NCBI GenBank assembly: GCA_013288235.1
Contig: JABDCF010000011.1
Coordinates: forward strand, 1 to 58,295
From: Bacteroidota bacterium
GTDB taxonomy: Bacteria; Bacteroidota; Bacteroidia; Sphingobacteriales; Sphingobacteriaceae
Direction of reading: 5' to 3'
DNA: 58,295 bases
Under the pieces are notes generated by a model that worked only from the letters and a program-made list of their open reading frames with translations, had not been told where the DNA came from and searched no databases. Shown here one piece after another: positions 1-58,295 of the stretch; within the stretch, counting starts at the first letter, position 1, and each line of letters begins with the position of its first letter. Both the position numbers and the translations under genes were made by a program.

Positions 1-1505
1 TACAACTTCAACTCACCCCATCCTTCCCTGTACGTCCTGCGGATAAACTGGTTGGCGGGTTCAAAATTGGTTACGCGCATGTTTTCGCCGTCCCATTTAA
101 GGTCAACATAACGGCCGCTGAATTTGTAGCCCTCCATATTGCCGTAAACAGGGTCGTTGCGTTTTATTTTCTCCTGTATGTTAAAGCTCCGCAGCAGCAG
201 GTTGCCCAGCAACACGGTTTCGGTTAGCGGACCGGCATACCCTTCAAAAGGGGAATCTACTTCCATTTTTCCGTAGCCGGCAATAGCGGCGTCAACCCAT
301 TGCCACCAGTGGCCGTCCATGCCGCCCTGTATGCGCGGGTATTTCTCGGGCACGTTAACATCCTTATTCAACGCCAGCGGCAACAACCTCGGGTGACTGC
401 CACCCCATCCGCACGAAACTTTGCCCTTTGTGCCAATAAACAGCGTACAGCCTTCAAAATCATTCTCACTCGCAATATCGCCAAGCGCTTCGTTCATATT
501 AACATCCGGGTCAAGCTCCGCAAGGCGTTCGGGGGTTATCCCGCCATCCATCCAGTGCAGGTCGAGGTCTTTGCCGTTTTTTTGTGTGAATTTGAATTTT
601 ATCGAACTGGAAACCGGGCCGCTATCGGGATAAATGCCTTCCTTAAAAATGCCGCTGTAAACCGTACTTGCGCTGCCCGATACATCGGTAGGGTAGCCCA
701 GACCGAGCAGCTTAAACGGCGGCCCCATAATATGGCAGCCCATATCGCCGAGGGCGCCGGTGCCAAACTGCCACCAGCCGCGCCAGTTAAAGGGCACCAG
801 GTTTTCTATGTAATCTACGTTTTGTGCGGTGCCCAGCCATAAATCCCACTTAAGTTCCTTTGGTACCGGCGGCTTTGCCGATGGCCAGGGAATACCCTGC
901 GGCCACACTGGGCGGTCGGTCCAGCAATATACTTTTTCAATATCGCCGATAAGGCCCGCCTCAAACCATTCGCGCATGGTGCGCATGCCATCGCAGGAGG
1001 CGCCCTGGTCGCCCATTTGGGTAACAACCTGGTATTTTTTTGCAGCTTCGGTCAGTACGCGGGCTTCGTAAATGTCGTGCGTTAAAGGCTTTTGCAGGTA
1101 CAGGTGTTTTTTTAGTTGCATGGCGCTATAGCCAACAATAGCGTGGTTATGATCAGGGATAGCCACTGTAACGGCATCGAAATTTTTGTTTTCTTTTTCA
1201 AACATCTCGCGCCAGTCGTGGTAAAATTTGGCTTTCGGGAATTGTTTCAAACGTTGCATACCCGGCCGTTCGTCCACATCGCACAAAAAAGCAATTTCAG
1301 CATTCTTTTTTGGCGCGGTAGCGAAGTGGTGGATATCATTTTCCGCCTCACCGCCCGTGCCTACAGCTGCAATATATAGTTTGTCGCTGGGGGCGGTATA
1401 TCCCTTGCCGCCCAGCACAAAGCGCGGAACAATGTAAAATCCGGCTGTTGCAATAGCTGATTTCTTTATAAACTCGCCACGGCTGATGTTGTTTTTTTCT
1501 TCCAT
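1..1505 (-). CDS. Gfo/Idh/MocA family oxidoreductase (3' end at window edge)
   Basis: Translation of the minus strand from the ATG at 1505 gives 501 open codons; the last two bases in the window are TA, so the stop probably falls on the next base. The N-terminus has an export-type signal (SRGEFIKKSAIATAG) like the Tat signals of this family, but the usual RR is RG. A Rossmann-type segment follows (LYIAAVGTGGEA), then FLCDVDERPG and the conserved YLQKPLTH stretch (the K of the EKP-type motif). The family comprises NAD(P)-dependent sugar oxidoreductases, usually exported in Bacteroidota. It lies 11 bp downstream of the DUF1080 gene on the same strand, so the two are probably one operon for oxidised (3-keto) glycosides. 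Family assignment is firm; substrate is inferred. Confidence 0.85.
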   Translation of the reverse strand, partial: MEEKNNISRGEFIKKSAIATAGFYIVPRFVLGGKGYTAPSDKLYIAAVGTGGEAENDIHHFATAPKKNAEIAFLCDVDERPGMQRLKQFPKAKFYHDWREMFEKENKNFDAVTVAIPDHNHAIVGYSAMQLKKHLYLQKPLTHDIYEARVLTEAAKKYQVVTQMGDQGASCDGMRTMREWFEAGLIGDIEKVYCWTDRPVWPQGIPWPSAKPPVPKELKWDLWLGTAQNVDYIENLVPFNWRGWWQFGTGALGDMGCHIMGPPFKLLGLGYPTDVSGSASTVYSGIFKEGIYPDSGPVSSSIKFKFTQKNGKDLDLHWMDGGITPERLAELDPDVNMNEALGDIASENDFEGCTLFIGTKGKVSCGWGGSHPRLLPLALNKDVNVPEKYPRIQGGMDGHWWQWVDAAIAGYGKMEVDSPFEGYAGPLTETVLLGNLLLRSFNIQEKIKRNDPVYGNMEGYKFSGRYVDLKWDGENMRVTNFEPANQFIRRTYREGWGELKL

Positions 1506-1516
1506 GTACTTATAAA

Positions 1517-2254
1517 TTATTTCATGTGTAGCGGCCTTACTTCAACCGTTTTAAAAAAGACTATATCATTATCACCATGGTTCTGCAATCCGATAAAGCC
1601 ATAGTTTGGCCGCAGACCGCGGAAAGGTTCATAATCAAACTTACGTTCGGGAACGGGGTCGCCTTCGGTGTAATCGGTCACCAGTTGGCCGTTTACATAA
1701 ACAATAGTGCGCGGGCCATCGAGGGTAATTTCCATCACGTTCCATTGCGGGCCGGGCCGCCCGGGTTTTGAATGCGGCTTGCTTATGGAATACAGCGACC
1801 CGGTGATATGGTATTCGTCCTCGCCCGATGTTTCGGGATGGTTATCAATCTGCACTTCATAGCCATAATACACGGGCATCCAGGCTTCGCGCGGTTCAAT
1901 GGGTATGCGGATAAAAAAGCCCGAGTTACTGTTCTCTTTTTCCATTTTATAAACAACGCGGATAACGCAGTCGCCAAATTTTTCCTTCTTCCAATAGCAC
2001 AGCCCCATACCGCCGTGACTGCCTGTCAAGCCGTTTTCAACATAGCGGCTGCCGGGGCCTACCTGTTTCCAGCCATCAAGGTCCTTGCCATTGAACAGTT
2101 GCCGCCAGCCGCTGTCGGCCATATTTGGCGTTTTGGTGAAATGGGTGGGCGCTTTTAATTGGTGATGAGAGGTTGGCAGCATTGCGCTGCACAAGGCCAG
2201 GGTTAAGAGGCCCATACACAGGCCGGGGCCATTCAGGATAATTCTTTTATTCAT
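1517..2254 (-). CDS. DUF1080 domain protein (3-keto-disaccharide hydrolase family), secreted
   Basis: 245 aa. I place the start at the ATG at 2254 because it opens a normal signal peptide (MNKRIILNGPG then a hydrophobic run to about residue 30); a longer reading frame to 2326 runs into a hairpin arm. The mature part is a single DUF1080 domain with the typical opening W..LFNGKDLDGW, NSGFFIRIP and the C-terminal IGLQNHGD. The fold is a concanavalin-like beta sandwich; characterised relatives cleave or eliminate 3-keto-glycosides. It is followed at once by the Gfo/Idh/MocA gene, which fits a pathway where an oxidoreductase makes or uses 3-keto sugars. The hairpin at 2267-2344 lies just upstream. 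Confidence 0.85.
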   Translation of the reverse strand: MNKRIILNGPGLCMGLLTLALCSAMLPTSHHQLKAPTHFTKTPNMADSGWRQLFNGKDLDGWKQVGPGSRYVENGLTGSHGGMGLCYWKKEKFGDCVIRVVYKMEKENSNSGFFIRIPIEPREAWMPVYYGYEVQIDNHPETSGEDEYHITGSLYSISKPHSKPGRPGPQWNVMEITLDGPRTIVYVNGQLVTDYTEGDPVPERKFDYEPFRGLRPNYGFIGLQNHGDNDIVFFKTVEVRPLHMK

Positions 2255-2266
2255 GATCAGCAATTT

Positions 2267-2344
2267 AGATTTGAGACGTGAGATTTGAGTATTGAGATTG
2301 AAAAAGCACGCTTTCTCATGTCTCAAATCTCACGCCTCGAATCT
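2267..2344. repeat. word-repeat hairpin in divergent spacer
   Basis: Arm 2267-2289 (containing gagacgtgagatttgag) pairs with 2322-2344 (ctcaaatctcacgcctc) with two mismatches in 23. It lies between divergent genes, upstream of both, so it is not simply a transcription terminator. Confidence 0.75.
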
Positions 2345-2453
2345 CCAAAGGGTTTATAATGGTTGCTTAAAAGTAATGATTAATGTAGGGCACCACAAAT
2401 TTTTAGATAAAAACACGATAGATATTTATATTGCAACAATTAATGCCGCATAG

Positions 2454-3614
2454 ATGAAACAGGTAACACTTTTATTAGCCGGGCTTTTATTGGGCTTTAC
2501 ATTTTCGGCCAACGGGTATGCCCCTGCTATAATAGCCCGGCCAATCGCGCCTATTGATTCCCTTACAAAAAAAGCCTTGATCAAAGCGTTAGATGCCTTT
2601 CTGCTGCAAAAAGAAAACGATAACGATAAAAATAAATTCGTGTTAAAAGAAGACCGGCTGGCAACCTACGCGCTGCTTGATGAGATGAAGGGGGTTGAAA
2701 AAAATCCAAAACTTAAAGATATTGGTTATTACAAAGCTTACCTCACCAATATTGTCGATTTAAACAATAATAGTTTTTTAATACAGCTTTCGTACATCGG
2801 CATTAATGAAAAAGCGGCCGCACTAAGGGCAAGCTTCAGGTTTATGGCAAAAAAGGCAGATACGCAATTTTACTTTTTTTCGACCTTAAAGCAAAACACC
2901 CTCGCCTGGCGGTCAAAAAAAATAAACAATATAAACTTCCACTTTAAAGATACGCTCGACCTGGCGACGGCTAAGGATTATCTTAAGACAGTAAACTCAT
3001 TTGATAAACGATTAAAATTACCGCCCTTGCCTTTCGAATTTTATTTTTGTGATAATTTCCCCGATGCACTGCAAATTTTAGGTGTGGATTATAAATCAAA
3101 CCTGAACGGGATAAAATATGATGACATTACATCGCACGACAATAATACCACCCTTGAATTGGATGGCGGCTACACCGACACAAAACGCTTTGATGCGCAT
3201 GATTTGTGGCACGATAGGCTGCACAGGGTAATGTCGGTAGATGTGATCAACCGCCCGGTTGATGAAGGCTGCGCTTACCTGTATGGCGGCAGCTGGGGCA
3301 TTAGCTGGCCCGATATATTGGCAACATTTAAAAAATATGCGGCAGACCACCCCAATGCCGACTGGCAAAAACTATACACCGATAATACAAACTTAACCGA
3401 TGGTGATAAATCCCTGAAAATAGCTTATGCAATAAACGCGCTGATCGTTCAAAAAATTGAGAAAGAAAAAGGCTTCGACCCGGTAATGGTATTACTAAGC
3501 TGCGGCAAACACGAGCCCGGCGATGATAATTATTTTACCGCACTGGAAAAAGTAACCGGGATAACAAAGATAGGGTTTAATAGTGCGGTTTGGGGGTTGA
3601 TTAAAGCGGACTAA
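2454..3614 (+). CDS. secreted protein with metalloprotease-like HDLWHDRLH motif
   Basis: 386 aa with a signal peptide (MKQVTLLLAGLLLGFTFSANGYA). I do not recognise a named family. Around residues 249-257 the sequence HDLWHDRLH resembles a His-x3-His zinc site, and about 10 residues later DEGCAYLYGGSWG offers a Glu in the place where a gluzincin-like peptidase carries its third ligand. HEXXH itself is absent (HDLWH), so peptidase activity is only an inference; a catalytically dead relative is equally possible. It probably acts in the periplasm. The stop codon (3612-3614) lies inside the first arm of the hairpin at 3611-3701. Confidence 0.7.
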   Translation: MKQVTLLLAGLLLGFTFSANGYAPAIIARPIAPIDSLTKKALIKALDAFLLQKENDNDKNKFVLKEDRLATYALLDEMKGVEKNPKLKDIGYYKAYLTNIVDLNNNSFLIQLSYIGINEKAAALRASFRFMAKKADTQFYFFSTLKQNTLAWRSKKINNINFHFKDTLDLATAKDYLKTVNSFDKRLKLPPLPFEFYFCDNFPDALQILGVDYKSNLNGIKYDDITSHDNNTTLELDGGYTDTKRFDAHDLWHDRLHRVMSVDVINRPVDEGCAYLYGGSWGISWPDILATFKKYAADHPNADWQKLYTDNTNLTDGDKSLKIAYAINALIVQKIEKEKGFDPVMVLLSCGKHEPGDDNYFTALEKVTGITKIGFNSAVWGLIKAD

Positions 3615-3701
3615 GATTTTTAGGATTGAAGGATGTCGGGATTTTTAACCGATTAAATGTTACATTCTAATCCTATCATCTTAAAATCCTACAAATCTTA
3701 G
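3611..3701. repeat. word-repeat hairpin, left flank of GxxExxY gene
   Basis: Arm 3611-3643 (ctaagatttttaggattg...) pairs with 3669-3701 (...aatcctacaaatcttag) over about 33 bp with a few mismatches. It holds the stop codons of two convergent genes: the secreted protein and the ancestral end of the GxxExxY gene. A related hairpin is at 4099-4263. Confidence 0.85.
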
Positions 3702-4095
3702 TCTCTTTTATAATCGGCATTTTCGGGATGCTTTACATTAAATACCCTTTTATATTCGAGGCTTTTACTTCCAAAATTTATGAGCAATCCAATTGGTAAG
3801 TTATATGCTTTTAATAATTGATAGCCTGGGCGAGATGTGAATCGTCAAGGCGTGAGAAAGCTTTTAATTCGACCATAATTTTATCTTCTACAAAAAAGTC
3901 GACCCTTCTTGTGCCAATGTCAATTCCATCATAATATATCGTCATTACCATTTCTCTTTTAAATTTTAATCCTTGTTTTCCCATTTCAATTGCCGGTGCC
4001 TTTTGATAAATAACTTCCGGGAAACCGCAACCAAGAGTGTTATGAACTTTCATTGCACAGCCAATAATTTTGTGGGTAATATCTTCGTGTAGCAT
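3698..4095 (-). pseudogene. GxxExxY family protein, frameshifted near its 3' end
   Basis: The open frame from ATG 4095 gives 94 aa containing the family motif (CGFPEVIYQ, that is GxxExxY) and a PD-(D/E)xK nuclease-like core (RRVDFFVEDKIMVELKA). It stops after LAQAINY at 3811. One base later in phase, the downstream sequence continues as YLKAYNLPIGLLINFGSKS and on to a stop at 3698-3700. The intact copy at 33393-33821 has LAQALNYLEAYKLDTGLLLNFG at this place, so a single T has been lost from the run around 3811-3814. The last strands of the fold would be missing. The family's role is not established. The whole gene lies between two related hairpins. Confidence 0.8.
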
Positions 4096-4098
4096 GGA

Positions 4099-4263
4099 CT
4101 AAGAATTTAGGATTGAAGGATGACAGGATTTTTAACGGGCTAAATATATTAAACTAATCCTATAAATTATATATCAAGGTTTATAAGGTTAAATAATGAG
4201 AGGATTTCGATGGAATAAATATAGTAAACTGATCCTATCATCTTAAAATCCTACAAATCTTAG
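4099..4263. repeat. word-repeat hairpin, right flank of GxxExxY gene
   Basis: Arm 4099-4130 (ctaagaatttaggattgaag...) pairs with 4231-4263 (...aaatcctacaaatcttag). Both arms are close direct copies of the arms at 3611-3643 and 3669-3701. The loop holds extra AT-rich sequence, including another partial copy (ctaatcctataaatt). Confidence 0.8.
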
Positions 4264-4296
4264 TACCTTTGCTATCCTCAAATTGGAATTAGAACG

Positions 4297-5622
4297 ATGT
4301 TTGAAAATTTATCAGATAAACTCGACAGGGCCTTTAAGGTATTAAAAGGACAGGGTACCATTACTGAAATAAACGTGGCCGAAACCATGAAGGAGATCCG
4401 CAAGGCCCTCCTTGATGCCGACGTCAACTATAAAACGGCCAAAGCATTTACTGACGATGTAAGGCAAAAAGCCATTGGCCAGAATGTACTGACTGCCATC
4501 TCGCCCGGCCAGTTGCTCACAAAAGTAATGAGCGATGAGTTGACCGAGTTAATGGGTGGCAGCACTGCCGAACTTAATTTAAGCGCTTCGCCAACCATTA
4601 TATTAATTGCAGGTTTAAACGGCGCAGGTAAAACAACCTTTACCGGCAAGCTTGCCAATTATTTAAAAACACAGAAAAATAAAAAGCCATTATTAATCGC
4701 CGACGATATTTACCGTCCGGCAGCTATTGAGCAACTGCAGGTTTTAGGCGGCCAGATAGGCGTACCGGTTTATGCCAATCTTGAATCGAAAGATCCGATA
4801 GCTATTGCGAGGGAGGGTATCGCGTTAGCAAAACAAAACGGGAATAATGTAGTCATCATCGATACCGCCGGCCGTCTTTCTATAGATGAGGCCATGATGC
4901 GGGAAATTGAGCAGGTAAAAGATGCTGTAAAACCACATGAAATTTTATTTGTGGTGGATGCCATGACAGGCCAGGATGCTGTAAATACCGCCAAAGTATT
5001 TAACGACCGTCTTGATTTTACCGGCGTTGTATTGACCAAGCTTGATGGCGATACCCGCGGTGGTGCGGCGCTTTCGATAAAATCGGTGGTTAATAAGCCG
5101 ATAAAATTTATCGGTACCGGCGAAAAAATGGAAGCGCTGGACGTTTTCCACCCCGACCGTATGGCCTCGCGCATTTTGGGCATGGGCGACGTGGTTTCGC
5201 TGGTTGAACGTGCACAGCAGCAGTTTGATGAAAAAGAAGCCGCCGAGTTGCAAAAGAAGATCCGCAAAAACAAATTCGACTTCAACGATTTTTACAGCCA
5301 GATACAGCAGATCAAGAAAATGGGTAACATGAAGGACCTGATGGGCATGATACCCGGCGTTGGCAAAATGATGAAGGATGTTGAGGTGGATGATAATGCG
5401 TTTAAAGCCATCGAAGCGATAATTCAATCGATGACACCTTACGAAAAAGGCAATCCTGATACCATTAACCAAAGCCGGCGCAACCGTATAGCCAAAGGCT
5501 CGGGCACAAACCTTACTGAAGTTAACCGCCTGATAAAACAGTTTGAAGATATGCGCAAGGTGATGAAACAAATGAGCAACCCTGCCGCCATGGCTAATAT
5601 GATGCGCAGAATGCCGCGGTAG
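4297..5622 (+). CDS. ffh: signal recognition particle protein Ffh (SRP54)
   Basis: 441 aa, full length. It is the GTPase that binds signal peptides on ribosomes and delivers them to FtsY at the inner membrane. The N domain is followed by the G domain with P-loop GLNGAGKTT (residues 106-114), DTAGR (189-193) and TKLDGD (from 247), then the Met-rich M domain (MGNMKDLMGMIPGVGKMMKD and the C-terminal MRKVMKQMSN). A TAccTTTG sequence at 4264-4271 matches the Bacteroidota -7 element at a suitable distance from the ATG, but I see no good -33 element. It stands as a single gene; an 18-bp palindrome (5648-5665) follows it. Confidence 0.98.
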   Translation: MFENLSDKLDRAFKVLKGQGTITEINVAETMKEIRKALLDADVNYKTAKAFTDDVRQKAIGQNVLTAISPGQLLTKVMSDELTELMGGSTAELNLSASPTIILIAGLNGAGKTTFTGKLANYLKTQKNKKPLLIADDIYRPAAIEQLQVLGGQIGVPVYANLESKDPIAIAREGIALAKQNGNNVVIIDTAGRLSIDEAMMREIEQVKDAVKPHEILFVVDAMTGQDAVNTAKVFNDRLDFTGVVLTKLDGDTRGGAALSIKSVVNKPIKFIGTGEKMEALDVFHPDRMASRILGMGDVVSLVERAQQQFDEKEAAELQKKIRKNKFDFNDFYSQIQQIKKMGNMKDLMGMIPGVGKMMKDVEVDDNAFKAIEAIIQSMTPYEKGNPDTINQSRRNRIAKGSGTNLTEVNRLIKQFEDMRKVMKQMSNPAAMANMMRRMPR

Positions 5623-5647
5623 GGGGATTTCGGAATTACGATTTACG

Positions 5648-5665
5648 ACCCGATAGCTATCGGGT
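5648..5665. repeat. 18-bp perfect palindrome acccgatagctatcgggt, copy 1
   Basis: Lies 26 bp after the ffh stop. An identical copy with similar flanks (cg before, tcgga after) follows rnc at 15404-15421. No T-run follows, so it is not a standard intrinsic terminator. Confidence 0.9.
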
Positions 5666-5736
5666 TCGGACTTGCAATAGGGGTTTTCTTTCAATGCGAT
5701 CCTGAAAATGGTAATATTTTCATCGACATTACGGTT

Positions 5737-5767
5737 TTTGGGTGAGTCTCGTTAAGAAATATCTTTG
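5737..5767 (+). promoter_or_regulatory. Bacteroidota-type promoter TTTG-N19-TATCTTTG
   Basis: TTTG at 5737-5740 and TATCTTTG at 5760-5767 match the -33 TTTG and -7 TAnnTTTG consensus of this phylum with 19 bases between. Transcription would start near 5774 and read the small secreted protein at 5821. Confidence 0.6.
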
Positions 5768-5820
5768 AACTCCCTATTAAATTGCACTGTATCTGTTATC
5801 CTGTAATTTACCTGTCTATT

Positions 5821-6360
5821 ATGAAAAATAAAACCTTCTTATTCCTAATCAGCATAATTAGCTTATCACGACTATCCACCATTGTGCACGCTATGTCAAA
5901 TACGATTATAAGTGTTGAGACGACCCACACAGACATAAATTTTATAGATATTCATGGAAAGGGTTTTTTCTGGTACGGATCTTACGGTTTAAATACGAAA
6001 TTTATCCAATTCCAATATGAAAATCATCGACACGGATGGGCCAGGATAATATTTTATCCGAAAAACTTAAAGGAAAAGAGTAAACTTGATTCAATGAACA
6101 AAGTTGACCGAACTGATGGCCATTGGATTCGGCTATATGTCATGAAAAACAGTAGTAAATTTGATATTTGGGTGGTTTTTGTAGATAAGGCTTACGATAA
6201 AGATAAACCGGATGCTGGTGATATAACTGTATATGAGCCAACATATCCCTGCAAAGCCGAACTTTTTAAAATGGATAAAAACAAATGGAGATTTGTGAAA
6301 TCAACTAAAATAATTAAAGGCGGGGGCCAATTTAATATGTTTCCGATAATAAAATATTAG
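5821..6360 (+). CDS. small secreted protein of unknown function
   Basis: 179 aa from the ATG at 5821; an upstream in-frame TTG at 5782 is less likely because the ATG opens a clean signal peptide (MKNKTFLFLISIISLSRLSTIVHA). The mature part is rich in aromatic and basic residues (FFWYGSYGLNTKFIQFQYEN, HGWARIIFYPKN) and looks like a small beta-rich domain. I recognise no family. The gene is more AT-rich than ffh and nrdJ beside it, which could mean later acquisition. It has its own well-formed promoter. Confidence 0.65.
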   Translation: MKNKTFLFLISIISLSRLSTIVHAMSNTIISVETTHTDINFIDIHGKGFFWYGSYGLNTKFIQFQYENHRHGWARIIFYPKNLKEKSKLDSMNKVDRTDGHWIRLYVMKNSSKFDIWVVFVDKAYDKDKPDAGDITVYEPTYPCKAELFKMDKNKWRFVKSTKIIKGGGQFNMFPIIKY

Positions 6361-6468
6361 GTTGCCAATTTGGAAAGTCCTTACGAGAGCTAAGCCTTTG
6401 TGATAGCCTTGGTATAGTATCTACAATGTGTGACTGCGTTTGCAGCTTAATCCAAAATGTTCACAAAA

Positions 6469-6492
6469 AACCCCGGGCACTACTCCGGGGTT
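6469..6492 (-). terminator. rho-independent terminator downstream of nrdJ
   Basis: Stem aaccccgg (6469-6476) with ccggggtt (6485-6492), 8-base loop. Read on the minus strand the stem is followed by TTTTTT (6470-6465), so it fits transcripts leaving nrdJ, about 160 bp past its stop. Confidence 0.75.
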
Positions 6493-6560
6493 GAGATAAA
6501 CTATATAACTGAAACTAAAACACCGTTTGATGAGCTAAAAGCTGAAAGACCAAAGCCTAA

Positions 6561-6640
6561 AGCTTTTTGCTGCTGTCTTAGCTTTTCGCTTTCTGCTTAA
6601 AGCTTTTTGCTGCTGTCTTAGCTTTTTGCTTTCCGCTTTA
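6561..6640. repeat. two tandem 40-bp repeats after nrdJ
   Basis: 6561-6600 and 6601-6640 begin agctttttgctgctgtctta and agree at 37 of 40 positions. Preceding sequence (caaagcctaaagc) is partly complementary to the trailing gctttaagctttccgctt, so the block can also fold. Confidence 0.85.
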
Positions 6641-6653
6641 AGCTTTCCGCTTC

Positions 6654-9600
6654 TCAAGAGCATCCCATCGAATTGCCGCAATTCAGACATTTATAACAAG
6701 TACCCGACCGAAGCGTAGTATGCCCGCAAACATTACATGCCGGCGCATCACTTTGCACACCCATACTCAAATCAACACTATATTTTTTCTGACTACTGCT
6801 ACTATCAACTGCTACCGGCTTACTAACCGGTTCATATATATTGCTTTCATCAGTATTAAAGTCGCTGTCGTCCATCTGTGGGTTGCCGGTAATGCCTTTT
6901 TGCTCGGTGATCACGTGTACCAGATCGGTGCGGTTTTGGTATTCGTAGCCAAGCATCCTGAAAATATAATCGATGATACTTGTGGCGCTTTTTATATTGG
7001 CATGGCCAACGACCATCCCGGCGGGCTCAAAACGGGTGAAAGTAAATTTCTCCACATATTCTTCCAGTGGCACACCATATTGCAGGCCAACCGACACCGC
7101 TATAGCAAAACAGTTCATGAGCGAGCGGAAGGTTGCACCTTCTTTGTGCATATCCACAAATATTTCGCCTAAGGTGCCATCCTCATATTCGCCTGTACGT
7201 ACAAACACGGTTTGGCCGTCGATCATTGCTTTTTGGGTATAGCCACGGCGTTTAAAGGGTAAACTCTTCTTTTGCACCACCCGCGAAAGCTGGCGCATAA
7301 AGTTGGTGTCCTTTGACTTTTCCATAATGGCTATTGCAGCTTCTATTACCTGTTCCGAGGTTAGGTCGCTCAATTTTACATTGGCCGCTTCGCCTAAAAC
7401 TTCCTCAACAGTCTCTAATTTTTCTTCCGAAACCGCTTCTTTTTCTTCCTTCACATCCGATTTTGTGGACAGCGGCTGCGAAAGTTTACAGCCATCCCTG
7501 TAAAGGGCATTTGCTTTTAAACCAAGTTTCCACGATAGCTCGTAACAATCTTTTATCTCATCAACAACCGCCTCATTTGGCAGGTTGATTGTTTTTGAAA
7601 TGGCGCCCGATAGAAACGGTTGTGCCGCCGCCATCATTTTGATATGACCATGGGCGTGTATAAAACGTTCGCCTTTGGCGCCACATTTATTGGCGCAATC
7701 AAATATGGGGTAATGTTCTTTTTTTAGATAAGGCGCCCCCTCAATGGTCATGGTACCACAGATGTACTCATTAGCCTCCGCGATCTCTGCGCGATTGAAG
7801 CCTAATGCCCGCAATACGTTAAAATCCGGCGCGTTGTATTGTTCAGCAGTAATGCCGATGCGTTTAAGGCAATCTTCGCCAAGCGTCCAGATATTGAACG
7901 AAAAGCTGATCTCGAAAGCGGCAGCCAATCCCGAATCTATTTTTTCAAGCTCATCATAGGTTAAGCCTTTGGCTTTTAGCGTATCGAAATTAATATGCGG
8001 CGCGCCTTTTAATGTTGCAGCGCCCTTTGCATAATTTATAATGGTATTAACTTCATGCTCGGTATAGCCCAAATTGCTCAATGCTTCGGGCACAGCCTGG
8101 TTAATGATCTTAAAATAGCCCCCGCCCGATAGTTTTTTAAATTTTACCAGCGCAAAATCAGGCTCGATGCCGGTAGTATCGCAGTCCATTACTAAGCCAA
8201 TGGTTCCGGTCGGTGCTATAACGGTTGTTTGCGCGTTGCGATAACCATATTTTTCACCCATTTCAACGGCTTTGTCCCAGGCGTTGCAGGCTGCCGAAAG
8301 TAAATAATCTGGGCAATCGGCCTGTTGAATTCCCGGCGGCTTAATTTCCAGGCTTTCGTAGTTTTCGGTAGAGTTATAGGCTGCGTAACGGTGGTTGCGC
8401 ATTACGCGCAGCATATGCTGTTTATTTTCTTCGTAACGCTTGAATGTTCCCAACTCGCGGGCCATTTCGGCTGAGGTTGCATAAGCGGTACCCGTCATGA
8501 TAGCGGTAATAGCCCCGCCGATAGCGCGGGCTTTTTTACTGTCGTATGGGATGCCGTTCACCATTAAGGCCGAGCCAAGGTTAGCGTAGCCTAAACCAAG
8601 CGTGCGGTAATCATAAGATAGCTGCGCCACTTCTTTTGACGGGAATTGCGCCATCAATACGGATATTTCCAATACAATTGTCCAGACCCGGCAGGTATGT
8701 TCAAAACCTTTTACATCAAATACCCGGGTTTTCGGGTCGAAGAAATGCGCCAGGTTAATGGATGCCAGGTTACAGGCCGTATTATCCAGAAACATATATT
8801 CCGAACACGGATTTGATGCGTTGATACGCCCGCCTTCGGGACAGGTATGCCATTCGTTGATGGTGCTGTCAAATTGCACACCGGGATCGGCGCAGGCCCA
8901 GGCAGCAAAAGCAATATCGTCCCATAGTTTTTGTGCCGCCACTGATTTAACAGCTTTCCCCGACATGCGACTTGTCAGTTCCCACGGTTTCCCATCCTGC
9001 AATGCCCTAAAAAAAGCATTTGGTATGCGAACAGAGTTATTAGAATTTTGACCGGATACGGTTTGGTATGCTTCCCCTTCGTAATCCGACGAATAACCGG
9101 CTGCTATCAAAGCAGCTACTTTTTTCTCTTCTTCAACCTTCCAATTAATAAAACTTTCAATTTCGGGATGGTCAAGGTCAAGACAAACCATTTTGGCTGC
9201 CCGGCGTGTAGTCCCACCAGATTTTATGGCGCCCGCCGCACGGTCGCCTATTTTTAAAAACGACATCAAGCCGGAGGAATAGCCGCCGCCCGATAATTTT
9301 TCACTCGCACCCCTGATCTTCGAGAAATTTGTGCCTACGCCCGATCCATATTTAAATATCCTGGCCTCACGCACCCAAAGGTCCATTACGCCACCGTCGT
9401 TAACCAAATCGTCCTCAACCGAAAGGATAAAGCACGCATGCGGCTGCGGGCGCTCATACGCCGAAGTGGATTTGCTCAGCACTTCCGTTACCGGGTCAAC
9501 ATAATAATGCCCCTGCGGCTTCCCTGTAATGTTGTACGATGAATACAAGCCCGTGTTAAACCATTGCGGCGAGTTTGGCGCTGCCAGTTGCCCGGTAATG

Positions 9601-9992
9601 GTATAAACTATCTCATCATAAAATATATTGGCATCCTGCTGCGAAGCAAAATAGCCGTAACGCATCCCCCAATCTTTCCAGCAATTGGCCATACGGTGGG
9701 CAACCTGTTTAATGCTTTTTTCGGAACCCATTGTGCCATCAGCCAAAGGCACACCGGCTTTACGAAAGTACTTTTGCGCCAAAATATCAGTAGCCACCTG
9801 CGACCACGCAGCAGGCACTTCCACATCATTCATCTCAAACACGGCATCACCCGATGGATTTCGGATAACCGATGAGCGTTTTTCGTATTTAAAAAGGTCA
9901 AATACATCAATCCCTTCCTTGCTGAAATACCTGGCAACTTTTAAGCCTTTGCCGTTCAGCGCCTTTTCTTTTTTTGTTATGCTTTTTCCCAT
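6654..9992 (-). CDS. nrdJ: vitamin B12-dependent (class II) ribonucleoside-diphosphate reductase
   Basis: 1112 aa, full length for the long NrdJ type. It reduces ribonucleotides to deoxyribonucleotides with adenosylcobalamin, independent of oxygen. Seen: N-terminal substrate region with [13 protein letters not shown], the active-site segment [20 protein letters not shown], the radical/phosphate-binding [20 protein letters not shown], and a C-terminal Cys cluster (CNVCGH...CYKCLNCG) of the zinc-ribbon/redox tail type. A linker of about 150 residues before the tail is rich in Glu and Lys. It is a single gene with a terminator at 6469-6492. I looked for a cobalamin riboswitch upstream and found no convincing one. 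Confidence 0.97.
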   Translation of the reverse strand: [1112 protein letters not shown]

Positions 9993-10299
9993 AGTAGTAT
10001 GTATTATAAGTTATCACCGTGTTAAAAAATCCGTTGAGGGGTTTTTAAGTAAATCTATTATTCTGTAAAATATGATACTATTCAGAGTTTTCAACACATG
10101 GTGGAGAAGGTGCCTGCATTATGCATCCGGGCTTTTAATTAGGTGGGTTATAGTGGCTTGAGGGTGTGGAAAATGAACTAAGCGAAGGGCGATTGAAAGA
10201 TTCTACTGGCCTTTTTGTTTAGCAAGGCATGACTGTTAAAATGATGAAAAAAACTTACGCCTTTATCCGCTATATTTGATAATTAATAAACGCACCGCC
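9993..10299. other. divergent spacer nrdJ / thioredoxin-like gene
   Basis: 307 bp holding the 5' regions of both genes. I see a short palindrome tgcattatgca (10115-10125) but no riboswitch, no NrdR-type box pair and no clear promoter. Confidence 0.5.
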
Positions 10300-10824
10300 A
10301 TGAAAAAACTCCTCTTTATCGCTTCGCTAACGCTGATAACCATTGCAGCCAAAGCGCAGCTATCAACCACCCCAACCATTAAACCAACCGACACAGCCAA
10401 ATTGTATAACCCCGCCGCAGATGCAAAAGCCGATATTGCCAATGCAGTTAAAAGGGCAGCGGCCGAACATAAAAACGTTTTTCTGCAAATTGGGGGCAAC
10501 TGGTGTACCTGGTGCCTGTATTTTAACGACCTGGTGAGCAAGGATGCTGAACTGCATAAGTACCTGTCCGACAATTACGTGGTAGTACACGTTAATTACA
10601 GCAAGGAAAACCTGAACGAAAAGGTTTTGGCAAGCCTGGGTTACCCGCAACGCTTTGGGTTCCCGGTTTTTGTGATACTGGACGATAAAGGCAACCGCCT
10701 GCACACCCAAAACTCAGAGTACCTTGAAGAGGGCCGTGGCCACAGTAAGAAAAAAGTGATGGAGTTTTTTGAATCGTGGTCGCCCGCGGCTATTGACCCT
10801 AAAACTTACCAAAAAACAAAATAA
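10300..10824 (+). CDS. secreted thioredoxin-family protein
   Basis: 174 aa from the ATG at 10300, which opens a signal peptide (MKKLLFIASLTLITIAAKAQ). A thioredoxin fold follows, with the redox motif WCTWC in GGNWCTWCLYFNDL (about residue 70), NYVVVHVNYS and the cis-Pro region RFGFPVFVILDDKG. This resembles the Thioredoxin_7/DUF255-like secreted group. It would act in the periplasm as a thiol oxidoreductase or a sensor of thiols; the partner is unknown. It has no same-strand neighbour. Confidence 0.85.
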   Translation: MKKLLFIASLTLITIAAKAQLSTTPTIKPTDTAKLYNPAADAKADIANAVKRAAAEHKNVFLQIGGNWCTWCLYFNDLVSKDAELHKYLSDNYVVVHVNYSKENLNEKVLASLGYPQRFGFPVFVILDDKGNRLHTQNSEYLEEGRGHSKKKVMEFFESWSPAAIDPKTYQKTK

Positions 10825-10857
10825 TATTAAACTTTCAATCGTTTTATATGTCCTAAG

Positions 10858-10971
10858 ATGAAGATTGACAAAAAAATTAAGGATATGAAAACGATGAGAA
10901 TATTTTGGGATTATTATTTTGCCAACGACGACAAATTATTTGCAAGGGCCTGCGGGGCGGGGGTATATTAG
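10858..10971 (+). CDS. possible 37-residue small protein
   Basis: An ATG-to-TAG frame in the spacer after the thioredoxin-like gene gives MKIDKKIKDMKTMRIFWDYY and a short tail ending GAGVY. The start is basic and the centre aromatic. There is no visible ribosome-binding site or homology that I can name, so this may be chance. Confidence 0.2.
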   Translation: MKIDKKIKDMKTMRIFWDYYFANDDKLFARACGAGVY

Positions 10972-10981
10972 GTGTTGAAAG

Positions 10982-11058
10982 GTTGTAACGTTTAAAAGTT
11001 GTAATGTTTTAACTGGACATTTTAACCTTCCAACATTACAACTTTTAAACATTACAAC
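10982..11058. repeat. word-repeat hairpin at the 3' end of pyk
   Basis: Arm 10982-11008 (gttgtaacgtttaaaagttg...) pairs with 11032-11058 (...cttttaaacattacaac), one mismatch in 27. It ends 2 bp from the pyk stop and could terminate pyk transcripts. The word GTTGTAATGTT also builds the hairpin after yicC. Confidence 0.9.
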
Positions 11059-11060
11059 AC

Positions 11061-12497
11061 TTATTCGATAACAGTTACTTTCAGCATATTTGTTTTTGCC
11101 TTTTTTGAGATCGGTACCGATGCCGTATTTATTACAACGTCGCCATCCTGTACCAGGTTAGCCTCTTTTAAAATAGCATTTACATCGCTTATGGTTTCAT
11201 CTGTGCTTTCAAGCTTGTCGTAATAAAAGGTTTTTACGCCCCAAAGCAGGCTCAATGCATTTAACAGGTGCTTATTTGCTGTAAATATATATGTGCTGGC
11301 TTTAGGCCTGTAGCTTGATATTTCGAAGGCAGTGTAGCCCGACGTAGTCATAGAAACTATACCAACCGCATTGGTATGTTCGGCAAGGTAAACAGCCGAA
11401 CCGCAAACGGCATCGCTCAGGTAATTTACTGATGAACTGTCGGTGTTTGATTCTTTATTGCTGTTGAACGGATAGCCATTTTCTTCTACGTTCCTCACAA
11501 TTTTTGCCATTGTTTCAATAACAATAACTGGGAATTCGCCAACTGATGTTTCGCCGCTCAGCATTACTGCATCTGCGCCGTCAAGTACCGAGTTAGCTAC
11601 GTCATTTACCTCGGCACGTGTAGGGCGCGGGGTAGTGATCATTGATTCCAACATCTGGGTGGCAACAATCACCGGCTTCGATGCTTCACGGCATTTACGG
11701 GCAATCATTTTTTGCAGCATCGGCACTTCTTCCAATGGCATTTCAACGCCAAGGTCACCACGGGCAACCATTACGCCGTCGGTTGCTGCTATAATTTCAT
11801 CAATATTATCAATGGCTTCAGGTTTTTCAACTTTGGCAATTACTTTGGCGGCTTTACCACTTTCCGCAATGATGCGTTTAAGTTCGATAATATCCTGGCC
11901 CGTACGTACAAATGAAAGGCCTATCCAATCAACATCCCAATCCAGCGCATATTTAAGGTTTTCAAGATCTTCTTCGGTTAAGCTTGGGATAGATACTTTG
12001 GTATTTGGCAGGTTAACACCTTTGCGACTGGTCAATATCCCGCCATGCACTACTTCGCACACTACCGTATCCTGCCTGTTGGTATCAATAACCCTCATCT
12101 GTATCTTTCCGTCATCCAGCAAAATAATTTCGTCCGGCTGCACATCCTGCGGAAAGGTTTCATAGGTTATGTATATGCCGTTCTCACTGCCAATGCACTC
12201 ATGGGTAGTAATATTAATCCGCGAACCATTAACGAGGTGTATACCGCCATCTTTTACCAATCCTATACGGATTTTTGGCCCCTGCAGGTCGGCTAATATG
12301 CCTACATTGGTTTTATATTCGTCATTAATTTCGCGGATAGTGTCTATCACTGCCTTATGGTCCTGCGCTTTTCCATGCGAAAAATTAAGGCGGCAAATAT
12401 TTACGCCAGCCCTTATCATGGCTAACAAAACATCTTTTTTTGCCGAAGCGGGCCCCATTGTGGCAACAATTTTAGTTCGGTTATAATTTAATTTCAT
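11061..12497 (-). CDS. pyk: pyruvate kinase
   Basis: 478 aa, normal length. It catalyses the last step of glycolysis, phosphoenolpyruvate plus ADP to pyruvate plus ATP, in the cytoplasm. Visible are TKIVATMGPAS at the N-terminus, FSHG, the Mg/K-binding KVEKPEAIDNIDEII, the signature VARGDLGVEMPLEEVP, and RPTRAEVNDVANSVLDGADA with SGETSVGEFPV. The C-terminal domain is present. It is followed by the hairpin at 10982-11058. The IPExxxVDY gene lies upstream on the same strand, an arrangement common in Bacteroidota. Confidence 0.98.
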   Translation of the reverse strand: MKLNYNRTKIVATMGPASAKKDVLLAMIRAGVNICRLNFSHGKAQDHKAVIDTIREINDEYKTNVGILADLQGPKIRIGLVKDGGIHLVNGSRINITTHECIGSENGIYITYETFPQDVQPDEIILLDDGKIQMRVIDTNRQDTVVCEVVHGGILTSRKGVNLPNTKVSIPSLTEEDLENLKYALDWDVDWIGLSFVRTGQDIIELKRIIAESGKAAKVIAKVEKPEAIDNIDEIIAATDGVMVARGDLGVEMPLEEVPMLQKMIARKCREASKPVIVATQMLESMITTPRPTRAEVNDVANSVLDGADAVMLSGETSVGEFPVIVIETMAKIVRNVEENGYPFNSNKESNTDSSSVNYLSDAVCGSAVYLAEHTNAVGIVSMTTSGYTAFEISSYRPKASTYIFTANKHLLNALSLLWGVKTFYYDKLESTDETISDVNAILKEANLVQDGDVVINTASVPISKKAKTNMLKVTVIE

Positions 12498-12543
12498 AAT
12501 TTCTGGTTAAAAACGGCTTATCGTGGCTTTATTAGTGTAACGA

Positions 12544-12990
12544 TTACACTTCAAAAATTTGCGCTAAAATAAGAGATTTTTCACGTGATTTTATTTTTTT
12601 AGGATCAATCTTTACGGCAGCTACAATTTCGGCTACTTTATTTAACGATGAAACAAGGTTATCAAGCTCATTTTCATCGATATTATTTTTTGTCATTAAA
12701 AAATAATCCGCTTTTCGCATTTCAGGCAGTAAATACCCGTCGGAACCCTTATTTGCTATAAAATAGAAGGTGGACCTGGCCGATTTGGGATTATATTGAT
12801 ACTGCGAAAACGTTGCAAGCGGTTCACCGGCATTAACTTCGGCCTCAAGGTCTTCTGTTTTTGTAAAATTAAAGTTTAAATACTTGTTAATAAGGTAACA
12901 AATACGATAGTCTTTCAACGAAGTTGTGACGGCGATGAGAACAAAATCAAGATCGATCTCAAACTTTAAAAATTTCCTGTTCAAAATCAT
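12544..12990 (-). CDS. IPExxxVDY family protein
   Basis: 148 aa from the ATG at 12990 (MILNRKFLKFEID), chosen because family members begin close to the LxxEIDLDFVLIAV segment; a longer frame reaches 13056. The family motif appears as LPEMRKADYFLM near residue 96. These are small cytoplasmic proteins of unknown function confined to Bacteroidota and found beside pyk and acpP, as here. It is divergent from acpP and 46 bp upstream of pyk. Confidence 0.85.
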   Translation of the reverse strand: MILNRKFLKFEIDLDFVLIAVTTSLKDYRICYLINKYLNFNFTKTEDLEAEVNAGEPLATFSQYQYNPKSARSTFYFIANKGSDGYLLPEMRKADYFLMTKNNIDENELDNLVSSLNKVAEIVAAVKIDPKKIKSREKSLILAQIFEV

Positions 12991-13067
12991 TACTTTAGCA
13001 CCGGTAAAAGTACAATTCGAAACTCTTTGAATAAAATTTTGTTGCAGATAATGCAAAAGTTTTTAGA

Positions 13068-13099
13068 TTTGATAATTAACAGAATTTATTTTTCCTTTG
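13068..13099 (+). promoter_or_regulatory. probable acpP promoter
   Basis: TTTG at 13068-13071 and TTCCTTTG at 13092-13099, 20 bases apart, match the Bacteroidota promoter with one mismatch in the -7 element. The leader to the acpP ATG would be about 30 bases. Confidence 0.45.
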
Positions 13100-13134
13100 C
13101 ACAAAATTTTTATTAATCATTAAACTATAAGACT

Positions 13135-13371
13135 ATGTCTGATATCGCTTCAAGAGTAAAAGCTATTATCGTTGAAAAATTAGGTGTTGACGAAAGTGAA
13201 GTAACACCCGAAGCTAGCTTCACCAATGATCTGGGTGCTGACTCGTTGGACACCGTGGAATTAATCATGGAGTTTGAAAAAGAATTTAACGTGGCTATTC
13301 CTGATGACCAGGCCGAAACTATCGGTACTGTAGGTCAGGCGGTTGCTTACCTTGAAAAAAACGTTAAATAA
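13135..13371 (+). CDS. acpP: acyl carrier protein
   Basis: 78 aa. It carries growing acyl chains on a phosphopantetheine arm attached to Ser37 in [10 protein letters not shown]. It is acidic and the right length. First gene of acpP-fabF-rnc, with 19 bp to fabF. Confidence 0.98.
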
Positions 13372-13390
13372 AACTCCCCAACATTATTAA

Positions 13391-14644
13391 ATGGAGTTTA
13401 AAAGAGTTGTAGTAACCGGGCTTGGAGCACTTACTCCAATTGGCAATAGCGTCCCTGAATATTGGGAATCTTTGATCAATGGAGTGAGTGGCGCTGCCTT
13501 GATTAAAAGTTTTGATACCGAAAAGTTCAAGACTAAATTCGCTTGCGAAGTAAAAAACTTTGATGCGGACGGTTTTTTAGGCAGAAAAGATGCCAGGAAA
13601 CTTGATCCTTTTGTTCAATACGCCTTATTTTCAACCGAAGAAGCCGTAAAAGACGCAGGATTAAATTTCGAAAACCTGGATACCAGCCGCATTGGCGTTA
13701 TCTGGGGTTCGGGTATCGGAGGTTTAAAAACATTTTTAGACGAGGTAACCAATTTCGCCAGGGGCGATGGCTCTCCCCGTTTTAATCCATTCTTCATACC
13801 TAAGATGATAGCAGATATTGCCCCCGGGCATATATCTATCAAATACGGTTTGCGCGGGCCAAACTTTTCAACTGTTTCGGCTTGTGCATCATCAAACAAT
13901 TCACTTATCGACTCATTTAACTATATCCGCCTGGGTAAAGCTAATATGTTTATAAGTGGTGGCTCCGAAGCGATAATTAATGAAGCCGGTATTGGCGGTT
14001 TTAACGCCATGCACGCCTTATCAACCCGTAATGACGATCCAGCTACAGCCTCCAGGCCATTCGACCTTGACCGCGATGGATTTGTTGCAGGTGAAGGCGC
14101 CGGTACCATTATTTTGGAAGAACTGGAGCATGCAAAAGCACGCGGTGCAAAAATTTATGCCGAAATGGTTGGCGGCGGCATGAGCGCTGATGCGTATCAC
14201 ATGACCGCTCCGCACCCTGAAGGCCTCGGCGCAGCTTTGGTAATGAAGGCTGCACTTGAAGATGCCGGGATGACCCCTGCCGATATAGATTATGTAAATG
14301 TTCACGGCACATCGACCCCAATTGGGGATCCACAGGAAGTAAAAGCTATACAAGAGGCTTTTGGCGAAAATATTTATCGTATAAATATCAGCTCAACCAA
14401 GTCAATGACGGGCCACTTATTAGGTGCTGCCGGCGCGGTTGAGGCTATAGCAGCTATTTTAGCTTTAAATAACGATATTGTACCACCAACAATTAATCAC
14501 TTTACTGACGACCCGGCTTTTGATCCTAAAATAAATTTTACATTCAACAAGGCCCAAAAACGGGTAGTAAGGGTAGCGCAAAGCAATGGTTTCGGTTTTG
14601 GGGGCCACAACGCTTCTGTGATATTTAAAAAGTACGAAGATTAA
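13391..14644 (+). CDS. fabF: beta-ketoacyl-ACP synthase II
   Basis: 417 aa, full length. It condenses malonyl-ACP with acyl-ACP in fatty acid elongation. The catalytic triad is present: Cys165 in STVSACASS, His305 in VNVHGTSTP and His342 in SMTGHLLGAAG. The C-terminal SNGFGFGGHNASVIFK is typical. It sits between acpP and rnc, with a 9-bp gap to rnc, so the three are probably co-transcribed. Confidence 0.98.
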   Translation: MEFKRVVVTGLGALTPIGNSVPEYWESLINGVSGAALIKSFDTEKFKTKFACEVKNFDADGFLGRKDARKLDPFVQYALFSTEEAVKDAGLNFENLDTSRIGVIWGSGIGGLKTFLDEVTNFARGDGSPRFNPFFIPKMIADIAPGHISIKYGLRGPNFSTVSACASSNNSLIDSFNYIRLGKANMFISGGSEAIINEAGIGGFNAMHALSTRNDDPATASRPFDLDRDGFVAGEGAGTIILEELEHAKARGAKIYAEMVGGGMSADAYHMTAPHPEGLGAALVMKAALEDAGMTPADIDYVNVHGTSTPIGDPQEVKAIQEAFGENIYRINISSTKSMTGHLLGAAGAVEAIAAILALNNDIVPPTINHFTDDPAFDPKINFTFNKAQKRVVRVAQSNGFGFGGHNASVIFKKYED

Positions 14645-14653
14645 TTAAATTGG

Positions 14654-15379
14654 ATGCCTATAAGTCGTTTTTACAAGCTTTATTTATCGCCTAATAGAAA
14701 ACACGTAAAAGTATTAAAAAATTTACTCGGTTTTGTACCGGGTAATTTGTCGTTGTATAAAATGGCATTCCGCCATAAGTCTGTAGCACAAAACGTAAAA
14801 AAAGGGGTAAAGAACAGTAATGAACGCCTCGAATTTTTAGGTGATGCCGTTTTGGGCAGTGTGGTTGCCGAAGTGCTTTTTAAACTATATCCTTACGAAG
14901 ACGAAGGCTTTTTAACCGAACTGCGTTCGAAAATAGTAAGCCGCGTAAACCTTAACCAGCTTGCCCGCAAACTTGGCTTTGACAAGCTGATAGAGTATGA
15001 TAACCGCATGCTCAACTCATCAAGGCAGGGTTCATTGCTTGGCGATGCGTTTGAAGCATTGATAGGCGCTATCTACCTTGACAAGGGGTACGACTTTACC
15101 CGCAGCTTTTTGGTGAATTATATTATCAAATCGCACATCGATATCCATACTTTGGAGCAAACAGAAACCAATTTTAAAAGCAAACTAATTGAATGGTGCC
15201 AGCGCCACAGTAAGGATATTGCTTTTGATCTTGTTGGCAACGAGGACGGAGAAAATACAAAATTATTTACCGTACAGGCCACTGTTGACGGCGAAGTAAT
15301 GGGCTTGGGTAAAGAATTCAGCAAAAAGAATGCTGAAAAACTTGCTGCCGAAAAGGCCTGTGAAACTTTAGGGATTTAA
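14654..15379 (+). CDS. rnc: ribonuclease III
   Basis: 241 aa. It cleaves double-stranded RNA, including rRNA precursors. The catalytic domain has the signature NERLEFLGDAVLGSVVAEVL (from about residue 56) and the second metal site GDAFEALIGAIYLDKG; a C-terminal dsRNA-binding domain ends with KNAEKLAAEKACETLG. It is the last gene of the acpP-fabF-rnc group. An N-terminal extension of about 30 residues (MPISRFYKLYLSPNRKHVKV) is usual in Bacteroidota. Confidence 0.97.
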   Translation: MPISRFYKLYLSPNRKHVKVLKNLLGFVPGNLSLYKMAFRHKSVAQNVKKGVKNSNERLEFLGDAVLGSVVAEVLFKLYPYEDEGFLTELRSKIVSRVNLNQLARKLGFDKLIEYDNRMLNSSRQGSLLGDAFEALIGAIYLDKGYDFTRSFLVNYIIKSHIDIHTLEQTETNFKSKLIEWCQRHSKDIAFDLVGNEDGENTKLFTVQATVDGEVMGLGKEFSKKNAEKLAAEKACETLGI

Positions 15380-15403
15380 TTGATTGGGGAATTCGGATTT
15401 TCG

Positions 15404-15421
15404 ACCCGATAGCTATCGGGT
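15404..15421. repeat. 18-bp perfect palindrome acccgatagctatcgggt, copy 2
   Basis: Follows rnc by 24 bp and is identical to the copy after ffh (5648-5665); the flanks (ttcgga on the right, a ggaattcgga-like stretch on the left) are also shared. Confidence 0.9.
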
Positions 15422-15459
15422 TCGGATTTATGAGAAGAATGCGCTCAACGGGTTAAACC

Positions 15460-16221
15460 TCAAGGCTTCTGCTTTTCATCCAGCTTTTGCAATGGTGGGG
15501 CATTCAAGTGCTCCAAATCAAGATTATCTTTATTTTCGATGTAGTAAGTGTATGATTTTTTAGTTTGTTTTACCAGGTCATAGTCATTCCATCCTTTAAG
15601 GTCTTCGAACGATGGGGTATAATACTCCATAAATTTCCTCGCGGTGCTATCGGGGGCATTGGTTACACGCATTACAAACGCTAAATTGTATCTCCTTTGC
15701 ACTTCGGCATATTGGAGTTCTTCCTTTGTAAAGGCCTTAAAACGTTTGGCCTCTCCCGGCGTTTTCCCAAAAAGCTCGTATAATCCCGTTAACGGTGACG
15801 TTAAAAACGATAAAGCCGGTGGCTTGCCGTCATAAAAAGTGCCTTGTTTTTTATAATCTGCCATTGCTTCGTTCAACTCTTCCTTTTTGGTTTGCCCTTG
15901 CACGGTAACGGTTGCCAGGTGGGTGATCGGCTGCATATAAACCGGCATATCACTACCGTTTATGATAACAATTTTTTGATCGGTATAATCTGATTTAGTA
16001 AAAAGCAGGGTATCGCCGACGGCTCCCTTAACCGTAAACCAGCCAAGCTCATCGCTCATCATTATATCCTTGCTCTTTAAATTGGTGATCAGCACCTGCG
16101 AAATTCTTTCGGCGCTAAGCTTTTTTGATACCACGCCGTGTATAGTCAATACCTGTTGCCCGGAAACTTTTACGGCCAGGCAAAAAAATAGCATCAATAA
16201 AATAACAGGACTAAAACGCAT
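15460..16221 (-). CDS. secreted carboxypeptidase-regulatory-like domain protein
   Basis: 253 aa from the ATG at 16221, which starts a signal peptide (MRFSPVILLMLFFCLAVKVSGQ). Next comes a CarboxypepD_reg-like beta-sandwich (ltiHGVVSKKLSAERISQVL, then SDELGWFTVKGAVGDTLLFT) of the kind found at the start of TonB-dependent receptors, but here with no barrel. The C-terminal half is charged and helical and of unknown role. The gene at 30266-31003 has the same plan, so the two are probably paralogues. The spacer hairpin at 16291-16396 lies upstream. Confidence 0.75.
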   Translation of the reverse strand: MRFSPVILLMLFFCLAVKVSGQQVLTIHGVVSKKLSAERISQVLITNLKSKDIMMSDELGWFTVKGAVGDTLLFTKSDYTDQKIVIINGSDMPVYMQPITHLATVTVQGQTKKEELNEAMADYKKQGTFYDGKPPALSFLTSPLTGLYELFGKTPGEAKRFKAFTKEELQYAEVQRRYNLAFVMRVTNAPDSTARKFMEYYTPSFEDLKGWNDYDLVKQTKKSYTYYIENKDNLDLEHLNAPPLQKLDEKQKP

Positions 16222-16290
16222 CAAAGAATTTAACGATGTAAACTTAATTATTGTATTTGATTGCAAATGTAAAAAAATGTTAAAGAGAAG

Positions 16291-16396
16291 TCGGAAAGTC
16301 AGTAAAGTCCGGAAGTCGGAAAGTAGAATGGATTGATAGTAAAAGAATCTAAATTTTTCACTTTTTCTTTCGGACTTCCGGACTTTCCCGACTTTC
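16291..16396. repeat. word-repeat hairpin between divergent genes (AAGTCCGGAAGTC word)
   Basis: Arm 16291-16324 (with gtaaagtccggaagtcggaa) pairs imperfectly with 16366-16396 (ttcggacttccggactttcc). The same word family recurs at 34424-34614 and, as one arm only, near 38067. Both genes point away from it, so it is not a terminator for either. Confidence 0.8.
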
Positions 16397-16419
16397 AGAC
16401 TAAAACCCTATCTTTGCGC

Positions 16420-17295
16420 ATGATAAAATCAATGACAGGCTACGGAACTGCCAGTTTTGACTCAGGAAGCACAAAGTATACTGTTGAAATAAAATCCCTT
16501 AACAGTAAGTTTTTAGAGTTATCGCTGCGCCTGCCAAAATCTTTTACCGAAAAAGAATTCCAGGTGCGCAATGAGTGCAATAAGCAAATTGAGCGCGGCA
16601 AGGTCAACCTGTCTTTCAATGTTGAAAAGGCAAATACAACTTCAAACGCCGCCGGAATTGATAAAGAGCTGCTTAAACACTACTATGAACAGCTAAAAGC
16701 GGTAAGCGCCGATCTTAATGAGCCATCAAACAATCTTTTGCAGCTTGCCCTTAGTTTACCCGAAGTGGTGAAATACGATGAAGAAACCGTGTCGGAGGAA
16801 GAATGGAAAACCGCTGAAAGAACCTTTCACCAGGCTTTGGCCGCTTTCCAGCAATTCAGAGTTGATGAGGGGAACGTGCTGGAGCAGGATGTAAAAATGC
16901 GTATCGGCATTATCCTGAAAAACCTGGAACTTGTAGAGCTGGAAGAACCCAAACGCGTACCAATTATCAGGGAGCGGCTTGATCAGTTTTTAAGCGAGGC
17001 CGTAGGCCGCGAGGCTATCGACCAAAACCGTTTTGAACAGGAACTGATCTATTTTATAGATAAACTCGATATTACTGAAGAAAAGATACGCCTGAAAGCC
17101 CATTGCGATTATTTTGTTGAAACACTGAAAAGCGCTGATGCAAATGGCAAAAAACTCGGCTTTATTTCCCAGGAAATTGGCCGCGAAATAAATACCCTCG
17201 GCTCAAAGGCCAACGATGCCAACATGCAGAAACTGGTAGTGGGCATGAAAGAAGAATTAGAAAAGATTAAGGAACAGCTATTGAATGTGTTGTAA
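16420..17295 (+). CDS. YicC/YloC family endoribonuclease
   Basis: 291 aa from the ATG at 16420; the family hallmark MIKSMTGYG follows at once, so the longer upstream frame (to 16333, inside the hairpin) is rejected. N-terminal YicC domain with VEIKSLNSKFLELSLRLP and a C-terminal domain ending GKKLGFISQEIGREINTLGSKAND. Relatives are RNA-degrading enzymes. A TATCTTTG sequence at 16409-16416 matches a -7 promoter element only 4 bp before the ATG. The stop codon is within the arm of the next hairpin, and gmk follows. Confidence 0.93.
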   Translation: MIKSMTGYGTASFDSGSTKYTVEIKSLNSKFLELSLRLPKSFTEKEFQVRNECNKQIERGKVNLSFNVEKANTTSNAAGIDKELLKHYYEQLKAVSADLNEPSNNLLQLALSLPEVVKYDEETVSEEEWKTAERTFHQALAAFQQFRVDEGNVLEQDVKMRIGIILKNLELVELEEPKRVPIIRERLDQFLSEAVGREAIDQNRFEQELIYFIDKLDITEEKIRLKAHCDYFVETLKSADANGKKLGFISQEIGREINTLGSKANDANMQKLVVGMKEELEKIKEQLLNVL

Positions 17296-17376
17296 TGTTG
17301 GAAAGTTGTGATGTTGAAAGGTTGTTATCAACCTTCAAAATAACATTGCAACTTTCCAACCTTTCAACATTACAAC
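17289..17376. repeat. word-repeat hairpin between yicC and gmk
   Basis: Arm 17289-17321 (gttgtaatgttggaaag...) pairs imperfectly with 17332-17376 (...ctttcaacattacaac). The yicC stop TAA (17293-17295) is inside the arm. Uses the same word as the hairpin after pyk. Confidence 0.8.
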
Positions 17377-17382
17377 AAAAGA

Positions 17383-17958
17383 ATGCAAAACGGAAAACTC
17401 ATCATATTCTCAGCGCCATCAGGGGCGGGTAAAACTACCATAGTGCAACACCTGCTTACTAAAATACCTGAGCTTGAGTTTTCTATTTCGGCAACTACCC
17501 GTAAGCCGCGCGGCGATGAGAAACATGGCAAAGACTACTATTTCATTAGCAAAGAGGAGTTTTTACACCGCATTGCACGAAAACAATTTGTCGAATTTGA
17601 AGAAGTGTATTCCGGCACCTTTTATGGCACCTTACGCACAGAAATTGAGCGGATATGGGAAAACGGCAAAACTGTAATATTTGATATCGACGTTGAAGGT
17701 GGCCTGCACCTTAAACGTAAATACGATGGGCAGGCGCTGGCCATATTTGTACAACCGCCTTCGCTGGAGGTATTGAAAGAGCGTTTAACCGGCAGAGGTA
17801 CTGATTCTCACGAGAAACTACAGGAACGCTTTAAAAAAGCAGAAAAAGAATTGAATTATGCCCCGCAATTTGATATTATCCTAAAAAATCACGATCTTCA
17901 AACGGCGTGCAGCGAAGCGGAGGAGTTGGTGCGTCAGTTCATGGCTCATAGTTCATAG
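17383..17958 (+). CDS. gmk: guanylate kinase
   Basis: 191 aa. It phosphorylates GMP to GDP. P-loop FSAPSGAGKTTIVQHL (residues 7-22), GMP-binding region SATTRKPRGDEKHGKDYYF and EFEEVYSGTFYGTL. The last four residues (AHSS) and the TAG stop are written by the arm of the hairpin at 17944-18096, so the natural C-terminus may have been altered by that repeat. It lies between yicC and nadD, a common Bacteroidota order. Confidence 0.97.
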   Translation: MQNGKLIIFSAPSGAGKTTIVQHLLTKIPELEFSISATTRKPRGDEKHGKDYYFISKEEFLHRIARKQFVEFEEVYSGTFYGTLRTEIERIWENGKTVIFDIDVEGGLHLKRKYDGQALAIFVQPPSLEVLKERLTGRGTDSHEKLQERFKKAEKELNYAPQFDIILKNHDLQTACSEAEELVRQFMAHSS

Positions 17959-18096
17959 TTCATGGACGAAAGTCTGTAGCTTTTTACTCGAAAGCCATCG
18001 AATATTAACAGTTTGATAATATTTTTCTTCTAAATGAAAATTTCGTGTTATCCACTACTTTTTTTACTATGAACTATGAACCATCAACTATGAACT
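17944..18096. repeat. word-repeat hairpin between gmk and nadD (TCATAGT word)
   Basis: Arm 17944-17963 (gctcatagttcatagttcat) pairs with units in 18066-18096 (actatgaactatgaacc and more). The gmk stop is inside the first arm; the loop of about 100 bp holds no gene. Confidence 0.8.
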
Positions 18097-18101
18097 AAAA
18101 A

Positions 18102-18674
18102 ATGAAGATAGGTTTACTATTCGGTTCATTTAATCCAATACATGTTGGCCATTTAATTATAGCAAATTATATGGCCAATTATACCGCGCTTGATAAAGTG
18201 TGGTTGGTGGTATCGCCCCAAAACCCGCTAAAAAAATATGGCGACCTTATAAATACTTACGACCGCCTTGAAATGGCCAAGCTGGCTACCGACAACTCTA
18301 CCAAACTTGAGGTTAGCGACGTTGAACTGAAGCTGCCCCAGCCGTCCTACACCATCGATACCCTTACCCATTTAAAAGAAAAATACCCGCAGCATGAATT
18401 TGCGCTTATTATGGGATCGGATAACCTGGTATCATTACCCAAATGGAAAAATTATAAATTGATTTTAAGGGATTATCAAATATACGTTTACCCCCGCCCT
18501 GGTTATGAAAATACCGAGCTGGCAACCCATCCATCTGTAACCATAACCATGACACCGATGATGGAACTGTCTGCAACTTTCATCCGCAATTCCATCGCGC
18601 AGAAAAAAAATGTGCAATATTTTGTGCCGGATGTGGTTTTGGAATTTATTGATGCGAAGCATCTTTACAGGTAG
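18102..18674 (+). CDS. nadD: nicotinate-nucleotide adenylyltransferase
   Basis: 190 aa. It converts nicotinate mononucleotide and ATP to deamido-NAD. Nucleotidyltransferase signature GLLFGSFNPIHVGHL at the N-terminus, and the C-terminal SATFIRNSIAQKK corresponds to the ISxTxIR motif. It acts in NAD synthesis together with nadA and nadB at 42.6-45.6 kb. The stop codon is in the arm of the next hairpin. Confidence 0.96.
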   Translation: MKIGLLFGSFNPIHVGHLIIANYMANYTALDKVWLVVSPQNPLKKYGDLINTYDRLEMAKLATDNSTKLEVSDVELKLPQPSYTIDTLTHLKEKYPQHEFALIMGSDNLVSLPKWKNYKLILRDYQIYVYPRPGYENTELATHPSVTITMTPMMELSATFIRNSIAQKKNVQYFVPDVVLEFIDAKHLYR

Positions 18675-18760
18675 TTGATTGAGTTGACTAAGTGAGCAGT
18701 TGATTAAGTTAACGAATTGCTAACTCAATCAACCCAATCTAACTTAATCAACTACTCACT
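18671..18760. repeat. word-repeat hairpin between nadD and miaE (TTGATTGAG word)
   Basis: 18691-18711 pairs with 18740-18760 (20 of 21 bases), with further partial pairing on both sides. The nadD stop (18672-18674) begins the first arm. Related words recur at 30205-30252, 32080-32126 and 57370-57450. Confidence 0.85.
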
Positions 18761-18795
18761 AATCTTTCACCTAAATTCCCCTTATCTTTACCTCC

Positions 18796-19395
18796 GTGAG
18801 CGAAAAAACCATCTTGAAACTGCAACTGCCGACCGATCCGCTTTGGGTTAAAAACGTAGTGGAAAGCAATATTGAAGAACTTTTGACCGACCATGCCTTT
18901 TGCGAACAGAAAGCGGCCAGCAATGCTATAACCCTAATCGTCCAAAATCCAAACTTATCCGACCTGGTACAGGAAATGACAGCATTGGTGATGGAAGAAA
19001 TGGATCATTTTAAGCGTGTACACCAAATAATTTTGGATAGGGGTTATGTATTAGGCCGCGAGCGCAAGGATAATTATGTAAACGAACTGCGCAAATTTAT
19101 CATTATCGGCGGCGGCCGTACCGAACAACTGGTTGACCGTCTGCTGTTTTCGGCAATGATAGAAGCCCGCAGTTGCGAACGGTTTAAGGTATTATCTGAA
19201 AATATTAATGACGAAAAACTATCCGTCTTTTATCATGAACTGATGATCAGTGAGGCTACCCATTATTCTATGTTCATCCGATTGGCAAAAAAATACGCCG
19301 GCGATATCGATGTAGATAAGCGCTGGAAACAATATCTGGAATATGAAGCGCAGGTAGTGAAAAACTACGGAAAAGCGGAGACGATACACGGTTAG
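18796..19395 (+). CDS. miaE: tRNA-(ms2io6A)-hydroxylase-like protein MiaE
   Basis: 199 aa, starting at GTG 18796 (SEKTILKLQLPTDPLWV); no ATG lies nearby. It is a ferritin-like four-helix diiron protein: helices carry EQKAASNA, VMEEMDHFKRVH, MIEARSCERFK and MISEATHYSMF, giving the E...ExxH pairs of a diiron site. The family hydroxylates the isopentenyl group on A37 of tRNAs reading U. Its stop codon lies in the arm of the hairpin that separates it from the convergent monooxygenase. Confidence 0.9.
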   Translation: MSEKTILKLQLPTDPLWVKNVVESNIEELLTDHAFCEQKAASNAITLIVQNPNLSDLVQEMTALVMEEMDHFKRVHQIILDRGYVLGRERKDNYVNELRKFIIIGGGRTEQLVDRLLFSAMIEARSCERFKVLSENINDEKLSVFYHELMISEATHYSMFIRLAKKYAGDIDVDKRWKQYLEYEAQVVKNYGKAETIHG

Positions 19396-19469
19396 CTCAT
19401 AGTTCATAGCTCATAGTTCATAGCAAAAATGCAGCTACTATGGTCCATGAGCTATGAACCATGAACTAC
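19391..19469. repeat. word-repeat hairpin holding two convergent stop codons
   Basis: Arm 19391-19424 (gttagctcatagttcatagc and repeats) pairs with 19443-19469 (gagctatgaaccatgaac). The miaE stop is in the left arm, and the right arm writes the last residues VVHGS and the stop of the monooxygenase. Confidence 0.85.
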
Positions 19470-21059
19470 TCCCACAATATTCCTCAAATAATTATCCATC
19501 AACCCCATATCAACCTTATCATTTATAAAGCCGATATGCATATCCGGCCGTACGATGATTGATTTTGCCTGGGATTTCCCTATCTCAAATGCATCAAAAA
19601 TATGCCGGTTTTTGGATGATGGCGGCAGATAAAAAAAATTGAGTATTGCCGGATAGGTTTGGGTAATCCATTTGGCAAGGGTAAAAAGGTCTGTTTCATT
19701 AAGCTTTCCTAAAACGATGAGGACAAAACCTGGTTTGGTACACCATTCATGCAGGTCGGTTTCTTCTTGTTTTTTCTCATCAAATACTTTTAAATAAGGC
19801 AGCCTGTCGCCGGCTTTTATTTTAGTGACCTGGCTCATGTGCAGGTTTATATGGCTATCCCGGTAACTTATACCAATTTGTGAGACCCGCTTAAAAAACT
19901 CTTCCTTTAGCGATTTTTTACCCCAAACCCATTTCAATAGCCGCGGCATTATCCATTTTTTAAATAACCGGGTAAGCCAGCTGTTCGACATCACCATGGT
20001 AAAAATACGGTCGGTTGTTTTTAACAAATCTTTAGCAACCGGCATACGTTCGGCCGCATAACTATCTAAAATAGCAGGGTTGATCTGTCCATTTACTACA
20101 CCCGCCATTTTCCATGCCAGATTATAGGCATCCTGCAAACCGGTGTTCATCCCCTGTGCCCCAACCGGGGAGTGGATATGCGCTGCATCTCCAATTAAAA
20201 AACAACGTTGTTCCCTGAATTTATCCGCCATGCGGTGATGAAGGCGATAAATAGTAAACCAATAGTTTTTTACTACCTGTAACTGCAAATTGCAGGCAAC
20301 ATTTAAATGGGGTAGCAGGTCATCAAGCTGCAGGTCTTCTTTGTTATCCAGCACATCCGGCAGGTTGCCAATTATCCGAAAACGATTGGCTTCGGGCATT
20401 GGGAAAAAACCGGCCATGCCAACGTTACCTAAAAACAGGTTTACAAAACCATCATCTATTGCATCGTTATCCAGCTCAACATCGGCCAGGTAAAATACAT
20501 GTTTATAGGTATCCCCTGTAAAATGGATATTTAATTGTTTGCGGACTGCGCTATGTGTGCCATCTGCACCTATCAGCCAATCACTGGTAATAGTTGTTTT
20601 TTTATCATTATTCTCAAACAGTGCTTCAACTTGCACATCAGTTTGTTTTATTGAAAGCAGCGTGGTATTCCAGTAAACCGGGCAGCAATTTTTTGTAAGA
20701 TAATCGAGCAGTAGCCGTTCATTTTTACTTTGCTGGTATAGTTCGATAAACGGGAACAGGGTTTGCCCTTCGCCAACATTGGTTAATGAAAAGCGAGCCG
20801 CCTGTTTACCGTTAACATTAAATGATGCTCCCTGTGCTTTTTTGCCACCTTCAATAATGCGGTCAACCACACCCATTTGCCGGTAAATCTCCAGGGAACG
20901 GGCCTGTACGCCCAACGCTTTCGATTCGTCGGTAGGCCCCTGTTTACTATCGATAATTACCGGCTGAACACCATACCTGAGCAATTGTGCGGCCATCATC
21001 AGGCCCGACGGGCCCGCGCCGATAATAAGCACTTTAGCATGTTCTGCCGGTATGGTCAT
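19452..21059 (-). CDS. FAD-dependent aromatic-ring monooxygenase
   Basis: 535 aa. N-terminal FAD-binding GxGxxG in VLIIGAGPSGLMMAAQLL (residues 10-27), the DG motif LIGADGTHSAVRKQL, and the second FAD motif FLIGDAAHIHSPVGAQGMNT. A thioredoxin-like C-terminal domain matches the PheA/TfdB-type phenol hydroxylases and polyketide monooxygenases. Substrate unknown. The start is 3 bp past the stop of the methyltransferase gene, so the two are co-transcribed. The last five residues are encoded by a hairpin arm. Confidence 0.88.
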   Translation of the reverse strand: MTIPAEHAKVLIIGAGPSGLMMAAQLLRYGVQPVIIDSKQGPTDESKALGVQARSLEIYRQMGVVDRIIEGGKKAQGASFNVNGKQAARFSLTNVGEGQTLFPFIELYQQSKNERLLLDYLTKNCCPVYWNTTLLSIKQTDVQVEALFENNDKKTTITSDWLIGADGTHSAVRKQLNIHFTGDTYKHVFYLADVELDNDAIDDGFVNLFLGNVGMAGFFPMPEANRFRIIGNLPDVLDNKEDLQLDDLLPHLNVACNLQLQVVKNYWFTIYRLHHRMADKFREQRCFLIGDAAHIHSPVGAQGMNTGLQDAYNLAWKMAGVVNGQINPAILDSYAAERMPVAKDLLKTTDRIFTMVMSNSWLTRLFKKWIMPRLLKWVWGKKSLKEEFFKRVSQIGISYRDSHINLHMSQVTKIKAGDRLPYLKVFDEKKQEETDLHEWCTKPGFVLIVLGKLNETDLFTLAKWITQTYPAILNFFYLPPSSKNRHIFDAFEIGKSQAKSIIVRPDMHIGFINDKVDMGLMDNYLRNIVGVVHGS

Positions 21060-21062
21060 TTA

Positions 21063-21773
21063 TCACTTGTGAAAAATTAAAAAAATTGCAGGCCGCTTAT
21101 GCAGCTCGGGCACCTTTTTTTGCCAGTCGGCAATGGTTTTTGTTTGCACAAATTCCGTGGCCGAGGTAAGGTCGCATGCTATACATAACCGCGTTTTAGG
21201 GTTTGCAGTTTTTAATATTTCTTCCAGCATCGGGTTATTGCGGAATGGCGTTTCGATAAATATCTGTGTCTGGTTATTTTGTTCGGCATGGCCTTCCAGT
21301 TGCCTTATCTTTTTGCTGCGTTCGGCCTTATCAATGGGCAGGTAGCCATGAAAAACAAAGCTTTGCCCGTTGAACCCGGATGCCATCAGCGCCAGTAAAA
21401 TTGAGCTTGGCCCAACTAACGGCACCACTTTTATACCCATGCGGTGGGCTTTTTCAACAATTTCGGCGCCTGGATCAGCAATACCGGGGCAGCCGGCCTC
21501 GCTCATCAGGCCTACATTGCTTCCGGCTTGTAGCCCCTTGAAAAATTCAGCGGTGCCCGCCTCGCGGTTATGTTTGCCGTAATCGTGCATCACCAGCTCG
21601 CTTTGTGGTGTTTTCAACCCGGCCTCTTTTAAAAACCTGCGGGCAGTTTTTTCATTCTCAACTATATATTCTTTTATGTTGTTGATGGTTTCAACAAGAT
21701 ACGGCGTAAATGATTTAGCCGCGGCCTCATCAGCGAGCGGTACAGGTATTAAAAAAAGGGTTCCTAAAGGCAT
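21063..21773 (-). CDS. RsmI-like SAM-dependent methyltransferase (tetrapyrrole methylase fold)
   Basis: 236 aa. It has GTLFLIPVPL at the start, the conserved GLMSEAGCPGIADPGAEIV, VVPLVGPSSILLALMASG and FIETPFRNNPML of the RsmI group, which 2'-O-methylates C1402 of 16S rRNA. It is shorter than E. coli RsmI (about 286 aa) and lacks that C-terminal part; many Bacteroidota carry such a short form beside or instead of RsmI, so the rRNA target is an inference. Confidence 0.85.
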   Translation of the reverse strand: MPLGTLFLIPVPLADEAAAKSFTPYLVETINNIKEYIVENEKTARRFLKEAGLKTPQSELVMHDYGKHNREAGTAEFFKGLQAGSNVGLMSEAGCPGIADPGAEIVEKAHRMGIKVVPLVGPSSILLALMASGFNGQSFVFHGYLPIDKAERSKKIRQLEGHAEQNNQTQIFIETPFRNNPMLEEILKTANPKTRLCIACDLTSATEFVQTKTIADWQKKVPELHKRPAIFLIFHK

Positions 21774-21828
21774 ATTGCAAAATTGCTGTTTTTTGTTTAA
21801 TTTAAGCTATTGAAAGGACATTGAAAAA

Positions 21829-22545
21829 ATGAAAGAACTAAGCAAGGATTGGTTTATTGAAGGCTCGATAGATTTTGAGTATAAAAAGTATATCCTGCTC
21901 GATTATTTGCAGGAAATAAACCGCTATTTTGATAAAAGCAAACTCTACCCAAACCTTAGCGACCTGATATTTCATTTCAACAACCTTTTGTATTTTAAAA
22001 AGAATAAAACCATGCTGCAGCAGGCTTTTCCGCAGCGCCTAACCCAGGCAGATATTGAAGCCGTAAGGCTTACTTACCAAAAAATAGTTGACGACGATAG
22101 TTCGATGAAGGAAATAGAAGCAATTATTGCTTACGCCATGCAAAAAATGGACCCGGCCATACAAACCGGTAAGGAAATTTATGATTTTGTTGAAAGTTGC
22201 CTCAATATCGATCCGGTTGGGATTGTGCCCTTAATGCCCTATTATGGCTATTTCTCGCTACGCAACGGAAAAGAAAAAACGCATGGCATTTATGAATACC
22301 AGGTAACCATATTTGAAAACAAGGACGATAAATACCGTGGCATCAATATCAGCTTTTTAGAAACTTACGAAGAGAGTATCGTTAAAACTCCGGAAGCCAT
22401 AAAACTCGACTTGATACGCCGCAACAAGTACATGCCAAATCCAGCTGTTTATTACGTGCATAGTGATATAACCTTTCCGCTGGAACAAACCTTATTGCCC
22501 GTAGCTAAAAGGTGTTTGGTGAAGTATATTTCAATGGCCGCGTGA
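21829..22545 (+). CDS. conserved protein of unknown function
   Basis: 238 aa, no signal peptide or membrane segment. It begins KELSKDWFIEGSIDFEYKKY, has a helical middle, and then a beta-rich part (YGYFSLRNGKEKTHGIYEYQ). I know no domain name for it; it looks like a cytoplasmic Bacteroidota protein. It is divergent from the RsmI-like gene. Its TGA stop (22543-22545) is the first triplet of a perfect inverted repeat. Confidence 0.75.
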   Translation: MKELSKDWFIEGSIDFEYKKYILLDYLQEINRYFDKSKLYPNLSDLIFHFNNLLYFKKNKTMLQQAFPQRLTQADIEAVRLTYQKIVDDDSSMKEIEAIIAYAMQKMDPAIQTGKEIYDFVESCLNIDPVGIVPLMPYYGYFSLRNGKEKTHGIYEYQVTIFENKDDKYRGINISFLETYEESIVKTPEAIKLDLIRRNKYMPNPAVYYVHSDITFPLEQTLLPVAKRCLVKYISMAA

Positions 22546-22635
22546 CACGATTTTTAGGATTTTAATCGATTTATACGATTTTATTTGCAAGGCTCCTTAT
22601 CCTGTAAATCCCTCAAAATCCTAAAAATCGTGTCA
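22543..22635. repeat. exact 21-bp inverted repeat carrying both convergent stop codons
   Basis: 22543-22563 (tgacacgatttttaggattt and one t) is the exact reverse complement of 22615-22635. Each arm begins with the TGA stop of the gene entering it. It probably acts as a two-way terminator hairpin, with a loop of 51 bases. Confidence 0.95.
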
Positions 22636-23418
22636 ATATCGTATCAGGAAATCCTCTTTTACCTGTCCGGGTTTAAAAAATACAAGTCCAATCCAAAAAA
22701 GGTCTATAGTAACTGTAACTTTAGGATGTGCTTTTATTTCGGCCCAGGCTTCTTTCATGCCTTCGCTCCAGTAAATGTCATCGAAAATAAGCATGGTGTT
22801 TTCATGCACTTTTGGCAGGCACCATTCAAAATATTTTAGCGTAGCTTCTTTTTGATGGTTGCCATCCACAAAAACAAAGTCGAGCTGCTGTAATTTATTA
22901 ATAACCGAAGAAAAAGTATCGTCAAAATTTCCTGTTATTAATTCAACATCATCTGATGCGGCTTTTTTAAAAGTTTCCTTTGCAATTGCGGCAGTTTCGG
23001 GGCAGCCCTCAAGTGTGTAAACTTTTACATTTGGGGCTGCTTTTTTCAAATACACAGTGGTAATGCCCAGGCATGTGCCCAACTCAATAATATTACGGGG
23101 TTGCAAATTTGCTACCAAACGGTATAGCAGTTGCGCCAGCTTTGGCGGCTTTAATGCATTATTGGCTATGGAGCTTATCTTCTTTTGTCGGTTATTATTT
23201 ACATGCGAGCCGGCGCCAAGGTCGGTTACCGTTATAATCCGATTGTCAATTAATAGTTGTTTGCGCAGGTTTTCAACTTCGGCATATACTTTTTTTGGTT
23301 CAAAATCGTAAATTACTTTATCAACCAGCCGGTAAACAAATGGCGAATGTACGCCATGCCGGTTTTTTGCTTTGAAACGGTGTTGCAGATAATCTTTTGC
23401 GAACCTTAAATTAAACAT
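22633..23418 (-). CDS. class I SAM-dependent methyltransferase (O-methyltransferase type)
   Basis: 261 aa. N-terminal helical part (DYLQHRFKAKNRHGVHSPF), then the SAM-binding motif IIELGTCLGITTVYL, YTLEGCPE, and FVFVDGNHQKEATLKYFEW, then IFDDIYWSEGMKEAW. This is the pattern of Methyltransf_24/O-methyltransferase proteins. Substrate unknown. It is convergent with the gene at 21829 and shares the repeat with it. Confidence 0.85.
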   Translation of the reverse strand: MFNLRFAKDYLQHRFKAKNRHGVHSPFVYRLVDKVIYDFEPKKVYAEVENLRKQLLIDNRIITVTDLGAGSHVNNNRQKKISSIANNALKPPKLAQLLYRLVANLQPRNIIELGTCLGITTVYLKKAAPNVKVYTLEGCPETAAIAKETFKKAASDDVELITGNFDDTFSSVINKLQQLDFVFVDGNHQKEATLKYFEWCLPKVHENTMLIFDDIYWSEGMKEAWAEIKAHPKVTVTIDLFWIGLVFFKPGQVKEDFLIRY

Positions 23419-23463
23419 GGTTGTAAAATTATATAAACGTTTAGTAATTTAGCGTTATAGCGC

Positions 23464-24336
23464 ATGATAAATCCGACAGAAGTAAATTCATTGATCCGTT
23501 TGTTAGATGACCCTGACGGGGAGATATTTGAACACGTGCACCAAAAGTTGTTATCGTTTGGCACGGAGGCCATCGACTACCTCGAGTCTGCGTGGGAGCA
23601 AGCTTTTGACCCAATTCAGCAGGAAAGAATAGCTAACCTGGTACATGAGATACAGTTTGGCATCGTAAAAAAGGACCTTCAGCTATGGCACCAAAGCGGC
23701 GCTTTCGACTTGCTGCAAGGCGTACTTATCATTAACCGCTACCAATACCCCGATCTTGACGAACAAAAGGTCATTAACCAGGTAGAGGCCATAAAACGTG
23801 ACATCTGGATACAAATGATGAATGACGCCAGCCCGGCAGAGCAGGTGAAGCTTATTAACCATGTGTTTTACAATATCTATGGCTTTAGCGGCAATACCAC
23901 CAACCACCGCGACCCACAAAACAGCTACATAAGCCAGGTGCTGGAAACCAAAAAAGGCAGCCAGACATCGCTGGCGATTATTTATTCTATCATCGCCCAA
24001 AAATTAGATATTCCGGTATATGGGGTTAACCTGCCTCAGCATTTTATATTGGCGTACCTCGATGAAACCCTGCAAAGTGAATTTGAAGGCGGCATTTTAT
24101 TTTACATCAATGCTTTTAACAAAGGGTTTATTTTTGGACGCCGGGATGTAGATATGTTTTTAAAACAGCTAAACCTAAAGTTCGATAAACAATTTTATGA
24201 GCCCTGCTCAAATACGGAGATTATAAAACGGGTGTTGCGTAATTTGATAAGCGCTTATGAACATTTAGGATCGGCGGAGAAGGTTGGGGAGTTGAATGAA
24301 CTGCTGGGGATAGTGGATAGGCCAAGCCCCCTCTAA
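23464..24336 (+). CDS. transglutaminase-like (SirB1 type) protein
   Basis: 290 aa. The N-terminal half is helical (LIRLLDDPDGEIFEHVHQKL, HEAT-like), followed by a transglutaminase-like SirB1_N domain with the segment FYNIYGFSGNTTNHRDPQNS, GSQTSLAIIYSIIAQKL and PVYGVNLPQHFILAY. In this group the usual catalytic Cys is replaced (SQTSLA here), so it is probably not an active transglutaminase. Role unknown. No operon partner. Confidence 0.82.
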   Translation: MINPTEVNSLIRLLDDPDGEIFEHVHQKLLSFGTEAIDYLESAWEQAFDPIQQERIANLVHEIQFGIVKKDLQLWHQSGAFDLLQGVLIINRYQYPDLDEQKVINQVEAIKRDIWIQMMNDASPAEQVKLINHVFYNIYGFSGNTTNHRDPQNSYISQVLETKKGSQTSLAIIYSIIAQKLDIPVYGVNLPQHFILAYLDETLQSEFEGGILFYINAFNKGFIFGRRDVDMFLKQLNLKFDKQFYEPCSNTEIIKRVLRNLISAYEHLGSAEKVGELNELLGIVDRPSPL

Positions 24337-24401
24337 ACGGTGAAAAGCTCATGTACATCTAAGTAGTTAGCTATAAATAATCTTTCCCGGCAGGGGAGAC
24401 T

Positions 24402-25424
24402 TTAGTTTTCTGGTGATGGTTTATGCCCAATCCTTTTTATTTCCTTATCAAAATCCGATTCAAAGTTTATATCCTGTATAACCCTGAATTTGCCGTAGGC
24501 TGCTTCCGCCAATTTTATTGCTACTTCATGGCTTATGTCGCCACCGCCTGTTAGCAGCTGATATTCGTTAAATTGCAGAAAAGCATCCAGGCGGCTTATC
24601 CAATCGGCCATTTTCATTGGTACCTGGCGGGATGCCTGTAGTTCGGCGAAATCAAGGTACATGGTAACTACGCGCTCCAATTCTTTAATTTCCTTTTCTA
24701 TCAGGTAGTTTTTGGCAACGCCGATATCGCTTTTTAATACTTTCCCCGATGGCGAATTTTTCCATGTTTGAAGCCCCATATTGGGCTTATCAGCATCGGC
24801 GCGTTCTGCTATAAGCTGTGCTGCTGTTTTGCCGGAGATTGCAAAATGCAGTTTGTTTTGAACCGTTTTAAAGAATTTGCGGGTTATTTCAGCATCATTT
24901 TTATAATCTATGCTGCACTGTTCATATATATCGGTTATTTTTAGGTAGAAACGCCTTTCGCTTGCGCGAATCTCGCGGATGCGCTCTAATAATTCATCAA
25001 AGTAATCTTTGCCGAATAAATTACCACCTTGTTTCAGGCGCTCATCGTCCATCACAAAGCCTTTTATTATATATTCCTTTAACGTTTTAGTAGCCCAAAT
25101 ACGAAATTGTGTGGCCTGCGCCGAGTTTATCCTGTAGCCGACAGAAATAATAGCATCAAGATTATAAAATTTGGTTTTGTATTTTTTATTATCGGTGGCA
25201 GTTACCGAGTAATCCTCGGTAACTGAATTGGCTTCAAGTTCGCCTTCTTTAAATATATTTTTGAGATGTAGTGATATATTATCGGTGGTACAATCAAACA
25301 ATTGAGCCATTGCCTTTTGCGACAACCAAACCGTTTCATCACCTAAGATTACCTGTATACTGATTTTAGCAGAATCAGAATGGTATAATAGAAAGTTGGC
25401 GTTTTTTTCAGGCAGATTATCCAT
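24402..25424 (-). CDS. virulence RhuM family protein
   Basis: 340 aa. The N-terminus matches the RhuM core: IQVILGDETVWLSQKAMAQL, a helix-turn-helix-like region, TKFYNLDAIISVGYRINSAQ and TQFRIWATKTLKEYI. The C-terminal domain has GDISHEVAIKLAEAAYGKFR. RhuM genes are found on islands and near toxin or restriction genes, but their function is not established; a DNA-binding Bro/KilA-like role is often assumed. Here it lies 20 bp after an esterase gene. It may be a horizontally acquired gene. Confidence 0.9.
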   Translation of the reverse strand: MDNLPEKNANFLLYHSDSAKISIQVILGDETVWLSQKAMAQLFDCTTDNISLHLKNIFKEGELEANSVTEDYSVTATDNKKYKTKFYNLDAIISVGYRINSAQATQFRIWATKTLKEYIIKGFVMDDERLKQGGNLFGKDYFDELLERIREIRASERRFYLKITDIYEQCSIDYKNDAEITRKFFKTVQNKLHFAISGKTAAQLIAERADADKPNMGLQTWKNSPSGKVLKSDIGVAKNYLIEKEIKELERVVTMYLDFAELQASRQVPMKMADWISRLDAFLQFNEYQLLTGGGDISHEVAIKLAEAAYGKFRVIQDINFESDFDKEIKRIGHKPSPEN

Positions 25425-25444
25425 ACTTATAACCTATATAGCTT

Positions 25445-26356
25445 CTACAAAAACCCATTCTCATCCAGCCAGTTTTTTGCCCAATCTATCCATCTGTCCT
25501 TGCTTTTAGGGTTAATAAGCCCAAAGCCGTGCCCACCTGCCTCAAAAATGTGCATTTCGGCTTTAACTTTTGCAGCTAACAGGGCATCATAAAACAGCAG
25601 GCTGTTTTGTATCGGCACCACATCGTCATCCCCGGCCTGTACCAGTAAAGTTGGCGGGGTATTGGGCGTTATTTGTTTTTCATTGCTATAAAGCCTCAGT
25701 AATTCTTCAGACGGCGTTTTCCCTATCAAATTTTCGCGTGAGCCAACGTGAGCCATTGGGCCAAAGGTGATTACCGGGTAAAGCAGTATCATAAAATCGG
25801 GGCGAACGCTTATATTGTCTTTATCCTCAATAACCAATTTATCAAAATGAGTGCCCTCGGTAGATGCCAAATGCCCGCCGGCCGAAAAACCGATGATGCC
25901 GATTTTATCCGTTTTGATACCCCATTCGGAGGCATGTTTGCGTACCATTAAGACAGCCTGCTGTGCATCCTGTAAAGGGCCGATGGTTTTATCCATCATA
26001 ATATCGTCGCTCGGCAGGCGGTATTTCACAACAAACGCTGTTACCCCGAATTTATTGAACGCTTTTGCTACCCTGTAGCCTTCCTTATCCATCGACAAGC
26101 CCGCATATCCCCCACCAGGATAAATAACTATTGCGGTGCCGTTAGCTGTTCCCTTTTCGGGATAAAACGGCGTGAGCGTAGGTAAACTTACCTTGGTGAC
26201 CCATTGATCATCCGTCCGTTCGTTTTTTTCTACATAAGATGCCGGGGTCGGTTTTGAATTAGGGATACCGTTGGAGTATAACGGAATAGGGCTTTCCTGC
26301 GCGAAAGTTAGGGCGGCAAAGGTCATAAGCGTTAAGGTAAACGAAATTGATCTCAT
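25445..26356 (-). CDS. secreted alpha/beta hydrolase (esterase/lipase)
   Basis: 303 aa with a signal peptide (MRSISFTLTLMTFAALTFAQ). Alpha/beta hydrolase with oxyanion strand VIYPGGGYAGL, nucleophile elbow GFSAGGHLAS (Ser near residue 163), an Asp in VQAGDDDVVPIQ, and the catalytic His in EAGGHGFGL. Similar to the BD-FAE/Est-type carboxylesterases of xylan-degrading Bacteroidota, so it may deacetylate plant polysaccharide; the substrate is inferred. Upstream spacer contains two GGGACGTCCC palindromes. Confidence 0.88.
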   Translation of the reverse strand: MRSISFTLTLMTFAALTFAQESPIPLYSNGIPNSKPTPASYVEKNERTDDQWVTKVSLPTLTPFYPEKGTANGTAIVIYPGGGYAGLSMDKEGYRVAKAFNKFGVTAFVVKYRLPSDDIMMDKTIGPLQDAQQAVLMVRKHASEWGIKTDKIGIIGFSAGGHLASTEGTHFDKLVIEDKDNISVRPDFMILLYPVITFGPMAHVGSRENLIGKTPSEELLRLYSNEKQITPNTPPTLLVQAGDDDVVPIQNSLLFYDALLAAKVKAEMHIFEAGGHGFGLINPKSKDRWIDWAKNWLDENGFL

Positions 26357-26390
26357 AGTAAGCGGGGCTAAGGGCTTATTAAATAAATGT

Positions 26391-26419
26391 CGGGACGTCC
26401 CGGCAACTGGGGACGTCCC
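26391..26419. repeat. pair of GGGACGTCCC palindromes
   Basis: cgggacgtcccg (26391-26402) and gggacgtccc (26410-26419) have centres 18 bp apart, 35-63 bp upstream of the esterase start. Either a dyad operator or a repeat element. Confidence 0.6.
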
Positions 26420-26465
26420 TAATAATTCATTCGAATATAAGAATTAATATCTCTTCAATAATTTG

Positions 26466-26487
26466 AATACGGGAGACTCCCGGTATT
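26466..26487 (-). terminator. hairpin after prfB
   Basis: aatacgggag / ctcccggtatt with a one-base bulge, about 20 bp past the prfB stop. No long T-run follows, so this is a hairpin with a likely but unproven terminator role. Confidence 0.45.
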
Positions 26488-26508
26488 GTGACCCTACACT
26501 TGGATAAC

Positions 26509-27601
26509 TTACCCCTTCGGCCCCCCAAATTCCATTAAATAGGATTTTAAAAATTCATCAAGGTCGCCGTCAAGCACTGCCGCAGCATTTGATGTTTCGT
26601 GGCCGGTACGCAAATCTTTCACCAGTTTATACGGGTGCAAAACATAATTGCGTATTTGCGATCCCCATTCTATCTTCTTCTTATTGCCCTCAATCATGTT
26701 GGTAGCCTCTAAACGCTTGCGCATTTCAGCTTCGTATAGTTGGGATTTTAATAACCTGATGGCATTTTCCTTATTTTGCAGTTGTGAGCGCGATTCCTGG
26801 TTTTTTATGATAATGCCCGATGGCTTGTGGTATAAACGTACAGCTGTTTCCACCTTATTTACGTTCTGCCCACCGGCACCGCCCGAGCGAAAAGTCTCAA
26901 ATTCAATATCTGCGTCTTTTACCTCGATGTCAATGGTATCATCAACCAAGGGGTAAACGTAAACCGAAGCAAATGAAGTGTGCCGTTTGGCGTTTGAATC
27001 GAACGGCGAAATACGCACCAGGCGGTGCACGCCGTTTTCGCCTTTTAAATAACCATATGCAAAATCACCCTCAATTTGCAGGGTAACCGTTTTAACGCCT
27101 GCTACATCGCCCTCCTGGAAATCCTGCTCGCTTACCTTATGCCCGTTTTTCTCGGCCCACATAATATACATACGCATCAGCATACCAGCCCAGTCGCAGC
27201 TTTCGGTGCCGCCGGCGCCCGCTGTAATTTGTAGCACAGCGTTAAACTGGTCTTCTTCGGCCGAGAGCATGTTTTTAAATTCCAGCTCTTCAACTGCTTT
27301 AATAGCAGCATTATATTGTTCCTGCATTTCGGCCTCAGTAGCATCGCCGTTTTGAAAAAACTCCAGCATTACGCCGGTATCCTCAACAACAGTAACTACC
27401 TTCTGAAATGCGTCTGTCCATATTTTTTTTGTTTTGATAGAGGCCAGTACTTTTTCGGCCTCTTTGGGCTGGTCCCAAAAACCGGGAGAAATGGTTATCT
27501 CACTTTCTATTTGCAGGGCATCAAGTTTCTTATCGATGTCAAAGATGCCTCCTCAGGGATGTTACTCTATCCCTTAAATCCTGTACTTGTTCTTTAGTCA
27601 T
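26509..27601 (-). CDS. prfB: peptide chain release factor 2, with programmed +1 frameshift
   Basis: 363 aa after shifting. It releases proteins at UGA and UAA. Translation starts at ATG 27601 ([20 protein letters not shown]) and meets an in-frame TGA at codon 21 (27541-27539). The site reads AGG AGG CAT CTT TGA C: an internal Shine-Dalgarno at 27553-27548, three bases, then the slippery CTT TGA. Shifting forward one base at CTT continues as [16 protein letters not shown] and into the main frame. The RF2 tripeptide SPF ([10 protein letters not shown]) and the catalytic GGQ ([10 protein letters not shown]) are present. Low RF2 makes the UGA slow and favours the shift, so the gene regulates itself. 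Confidence 0.97.
27538..27553 (-). promoter_or_regulatory. prfB recoding site (Shine-Dalgarno plus CTTTGAC)
   Basis: AGGAGG (27553-27548), CAT, then CTTTGAC (27544-27538). This matches the E. coli prfB site (AGGGGGTATCTTTGAC) except for AGG/GGG and CAT/TAT. It is notable in a phylum that hardly uses Shine-Dalgarno sequences for initiation. Confidence 0.95.
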
Positions 27602-27692
27602 TTGGCAAATATATTGATTTGTTGTAAGGTTGAAACGTTGTAAAGTTGAAAAGTTCCGCTCGCCACACTAAAAATCTGCGTTTGCGTTCTTT

Positions 27693-27722
27693 ATAGCGAT
27701 TGGTTTGAAAACCCATCGCTAT
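27693..27722. repeat. hairpin upstream of prfB
   Basis: atagcgattggttt (27693-27706) pairs with aaacccatcgctat (27709-27722), one mismatch in 14, loop of 2 bases. Nearby 27616-27650 carries a single unpaired arm of the GTTGTAAAGTTG word. Nothing else in the spacer 27602-27797. Confidence 0.6.
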
Positions 27723-27800
27723 CCGTGTTACGCCTGCTAAATGTTAATTATCGAAGTTTAGTTTCACCGATTGATACCGGATATCGTATTCAAAAAATTA

Positions 27801-27836
27801 AAAAGGGCCGTAAAGCTTTCCTTTACAACCCCTTTT
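27801..27836 (-). terminator. rho-independent terminator of the gene at 27865
   Basis: On the minus strand AAAGGGGTTGTAAAG pairs with CTTTACGGCCCTTT around a short loop and is followed by TTTTTAATTTTTTG. It lies 28 bp past the stop. Confidence 0.8.
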
Positions 27837-27864
27837 ACATTTTATAACTTTTTAAACTTAAAAC

Positions 27865-28299
27865 TCAGGCAACCATCATCTGGTTCACCAGCACACTCAA
27901 GTCTGCGCGGTTGCCATTTAATTTGGACAGCAGGTTGCTTAATCCAAAATCTTTATTCTGTGCATTTTTTGATTGTTTAACCAGCTCCTTCATCACCGGG
28001 GGTATTAACGCGTTTGCCGTATCCCAGGCTGCGTTAGGCTCAATACCATAGAAGTTATTTAGTTTGTTGGCATATTTGTTCACCATACTTGATACCAGTG
28101 AACTGTTATACCCCGAAAACTGAAAATAACTTACGAGGTCTTTCAACCTGCCTGTTTCCATCTGCCCCTTTAAAACTTCGATGATAGAACTCGAAGCTTC
28201 GTTGATCACGGCTTCATGATACTTTTCTGGGATCGATGGGTTGTCAATTACTGCCGTCCCGGCGTTATTTTTGACAAGCAAATAAAGTTTTTCAAACAT
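27865..28299 (-). CDS. small helical protein of unknown function (DUF937/YidB-like)
   Basis: 144 aa, no signal peptide. All-helical, with Ala/Asn/Leu-rich C-terminus (FGLSNLLSKLNGNRADLSVL). Length and the SSMVNKYANKLNN then DTANALIPPVMKELVKQ pattern resemble DUF937/YidB-like proteins, but I am not certain. It has its own terminator and is divergent from pgi; no operon partner. Confidence 0.65.
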   Translation of the reverse strand: MFEKLYLLVKNNAGTAVIDNPSIPEKYHEAVINEASSSIIEVLKGQMETGRLKDLVSYFQFSGYNSSLVSSMVNKYANKLNNFYGIEPNAAWDTANALIPPVMKELVKQSKNAQNKDFGLSNLLSKLNGNRADLSVLVNQMMVA

Positions 28300-28513
28300 G
28301 GCCTTTTGTTTTTATAGTAGATTAACAAAATGATGACAAAAAACTGATTTCTTTATCATCACCGCAAATATATTCAATAATTATTTAAAAAATAAAAAAG
28401 ATTGGTGGATTATGTTAAAAATATGACAATTTGCTTAGTGTAAAACAAACAATATCCCTAACGTGTTAAAATAACACTAATGGGGTCAAAATTCAGATTT
28501 AATACTGACCTAA

Positions 28514-30196
<1,683 letters not shown>

Positions 30197-30204
30197 GTAA
30201 ATTA

Positions 30205-30268
30205 GTTGATTGGGTGAGTGGTTGTATTTCATTAACTGCTCACCCAATCAACCTAATCCAACCACTCA
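30205..30268. repeat. word-repeat hairpin between pgi and convergent gene
   Basis: gttgattgggtgag (30205-30218) is the exact reverse complement of 30239-30252; the trailing aatccaaccactcact carries the stop of the minus-strand gene at 30266-30268. Same word family as 18671-18760. Confidence 0.8.
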
Positions 30269-31003
30269 CTTAGAGGTTAAAGGCTGTAGCGAATACGTTC
30301 TTTGATTCCGTAAAAAACGTCTCAGGTTATTCCGGATCATTGAAATAAATTCATAGTCGCTCATGGTTTGTGTGGTGTAGAAACCGGGGCGATACCTAAA
30401 CATGAACGAAGTCAATCTTTCGTCTTTCAAGCCGGTAATGTTGCCTACAAAGTTCCGGTTAAAACGATAGTCAATCGCGTTTTGCTCATAATCCCGTTCT
30501 ATTATTTCCCGCAAACGGCTTGCATTACGCCCTTCGCGGCTTATTGAATTATACAGCGCATCAATACTTAAACCCGCCGAACCGCTGGAGGGACTGGTCA
30601 AAAAATCCCCATAGGCCAGTGATCCGTATGCTTTATTATATTCGCGTTTGGTTGCTTCAAGCCGCATTTCAGGGGTCAGCAGCGTATCGTGTATAGTAAC
30701 TTCCCTCAACTGTATGGCAAGGCGGTCCATATAAATGGCCAACGGGGCGTTATTCTGAAGTTTAACGGTATCGGCATGATAATCCTGCCGGGTAAAAACC
30801 AATTGGTCGCCAGCTTTGGCTTTAATATTAAATTCGCCTTTCAGGTTATTATAAACAGCAATACCTGTTGTAATATTGTGAATATTTACACTGGCTATCC
30901 TGTCTTTACTTTCCTTATCAAACACAATCCCGCCTACCGTCTTGTCCTGTGAAAAGCACTTAACTGTAACCAATAAAAAAAATATTCCCAGCCTTATTCT
31001 CAT
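30266..31003 (-). CDS. secreted carboxypeptidase-regulatory-like domain protein
   Basis: 245 aa with a signal peptide (MRIRLGIFFLLVTVKCFSQ). N-terminal CarboxypepD_reg-like domain (VGGIVFDKESKDRIASVNIH then LKGEFNIKAKAGDQLVFT), then a charged helical half. It shares its plan, and the TSPxxG segment followed by a basic stretch, with the gene at 15460-16221. Function unknown; envelope location likely. Last of the minus-strand run starting at ruvX. Confidence 0.75.
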   Translation of the reverse strand: MRIRLGIFFLLVTVKCFSQDKTVGGIVFDKESKDRIASVNIHNITTGIAVYNNLKGEFNIKAKAGDQLVFTRQDYHADTVKLQNNAPLAIYMDRLAIQLREVTIHDTLLTPEMRLEATKREYNKAYGSLAYGDFLTSPSSGSAGLSIDALYNSISREGRNASRLREIIERDYEQNAIDYRFNRNFVGNITGLKDERLTSFMFRYRPGFYTTQTMSDYEFISMIRNNLRRFLRNQRTYSLQPLTSK

Positions 31004-31064
31004 TACAAATTATAAAACTAACCAATTGGCTGTTTTTGAGCGTACAAATTAACAATATTTAACG

Positions 31065-31895
31065 TTACTGTTTAGCCACAACAAGTTTCTGGCCAATTTT
31101 TATATTGGCATCCGTCAAATTGTTCAATGTTTTCAGGTCATCAACAGTTAAGCCAAAACGTTTTGAAATGTTATATAGTGTATCGCCTTGCTTTACTATG
31201 TAACTTTTATTATCCTGGGCGTTAGGCAAGGTGGTATCTGGCGGCGTGGTTAAGTTGTCGGGGTCTTTTTTTACAAATACTGTATCAGGCTTGTTACCGG
31301 TACCGCTTTGTGGATTATCATATTGATCAAGGTTATATTTTTGGATGATCCCTATTAAAATAGACGGGTAATTAGGGTTGGTAGCATAGCCTGCCTTTTT
31401 TAATCCTTTTGCCCAGCCTTTGTAATCAGTCGGGTCAAGATCGAATAGACCCGCATAGTTTTTTCTTTTCTTTAAAAACAGGGAGTGATCGCGGAATGAA
31501 TCTTCGGCTTTGTCATAAACCCTGAAACAGTCGTTCGGATTGTCATCGTCTTTATAATAGGTTTTGCCATCCCAATTGGGAGTACACTTTATACCGAAAT
31601 GGTTATTGGCTACCCTGGCCAGCTCGCCATTGCCGCTGCCCGACTCAAAAAGGCCTTGTGCAAGGGTAATGCTTGCAGGTATGCCATATAAATTCATTTC
31701 CTGTACAGCGATTGCCTTATACCGGTCAATATATTGCAGCGAAGTAAGGGGAACGTACCCCGCTATTGAAGCACTGTTTGATTTTTGTACTGCCTGGTTG
31801 TTGCGCCTGGCCTGCCGGTTTGAAATTGTTTTTTTGTGTGCCGAGCACGATGTAAAAAAAACAAGCCCTATAAATAAGTAAGTTATTTTTCTCAT
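31065..31895 (-). CDS. glucosaminidase-LysM lipoprotein (peptidoglycan hydrolase)
   Basis: 276 aa from ATG 31895, which starts a lipoprotein signal (MRKITYLFIGLVFFTSCSAH; Cys17). A GH73-type N-acetylglucosaminidase domain follows: ITLAQGLFESGSGNGELARV with the likely catalytic Glu, NNHFGIKC, and WAKGLKKAGYATNP. The C-terminus is a LysM domain (YIVKQGDTLYNISKRFG). It would cut peptidoglycan while held to the membrane. The next gene upstream is a shorter paralogue without LysM. Confidence 0.92.
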   Translation of the reverse strand: MRKITYLFIGLVFFTSCSAHKKTISNRQARRNNQAVQKSNSASIAGYVPLTSLQYIDRYKAIAVQEMNLYGIPASITLAQGLFESGSGNGELARVANNHFGIKCTPNWDGKTYYKDDDNPNDCFRVYDKAEDSFRDHSLFLKKRKNYAGLFDLDPTDYKGWAKGLKKAGYATNPNYPSILIGIIQKYNLDQYDNPQSGTGNKPDTVFVKKDPDNLTTPPDTTLPNAQDNKSYIVKQGDTLYNISKRFGLTVDDLKTLNNLTDANIKIGQKLVVAKQ

Positions 31896-32079
31896 TTCAA
31901 TAAATACCAAATACGCGGCATAGCTAAATGCCGTAAAATTATATCCTTATTACGTGGTTTTGGTAAATAATGTTTAGGCTTGTATCATCCTGCTGCCTGG
32001 AAAAGAAAACGAATGTTATTTATCTGAATGGACGTTTTTCTTTGCGGGATTTTGTTGACGATGAAACGGAAGTGGTTTC

Positions 32080-32126
32080 TTGCAATCCAACCACTCACCT
32101 AATAAACCCAATCAACCATTCAACTA
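32080..32126. repeat. single arm of the TTGATTGGG word family
   Basis: gcaatccaaccactcacc and caatcaaccattcaac repeat the word of 30205-30268 but have no good partner arm nearby. The stop of the glucosaminidase at 32124 lies in it. The remaining spacer 31896-32079 shows no gene. Confidence 0.6.
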
Positions 32127-32660
32127 ATTTTGCGCCAATTCCTTCTGGCCTTGCTGGTCACCCGGGTTTTCGTCAAACAAATACAATTGATATTTTGTAA
32201 TGATGTCAAGCACACGCTTTCCCCACTTACGGTCGTGGGCATAGCCGTTCTTTTGTATGCCATGCACCCAGCCGGTATAATCAAAATGAGTAAATTGCCC
32301 AGATAAGCCTACAAACCCGGCATGTTCAGTCATTATACGGGCAAAATCCTGGAAAGAATCATACACCGACCCATACTTTTTATATGCAGTATGTACTTTC
32401 TTTTTATTTTTATAGAAAACAGTGCCACTACTCCCCTTTACGCCAAATTGATTGTTTAAATGTTGTGCAAGGGTGCTGTTACCGCAACCCGACTCGTGCA
32501 TGGCTACGCCCAATACAATGCTTGCCGGCACACCGGTTTCGTGCATAATGCGGATAGCGTCTTCCTTAAATTGCTCGATGTAGGATTTTGGGGTGTTTTT
32601 TTGGGCTGATACCAATAGAGACGATGTCAGCAGCACTGTAATCAGTAAGAGTTTCTTCAT
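32124..32660 (-). CDS. secreted glucosaminidase-domain protein
   Basis: 178 aa, signal peptide MKKLLLITVLLTSSLLVSAQ, then one GH73-like domain: PASIVLGVAMHESGCGNSTL with the candidate catalytic Glu, NNQFGVKG and YTGWVHGIQKNGYAHDRKWG. It is a paralogue of the LysM lipoprotein downstream but lacks lipidation and LysM. Its start is 3 bp after the O-methyltransferase stop. Confidence 0.9.
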   Translation of the reverse strand: MKKLLLITVLLTSSLLVSAQKNTPKSYIEQFKEDAIRIMHETGVPASIVLGVAMHESGCGNSTLAQHLNNQFGVKGSSGTVFYKNKKKVHTAYKKYGSVYDSFQDFARIMTEHAGFVGLSGQFTHFDYTGWVHGIQKNGYAHDRKWGKRVLDIITKYQLYLFDENPGDQQGQKELAQN

Positions 32661-32663
32661 AAT

Positions 32664-33302
32664 TTACTTTTTTCTGATGACCAGCAAACCGTCACGAACA
32701 GGGAGGATCAGTTTATCAACCCTTTCATCGGCAGCAATTTGGTCATTTAGTTTGCGGATCATCTGTGTATCGGCATCGTTTTCTGGGCCATACACCTTTC
32801 CTTTCCACAAAACATTATCAATTATTATTAATCCTCCGGACCTTATTTTATTAAATACAAGTTGAAAGTAAGTATAATTATTTTTCTTATCAGCATCTAT
32901 AAACGCCAAATCGAAATCGTTATACGGCAAACCTGCTATAATATGTTCAGCTTCGCCAAAATGAAGCTTTATCTTTTTTTCCACACTTGTTAGTCTAAAG
33001 TGTGATTTCAGCATTTCCTCCATTTCCCGGTTAACCTCAATGGTATGGATCTCGCCGTCATCGCCCAGGCCCTCGGCCAGGCAAATCGTGGCATAACCGG
33101 TAAATGTCCCTATTTCGAGGATTCGTTTTGGCTGTATTAACTTACTTAAAAAACTAAGCACCCTACCCTGGTAATGCCCCGAAAGCATGTGCGGCTTTAG
33201 TACCTTTAAATAGGTTTCCCTGCTGATGGTTTGCAGCGCTTCCGGTTCTGCGTCGCAATGGTCATCAAGGTACGCTTGCAGGATATCGGGTAGAATTTCC
33301 AT
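32664..33302 (-). CDS. O-methyltransferase (class I, SAM-dependent)
   Basis: 212 aa, the length of the Methyltransf_3 (catechol/caffeoyl-CoA-type) family. Motif I ILEIGTFTGYATICLAEGL, then IHTIEVNREME, FDLAFIDADKKNNYTYFQLV, and GGLIIIDNVLWKGKV. Substrate unknown. The left arm of the 39-bp inverted repeat begins 12 bp upstream of its start. Confidence 0.93.
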   Translation of the reverse strand: MEILPDILQAYLDDHCDAEPEALQTISRETYLKVLKPHMLSGHYQGRVLSFLSKLIQPKRILEIGTFTGYATICLAEGLGDDGEIHTIEVNREMEEMLKSHFRLTSVEKKIKLHFGEAEHIIAGLPYNDFDLAFIDADKKNNYTYFQLVFNKIRSGGLIIIDNVLWKGKVYGPENDADTQMIRKLNDQIAADERVDKLILPVRDGLLVIRKK

Positions 33303-33313
33303 GGCGCAAAGAT

Positions 33314-33352
33314 AACCGTTGATTTTAATGATTTAGGGATTTCGTTGATTTT
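33314..33352. repeat. left arm of 39-bp inverted repeat around GxxExxY gene
   Basis: Begins aaccgttgattttaatgatt. Its exact reverse complement is at 33947-33985, and a 5-mismatch copy of that arm is at 33854-33892. Confidence 0.97.
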
Positions 33353-33392
33353 TTGGAACTTGTATGTTGAATAGCTGATTTATCTTATTGAT

Positions 33393-33821
33393 TTACTGAG
33401 CCTTATTTCTATTTTCCTTGTTTTTCAATTTGTACTCATTGGTTATTCTTTTAACTTCAAGGCTTTTTGCACCAAAGTTTAGTAATAAGCCGGTGTCTAA
33501 TTTATACGCTTCCAGGTAGTTGAGGGCTTGTGCAAGATGAACATCATCCAATTTTGATAGTGCTTTAAGTTCAACCATTATTAAATCGTTAACCAGGAAA
33601 TCAACCCGACGAGAGCCGACGTTAATCCCTTCGAAATAAATTTCCATTTCTAATTCCCGTCGAAACTTTAGCCCTTGGTTTTCCATCGCGATAGCAAAAC
33701 ACTTCTGATAGATCACTTCCTGGAAACCATTCCCCATGACGCTATGTACTTTCATGGCGCAGCCAATTATAAGCCCGGTTATATCAGAATATTTATAGGC
33801 ATCATTTACAAATTCTTTCAT
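33393..33821 (-). CDS. GxxExxY family protein (PD-(D/E)xK nuclease-like)
   Basis: 142 aa from ATG 33821 (MKEFVNDAYKYSDITGLIIG); the frame could extend to 33851 but that part lies in repeat sequence. Motif GFQEVIYQK (GxxExxY) and nuclease-like core RRVDFLVNDLIMVELKALSK with Asp, Glu and Lys in place. The C-terminal LLLNFGAKSLEVKRI is intact, unlike the copy at 3698. Function is not established. It lies on the ruvX strand, enclosed by an exact inverted repeat; its 5' end is partly duplicated upstream (33898-33931). Confidence 0.9.
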   Translation of the reverse strand: MKEFVNDAYKYSDITGLIIGCAMKVHSVMGNGFQEVIYQKCFAIAMENQGLKFRRELEMEIYFEGINVGSRRVDFLVNDLIMVELKALSKLDDVHLAQALNYLEAYKLDTGLLLNFGAKSLEVKRITNEYKLKNKENRNKAQ

Positions 33822-33985
33822 ACAATCAAAATCAATAAAAAATTCACCCAATCAAAATCAACGAAATCTTATAATCATTAAAATCAACGGTTCCGCTCAT
33901 TTACAGATTCTCTCATACAATCCAAATTATTCTAAAAATGCAAATCAAAATCAACGAAATCCCTAAATCATTAAAATCAACGGTT
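33802..33985. repeat. tandem duplication of about 93 bp covering the GxxExxY start
   Basis: The unit 33802-33894 (atcatttacaaattctttca ... aaaatcaacggttcc) recurs, diverged, at about 33896-33987. The second copy still has an ATG (33919) and reads MRESVNERNR then stop, a remnant of the GxxExxY N-terminus. Each unit ends with a copy of the right arm (33854-33892 and 33947-33985). Confidence 0.85.
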
Positions 33986-34390
33986 CCCTTCCATCCACGA
34001 CTGTAAAAGAATTGTAGCCGATATCGTATCCACCAACTCCTTATTTTGGCGGTGTTTTTTATTCATCCCGCTTTGGGCTATGGTTGCCGATGCCATTTTT
34101 GAGGTAAAGCGTTCATCCAGCATCTCAATGGGGATCTCCGGGAAAGTTTTTTTTAGCAGGTTTACAAACCCTTTAACATGTATGGCCGATTGGGACGGCG
34201 TATTGTCCATTTGTTTAGGTTCGCCCACTACAAAGCGTTCTACGGGTTCGGTCTGCAGGTATTTTTTTAGATAATCGATGATTTTAAGAGGATGGATGGT
34301 TTCCAGCCCGGTGGCGATGATCTGCATCGGATCGGTAACCGCAATGCCAATGCGTTTGGTACCGTAATCGAAGGCCATGATGCGGGACAT
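33977..34390 (-). CDS. ruvX: putative pre-16S rRNA nuclease / Holliday junction resolvase-like RuvX
   Basis: 137 aa. RNase H-like fold: [20 protein letters not shown] with the first catalytic Asp, [24 protein letters not shown] and a C-terminal [15 protein letters not shown] with the last Asp. The family (YqgF) trims the 5' end of 16S rRNA and was earlier called a resolvase. The final Asn-Arg-stop is written by the right arm of the inverted repeat at 33947-33985. Confidence 0.95.
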
Positions 34391-34423
34391 TAGATGTGAG
34401 ATATGAGATGTGAGATATGAAAA

Positions 34424-34614
34424 AGTCCGAAAGTCGGCAAAGTCCGGAAGTCCGGAAGAAGCTGCAATCGACGTTTCGGCAAAAAATAAGTTGAGTTATA
34501 TTTCAGAAGCCCCATTTAACAAAGATATAGGTTCTTTAGGCTGTTTTCAATCCAAATGTTTGTACCGAAATACTTTTTTCTTTCGGACTTTCGGACTTCC
34601 CGGACTTTCGGACT
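34424..34614. repeat. word-repeat hairpin between divergent ruvX and holB
   Basis: Arm 34424-34457 (agtccgaaagtcggcaaagt...) pairs with 34581-34614 (...cccggactttcggact). Same word as 16291-16396. The stretch 34391-34420 adds a gagatgtgagatatgag word like that at 2267. The loop of about 120 bp shows no gene. Confidence 0.85.
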
Positions 34615-34648
34615 AAAAAACTGATCACAAATCACTAAATTCGCACCA

Positions 34649-35794
34649 ATGCAGTTTAAGCAAATAGTTGGACAGGATGCCGTAAAGCAACGTTTGATCA
34701 ATTCGGTAAATGAAAACCGGGTGAGCCATGCGCAATTGTTTTTAGGCCCCGGCGGCTCGGGGAGTTTGCCGCTGGCGGTTGCTTATGCGCAATATCTATC
34801 ATGTGAGGATAAACAAGCCGATGACTCTTGCGGGGAATGTTCCTCATGCCGGAAATATCAAAAGCTGATGCACCCCGACCTGCATTTTTCGTATCCCTTT
34901 TTCGCTAAACATAAAGATGATACCGCCCTTACTTTTATCGAGGAATGGCGCGAGGCTTTTTTAGCCAATCCCTACTTAAGCCTCGATACCTGGCGCGGGT
35001 ACCTTGATGCCGAAAACAAACAGGCTAATATCAATATCGCAGAATGTCACCAGATCATAAAAAAACTAAGCTTTAAGCCGTTTGAATCGGCTTATAAAGT
35101 TTTGATACTTTGGCTGCCCGAATATTTGGATAAGGAAGGCAACGCCCTGCTAAAAATTATTGAGGAGCCGCAGCCAAACACGCTATTTTTATTGGTGGCC
35201 CAAAACCAGGACCAGATATTGAATACCATTTTATCGCGCACGCAGCTGATAAAAATACCGGCATTAAGTTATGAGGATATTAAATCTCATTTGATTGAAA
35301 AACACAATCAATCCGAATCGGCAGCGGCCGAAATTGCTTATTTATCCAATGGCAATTTATCCGATGCTTTGCTGATGCTGCAGGAAGGCGGCAGCAATTA
35401 TCATGGGCAGTTTGTACAGTGGCTGCGCCTTTGTTATGGCAATAAAGGGATTGAGGTTATGTCGCTTGTCGACCAGCTTTCGAAAATGGGGCGCGAAAAC
35501 CAAAAGAACTTTTTGCGGTATGGCGTAAGCTTCATACGCGAATGCTGCCTTATTTTATCGGGCGCCGGCAGCCTGGTACATTTGCCCGCTACTGAGTTTG
35601 AAACAGCACAAAAAATGACCAATGTGATGAACATTTCTCAGGCGCAGGGCATCATTACAGAGCTCGAAAAAGCGCACTATCATGTGGAGCGAAATGCAAA
35701 TCCGAAAATCTTATTTTTAGATGTATCTTTACAAATCATTAAACTGTTAAATTTAACGATCCGTCAAATGGCGGTGACCAATATACCGAGTTAA
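34649..35794 (+). CDS. holB: DNA polymerase III delta' subunit
   Basis: 381 aa. Clamp-loader AAA+ subunit: MQFKQIVGQDAVKQRLINSV, a degenerate P-loop LGPGGSGSLPLAVA (no GKT, as usual for delta'), zinc-binding Cys residues (LSCED, SCGECSSC), then KVLILWLPEYLDKEGNALLK with IEEPQPNTLFLL, and the arginine-finger region LSRTQLIKIP. It ends 2 bp before the PSP1 gene, so they are co-transcribed; holB-ricT-gldH is a common order in this phylum. Confidence 0.95.
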   Translation: MQFKQIVGQDAVKQRLINSVNENRVSHAQLFLGPGGSGSLPLAVAYAQYLSCEDKQADDSCGECSSCRKYQKLMHPDLHFSYPFFAKHKDDTALTFIEEWREAFLANPYLSLDTWRGYLDAENKQANINIAECHQIIKKLSFKPFESAYKVLILWLPEYLDKEGNALLKIIEEPQPNTLFLLVAQNQDQILNTILSRTQLIKIPALSYEDIKSHLIEKHNQSESAAAEIAYLSNGNLSDALLMLQEGGSNYHGQFVQWLRLCYGNKGIEVMSLVDQLSKMGRENQKNFLRYGVSFIRECCLILSGAGSLVHLPATEFETAQKMTNVMNISQAQGIITELEKAHYHVERNANPKILFLDVSLQIIKLLNLTIRQMAVTNIPS

Positions 35795-35796
35795 TT

Positions 35797-37215
35797 ATGG
35801 GATGTGGAAGTTGCTCAACGGGGGGCGGATGCTCACCCGCTGGCTGCAAAAGTAACGGCTCGTGCCTTACTAATGGCTGCAGCAAATTAGATGTTTACGA
35901 TTGGCTGTCGCATATGGACATGCCGACAAATTATAAGCCTTATAACGTAATTGAGGTAAAATTTAAGGGTTCGAGGAAAGAATTTTACCTGAACAACGAC
36001 AATATTTACCTTGAGGCCGGCGAACTGGTTGCTGTTGAAGCAAGTACCGGCGGCTATGATATTGGCCATGTTTCCATCACCGGCGAGCTTGTGCGGATGC
36101 AGATGGTTAAAAGGCGCGTAAAAGAGGAGGATGTGGTTAAAAAAATATACCGCAAAGCCACCGTTCCCGACGTTGATAAATGGAAAGCCGCCAAAGACCT
36201 TGAATGGGAAACCATGCACAAAGCAAGGACACTTGCGCTTGAGCTTAACCTTTCGATGAAGTTAAGCGATGTTGACTACCAGGGCGACAAAACCAAGGCC
36301 ACTTTTTATTACACGGCCGAAGGCCGCGTTGATTTCAGGGAACTCATTAAAAAAATGGCCGAGTCTTTCCGTATCCGTATTGAGATGCGCCAGATCGGGA
36401 TGCGCCAGGAAGCCAGCAGATTAGGCGGTATTGGCTCGTGCGGCAGGGAATTATGCTGTTCTACCTGGTTAACCGATTTTAAAACGGTTTCTACTTCCGC
36501 TGCCCGCTATCAAAACCTCTCGCTCAATACATTAAAACTGGCCGGCCAATGCGGGAAGCTTAAATGCTGCCTCAATTATGAGCTGGATACTTATATGGAT
36601 GCTTTAAAACACATCCCCGATAATGTAAATGTTTTAAAAACCGAAAGGGGAGATGCAAGGCTTCAAAAAACGGATATATTTAAAAAACTGATGTGGTTTA
36701 GCTATCCGCGAGAAGAATCGTGGATACCACTGCCGATTGACCGAGTAAAAGAAATTCAGCAAATGAACCGGGATGGTATTATCCCGCCAGATTTGGGTGA
36801 AGTTGTTGAAGAAGAAACCAAACCGGTAAAAGCTTTAGATTACGAAAACGTTGTTGGGCAGGATAGCCTTACCCGCCTTGACGACAGGCGTGGTGGCAAC
36901 AACAAAAAGAAAAACAAGAACAACCGTAATAAAAATCAGCGGCCAAACGGCCCGGGGCCCGATAACAACCGCGACCAGCAGCGCCCCGTTACACAGGCGC
37001 CACATGGGCCGATGCAGGCAAGGCCGCAAGGCCCGCGCCCGGAAGGACAAGGCTCACGACCAGAAGGCAGCAACAATAATAACAGGAATAAAAATTTCCG
37101 GCCAAACCGTAATAATCAAAACCGCCCGGGCGGCAATAACCCCGATAATAACAGGGACAACCGCGGGCGCGATAACGGAAACCAGGGCAATAACAATAAA
37201 GGCGACGGGCAATAA
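35797..37215 (+). CDS. PSP1-domain protein, RicT-like
   Basis: 472 aa. Cys-rich N-terminus (MGCGSCSTGGGCSPAGCKSN), then a PSP1 domain (from about residue 45 to 270) with GIGSCGRELCCSTWLTDF and LAGQCGKLKCCLNYELDTY, the Cys pairs that bind a Fe-S cluster in Bacillus RicT. The last 110 residues are a low-complexity Asn/Arg/Gly/Pro tail (NNKKKNKNNRNKNQ and similar), probably disordered and RNA-binding. RicT of Bacillus works in RNA maturation; the role in Bacteroidota is inferred. Placed between holB and gldH. Confidence 0.9.
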   Translation: MGCGSCSTGGGCSPAGCKSNGSCLTNGCSKLDVYDWLSHMDMPTNYKPYNVIEVKFKGSRKEFYLNNDNIYLEAGELVAVEASTGGYDIGHVSITGELVRMQMVKRRVKEEDVVKKIYRKATVPDVDKWKAAKDLEWETMHKARTLALELNLSMKLSDVDYQGDKTKATFYYTAEGRVDFRELIKKMAESFRIRIEMRQIGMRQEASRLGGIGSCGRELCCSTWLTDFKTVSTSAARYQNLSLNTLKLAGQCGKLKCCLNYELDTYMDALKHIPDNVNVLKTERGDARLQKTDIFKKLMWFSYPREESWIPLPIDRVKEIQQMNRDGIIPPDLGEVVEEETKPVKALDYENVVGQDSLTRLDDRRGGNNKKKNKNNRNKNQRPNGPGPDNNRDQQRPVTQAPHGPMQARPQGPRPEGQGSRPEGSNNNNRNKNFRPNRNNQNRPGGNNPDNNRDNRGRDNGNQGNNNKGDGQ

Positions 37216-37225
37216 ATAACCAGTG

Positions 37226-37708
37226 ATGAAACGGGGCTTAATTTTCTTTTATTTCGCGGTAGTAGTAGCAATATTTACTTCGACTGGCTGTACTGATAAA
37301 AACGCTGTTATTGATCAAAATTCGGAGGTTGCCGATCATAACTGGTCGTACTTAAACAAGTTTAAGTTTGATGTAAAGATCGATGATGAAAAAACACATT
37401 ATAACCTGTACATGAATTTACGGGTAACCGGCGATTATAAATATTCCAACATATTTGTATTGATCACCCAGGTCGGTCCTGATAACAAGGCGGAAGTAAA
37501 ACGCTACGAATTAAAGCTGGCCAATAAAGATGGTGAGTGGCTTGGCGAGGGCTCGGGGAATTTGTACAGTTACCAATCGCACTTCCGCACCAATTACATG
37601 TTCCCGGCAAAAGGGGTTTATCATTTTTACATCGAACAGAATATGAGGGATAACCCGTTAAGGGAAGTGAGCGATGTGGGGTTGAGGGTGGAAAAGGTGG
37701 CCCCCTAA
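37226..37708 (+). CDS. gldH: gliding motility lipoprotein GldH
   Basis: 160 aa from ATG 37226 (an in-frame GTG precedes it). Lipoprotein signal MKRGLIFFYFAVVVAIFTST followed by Gly-Cys. The mature part has the GldH pattern DHNWSYLNKFKFDVKIDDEK, YNLYMNLRVTGDYKYSNIFV and FYIEQNMRDNPLREVSDVGL. GldH is needed for gliding and type IX secretion-linked functions in Flavobacterium; many non-gliding relatives keep it. The stop TAA is supplied by a CCCCCTAA repeat. Confidence 0.93.
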   Translation: MKRGLIFFYFAVVVAIFTSTGCTDKNAVIDQNSEVADHNWSYLNKFKFDVKIDDEKTHYNLYMNLRVTGDYKYSNIFVLITQVGPDNKAEVKRYELKLANKDGEWLGEGSGNLYSYQSHFRTNYMFPAKGVYHFYIEQNMRDNPLREVSDVGLRVEKVAP

Positions 37709-37723
37709 CCCCCTAAAGGGGGG
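37701..37723 (+). terminator. CCCCCTAAAGGGGG hairpin at end of gldH
   Basis: ccccctaaccccctaaagggg: the stem cccccta/aggggg (37709-37723) is followed closely by gttttttattt, so it can terminate gldH transcripts. The first ccccctaa holds the gldH stop. A related element ends thiL at 41342-41366. Confidence 0.6.
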
Positions 37724-37763
37724 CGAATATGTTTTTTATTTAATACAATGGAAGACTTTTACA

Positions 37764-37772
37764 CCCCCCCCC
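37764..37772 (+). repeat. run of nine C that shifts the frame of the next small gene
   Basis: An ATG at 37748 reads MEDFYTPP and then stops at TGA with nine C. With eight C it would read through TPPSDTPRHIIEKQIAIV and join MKKTPLERLKMG at 37818. Such a run is prone to slippage. Confidence 0.7.
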
Positions 37773-37817
37773 TCTGATACGCCGCGACATATTATAGAAA
37801 AGCAGATTGCCATCGTT

Positions 37818-38021
37818 ATGAAAAAAACACCGCTGGAACGGCTAAAGATGGGTACTGATATGATAGATTTCGGGTACGAAATGTTAAAACGGCAAATTAA
37901 CGCCAAATATCCGGGCATCCCGGATAACCTGCTTAAATTTGAAATAGTAAAAGCGCTATACGCCGATTGTTTCAGCGAAGAAGAAATGGCAAGAATAGAA
38001 AAACATTTCGCTTCGCATTAG
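37818..38021 (+). CDS. small conserved protein, N-terminus possibly cut off by a frameshift
   Basis: 67 aa from ATG 37818 (MKKTPLERLKMGTDMIDFGY). It resembles small Bacteroidota proteins of unknown function in which a stretch like KQ..I...T..ERL..G..MIDFG is continuous, and here the first part of that stretch lies upstream in another phase (see 37764-37772). The full protein would be about 90 aa and begin at 37748. It lies between gldH and rmuC. Confidence 0.6.
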   Translation: MKKTPLERLKMGTDMIDFGYEMLKRQINAKYPGIPDNLLKFEIVKALYADCFSEEEMARIEKHFASH

Positions 38022-38033
38022 CCGCTTTTCATC

Positions 38034-38085
38034 CTTCAATCCCTAAATCCTTTAAATCTTAGTCCTTTCGGACTTCCTCTATTTT
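38034..38085. repeat. single arms of two word families
   Basis: atccttcaatccctaaatcc with aaatcttagtc copies the arm of the 3611-4263 hairpins, and ctttcggacttcc copies the arm of 16366-16396. No partner arm is nearby. Confidence 0.6.
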
Positions 38086-38117
38086 CCCTACCTTAGTTTG
38101 CTAATATTTTTATCAAA

Positions 38118-39494
38118 ATGGGTTTGTATCTTCTGATTGCGTCTATCGTTATTCTTTTAATTGCTGTTGTCCTTTTTTTAAAGAAGCCTGCGGCAGCCAG
38201 TGGCATTTCTGCCGATGAATTTTCGCGCCTCAAAACTGAAAACACTTCGCTTAATATTGCCCTGGCCAAAGCCGAAGAGCGCGCCCTGAATTTAGCCCTT
38301 GAACGCGACAAAGCAGACAGGCAATTGCAGGATGAAAGGACAAGATCTGCTCATCTGATGACTGGGGCGAACCAGGAATTATTGATTGAAAAAAATCGTA
38401 TAGCCAAGTCGGAAGAGCAATTAATAGCGCAGCGCCAACGCTTTGCCGAGCAGGAGGTAGCCATACGGGAAATACAGCAAAAGTTTCAGCTTGAGTTTCA
38501 AAATGTAGCCAACAAACTGCTGGACGAAAAGTCAAAAACCTTCATCGAGACCAACCGTACCAACCTGGATATTTTATTAAACCCGCTAAAAGAAAACATT
38601 AAGGCTTTTGAGGATAAAGTCAACAAGGTTTACAAGGATGAATCGGACGAACGAAATATTTTGAGGGGAGAGATCACCAAATTGATAGATTTGAATAAGC
38701 AGATCAGCGAAGAAGCCGCCAATTTAACAAAAGCTTTAAAAGGCGACAGCAAAAAACAGGGCAACTGGGGCGAAGTTATCCTGGAGCGGGTACTGGAACG
38801 CTCAGGCCTTGTTAAAGACCGCGAATACCGCCTGCAAGCCAGTTTAACCGACCTTGACGGCAACCGCCTGCAACCCGATGCCATAATTGACCTGCCCGAT
38901 GAAAAACACCTTATCATCGATTCTAAAGTTTCCTTAATAGCTTATGAGCGTTTAGTAAATTGCGAAACTGAGGACGAACGCAAATTATACTCAAAAGCGC
39001 ATGTGGAATCTATCCGGGCGCATGTGCTAAACCTGTCTTCAAAAAACTACCACGATTTATACCAGGTGAACTCCCCTGATTTTGTGCTGCTTTTTGTGCC
39101 GATAGAATCCTCCTTTAGCTTTGCCGTACAAATTGATGCGGAGCTTTTCAGTGATGCCTGGGATAAACGGGTGGTTATAGTAAGCCCATCCACCCTGTTA
39201 GCAACGCTGCGCACTATTGCCAGCATATGGAAACAGGAACGCCAGAACCGCAACGTACTGGAGATTGCCCGCCTTAGCGGCGCCATGTATGATAAATTTG
39301 TCGGCTTTATTGGCGATATGGAAGGCATAGGCAAAAATATTAAGCTAAGCCAAAATGCCTATGACAATGCCATCAGCAAACTCACCGAAGGCAACGGCAA
39401 TTTGACGAAGACGGCGGAGAAAATCAAGGGTTTGGGGGCGAAAGCTAATAAACAATTAGACCAGAAGTATATTGGGGATGAGGAAGCTTCATGA
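38118..39494 (+). CDS. rmuC: DNA recombination protein RmuC
   Basis: 458 aa. N-terminal membrane helix (MGLYLLIASIVILLIAVVLF), a long coiled coil to about residue 200, then the RmuC nuclease-like domain: GNWGEVILERVLERSGLVKD, LIIDSKVSLIAYERL with the PD-(D/E)xK-like Asp and Lys, FVPIESSF and VVIVSPSTLLATLRTI. RmuC limits rearrangement at inverted repeats in E. coli, which is of interest in a genome with so many hairpins. Probably in the gldH operon. Confidence 0.95.
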   Translation: MGLYLLIASIVILLIAVVLFLKKPAAASGISADEFSRLKTENTSLNIALAKAEERALNLALERDKADRQLQDERTRSAHLMTGANQELLIEKNRIAKSEEQLIAQRQRFAEQEVAIREIQQKFQLEFQNVANKLLDEKSKTFIETNRTNLDILLNPLKENIKAFEDKVNKVYKDESDERNILRGEITKLIDLNKQISEEAANLTKALKGDSKKQGNWGEVILERVLERSGLVKDREYRLQASLTDLDGNRLQPDAIIDLPDEKHLIIDSKVSLIAYERLVNCETEDERKLYSKAHVESIRAHVLNLSSKNYHDLYQVNSPDFVLLFVPIESSFSFAVQIDAELFSDAWDKRVVIVSPSTLLATLRTIASIWKQERQNRNVLEIARLSGAMYDKFVGFIGDMEGIGKNIKLSQNAYDNAISKLTEGNGNLTKTAEKIKGLGAKANKQLDQKYIGDEEAS

Positions 39495-39516
39495 TATCTA
39501 AAATGGTAAATTTATT

Positions 39517-40392
39517 ATGAGATTGATTTCTTTTAGCGCATTCATTTTACTTTTGTTCGGATCTTTTAAGTGCAACAATAATTCATTACATAAAAATATG
39601 CCTTTTACAGAAGAGGAAATACTTAAACAACTGGATTTAGCATTTAAGGGTGTTCCAAATGAATATTACCCCGAGGGCACGCCGGGCGATATAAAATATA
39701 ATTTCCCCCTTGACCTGGAGCACGGGTATTGCGTTACTGCCGGCAGCAAAATTCATTTATATGCCGATAAAACTCGCTGGGCAATTGTTTGTGAAAAAAG
39801 TGGCTATCAAAACCGTGGTGGCGATGCGGAGATAGAGTTGGATTATTTTGGTAATTGCGTTAGTTATCCCATAGACAAATATCCTGAGAGGGATTATATA
39901 AGTAATGCAAGTAATCTTGTTCTTATTTCAGGGGAAGAATATCACAGGATATGCAATAACGAAGGAACTGACTATGAGAATTTTGAATTGATCAGTCCTT
40001 CTGCAAGTGAAGTGAATATCAGGGGCAAAAAGATAAAAATAGAGCATGACTTATCAAAATATACAAGTCTCGGAATAATTCCGAGGGAAGACGATAATCC
40101 TAAACGTTTAATCGGCTTTGGCGATTTGGTGAGGTACATCAATGAAACAGATCCTTCGGCAATTAGCGCAACCGAAAAAGAAATTAAGGAACATATCCCT
40201 GCCGATCTGCCTAAACTAATGACAATAGATAAATTTCATTTTGAAAGTGTTTACGATAAAAAGAATTTACCCGGCACGCTGGAAACTTATCAATTAATAG
40301 CGAAGGTATTGGTAGCACGGGATACATCACTATGGAAACCTACGTTAAAACCTAATAATCATTGGTCAAACTGGTCCTCGGGTAATTTGTAA
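39517..40392 (+). CDS. exported, possibly lipid-anchored protein of unknown function
   Basis: 291 aa. N-terminal signal MRLISFSAFILLLFGSFKC; the Cys at 19 could be lipidated although the lipobox (SFKC) is weak. The mature part (NNSLHKNMPFTEEEILKQLD, HGYCVTAGSKIHLYADKTRW) resembles no family I can name. It begins 22 bp after rmuC and may be its last co-transcribed gene. Confidence 0.7.
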   Translation: MRLISFSAFILLLFGSFKCNNNSLHKNMPFTEEEILKQLDLAFKGVPNEYYPEGTPGDIKYNFPLDLEHGYCVTAGSKIHLYADKTRWAIVCEKSGYQNRGGDAEIELDYFGNCVSYPIDKYPERDYISNASNLVLISGEEYHRICNNEGTDYENFELISPSASEVNIRGKKIKIEHDLSKYTSLGIIPREDDNPKRLIGFGDLVRYINETDPSAISATEKEIKEHIPADLPKLMTIDKFHFESVYDKKNLPGTLETYQLIAKVLVARDTSLWKPTLKPNNHWSNWSSGNL

Positions 40393-40408
40393 CCAACAAT
40401 AGGCGCCC

Positions 40409-41254
40409 TTACTGAATATCATACTTATAATCCATATCCACTTTCGCCGTGGCATCAACTTGCAGGGTTTTTACTTTGCCCGAAATTTTTATAACAAGGT
40501 TTGATGAGTAATCTGTTGCAAAATTATTTTTAATGCTATAAACCAGTTTTCCGGTACCCGTGCCGTTTACCATCATAGATGACCCACTTATCGGGATGGT
40601 CATATTCATACTTTGCTGTACATCAAAAATAGCATTACCATCGGCCATACTTACCAATTTATAAACGACCTTTGAGTCGAGGTCCATGTTGCTCCCGCCA
40701 ACAGGAATAGCAAGCGGCATATCCTGCGTAAATGTCTCGCCTATCTTCATAGGGTGATCGGGGAATTTTATGTTTTTTTGAATGGCATTCATCATTTTAG
40801 ATACTTTTTCCTCACTGGTATCTGCCATTTTTTTCCCACCGATAGAATCAGCCTTTAATTTCCCATCCTTGCCCACATGCCCGTAAATAGATACGCCGGC
40901 GCCCAATTTTTCTGTAGGGATTGGTATAGGGTTGCCATTTATAGCCGCACTCAGGTCATCAAATTTATATTTCATTGTTAACGGGAATGTCCCGTCGGGG
41001 CCAGCAGCGCTGGTCTGGGTGTTCCCGTTCATTTTAAATTTTATATTCGCGGTTACAGGCTGTGTTATTCCTTGCGATGCTAATTTTGATATAACAGTAT
41101 CGTTACCGCTTAACGTAGCGTTGCAATTTATTTCCATATTTATAGCGCCGGTATAAGTATGATTTGGAAGATACTTCACTTTAAAAATTATTCCCTTTTG
41201 GGCTTCCGCTTTAAAACCAAGGAATAAAAGGGATAAAAAGATGATCTTTTTCAT
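40409..41254 (-). CDS. secreted protein of unknown function (DUF6263-like)
   Basis: 281 aa, signal peptide MKKIIFLSLLFLGFKAEAQ. The mature part is beta-rich with repeated ISGxxxxxNGTGTGKLVYS-type strands and an internal helical part (KVSKMMNAIQKNI). It looks like a periplasmic or outer-membrane-associated lipid-binding-type beta protein; DUF6263 is a guess from the length and the FKVKYLPNHTY start. Convergent with the gene at 39517. Confidence 0.65.
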   Translation of the reverse strand: MKKIIFLSLLFLGFKAEAQKGIIFKVKYLPNHTYTGAINMEINCNATLSGNDTVISKLASQGITQPVTANIKFKMNGNTQTSAAGPDGTFPLTMKYKFDDLSAAINGNPIPIPTEKLGAGVSIYGHVGKDGKLKADSIGGKKMADTSEEKVSKMMNAIQKNIKFPDHPMKIGETFTQDMPLAIPVGGSNMDLDSKVVYKLVSMADGNAIFDVQQSMNMTIPISGSSMMVNGTGTGKLVYSIKNNFATDYSSNLVIKISGKVKTLQVDATAKVDMDYKYDIQ

Positions 41255-41341
41255 TGCAATAAGATTTGATAAATTTTTTATAATTATACAAAAAATAAAT
41301 AATTACGGGTTAAATTTCTACTTTCAAACGTATTTTAAACT

Positions 41342-41366
41342 CCCCTTTAGGGGGTCTGGGGGAACG
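41342..41366. repeat. CCCCCTAAAGGGG element at end of thiL
   Basis: Read on the minus strand it gives CCCCCAGACCCCCTAAAGGG, writing the last thiL residues PQTP and the stop. It is related to the element at the end of gldH (37701-37723). Confidence 0.75.
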
Positions 41367-42393
41367 CATTCCATCCCTGTGCTTTCAACGGATGGCTATT
41401 ACCTGCCTTGGTTATCAAATTACACCCTGCCGAAGGCTCGGTAATATACCCGATAATCGTAATATCCATTTTAAACTTAATTTTATCGTAATCGGCCTGT
41501 TTAACGGTGAATAGCAGCTCATAATCTTCGCCGCCGCTCAGGGCGCAAACTGTTGGGTCGAGGTTAAATTCGCGGGCCGTTTCAAAGGTCATCGGATCAA
41601 GCGGGATCTTCTCCTCGTATAAATTACAGCCTTTGTTACTTTGCTTGCAGATATGCAATATTTCGGAAGCCAGGCCGTCAGATACGTCTATCATTGCCGT
41701 TGGCTTCACTTCAATATCTTTTAATAATTCAATTATATCCCTTCTGGCTTCGGGTTTAAGCTGCCGCTCAACAATATAATCTTTACCTTCCAGGTCGGGT
41801 TGGATATTAGGGTTTTCAAGATAAATCAGTTTTTCACGTTCAAGCAACTGCAAACCGGTATATGCCCCGCCCAGGTCGCCGGATACACATATTAAATCGC
41901 CTTCTTCGGCGCCGTTGCGGTAAACAATATCCTTTTCATCGGCATAGCCAATACTTGTTACGCTAATCACCAGCCCTTGTTTTGATGAGGATGTATCGCC
42001 GCCAATCAAATCCACATTATAATTTTCGCAGGCCAGGTAAATCCCTTCGTACAGTTCTTCAACCGCTTCCAATGGAAATTTGCTGGATATCCCTATTGAA
42101 ACAGTTACCTGTGATGCCATCCCATTCATCGCATAAATATCACTGAGGTTTACCTGTATAGCTTTATACCCTAAATGCTTTAATGGTGTATAAGCCAAAT
42201 CAAAATGGATGCCCTCCAACAGCATATCTGTCGATACCAGCACTTTTTTATCTTTAAAATCAAGCACCGCCGCATCATCACCAACACCTTTTACTGTACT
42301 GCTTTGGGCAATTTTTATATTTTTCGTCAAATAATCGATAAGGCCAAATTCGCCTAATGCCTCTATATTTGTTCTTTCTTTATTATCAAACAT
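41347..42393 (-). CDS. thiL: thiamine-monophosphate kinase
   Basis: 348 aa. It makes thiamine diphosphate from thiamine phosphate. PurM-like fold with VKGVGDDAAVLDF, STDMLLEGIHFDL, NLSDIYAMNGMASQVTVSIG, LIGGDTSSSKQGLVISVTSI and MIDVSDGLASEILHI. The C-terminal residues come from the CCCCCTAA repeat. It is divided from nadA, on the same strand, by a hairpin-rich spacer. Confidence 0.95.
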   Translation of the reverse strand: MFDNKERTNIEALGEFGLIDYLTKNIKIAQSSTVKGVGDDAAVLDFKDKKVLVSTDMLLEGIHFDLAYTPLKHLGYKAIQVNLSDIYAMNGMASQVTVSIGISSKFPLEAVEELYEGIYLACENYNVDLIGGDTSSSKQGLVISVTSIGYADEKDIVYRNGAEEGDLICVSGDLGGAYTGLQLLEREKLIYLENPNIQPDLEGKDYIVERQLKPEARRDIIELLKDIEVKPTAMIDVSDGLASEILHICKQSNKGCNLYEEKIPLDPMTFETAREFNLDPTVCALSGGEDYELLFTVKQADYDKIKFKMDITIIGYITEPSAGCNLITKAGNSHPLKAQGWNAFPQTP

Positions 42394-42424
42394 ATTTTTT
42401 TTGGATTACACCGATTTGGAAATT

Positions 42425-42643
42425 GATTTCACCGATTATTGAAGGTGATTTCATCTATTAGTATTTTTATTACACCGATGTTTTTATTTCTATATTTTTA
42501 ATTTTTTTTTTAATTAATTCCTATAAATAAAGTAATCATTTATCTATAAACTTTTATAGTCGGCTATATATTAAATCTTATTTCCAAATCGGTGAAATCA
42601 CCTTCAATAATCGGTGAAATCACCTTCAATAATCGGTGAAATC
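42425..42643. repeat. 29-bp exact inverted repeat with tandem arm (thiL-nadA spacer)
   Basis: Arm 42425-42453 (gatttcaccgattattgaag...) is the exact reverse complement of 42593-42621 and again of 42615-42643, which overlap as a 22-bp tandem repeat (unit aatcggtgaaatcaccttca and two more bases). Outer pairing: 42408-42422 with 42581-42595. Confidence 0.93.
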
Positions 42644-42648
42644 CACAA

Positions 42649-43641
42649 CTATAGGCCTAACCTTGCCGATATCTCCAACATCCTTTCAATAGGCACAACC
42701 GCTTTTTCAATAATATGCTGCGGTACTGTTATCTCAGGATATCCATTTTTTAAACACAAATACAATTTTTCCAGTGTGTTCCTCTTCATATGCGGGCAAT
42801 CGTTACACGCGCAATTATTATTCGGCGGAGCCGGAAAAAATTTTTTAGATGGTTCCGCTTTTTCCATCTGGTGTATTATTCCTGCTTCCGTGGCCACTAT
42901 AAACTCATTATCAGGGCTTTTTGATGCATATTTTAATATCCCCGTAGTCGAGCCTATGTAATCGGCCATCTGCAATATCACCTCTTCACATTCCGGGTGG
43001 GCAAGCAGTTTAGCACCGGGGTGCCGTTCCTTAAGTTTTGTTATTTTCTCTCTCGAAAATATCTCATGCACCATACACGATCCATTCCATAAAACCAAAT
43101 CCCTTCCCGTTTTCTTTGCCACATAAGCCCCCAGGTTTTTATCCGGACCAAATATTATATTTTGTTCCGGTGGCAAACTTTCCACTATCCCAACCGCATT
43201 GCTCGATGTGCAAACTATATCGCTCATTGCTTTCAGCTCGGCTGTACAGTTTACATAAGTTATCACCAGGTGATCAGGATATTGCTCCTTAAACTTTTTA
43301 AACAAATGCGGCGGACAGCTATCAGCTAACGAGCAGCCGGCTTTTATGTCGGGTAATAAAACTTTTTTTGATGGAGATAATATTTTGGCAGTCTCGGCCA
43401 TAAAATGGACGCCTGCAAAAACAATAATATCCGCATCGGTTTTTGCTGCTTGTTGCGATAATCCCAAACTATCGCCAATATAATCGGCAATATCCTGTAT
43501 ATCAGGTTCCTGGTAATAATGCGCAAGTATAACAGCATTTTTTTCTTTTTTTAATTTCTCAATTTCATCAAAAAGGTCGAGTGACGGATCAATAAATTCG
43601 TCCGCAAAACCTTTCACATTTATTTCTTCGAAGGTATCCAT
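42649..43641 (-). CDS. nadA: quinolinate synthase
   Basis: 330 aa. It condenses iminoaspartate with dihydroxyacetone phosphate to quinolinate using a 4Fe-4S cluster. Seen: [34 protein letters not shown] with [48 protein letters not shown] and the C-terminal [17 protein letters not shown]. The cluster Cys residues are present. Divergent from nadB, its pathway partner. Confidence 0.97.
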
Positions 43642-44049
43642 TTCAACAATTCAATTAATAACAATTAATTTTATTTATATAAAAAAGCTATTATTATTAA
43701 GGTGTTAGTTATGTTTAAAACTACTTTTACAGGTGTAGTAAAATATTTTTTTTAATAATTTATTAACAAGTTTGGTGACATTTTTATGACATATAGTATT
43801 GATTTTTAGAGTTGTGTAAGAAACAAGTTTTAATTTAAAAACTTTTATGTTGATAGTTTATTGCTTTGTAAAATGTTAGCTTTGGTGCTTTCAAGGCTCA
43901 AAAGTCGGGTAAAATTTAATAGGATTAATACAAAAAGATGGGGTTATCCACTAAATAATTATTTACTAAGTATTTGTTTACACAAAGTTAACACCTTTTA
44001 TACCTGTTATTAACAGGATTGAAATTTTTACACATCACACACATAAAAT
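43642..44049. other. divergent nadA/nadB control region
   Basis: 408 bp, very AT-rich, no gene. It contains the odd-centred palindrome cctgtta-t-taacagg (44003-44017), 33 bp before the nadB start, a candidate operator. I could not match it to a known NAD regulator site, and no clear TTTG/TAnnTTTG promoter stands out. Confidence 0.5.
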
Positions 44050-45642
44050 ATGACCAGGACTGTGGATTTCCTCGTGGTAGGATCGGGCATAGCAGGATTA
44101 AGTTTTGCACTAAAGGCGGCAAAGCATGGTAAAGTCCTGATAGTTACAAAATCAAACGAAGATGAGTCGAACACTAAGTATGCCCAGGGAGGTGTTGCTG
44201 TGGTTGTTGATAAAAAAGAGGATTCTTTCGAAAAACATATAGATGATACTTTAATATCAGGAGATGGCCTTTGTGATAAAGAAGTTGTTGAAGCCGTTGT
44301 AAAAGAAGGTCCGGAACGTATTAATGAAATTATTGATTACGGTACCCATTTTGATAAAACAAATGAGGGTTTATATGACCTGGCAAAAGAAGGCGGCCAT
44401 TCTGAATTTAGGGTATTGCATTATAAAGATATTACTGGTTTTGAAATAGAAAGGACGCTATTAGAACAAATACATAGTAATCCTAATATTGAAATATTAA
44501 CCCATTATTTTGCTGTTGACCTGATCACACAGCATCATTTAGGCGTATTTGTAGATAAATCGACCACTGATATTACCTGTTACGGTATTTATGCTTTTAA
44601 TAGCCAGACTAAAAACGTTGAAAAAATACTTTCAAAGGTTACGGTTATGGCCTCAGGTGGGGCAGGGCATATTTATTCGATAACTACAAATCCAACTATA
44701 GCAACCGGTGATGGTGTGGCTATGGTTTATCGGGCTAAAGGGAAAGTAAGAAATATGGAATTTATCCAGTTCCATCCGACGGCTTTATATAATCCGGGCG
44801 AATATCCGTCATTTTTAATATCAGAAGCGGTACGTGGTTTTGGTGGTATTTTAAAACGCACCAATGGTGAAGAATTTATGCAGGAGTATGACGAGCGGAA
44901 ATCATTAGCGCCGCGTGATATTACTGCCAGGGCCATAGACGCAGAAATAAAAAAATCAGGGGAGGATTTTGTTTACCTGGATATAAGGCATCGTACAAAA
45001 AAAGATATTTTGGCCCATTTTCCTAATATTTATGCTAAATGTCTGGAAATAGGGATTGATATGACCAAGGATATGATACCTGTAGCCCCGGCCTGTCATT
45101 ATATGTGCGGTGGTATTATGGTTGATCATATGGGACGGTCATCATTAATGAGGTTATATGCCTGCGGGGAGTGTTCATCAACAGGTTTGCATGGCGCTAA
45201 CAGGCTGGCATCAAATTCGTTATTAGAAGCCCTGGTGTTTGCCCACAGGATATATGAAGATGCTATATGGAAATTTGGAAATGTTACAATTCCTGAAAAT
45301 ATACCAGATTGGGATGAGAAAGGTGTACAGTTATCAAACGAAGATATCCTGGTAACGCATAATGTAAGAGAAATGCAGAAATTAATGAATGATTACGTTG
45401 GGATAGTACGTTCTGATTTCAGGCTGGAGCGGGCAATGCGCCGATTAGGTTTATTATATGAAGAAACAGAAGAGTTTTATAAAAAGACAAAGTTATCTGT
45501 AAAGCTTTGCGAATTAAGGAATTTGATCCAGGTATCCTATATCGTAGTAAAATCGGCAATGTTAAGGAAAGAAAGCAGGGGGTTACATTCAACAACTGAT
45601 TATCCATTCCATGCGGATGTTATTGAGGATACGGTATTTTGA
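44050..45642 (+). CDS. nadB: L-aspartate oxidase
   Basis: 530 aa. FAD enzyme that oxidises aspartate to iminoaspartate for NadA. N-terminal FAD site FLVVGSGIAGLSFALKAAKH, active-site region NTKYAQGGVAVV, HPTALYNPGEYPSFLISEAV, and GGIMVDHMGRSSLMRLYACG followed by GANRLASNSLLEALVF. Full length. Divergent from nadA. Confidence 0.97.
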   Translation: MTRTVDFLVVGSGIAGLSFALKAAKHGKVLIVTKSNEDESNTKYAQGGVAVVVDKKEDSFEKHIDDTLISGDGLCDKEVVEAVVKEGPERINEIIDYGTHFDKTNEGLYDLAKEGGHSEFRVLHYKDITGFEIERTLLEQIHSNPNIEILTHYFAVDLITQHHLGVFVDKSTTDITCYGIYAFNSQTKNVEKILSKVTVMASGGAGHIYSITTNPTIATGDGVAMVYRAKGKVRNMEFIQFHPTALYNPGEYPSFLISEAVRGFGGILKRTNGEEFMQEYDERKSLAPRDITARAIDAEIKKSGEDFVYLDIRHRTKKDILAHFPNIYAKCLEIGIDMTKDMIPVAPACHYMCGGIMVDHMGRSSLMRLYACGECSSTGLHGANRLASNSLLEALVFAHRIYEDAIWKFGNVTIPENIPDWDEKGVQLSNEDILVTHNVREMQKLMNDYVGIVRSDFRLERAMRRLGLLYEETEEFYKKTKLSVKLCELRNLIQVSYIVVKSAMLRKESRGLHSTTDYPFHADVIEDTVF

Positions 45643-45667
45643 AATATTGTTATAAATTATAATTGTA

Positions 45668-46174
45668 ATGGAATTATTTGGTTTTCTTAAAAGCAAAAGA
45701 GAACAGGCAATAGATTTTAAAAATGAGATAGACCTCGGTAAAATATTAAACCAGGGTATATATTTTGAAGACACAGGTCAATTTTTAAAATGGGGAACTT
45801 CTTTAAATGATTTAGCAAAGGAAGTTCCTGTAAAAGAAAAATTATTTGCAGACCGTACAGTTTATAACTGGGGTGAACATAGTATCCTTGACGGTTTAAA
45901 ACTTGAATTTACTATTATATTTTGGAACCATAAAGACGAAAGCCGGTATAAAAAGTTTAATGCGATTGAGTTTTGGGCTGTAGGTAATGAAACTGCAGAG
46001 GAGTATTTAAAGGTAATTAGTGCGCATATAGAAAAACATTTCGGGAAGCCAGCCAGGAACGAAGTTAGTGAAAAGGCAGTAGAATTAGAATGGTTGGTAA
46101 ATGATGTAAAGATATACTTATATTTTTTTGAGCAGTATGCTAATAAGCTGCATTTTGAGATAAGTGTAAAATAA
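45668..46174 (+). CDS. small cytoplasmic protein of unknown function
   Basis: 168 aa, no signal peptide. Rich in aromatic residues (FTIIFWNHKDESRYKKFNAI, KIYLYFFEQYANKLHFEI), looks like a mixed alpha/beta fold. No family recognised. It begins 25 bp after nadB and may be co-transcribed. The sequence is AT-rich like nadB. Confidence 0.65.
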   Translation: MELFGFLKSKREQAIDFKNEIDLGKILNQGIYFEDTGQFLKWGTSLNDLAKEVPVKEKLFADRTVYNWGEHSILDGLKLEFTIIFWNHKDESRYKKFNAIEFWAVGNETAEEYLKVISAHIEKHFGKPARNEVSEKAVELEWLVNDVKIYLYFFEQYANKLHFEISVK

Positions 46175-46189
46175 GCGATGATATTTTTT

Positions 46190-46300
46190 AACACAGACAA
46201 CACTAAGAATGCACGAAGAACACAGAGAAATAAAATTGACGTTATTAAAGCTTGGTGTACTTTGTGCCTCCTTTGCTCCTTTGTGGTAAAATTAAAATTG
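46190..46300. repeat. CACAGAG / CTTTGTG word repeats
   Basis: acacagacaacactaagaat with gaacacagagaaat, then cttggtgtactttgtgcctc with tttgctcctttgtggt. The two halves are loosely complementary. This text-like repeat follows the gene at 45668. Confidence 0.5.
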
Positions 46301-46327
46301 CTATTATAGAAGTAAGACGTATAAAAG

Positions 46328-46400
46328 AGCGGAAAACGGGATTCGAACCCGCGGCCTTCAGTTTGGGAAACTGACGCTCTACCGACTGAGCTATTCCCGC
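46328..46400 (-). tRNA. tRNA-Gly (anticodon CCC)
   Basis: Folds as a normal cloverleaf on the minus strand: acceptor GCGGGAA/TTTCCGC, D arm GCTC AGTCGGTA GAGC, anticodon stem TCAGT/ACTGA with loop TTCCCAA (anticodon CCC), T arm GCGGG TTCGAAT CCCGT, discriminator U (46328). No CCA is encoded. The U73 and acceptor bases fit glycine. Confidence 0.95.
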
Positions 46401-46506
46401 TTAAAATTTAACACAAAGGTAATCATCAAACATAAATAAAAATTGTTAATCATAAAATATAATGAAGAAACTTGCCATTACTGGCGAGGAAAGAAATTAA
46501 AAAAAC

Positions 46507-46617
46507 TTTGTCATTGCGAGTGAGGAACGAACGCGGCAATCTCGTCGCCAATGTTGACCATCCAGTGCAGGTGGAGATGAATAGCGACGAGATTGCTTCG
46601 TGCCTCGCAATGACAAA
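46507..46617. repeat. GTCATTGCGAG inverted repeat
   Basis: tttgtcattgcgag (46507-46520) pairs exactly with ctcgcaatgacaaa (46604-46617), and gcaatctcgtcgc (46536-46548) with gcgacgagattgc (46584-46596). GTCATTGCGAG...GCAATCTC is a repeat type seen in many bacteria. Confidence 0.9.
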
Positions 46618-46651
46618 TTTTAAATGAAAACGAAATAACTTATTCAAACAT

Positions 46652-47164
46652 ATGCCAACCATACTTCCCGTAAAAAACATCCACCCATCATGGGGTAAAG
46701 ATTGCTTTATAGCCCCTAATGCAACCCTTGTGGGCGATGTGGTAATGGGTGATAACTGTTCTGTTTGGTTTAACGCGGTAATAAGGGGCGATGTGCATTA
46801 TATTAAAATAGGCAACAACACTAATATACAGGACGGTGCTGTCATCCACTGCACTTACATGTACGCACCAACTATCATCGGCAACGATGTATCTATAGGG
46901 CACAATGCGTTGGTTCATGGCTGTATACTGCACGATAATGTATTAATAGGCATGGGCGCCATCGTAATGGACCATGCGATTGTTGAAGAATTTGTGATCA
47001 TAGCGGCTGGCGCCGTTGTACTCGAAAAAACAGTATGTGAATCTGGTTTCCTTTATGCTGGCATCCCCGCAAAAAAAATAAAGCCACTTACTGATGAGCA
47101 AAAGGAAATGCTTAAAAGGCTGCCCAATAATTATATCATGTATTCAGGGTGGTTTAAGGGGTAG
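46652..47164 (+). CDS. gamma-carbonic anhydrase family protein
   Basis: 170 aa, left-handed beta-helix of hexapeptide repeats (NATLVGDVVMGDNCSVWFNA, VIRGDVHYIKIGNNTNIQDG). Candidate zinc His residues lie in DGAVIHCTY, SIGHNALVHGC. The family includes Cam-type carbonic anhydrases and acyltransferase-like members such as YrdA, so activity is not certain. Convergent with, and overlapping by 11 bp, the Ig-like lipoprotein. Confidence 0.92.
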   Translation: MPTILPVKNIHPSWGKDCFIAPNATLVGDVVMGDNCSVWFNAVIRGDVHYIKIGNNTNIQDGAVIHCTYMYAPTIIGNDVSIGHNALVHGCILHDNVLIGMGAIVMDHAIVEEFVIIAAGAVVLEKTVCESGFLYAGIPAKKIKPLTDEQKEMLKRLPNNYIMYSGWFKG

Positions 47165-48794
47165 TTGGCTCCCGTGGTACGGATATAGGCGTATTTTGTT
47201 CCCAATTTGGCCGTAAGGTTATTATATCAGGGTCAACCCAAATATTTTCCGGCTGTAGTTTCTTTTTTAAACTGCCACTATCCCATTTGCCATTATTGTT
47301 ATCATCGTAAACCACGCGTACGCTGTATTTTCCGGTAAGATAGTTCCGGTAATTTATAGAAGTATTTTTCTTGATGACATCCTGCCTCATTACTGTCTTT
47401 TTATCATTCAGCAGTTCTACAACGTATGATTTTCCTGTATCAGGTACAGTAACGGTTAAAGTAAGCAGGCTATAGTTTTCTGGCTTATCTATGTTAAAAT
47501 GCCTCTGCTGCCGTTTGTTTTTGCCACCGTATATATCGGTAACAGCATCCTCATTTATGAGAAGGGTATAGTTGGCCGCTTGTTTCCATCGGTACAAAAG
47601 TTTAAAAACACGTGCATCTGTGGAGTCTTTCTGGATGGTAAAATTTGATACATCGGTTGAGTCTTCTTTTAAATTAAACAGTGCCGGATCGAAGTTTTCA
47701 ATAGGATAGGATGACTTCATGATCAAATCCGAACCTGGCTTAAGTTTATCATTTGAGTTTAAATTAAACTGGAAATTAAGTATCCTTACAAACGATTCTT
47801 TTCGGCCCTTGCGCAGATAGGTAGTATCTATTGGCTTATCTTTATCAAAGAAAACCATCCTTATCGAATCGAAATCCATGTTACGCATGTAAAGAGTAGC
47901 CGAGTCTTTGGTTTTACTAAAATCTACTATTTTATATTTATCAAAATCAGTCGGGTAAATTATTTTCAGGGAAGGATCGTCTAAAGCTTTATTAAAGCTA
48001 AAGAACATTTTGCCGTCGGCATCAAAACGTTTTACCAGCGCGAATTTATCCGGGATAGCTTTAAATAATTTTAACTCAACGTTAGCGGTATCTGTTGTTA
48101 AATGAATTATTTTTTTAGTAAATGCTATTAAATCTTTATCGTTGTATATTTTGCTTGATCCGGAAGGTTCTTTTAAGGCGTATATTTTGTAGTTGTCTAT
48201 GTGCAGGTTATTTAATGTAAAATTTCCGGCAGTGTCGGTATTTGTAAAAATGGTTGGCTTCTTTTTCCCGAATAACAAAGAATCCTGCTTTAAGGTGAAA
48301 AGCATTACCGTCGCGTCTTTTTCCCTTTCACCGGTTGTTGTATTAATTACTCTGCCGGATATACTCAATGAATCGATATGAGGGCCGGTGGAAAAAACGT
48401 AGGTAAAGTTTTTCAGGATGTTTCCTTCGGTTACGTCGGCGATAGCTTTTCCAAAATTTATAACATACGTCGTATTTTTTTCGAGCGAGTCCTTAAGTGT
48501 GATGACAAGGCTTTTTTGCTTCAACTTGTAATCCGGCACTTTGGTCGGTGTCGGGCTCATTGTAATTTCTGTATAGGTATTATTCAGTTTGATGAACTCA
48601 TCAAAATCCAGTCTAATTACTTTGCCCTTAAAATTGCGGGTCATATCCGGTGGAGTTGCCTTCAATAATTTTGGCGGTTCGCGATCCCGCGGCCCTCCCT
48701 GGGGTGGAATGCGGTTAGCGCAGCCAAAAATCAGCAAAGCAGGCAAAAAAACGAAGATTTTTTTAAGGAAAAATAAGGCCTTTTTATTTAACAT
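47154..48794 (-). CDS. Ig-like (Big_5) domain lipoprotein
   Basis: 546 aa. Lipoprotein signal ending LLIFGCANR (Cys25), then the conserved CANRIPPQGGPRDREPPKLL of Bacteroidota Ig-like domain proteins, a Big_5 domain (GKVIRLDFDEFIKLNNTYTE, TYVINFGKAIADVTEGNILK), and further beta domains (YTEITMSPTP to DNNNGKWDSGSLKKKLQPEN). Anchored at the outer membrane or periplasmic face; its partner is unknown. Confidence 0.88.
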   Translation of the reverse strand: MLNKKALFFLKKIFVFLPALLIFGCANRIPPQGGPRDREPPKLLKATPPDMTRNFKGKVIRLDFDEFIKLNNTYTEITMSPTPTKVPDYKLKQKSLVITLKDSLEKNTTYVINFGKAIADVTEGNILKNFTYVFSTGPHIDSLSISGRVINTTTGEREKDATVMLFTLKQDSLLFGKKKPTIFTNTDTAGNFTLNNLHIDNYKIYALKEPSGSSKIYNDKDLIAFTKKIIHLTTDTANVELKLFKAIPDKFALVKRFDADGKMFFSFNKALDDPSLKIIYPTDFDKYKIVDFSKTKDSATLYMRNMDFDSIRMVFFDKDKPIDTTYLRKGRKESFVRILNFQFNLNSNDKLKPGSDLIMKSSYPIENFDPALFNLKEDSTDVSNFTIQKDSTDARVFKLLYRWKQAANYTLLINEDAVTDIYGGKNKRQQRHFNIDKPENYSLLTLTVTVPDTGKSYVVELLNDKKTVMRQDVIKKNTSINYRNYLTGKYSVRVVYDDNNNGKWDSGSLKKKLQPENIWVDPDIITLRPNWEQNTPISVPREPTTP

Positions 48795-48909
48795 TGTTTT
48801 TAAACGCTATAAGCGGGTTTTATATTTTAACGATCCGTAATATTAAAAATTAAAAATAATTGCTCTAATGCGATATTTTTTAATTAGCTTATTATCAATT
48901 AGTTAAAAG

Positions 48910-50772
48910 CTATTTTGAGATGTGTACCATTAAAACAGAAATGTCAGACGGTGTTACGCCAGAAATCCTGGAGGCCTGGCCCAAAGTGCGCGGTTTTATT
49001 TTCATCAATTTTTCCCGCGCCTCTTTTGACAGCGATACGAGGGTATGATAATTGAACCCGGCATTTATTTCCTTGTCTTCCATTTTTTTCATCCGCGCTA
49101 CAATATCCAATTCTTTCTCAAAATAACTCTCATATTTTATTTTTATTTCAGCCTGCTCAATTGTTTCTTTATCGAAGGCAGATAACAAATTATCAAGGGT
49201 GCTGTCTGCCTTTCGGAGGTCTTCGAAACCAACTTGTGGACGGCTTAATAAATTAAAGAGTTTCGTGTTTTGGCTGAGTGCACTTGTACCCAAATCTTCC
49301 AGCAAGCTATTTACCGATGACGGGTCGATGGATTTTGATTTGGTGTAGGCAACAATGTCGTCCGAATTTTTTACCTTAAGCTTTACTTTCTCCAGGCGCT
49401 TGTCATTGATTAAACCAAGCTCATGCCCGATGGGGCTTAGCCGGATATCGGCGTTATCCTGACGCAACAGTAAACGGTGCTCCGCCCGGGATGTAAACAT
49501 GCGGTAAGGCTCTTCGGTGCCCTTGGTAACGAGGTCATCAATCAGTACACCGATATACGATTCTGACCGTTTCATGATTAACTCATGCAGGTCGTTTATT
49601 TTTTGATGGGCATTAATGCCGGCAATAAAACCCTGGCAGGCCGCTTCCTCATATCCGGTAGTGCCATTGATCTGCCCGGCAAAGTAAAGGTTGCTGATAA
49701 GTTTTGTTTCCAGGGTAAGCCCAAGCTGGGTAGGCGGGAAGTAATCGTATTCTATCGCGTACCCCGGCCTGAACATTTTTGCCTTTTCAAAGCCCGGTAT
49801 TTGTATCAGCGCCTTGTATTGTATGTCTTCAGGTAGGGATGTAGAAAAGCCGTTCACATATATTTCAACTGTATTCCATCCTTCCGGTTCCACAAATATC
49901 TGGTGACGGTCGCGTTCTGCAAAGCGATTTATTTTATCTTCTATAGATGGACAATACCTTGGCCCCAATCCTTTGATACGCCCGGTAAACATTGGCGAGC
50001 GCTCAAATCCTTCTTTCAAGGTTTCATGTACTGCGGAATTGGTATAAGTGATCCAGCAGCAGCGTTGTTCTTTTGCGAGTTCAACATTAGTGAACGAGAA
50101 GCGGCCGCGTTCTTCATCTCCCCATTGTTCTTCCATTAGCGAATAGTTAAGGCTCCTGCCGTCAACCCGCGGAGGGGTACCCGTCTTCATCCTACCTGAA
50201 TCAAAGCCTAATTCAACCAACTGTTCAGTTAATCCTGTGGCTGCTTTTTCAGCGGTCCGGCCGCCGCCAAAGCGTTTTTCGCCTATATGGATCATTCCAT
50301 TCAGGAAGGTGCCATTAGTCAACACAACGGCATCGGCCTCTATTTCTATACCAAGCGAGGTCTTAACGCCGGCTATAGTATTGTTTTTTACCAGCAGGGA
50401 CGAGACGGTATCCTGCCAAAAATCCACATTTGGTGTACGTTCAAGTGCTAAACGCCATTCTTCGGCAAAGCGCATCCTGTCGCTTTGCGCCCTTGGGCTC
50501 CACATAGCGGGGCCTTTTGAGCGGTTAAGCATCCTGAATTGCACAGAAGTTTTATCTGTGATAATGCCGGAATAGCCACCCATGGCATCAATCTCCCGCA
50601 CAATCTGGCCTTTGGCAACACCGCCCATAGCAGGGTTACAGCTCATCTGTGCTATAACCCCCATATTCATAGTGATTAGCAACACGGATGAGCCGAGGTT
50701 TGCAGCAGCAGCAGCAGCCTCACAACCGGCATGGCCGGCGCCCACAACTATTACATTATATTTTTTAAACAT
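48910..50772 (-). CDS. mnmG: tRNA uridine-5-carboxymethylaminomethyl modification enzyme MnmG (GidA)
   Basis: 620 aa from ATG 50772 ([20 protein letters not shown]); a longer frame to 50826 runs through the parS-like site and is rejected. FAD site [32 protein letters not shown], and the C-terminal [19 protein letters not shown] with [14 protein letters not shown]. With MnmE it modifies U34 of tRNAs. MnmG genes commonly lie near oriC and parAB. The first parS-like site is 11 bp upstream. Confidence 0.97.
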
Positions 50773-50783
50773 TATAACCTCCA

Positions 50784-50799
50784 TGTTCCACGTGGAACA
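50784..50799. promoter_or_regulatory. parS-like site 1 (tgttccacgtggaaca)
   Basis: A perfect 16-bp palindrome (18 bp with flanking a/t) of the ParB-binding type TGTTNCACGTGNAACA. It lies 11 bp before mnmG. Confidence 0.85.
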
Positions 50800-50817
50800 T
50801 AATTCTTTTTTACCGTA

Positions 50818-51029
50818 GAGGCGCAATACTTTACGTCTCCTATATGATGGTTTGCGATAATACTCCTAACGCAAAGGTTCGAGAAGCGACGCATCGCGCC
50901 TCGACGTCGAATTGTTTCATGTTCCACGGGGAACATGAATTATAGAGGCGCAATATTTTGCGCCTCCTGTATGTTTGCTGCGACCGTTTTGTCTGTCGCG
51001 GGTATCCGAGACGCAATCTTTTGCGCCTC
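50818..51029. repeat. GAGGCGCAA hairpins interleaved with parS sites
   Basis: Three 22-bp copies: 50818-50839, 50945-50966 (perfect stem gaggcgcaa/ttgcgcctc) and 51008-51029; a shorter related unit at 50881-50903. They alternate with the parS-like sites. Confidence 0.85.
50920..50935. promoter_or_regulatory. parS-like site 2 (tgttccacggggaaca)
   Basis: One mismatch from the perfect palindrome at the centre (cacggg for cacgtg), so probably a weaker ParB site. 136 bp from site 1. Confidence 0.75.
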
Positions 51030-51041
51030 CAAAGCGCAAAA

Positions 51042-51296
51042 TTATTTATTCTCAACCGATGTTCCACGTGGAACATTAAATAATGATAGTAATGCTACAA
51101 ATGCCCAAACGCTTTCCAATACCACAAATGGATAAAACTTGATTAAATAAGACGAAAAACAACAGATTCCCGCACCAATCAGGTTCAGGAGCTTATATGC
51201 CTGGCTTTGCGCAGGAAGCTTTTTATATAAATTGAGCAAGAATGCTATCAATAAAATGATAACGCCAATCGATGCCAATATATCCGGGGTCTTCAT
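51042..51296 (-). CDS. small membrane protein, CBU_0592-like family
   Basis: 84 aa with two or three hydrophobic helices (DILASIGVIILLIAFLLNLY, LLNLIGAGICCFSSYLI, FVVLESVWAFVALLSLF). This is the CBU_0592-like pattern; function unknown. It begins directly after the ABC-F stop, so they are co-transcribed. The C-terminal FNVPRGTSVENK is encoded across parS-like site 3. Confidence 0.85.
   Translation of the reverse strand: MKTPDILASIGVIILLIAFLLNLYKKLPAQSQAYKLLNLIGAGICCFSSYLIKFYPFVVLESVWAFVALLSLFNVPRGTSVENK
51060..51075. promoter_or_regulatory. parS-like site 3, inside a coding region
   Basis: Second perfect tgttccacgtggaaca. It lies within the last codons of the small membrane protein (reads NVPRGT), so the site and the protein tail share sequence. 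Confidence 0.85.
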
Positions 51297-53162
51297 CTAC
51301 GCTTCTTTTAATTCGGTTAATTCAATCCAGCGAATACTTTTTTCATCTAATTTACTGGTCAAAACACTTATTTGTTGCAGTATTTCATCCAGTTTCTTTG
51401 GTTCAATCCCTACCACGTTTAATGCCTCATTCTTATCTTTAAGCTGCCCTTCTATAATCGCTATCTCTTTATCGAGTGTTTCAAGCTCTTTGCTCTCTTT
51501 AAAGCTAAGCTTATTCTTCTTCACCACGGCTGTCGGAGCAGGCTCAATAGCTGCATAGCGTTTGTTTTGCTGTTTGTTTTCCTCCAATTCAAGCCTGTAT
51601 GATGAATAGTTGCCATTATATATCTTCACATGGCCGCCTTCTTCCATAATAAAAAGCTGGTCGGTAAGCTTATCAAGCAAGTACCTGTCGTGAGAAACCA
51701 GCATTAATATACCCGAATAGTTAGTCAGAAACTCTTCCAATACATTCAGCGTGTCAATATCAAGATCATTGGTAGGCTCATCCAGTATTAAAAAGTTAGG
51801 GTTTTTCATCAGGATGCTCATTAATTGCAGCCGTTTCTTTTCGCCACCGCTTAATTTAGATATAAAACCATATTGTTTAGCTGGAGGAAAAAGGAATAAG
51901 GTAAGCAGGGCAGAGGCCGAGATCATCTTTCCATCGGCCATCGTAATAAACTCCGCTACATTCTTCACTATATCAATAACCCGTTCATCTTCCTTAAAAG
52001 CAATGCCTGATTGGTGAAAATAACCCATAACGGTTGTTTCCCCTTTGTCTATAGCGCCTTTATCGGGAATTAATCCACCGGTTATAAGGTTTAACAAGGT
52101 TGATTTCCCGCTGCCGTTTTTACCTGCAAGGCCAATCCTGTCACCCTTTTTAAATACGTAGCTAAAATTATTTACAAATGTATGGCCGTTAAATGACTTA
52201 TAAAGATGGTTCATCTCCATAATTTTATTGCCCTGGCGTGCTGTTTTAATGGTTAGTTCAACTTTTTGTTTTGCACCGCCATCTTTTGTCTTCTCCTCCA
52301 GGTCGTAAAAGGCATCTATCCTTGCTTTTGATTTGGTGCCGCGCGCTTGTGGTTGTCTGCGCATCCATTCCAGCTCTTTACGTAATAAATTGCTGTTTTT
52401 TTGAAACGCTGCTTCATCCGCGCTTTCGCGTTCGGCCTTTTTCTCTAAATAATAACCGTAATTACCTACGTAGGGGATGATCTTCCCTTTATCTATCTCT
52501 AAAATCTCGTTGCATACATTGTCAAGGAAATACCTGTCGTGGGTAACCATCAAGATGGTTTTTGAGCCATCGGTCAATAGTTTCTCCAGCCATTCAATGG
52601 TATCTATGTCCAAATGATTGGTCGGCTCATCTAAAATATAAATATCCGGGTCCTCTATCAGTAGCTTTGCAAGGGCCAACCGCTTCTTCTGGCCGCCGCT
52701 CAATGTTTTAATATGCTGGTTAAGGTGATGAATATCCAACCGGCCTAAAATAGTTTTTATTTTATATTCATACTCCCAGGCATCAACATCGCTCATTTCT
52801 TCCATCACCTTTTCAATGGCTTTGGCATTATCGGGGTCATTTTCCAGCAATTCTTCATATTTCCTTATAAGTTGCTGTTGCAAATCATCGGCATGGAAAA
52901 TATAATCGCTGATGGTTATTGCGTCTTTAAAGCCCGGATCTTGTTCTAAATAGCCAAGATTAAGATCGCGCATTTGCGCAACTTTGCCCTCAGTGGGCTT
53001 TAAACTGCCGGCAAGGAGCTTTAACAAGGTCGTTTTGCCGGCGCCATTGATGCCAACTAATGCAACCCTGCGGCCACGGTTAATTCCTATGGATATATTT
53101 TTAAATAACCAATGATCATGAAAAGAATGGCCGAGATTTTCGGCAGAGATATAAGTACTCAC
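51297..53162 (-). CDS. ABC-F family ATPase (Uup-like)
   Basis: 621 aa, two ABC domains and no membrane part. Walker A GINGAGKTTLLKL and GKNGSGKSTLLNL, signatures LSGGQKKRLALAKLL and LSGGEKKRLQLMSIL, Walker B ILDEPTNHLDI and ILDEPTNDLDI; a linker (LEWMRRQPQARGTKSKARID) and a C-terminal coiled coil (LETLDKEIAIIEGQLKDKNE). ABC-F proteins act on ribosomes, and Uup also in DNA branch handling. It overlaps the upstream gene by 4 bp. Confidence 0.95.
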   Translation of the reverse strand: MSTYISAENLGHSFHDHWLFKNISIGINRGRRVALVGINGAGKTTLLKLLAGSLKPTEGKVAQMRDLNLGYLEQDPGFKDAITISDYIFHADDLQQQLIRKYEELLENDPDNAKAIEKVMEEMSDVDAWEYEYKIKTILGRLDIHHLNQHIKTLSGGQKKRLALAKLLIEDPDIYILDEPTNHLDIDTIEWLEKLLTDGSKTILMVTHDRYFLDNVCNEILEIDKGKIIPYVGNYGYYLEKKAERESADEAAFQKNSNLLRKELEWMRRQPQARGTKSKARIDAFYDLEEKTKDGGAKQKVELTIKTARQGNKIMEMNHLYKSFNGHTFVNNFSYVFKKGDRIGLAGKNGSGKSTLLNLITGGLIPDKGAIDKGETTVMGYFHQSGIAFKEDERVIDIVKNVAEFITMADGKMISASALLTLFLFPPAKQYGFISKLSGGEKKRLQLMSILMKNPNFLILDEPTNDLDIDTLNVLEEFLTNYSGILMLVSHDRYLLDKLTDQLFIMEEGGHVKIYNGNYSSYRLELEENKQQNKRYAAIEPAPTAVVKKNKLSFKESKELETLDKEIAIIEGQLKDKNEALNVVGIEPKKLDEILQQISVLTSKLDEKSIRWIELTELKEA

Positions 53163-53845
53163 GCTATTTGTTTTATTTTATCGGAAGGATGTATAAAAAC
53201 ACCTTCCTGTTTTATTAATGATTGTTTTACCATAGCCCTTGCTATAGTTATTGCCGGGATGCTCCGGTATTTTTTTAGGCTGCCAAATAATAACGGATTG
53301 ATAACTTTCATTATCACCAAAAAAACACGTTCTACAACCCTGCGCTCTTTCCGGTCGCCTGCAATAAACGATGGTTCATAAATATGCAGGCAAGGAGCGC
53401 CAACTTTTTTTATATCGTCTTCGGTTTCGCCCTTCATTTTGGTATAAAAGTTGGATGATGCCGAATTCGCGCCAAGCGCAGATACCAAATGATACTGATC
53501 CATGCTATTTTTAACCGCTATTTCTGCCAGTTGCAATGGATAATCATGGTCGATCTTTCGGTAAACCGCCAGGTCGGGTGTTTTTTTTCGGGTTGATCCC
53601 AGGCAACAGAAAACAGCGTGCCCGGTTATTTGATCTGCATAATGGTCAAGCTTGTCAAAATCAATCACCATTTGTGTTAATTTTTTATGTTTTACTGGCA
53701 ATTCTTTTCGCACCAAAATTAATACTTCATCATATTCGGGCTGCCGCAATAAAATATCCAGCAGTAAACCGCCAATTAACCCGCTTGCGCCCGCTATGAT
53801 TGCCTTGTATGCCACTGATACTGAATTTTCTGCAAAAATACGCAT
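53159..53845 (-). CDS. NAD(P)-binding Rossmann-fold protein (HTATIP2-like)
   Basis: 228 aa. Rossmann motif IIAGASGLIGGLLLDIL near residue 17, VFCCLGSTRKK and the YHLVSALGANSASSNFYTKM segment carrying the SxxxxxxYxxxK pattern of atypical short-chain dehydrogenases. HTATIP2/YwnB-like; substrate unknown. First gene of the minus-strand run into ABC-F and mnmG. The start could be a few codons later. Confidence 0.85.
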   Translation of the reverse strand: MRIFAENSVSVAYKAIIAGASGLIGGLLLDILLRQPEYDEVLILVRKELPVKHKKLTQMVIDFDKLDHYADQITGHAVFCCLGSTRKKTPDLAVYRKIDHDYPLQLAEIAVKNSMDQYHLVSALGANSASSNFYTKMKGETEDDIKKVGAPCLHIYEPSFIAGDRKERRVVERVFLVIMKVINPLLFGSLKKYRSIPAITIARAMVKQSLIKQEGVFIHPSDKIKQIA

Positions 53846-54322
53846 AATTATATTGAGAGATAAATATCAGGGCTATAAAGGCAGGAACGCTCCAGGCCCT
53901 CCCAGGGCGACCACAAGGGTGTGCCCCTACGCATCGCAGGCATTATAATAAAAAAGAAGATATTATTAAAACAAACCCACGTTTCAAAAATGGTCGTAGG
54001 GGCGGCCCTTGTGGCCGCCCTTTTACCGTATATAAGTTCGATAAGAACATTTTATGGTTTATATCCGGCCATGCGTGTAGATTTGCATTTTACTGATAAT
54101 CAATTGTTTATGGTAATGGTAGTGAAGTTAATCCATACTCCTGCTTAATATAAAATAAATAAGACTGTATAGTAAACAAAACACTTTTTTAATTGTTATA
54201 CTAATAATTCAATAACAATAGCACCAACGCGACATCCGTTTGCCCACAATCCCCTCCAATATTATTAGTGGCACGAATTTTTACAATGGTAGATTTTATC
54301 GGATGATTTAAAAGCATATCTC
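53846..54322. other. spacer with GTAGGGGC inverted repeat
   Basis: 477 bp between divergent genes. agggcgaccacaagggtg (53904-53931 arm) pairs with cggcccttgtggccgccct (53995-54021 arm). This GTAGGGGC..CCTTGTGG..CGCCC repeat type is found in many genomes. The rest is AT-rich with no gene. Confidence 0.7.
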
Positions 54323-55102
54323 ATGGCAGAAGAAATGGTTATTCCCGCATGGAAACGATGGCTTGAAGGCATTGGCGACCAGGTGGAGTTTTTTTTTAAG
54401 TTTTTCAGGAACATATTTACCGGCGGCTTTGAATGGTCGGAATTTGTGCGCCAATGTTACGAAATAGGGTACCGCTCCATGATGCTGGTTGGCATTACCT
54501 CTTTTATTATGGGTGTAGTGCTTATCCTGCAACTGCGGCCAACACTCGTCTCCTTTGGTGCGGCAAGTATGCTGCCAAAAACGCTTGCCGTGTCATTCGT
54601 ACGGGAGATCGGCCCGGTAATTATCGCGATCATTTGTGCAGGTAAAATTGCATCAAGCATCGGCGCCGAATTGGGTAGTATGAAGGTAACCGAGCAATTG
54701 GACGCGATGGAAGTATCAGGCGCTAACCCGTTGCAATACCTGGTAGTTACCCGCATCCTGGCCACCACTGTTATGGTGCCGATATTATCGGTGATAGGGG
54801 ATATAATAGGCCTTTTTGGAGGGTTTCTTGCCTTAAATCTGCGGGATAAGATGAGTTACAACTTGTATTTCACCAAAGTAGTGGCATCGATCGATTTCTC
54901 TGATTTTTTGCCGGCTTTTATTAAAACTATATTTTTTGGCTTTGCTATTGGTTTTGTGGGCTGTTATAAGGGCTTCCACTCCAATAAGGGAACTGAAAGC
55001 GTTGGCCTTGCAGCAAATTCTGCGGTTGTAACAGCATCCCTTTGGATATTTGTTATTGATGCCATAGCTGTACAGGTTACCAGCTTGTTGTTTTATAAAT
55101 AA
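54323..55102 (+). CDS. mlaE: ABC transporter permease, MlaE type
   Basis: 259 aa. Hydrophobic, with the MlaE features RPTLVSFGAASMLPKTLAVS, REIGPVIIAIICAGKIASSI and AELGSMKVTEQLDAMEVSG. It is the inner-membrane permease of a phospholipid (Mla/Mce) transporter that helps keep outer membrane lipid asymmetry. First of three genes; mlaF-type ATPase follows 3 bp later. Confidence 0.93.
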   Translation: MAEEMVIPAWKRWLEGIGDQVEFFFKFFRNIFTGGFEWSEFVRQCYEIGYRSMMLVGITSFIMGVVLILQLRPTLVSFGAASMLPKTLAVSFVREIGPVIIAIICAGKIASSIGAELGSMKVTEQLDAMEVSGANPLQYLVVTRILATTVMVPILSVIGDIIGLFGGFLALNLRDKMSYNLYFTKVVASIDFSDFLPAFIKTIFFGFAIGFVGCYKGFHSNKGTESVGLAANSAVVTASLWIFVIDAIAVQVTSLLFYK

Positions 55103-55105
55103 GGG

Positions 55106-55897
55106 ATGATGGAAAAAGCGAAAGAAAAAAGCGAACAAAATCACAAGCCCAAAGGTACGGATGAACACGTGATAGTTATAAAGGGGCTGAAAAAGTCGTT
55201 TGGAGAAAAGCATGTTTTAAAAGATATAAACCTGGAAGTTAAGCGCAGCGAGAACGTAGTGATCTTGGGACGGTCGGGGACTGGTAAATCGGTAACTATA
55301 CAATGTATTGTAGGCCTGCTGAAACCAGATTCAGGCTCGCTAAAAGTTTTTGGGGATGAAGTTGCCGATATGTCGGAGAAAGAATTGAAACAGTTGAGGA
55401 TAAAGATCGGATTTCTGTTTCAGAGCGGTGCTTTATACGATTCGATGACCATTCGCGAAAACCTGGAATTCCCACTGACGCGGATATTAAAAATAAAAGA
55501 GCAGGCTGAAATAGACAAGCGCGTGGAAGCAGCGCTCGACAGTGTAGGGTTGCTGGATTCAATCGATAAACTACCGTCAGACCTATCTGGCGGCATGCGG
55601 AAGCGCGCCGGGCTTGCACGTACCATAGTTGTAAACCCCGAAATTATATTATACGACGAGCCAACAACCGGTCTCGATCCTATTACCTCGCGGGAAATAA
55701 GCGAGCTTATATTAAGTATTCAAAAGAAATATAATACAACATCGATAATTATAACCCACGACATGGAATGCGCGCGGCTTGCATCCGATAGGGTTGTGGT
55801 TATGGATGATGGCGAATATATAGCTGAAGGCACATTTGACAGCCTTCACAAATCAAAAAACAAAATTGTAGCAGCTTTTTTTAAAGACATATTATGA
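55106..55897 (+). CDS. mlaF: ABC transporter ATP-binding protein, MlaF type
   Basis: 263 aa. Walker A LGRSGTGKSVTIQ, signature LSGGMRKRAGLARTIV, Walker B EIILYDEPTTGLDP and the H-loop ITHDM. The LSGGMRKR form is typical of MlaF/Ttg2A. A second ATG three bases in could also be the start. It overlaps mlaD by 4 bp (ATGA). Confidence 0.94.
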   Translation: MMEKAKEKSEQNHKPKGTDEHVIVIKGLKKSFGEKHVLKDINLEVKRSENVVILGRSGTGKSVTIQCIVGLLKPDSGSLKVFGDEVADMSEKELKQLRIKIGFLFQSGALYDSMTIRENLEFPLTRILKIKEQAEIDKRVEAALDSVGLLDSIDKLPSDLSGGMRKRAGLARTIVVNPEIILYDEPTTGLDPITSREISELILSIQKKYNTTSIIITHDMECARLASDRVVVMDDGEYIAEGTFDSLHKSKNKIVAAFFKDIL

Positions 55898-56643
55898 AAA
55901 CAACATCAGGACAAAAAATAAAGATTGGCTTGTTTACTTTTATCGGCCTGTTGGCATTAGTATTAGCCATTTTCTTTATTGGCAACAGGAAAAACCTTTT
56001 CAGTTCAACGTTTAATGTTTATGGCGTATTTAGAAATGTAAGCGGCCTGCAGATAGGAAACAATGTGCGCTTTGCAGGGATAAATGTAGGTGTTGTGCAG
56101 TCGATAAACATAGTATCAGACAGCGCAGCAAGGGTTGACGTTACATTAAGCAGCAATGTTAGAAAATTCATAAAAAAGGACTCGAAGTTAAGCATAGGCA
56201 GTGATGGGTTAATGGGGGATAAGCTGATTGTTATTGCGCCCGGAGGCATTACCAGCACGGAGCCGGTAAAAAATGGCGATCAGTTAGCCGCCGTTAACCC
56301 GGTTGACATTGACAAAATAATTTCAAAAATGACAGGCGTGATCACCAATGCAGAATCGCTTACCGCTGGGTTATCACAAATTGTGGCTAAGGTTAACAGC
56401 GGACAGGGTAGTATAGGCCGGTTATTAAATAGTGATAAGCTATCAAAAGACCTTGAAGGTACTGTCAGGCAGGCGAAAACAACTATGCAAAACGTACATA
56501 GCACCACTTCAACATTAAATACCGACCTTAAGGCGGCACAAAGTAACTTTCTGCTGAAGGGCTTCTTTAAAAAGAAGAAGAAAAAAGCAACCCAGGATTC
56601 CATAAAAAAGGCCCAGGCCGGAGGGGTGCCCGCTACCCAGTAA
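55894..56643 (+). CDS. mlaD: MlaD family (MCE-domain) protein
   Basis: 249 aa. Membrane helix near the N-terminus (KIGLFTFIGLLALVLAIFFI), an MCE domain with VFRNVSGLQIGNNVRFAGIN and SDGLMGDKLIVIAPG, and a C-terminal helical part with a polylysine stretch (KKKKKKATQDS). In the Mla system it is the periplasmic lipid carrier bound to MlaE/F. No MlaB or MlaC gene follows here; the next gene is on the other strand. Confidence 0.92.
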   Translation: MKTTSGQKIKIGLFTFIGLLALVLAIFFIGNRKNLFSSTFNVYGVFRNVSGLQIGNNVRFAGINVGVVQSINIVSDSAARVDVTLSSNVRKFIKKDSKLSIGSDGLMGDKLIVIAPGGITSTEPVKNGDQLAAVNPVDIDKIISKMTGVITNAESLTAGLSQIVAKVNSGQGSIGRLLNSDKLSKDLEGTVRQAKTTMQNVHSTTSTLNTDLKAAQSNFLLKGFFKKKKKKATQDSIKKAQAGGVPATQ

Positions 56644-56660
56644 TTCAGATGAACAAACTA

Positions 56661-57140
56661 TTATAGCGTTTCCGCAAACTGGTTAAGGTAATTAATCAGG
56701 CCCGCTGCATTACCGGGGATGTTACGCCTTAGCGGCTGAATGTTATTGTAGATGGTTCTGTCTGTAGCCAGGTTGTTTTTGTTTTGCGTAATAATATTTA
56801 ATTCTAAAGTCGCTTGTTTTCCCTCATTGCGGGCGGCAATCATTTGCGGCGAATTTGGGTCGGGGGATGATTTGGCGCTTTTCAAATCGGCATTTGCTTT
56901 TATGGTATCTGCCGAATACTTTTTCCCCAAAGAGATGATACCTGAATTGAGATAATTGATCTGGTTCATCATCATATTATCAAGTATTGAAAGAACGTCA
57001 CTTTCACCAGAGGCATTTTTTTGGCTGATAAAGGAGCTAAGTGTAGTTACTTTTTGGTTAAACGCAAATCTTGTTACCTGGGCCAGGGCATGGTTAAATG
57101 GCACTATAAAAATGCAACAGGGGATTAAAATATATTTCAT
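56661..57140 (-). CDS. secreted protein of unknown function
   Basis: 159 aa with signal peptide MKYILIPCCIFIVPFNHALA. The mature protein is helical and Asn/Ala-rich (NAKLE... as in MNQINYLNSGIISLGKKYSA). No family recognised. It is convergent with the mlaD gene, 17 bp away. Confidence 0.65.
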   Translation of the reverse strand: MKYILIPCCIFIVPFNHALAQVTRFAFNQKVTTLSSFISQKNASGESDVLSILDNMMMNQINYLNSGIISLGKKYSADTIKANADLKSAKSSPDPNSPQMIAARNEGKQATLELNIITQNKNNLATDRTIYNNIQPLRRNIPGNAAGLINYLNQFAETL

Positions 57141-57454
57141 TTCAACTTATCAAAGTATAGCAGCAATAAAGCCGGTTTGGTTTGCCGTCAATTTTGTGGA
57201 TAAAGGCCATATCGCCTTTATCTCCAAAGTTTTATTCTAAAAGAGCAGATCATCCGATGGCTTAAGCAAAACAATTCTTCGATAATGGAATATGGTTTTA
57301 GCGACAATATTTCAGATGGATAGAGCCCTTTTTAGGGCAGTATATTATTGCTTTTAAAATTGACCGACTGGGTTGGGTTGAACTGGCCACTTAAAGAAAA
57401 CACCCTGTTTAATTAACTATTAGCTAACCAATCACCCAACCCGCTCAATCAACT
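57141..57454. other. spacer between secreted protein and OmpA gene
   Basis: 314 bp, no gene seen. gggttgggt (57370-57378) pairs with acccaaccc (57434-57442) within repeats of the TTGATTGGG word. Confidence 0.5.
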
Positions 57455-58295
57455 TTATTGTTTCACAAACTCAACCCTGCGGTTATTTGCTTTACCTTCA
57501 AGTGTTGAGTTATCGGCAATGGGTTTGGTATCTCCAAATCCCTTTGAGCTTAACCGCGAAACCTCAATGCCCATAGTGATCAGTTGAGCCTCTACAGCAT
57601 CGGCGCGTTGCTGCGAAAGAGTAAGGTTATGGGCGGCCGTACCTGTATTATCTGTATGACCGTCAATCTCAAACTTAAGGTCTGGGTTATCCTTCATTAT
57701 TTTTACTATCATATTAAGGGTGCCCATGCTTGTAGGTGTTATCGTTGCCTTATCAATATCGAAGCTGATACCATGAGTAACTATTTTTGCATCGGTAAAC
57801 TTCTGCCCGGTCATGTAAAACTGTACGCCATCGGCAACTTTAAAATTTTTAAATATGATAGGTTTGTCCTGGCTGCCTATGCCTTCAATTTCCAGGTTAG
57901 CCGGTTTAATCCCGCCGCAGTTGGGGACCAAAAGTACACGGTATTTATCTACATATACCTTCATCTGGTTGTTTTTAAATGCAATTGCGACATGGTGCCA
58001 TTTATTTAAAAAATTATTTTCCCCGATATCAGCCGGCAACGCTCCGCTAAAGATGTCCGTTCCGGTATAATCCACACCGCCTGGTTTTACACACACAGTC
58101 ATGTTTTTACCCCCCACTTCATTTATGGACAATATGCCGCAGTACCCGTTGGATCCCCATGAATCATACTCAACAGAAAAATCATTTGTTAGGTAAGAAT
58201 TATTCTTCATCAATGGTGATACATGCACATAATTACCGTCAGTCAGGAAAAAAGCCTTGTCCGGTCCAACCATGTTGAGGATTGCCTGGCCTCTC
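57455..58295 (-). CDS. OmpA-domain protein (5' end outside the window)
   Basis: At least 280 aa; the frame stays open to the window edge (reading RGQAILN before the first ATG at 58273), so the start is probably outside. An N-terminal lectin/LamG-like beta domain (VSPLMKNNSYLTNDFSVEYD, WHHVAIAFKNNQMKVYVD) is followed by a C-terminal OmpA domain: SFDIDKATITP, EIDGHTDNTGTAAHNLTLSQ and SSKGFGDTKPIADNST with the peptidoglycan-binding Asp and Arg. It anchors the outer membrane to peptidoglycan. The stop is 13 bp from a TTGATTGAG-type word. Confidence 0.9.
   Translation of the reverse strand, partial: RGQAILNMVGPDKAFFLTDGNYVHVSPLMKNNSYLTNDFSVEYDSWGSNGYCGILSINEVGGKNMTVCVKPGGVDYTGTDIFSGALPADIGENNFLNKWHHVAIAFKNNQMKVYVDKYRVLLVPNCGGIKPANLEIEGIGSQDKPIIFKNFKVADGVQFYMTGQKFTDAKIVTHGISFDIDKATITPTSMGTLNMIVKIMKDNPDLKFEIDGHTDNTGTAAHNLTLSQQRADAVEAQLITMGIEVSRLSSKGFGDTKPIADNSTLEGKANNRRVEFVKQ

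Follow-up and report, generated by a model that had tools for sequence, protein, structure and literature searches.

The DNA analysed here (the window) is a stretch of 58,295 nucleotides from a bacterium of the Sphingobacteriaceae (Bacteroidota). It carries an intact gene of the GxxExxY family, which starts with an ATG at 33821, ends with a stop at 33393-33395 and encodes 142 amino acids. The original prediction placed this gene between ruvX and an O-methyltransferase gene, enclosed by an exact inverted repeat with an extra copy close by. Assignment of the neighbours bears out the placement, and the repeat is exact: 33314-33352 is the reverse complement of 33947-33985 at 39 of 39 bases, and the extra copy of the arm, at 33854-33892, matches at 35 of 39. 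The locus and the related features of the window are as follows:

33393..33821, minus strand: GxxExxY gene, 142 amino acids, predicted PD-(D/E)XK (Cas4/RecB-like) nuclease (from TIGR04256, PF13366, residues and structure model)
33947..33990, minus strand: ruvX-side array arm with four GATT cores spaced 9-8-9, holding the ruvX stop codon at 33977-33979
33850..33894, minus strand: second copy of the ruvX-side arm (35/39 over the 39-mer, 9-8-9), from a tandem duplication
33309..33352, plus strand: array arm next to the O-methyltransferase gene, inverted and exact over 39 nt
33977..34390, minus strand: ruvX, flanking host gene, its last codons and stop written by the arm
32664..33302, minus strand: O-methyltransferase gene, flanking host gene
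3751..4098, minus strand: GxxExxY gene with internal stops (decayed), flanked by inverted arrays of the GGATT type at ~3603-3713 and ~4160-4270
22543..22635, no strand: gene-less inverted array pair of the CACGATTTTTAGGATT type (ends judged by eye)
46188..46289, no strand: degenerate pair of inverted CACRRAG-type arrays with no gene (ends approximate)

Extended without gaps, the inverted arms of the window gene match over 44 nt at 95%. The third arm arose when ~93 bp were duplicated in tandem (33802-33894 versus 33897-33987), an event that also copied the first codons of the GxxExxY gene. The ruvX-side arm encodes the last residues of ruvX and also writes its stop codon, as predicted, since the TGA at 33977-33979 falls within the arm. 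In each of the three arms, four GATT cores follow one another as a direct array with the same spacings of 9-8-9, and in gene orientation the window arm reads CCGTTGATTTTAATGATTTAGGGATTTCGTTGATT. As single-stranded DNA the 39-mer arm has an MFE of 0, and not one of 200 shuffles folds less well, which rules out a hairpin formed by a single arm. The predicted "minimal palindrome-bounded element" is apt as a bounded element, because empty sites, occupied sites and gene-less array pairs all exist (see below), but the palindrome is the pair of arms and not the single arm. The upstream flank of the gene, aligned with its reverse-complemented downstream flank, gave a local score of 41, whereas the scores of 46 other ORFs in the window had a median of 10 and peaked at 18. 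No known RNA family was found at the site in Rfam. Further gene-less GATT/AATC arrays lie in the window at 18671-18755 and ~38030-38070 (extents judged by eye).

In profile searches the window protein scored 130.2 bits against TIGR04256 (cut-off 35) and 126.5 bits against PF13366 (cut-off 22), and no domain beyond these two was found at E 0.001. Alignments of 23 and 41 sequences showed E, Y, D, E-x-K, H and Q-x-x-x-Y to be invariant or nearly so, and both the G-x-x-E-x-x-Y motif and the PD-(D/E)XK residues are intact in the window protein. The best match of its modelled fold (pLDDT 88) in the PDB is the Cas4 protein SSO0001; DNA nucleases of Cas4/RecB type lead the fold matches, and some of the matches are RNA splicing endonucleases. 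The window protein has the RecB-like nuclease core expected of Cas4. We predict that the GxxExxY protein is a Cas4/RecB-like nuclease with its catalytic residues intact. A sequence search for a solved relative returned just a terminase match at chance level (E 1.3). Assignment to a defence system was rejected, PADLOC giving weak Cas4 matches alone (E 0.012 and 0.027).

The GxxExxY family is very common, with at least 7,999 relatives for one query, several gene copies per genome and several copies that have decayed. We rejected the idea of a phage or plasmid gene: one query protein of the GPGLLE type had no match among 50,697 phage records, and its eight matches among 72,556 plasmid records all fell in records called non-mobilizable. 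A search of viral contigs by one peptide pattern gave one confirmed GxxExxY locus. Some members occur as fusions. At L205 (G129:C1:70300-75500) and L206 (G238:C17:472800-477800), an in-frame fusion joins GxxExxY to what we take to be a RecQ helicase; the L205 fusion lies just downstream of a presumed carB, and its linker is translated from the array itself. The fused open frames measure 883-896 amino acids in four genomes of one genus (G102, G114, G129 and G238). A 297-aa frame at L208 (G030:C50) presumably joins a PaaI-like thioesterase to a GxxExxY domain. At L181, L189, L193 and L200, and less clearly at L183, the gene or its arrays begin near the end of what we take to be the C-terminus of a type I restriction HsdS protein (LLPKLMSGE...); these five loci come from genomes of different families.

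We read loci from the window's own genome and its relatives, together with 80 named loci from many phyla (all counted) and 28 loci from other Bacteroidota. The same picture recurred, namely inverted arrays of 4-7 bp cores, ~8-10 bp apart, on both sides of the gene. Arrays of the GPGLLE type consist of repeated [TTAA]CCAC(A/G)(A/G)AG.., and the record titles place this type in Bacteroidota, Chloroflexota, Planctomycetota, Acidobacteria, Verrucomicrobia, Cyanobacteria, Proteobacteria and others. Those of the GNGFQE type read TCTGAACC.TGATT.....GATT.. or GAATT. At the 107 loci (of 115) that had both flanks, the median flank inverted score was 22, compared with a median of 10 both for 2,140 letter shuffles and for the 46 window ORFs. 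Strict patterns, applied to 143 loci (94 GPGLLE, 42 GNGFQE-type and 7 of other or broken motif), found 155 right-way class matches in 274 adjacent segments (38 wrong-way), against 4 right-way in 257 control segments ~1 kb away (2 wrong-way).

The core of the array is cognate to the protein. GPGLLE proteins had CACRRAG arrays at 68 of 94 loci and GATT arrays at 0, and GNGFQE-type proteins had GATT arrays at 27 of 42 loci and CACRRAG at 0; with these strict patterns, no match between one clade and the core of the other was found in either orientation at the 143 loci. Arrays stood on both sides of the gene at 46 loci for CACRRAG and 15 for GATT, and on one side only at L099, L133 and L160. The strict regular expressions found no right-way array at 46 of the 143 loci. 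When 26 of these were aligned singly, about twenty appeared by eye to have other cores (CGCAGAG, CACATAG, ACAGGATT, TTACGAAT, ATTACACCGATT and similar), and nothing convincing was seen at L109, L114, L135, L144, L148 and L154. The window's own genome holds a single GPGLLE gene, with CACAAAG arrays, alongside GNGFQE-type genes with GATT, GGATT or GAATT.

Protein identity and array composition were also correlated in a Mantel test of the 113 loci (of 143) with an inverted block score of at least 15 (r 0.50, reached in 0 of 500 permutations). The partial r after correction for background composition was again 0.50, and among pairs below 60% identity r was 0.43. Most of this correlation lies between clades. 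Within GPGLLE it was 0.155 (0/500), and within the GNGFQE-type proteins (clade A) across the phylum there was no significant match (r 0.04, 157/500). The genus alone (29 loci) gave r 0.70 (0/1000) and its clade A 0.42 (0/1000), with no correlation among the nine clade-A genes of the genus that lie away from ruvX (807/1000). Lag-9 autocorrelation of whole flanks (0.31 versus 0.29) gave too diluted a signal. Spacing tends to be uniform within each array subfamily of a genome: all 13 arrays listed for G323 have gaps of (1,2), and elsewhere (arrays of G366, G259 and G314 among those examined) the classes (1,1), (2,2) and (3,3) dominate, with mixed (2,3) spacing in G366 and G199.

Gene and array are associated at the level of genomes as well. 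Among 296 Bacteroidota genomes, 149 match the window protein and 58 hold a triple CACRRAG array; the gene is present in 56 of these 58 and the array in 2 of the 147 gene-less genomes (Fisher p 3e-17), a figure to be read with the non-independence of the genomes in mind, one family of 65 having the gene in only 5. With that family removed, 56 of 57 array genomes have the gene, and arrays occur in 56 of 144 genomes with the gene versus 1 of 87 without (p 7e-13). A reversed control of the pattern was present in 5 of the 296 genomes, and dropping the two that hold both pattern and control left p at 2e-16. Within the genus the gene is found in 48 of 61 genomes and TGAACCNTGATT arrays in 36 of 61, in up to 69 copies; the reversed control was 0 in all 61. 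Here the presence of TGAACCNTGATT arrays was not linked to that of any GxxExxY gene (30/48 versus 6/13, p 0.35), and one genome, G013, has 33 arrays and no GxxExxY gene. Copy number was higher where the gene at the ruvX site (or L035) falls outside the L044-type subclade, at 15-52 copies with one at 0 (n=9) versus 0-11 (n=6; p 0.011), a grouping chosen after the protein tree had been seen.

The ruvX/O-methyltransferase site turns over within the genus. ruvX was matched in 57 of the 61 genomes, and 51 sites were read. A GxxExxY gene occupies 14 of them, in the window orientation at eight and reversed at six. At least 12 are empty by eye, with 2-131 bp between ruvX and the O-methyltransferase gene and no array. 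One site has a gene-less array pair (L048), one a single arm (L047) and two have fragments (L046 and L078); the remainder hold other genes or other sequence, or have no O-methyltransferase gene in reach (by eye). The original prediction read the gene as an insertion, a reading at odds with occupation of this position in all relatives, and the empty sites are in its favour. Its expectation of empty sites carrying one hairpin was right in that gene-free sites exist but too narrow, since some of these carry nothing and others one arm or a pair.

The two orientations interleave on the protein tree, where well-supported branches force at least three changes, and six of the 14 ruvX-site proteins form one supported group. 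At the 11 of 14 gene-bearing ruvX sites with both arms anchored, the arms match one another better within a locus (0.733) than in random pairing (0.599; 3/10000). The closest pair of genomes read (G013/G047) yielded no clean insertion with a target duplication: of five candidate places one is present in both, and the differences at the remaining four are replacements or nestings, not simple inserts. In this genus the same intergenic hot spots also contain a second hairpin repeat (CATTGCGAGG.ACGAAGCAATC and its relatives), as at L061, L078, L219 and others.

Palindromic array pairs without a gene are present in many genomes. Nine elements from two close relatives folded as DNA hairpins with z from -1.4 to -7.3 (nine of ten fetched pairs, the nested L224 being omitted and L227 and L228 representing one site in both relatives); in these hairpins the cores pair and many linkers remain unpaired. 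Elements are nested in one another at L224, L216 and L218, and the array type at a given intergenic site can differ between the two relatives. In the one-contig record G323 we read 16 inward pairs of at least 18. The arms were identical in 9 of the 16 pairs, compared with 2 of 240 comparisons between elements, and differed by a mean of 1.3 within versus 3.7 between elements, a value that 0 of 10,000 random pairings matched; in the other 7 of 16 the matching was imperfect. Mirror symmetry extended beyond the array at positions 6-15 (0.50 versus 0.37; 6/10000) and into the loop (0.53 versus 0.34; 1/10000; 12 loops of at least 20 nt). The loops of different gene-less elements are unrelated, so these pairs were not copied from a single complete master element. 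Arm matching and flank symmetry could reflect either selection for the hairpin or the copying of one arm onto the other; we favour copying, because the matched bases vary from element to element. By eye, gene-less pairs usually have unlike first linkers in their two arms (TTTAG versus TGCCT), while those of gene-bearing cassettes are more often equal, and gene-less pairs may combine one purine-type with one pyrimidine-type arm.

The arrays tend to lie behind genes. At loci with an upstream array, the stop codon of an upstream ORF of at least 80 codons fell within -25 to +45 of the first core in 47 of 79 cases, compared with 9.3% of random upstream positions, a control that is lenient because it includes coding interiors. 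Likewise, 11 of 16 gene-less pairs lie at the 3' ends of genes. The outer array edges, TTAACC and CTGAACC, contain a stop codon.

The results presented above suggest a model in which the gene and its arrays probably make up one self-spreading DNA system, each being half of it, because the family carries matching arrays in many bacterial groups. On balance we think it probable that the window's GxxExxY protein acts on arrays of this GATT kind, serving as the enzyme of selfish repeats whose gene-less pairs would be passengers. As the motor of the system we infer recognition, cutting and fold-back repair. The protein would recognise its own core and spacing. Paired arms may form an extruded hairpin or cruciform, or may fold while the DNA is single-stranded at replication, and the predicted nuclease would cut there. 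Fold-back or template-switch copying during repair could then produce identical arms and extend the palindrome into the flanks, and the same copying might flip or replace the cassette and leave new pairs behind. Gene-bearing copies would simply be pairs that carry the enzyme in their loop. Since the array edges contain a stop codon, entry at the 3' end of a gene would be harmless, which would explain where arrays survive. In its most general form the model is more tentative, and we put it at slightly below an even chance: GxxExxY proteins would be the enzymes of phylum-spanning selfish palindromes, a stand-alone Cas4-like nuclease reading arrays with one core per 8-10 bp, with a core and spacing specific to each clade, and cutting their hairpin form, and fold-back repair spreading and perfecting the palindromes. 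This would give one explanation to a large group of intergenic repeats taken for 'junk' (TTAACCACRGAG..., TCTGAACC.TGATT...).

Several other explanations deserve consideration. The arrays might be made or kept by host terminators or another transposase, with GxxExxY genes merely surviving inside them. Array pairs without a gene are indeed numerous, G013 has its 33 arrays and no gene, and the 3' ends at which arrays lie, for both gene loci and gene-less pairs, are where terminator hairpins would be expected. However, such a passive gene does not account for an array core that tracks the protein clade across phyla and within one genome, nor for triple CACRRAG arrays being almost confined to gene-bearing genomes, and we regard this explanation as unlikely, if the most credible of the alternatives. 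We also doubt, a little more strongly, that the nuclease cuts gene-less pairs in the manner of a homing enzyme, repair copying the gene into the loop and the arrays spreading passively. That the gene occupies the loop of a pair found elsewhere without it, that it is present, absent or reversed at one site, and that its orientations are mixed on the protein tree would all fit. Yet the gene leaves the presumed site uninterrupted, both arms being whole, so that they would remain targets, and neither the multiplication of array copies nor the unrelated loops would be explained.

The target might instead be RNA, if the arrays are transcribed into hairpins at 3' ends and GxxExxY acts on these as a ribonuclease or regulator. 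Their position just behind stop codons, the hairpins formed by pairs and the RNA splicing endonucleases among the fold matches are compatible with this. Against it stand the lack of an Rfam family at the site, best fold matches that are DNA nucleases of the Cas4/RecB type, inverted arms ~0.6 kb apart at gene-bearing loci and copy numbers that reach dozens; we consider an RNA target improbable. Least credible to us is a function in the service of the host, in which a palindrome-clearing or hairpin-repair nuclease would have its own sites as reservoirs or phase-variation switches. Opposite cassette orientations at one site and intact catalytic residues would be in keeping with such a role, but the patchy presence of the gene (48/61 genomes in the genus, 149/296 in the phylum) and the several decayed copies argue against it.

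The preferred reading, a selfish repeat system with GxxExxY as its enzyme, would have several consequences. The link to a matching repeat gives a common, uncharacterised family a testable function and explains a class of intergenic repeats. REP elements and their RAYT enzymes pose the question of how dispersed palindromes and an enzyme can persist together over long times, each maintaining the other; if the nuclease alone drives the repeats, an unrelated enzyme, GxxExxY, would supply a second answer. A compact nuclease that prefers a certain core and spacing could also have practical use. In a literature search that covered few subscription papers or preprints, no published link of GxxExxY to arrays was found, mentions of the family being incidental; nothing was found on PDDEXK_3, and the array strings occurred in unrelated work alone.

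Finally, we compared the system with known ones. The predicted protein resembles Cas4 and RecB in its fold and its E, D, E-x-K, Q-x-x-x-Y pattern, with a weak match to Cas4 profiles. However, Cas4 uses four cysteines for its iron-sulphur cluster, and the window protein, at 142 amino acids, has two, too few for such a cluster. PD-(D/E)XK homing endonucleases exist (e.g. I-Ssp6803I), and with these the family shares a small stand-alone nuclease that is present or absent at one site; unlike them, it has no intron or intein context at the window site, and the presumed site is whole on both sides of the gene. MITEs and insertion sequences likewise have inverted ends, enzyme-bearing and enzyme-less copies, and nesting, but the only gene of the GxxExxY cassette has no transposase domain, target duplication was not seen and the loops of enzyme-less copies are mutually unrelated. 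The nearest known system in organisation is REP/REPIN-RAYT (the REPtron). In both systems small extragenic repeats occur in many copies as inverted, hairpin-forming doublets, a small enzyme gene lies beside its cognate repeat type, enzyme and repeat evolve together and many copies are non-autonomous. REP doublets with TnpA-REP, co-evolution of enzyme and repeat, and non-autonomous copies are described in the accessible text of PMC3116915 and PMC8266576. By its parts GxxExxY is not a member: RAYT is an HUH (Y1) tyrosine transposase and GxxExxY a predicted PD-(D/E)XK protein, the GxxExxY arm is a direct array of spaced cores that does not fold alone, and the gene lies inside the inverted pair. 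RAYTs are moreover single-copy, going by the available part of PMC3116915, in contrast to the several GxxExxY copies per genome. We rate the system as categorically new, because neither its enzyme class nor its repeat architecture fits a mobile-element family that we could name, although by organisation alone it could count as a variant of the REP/RAYT kind.
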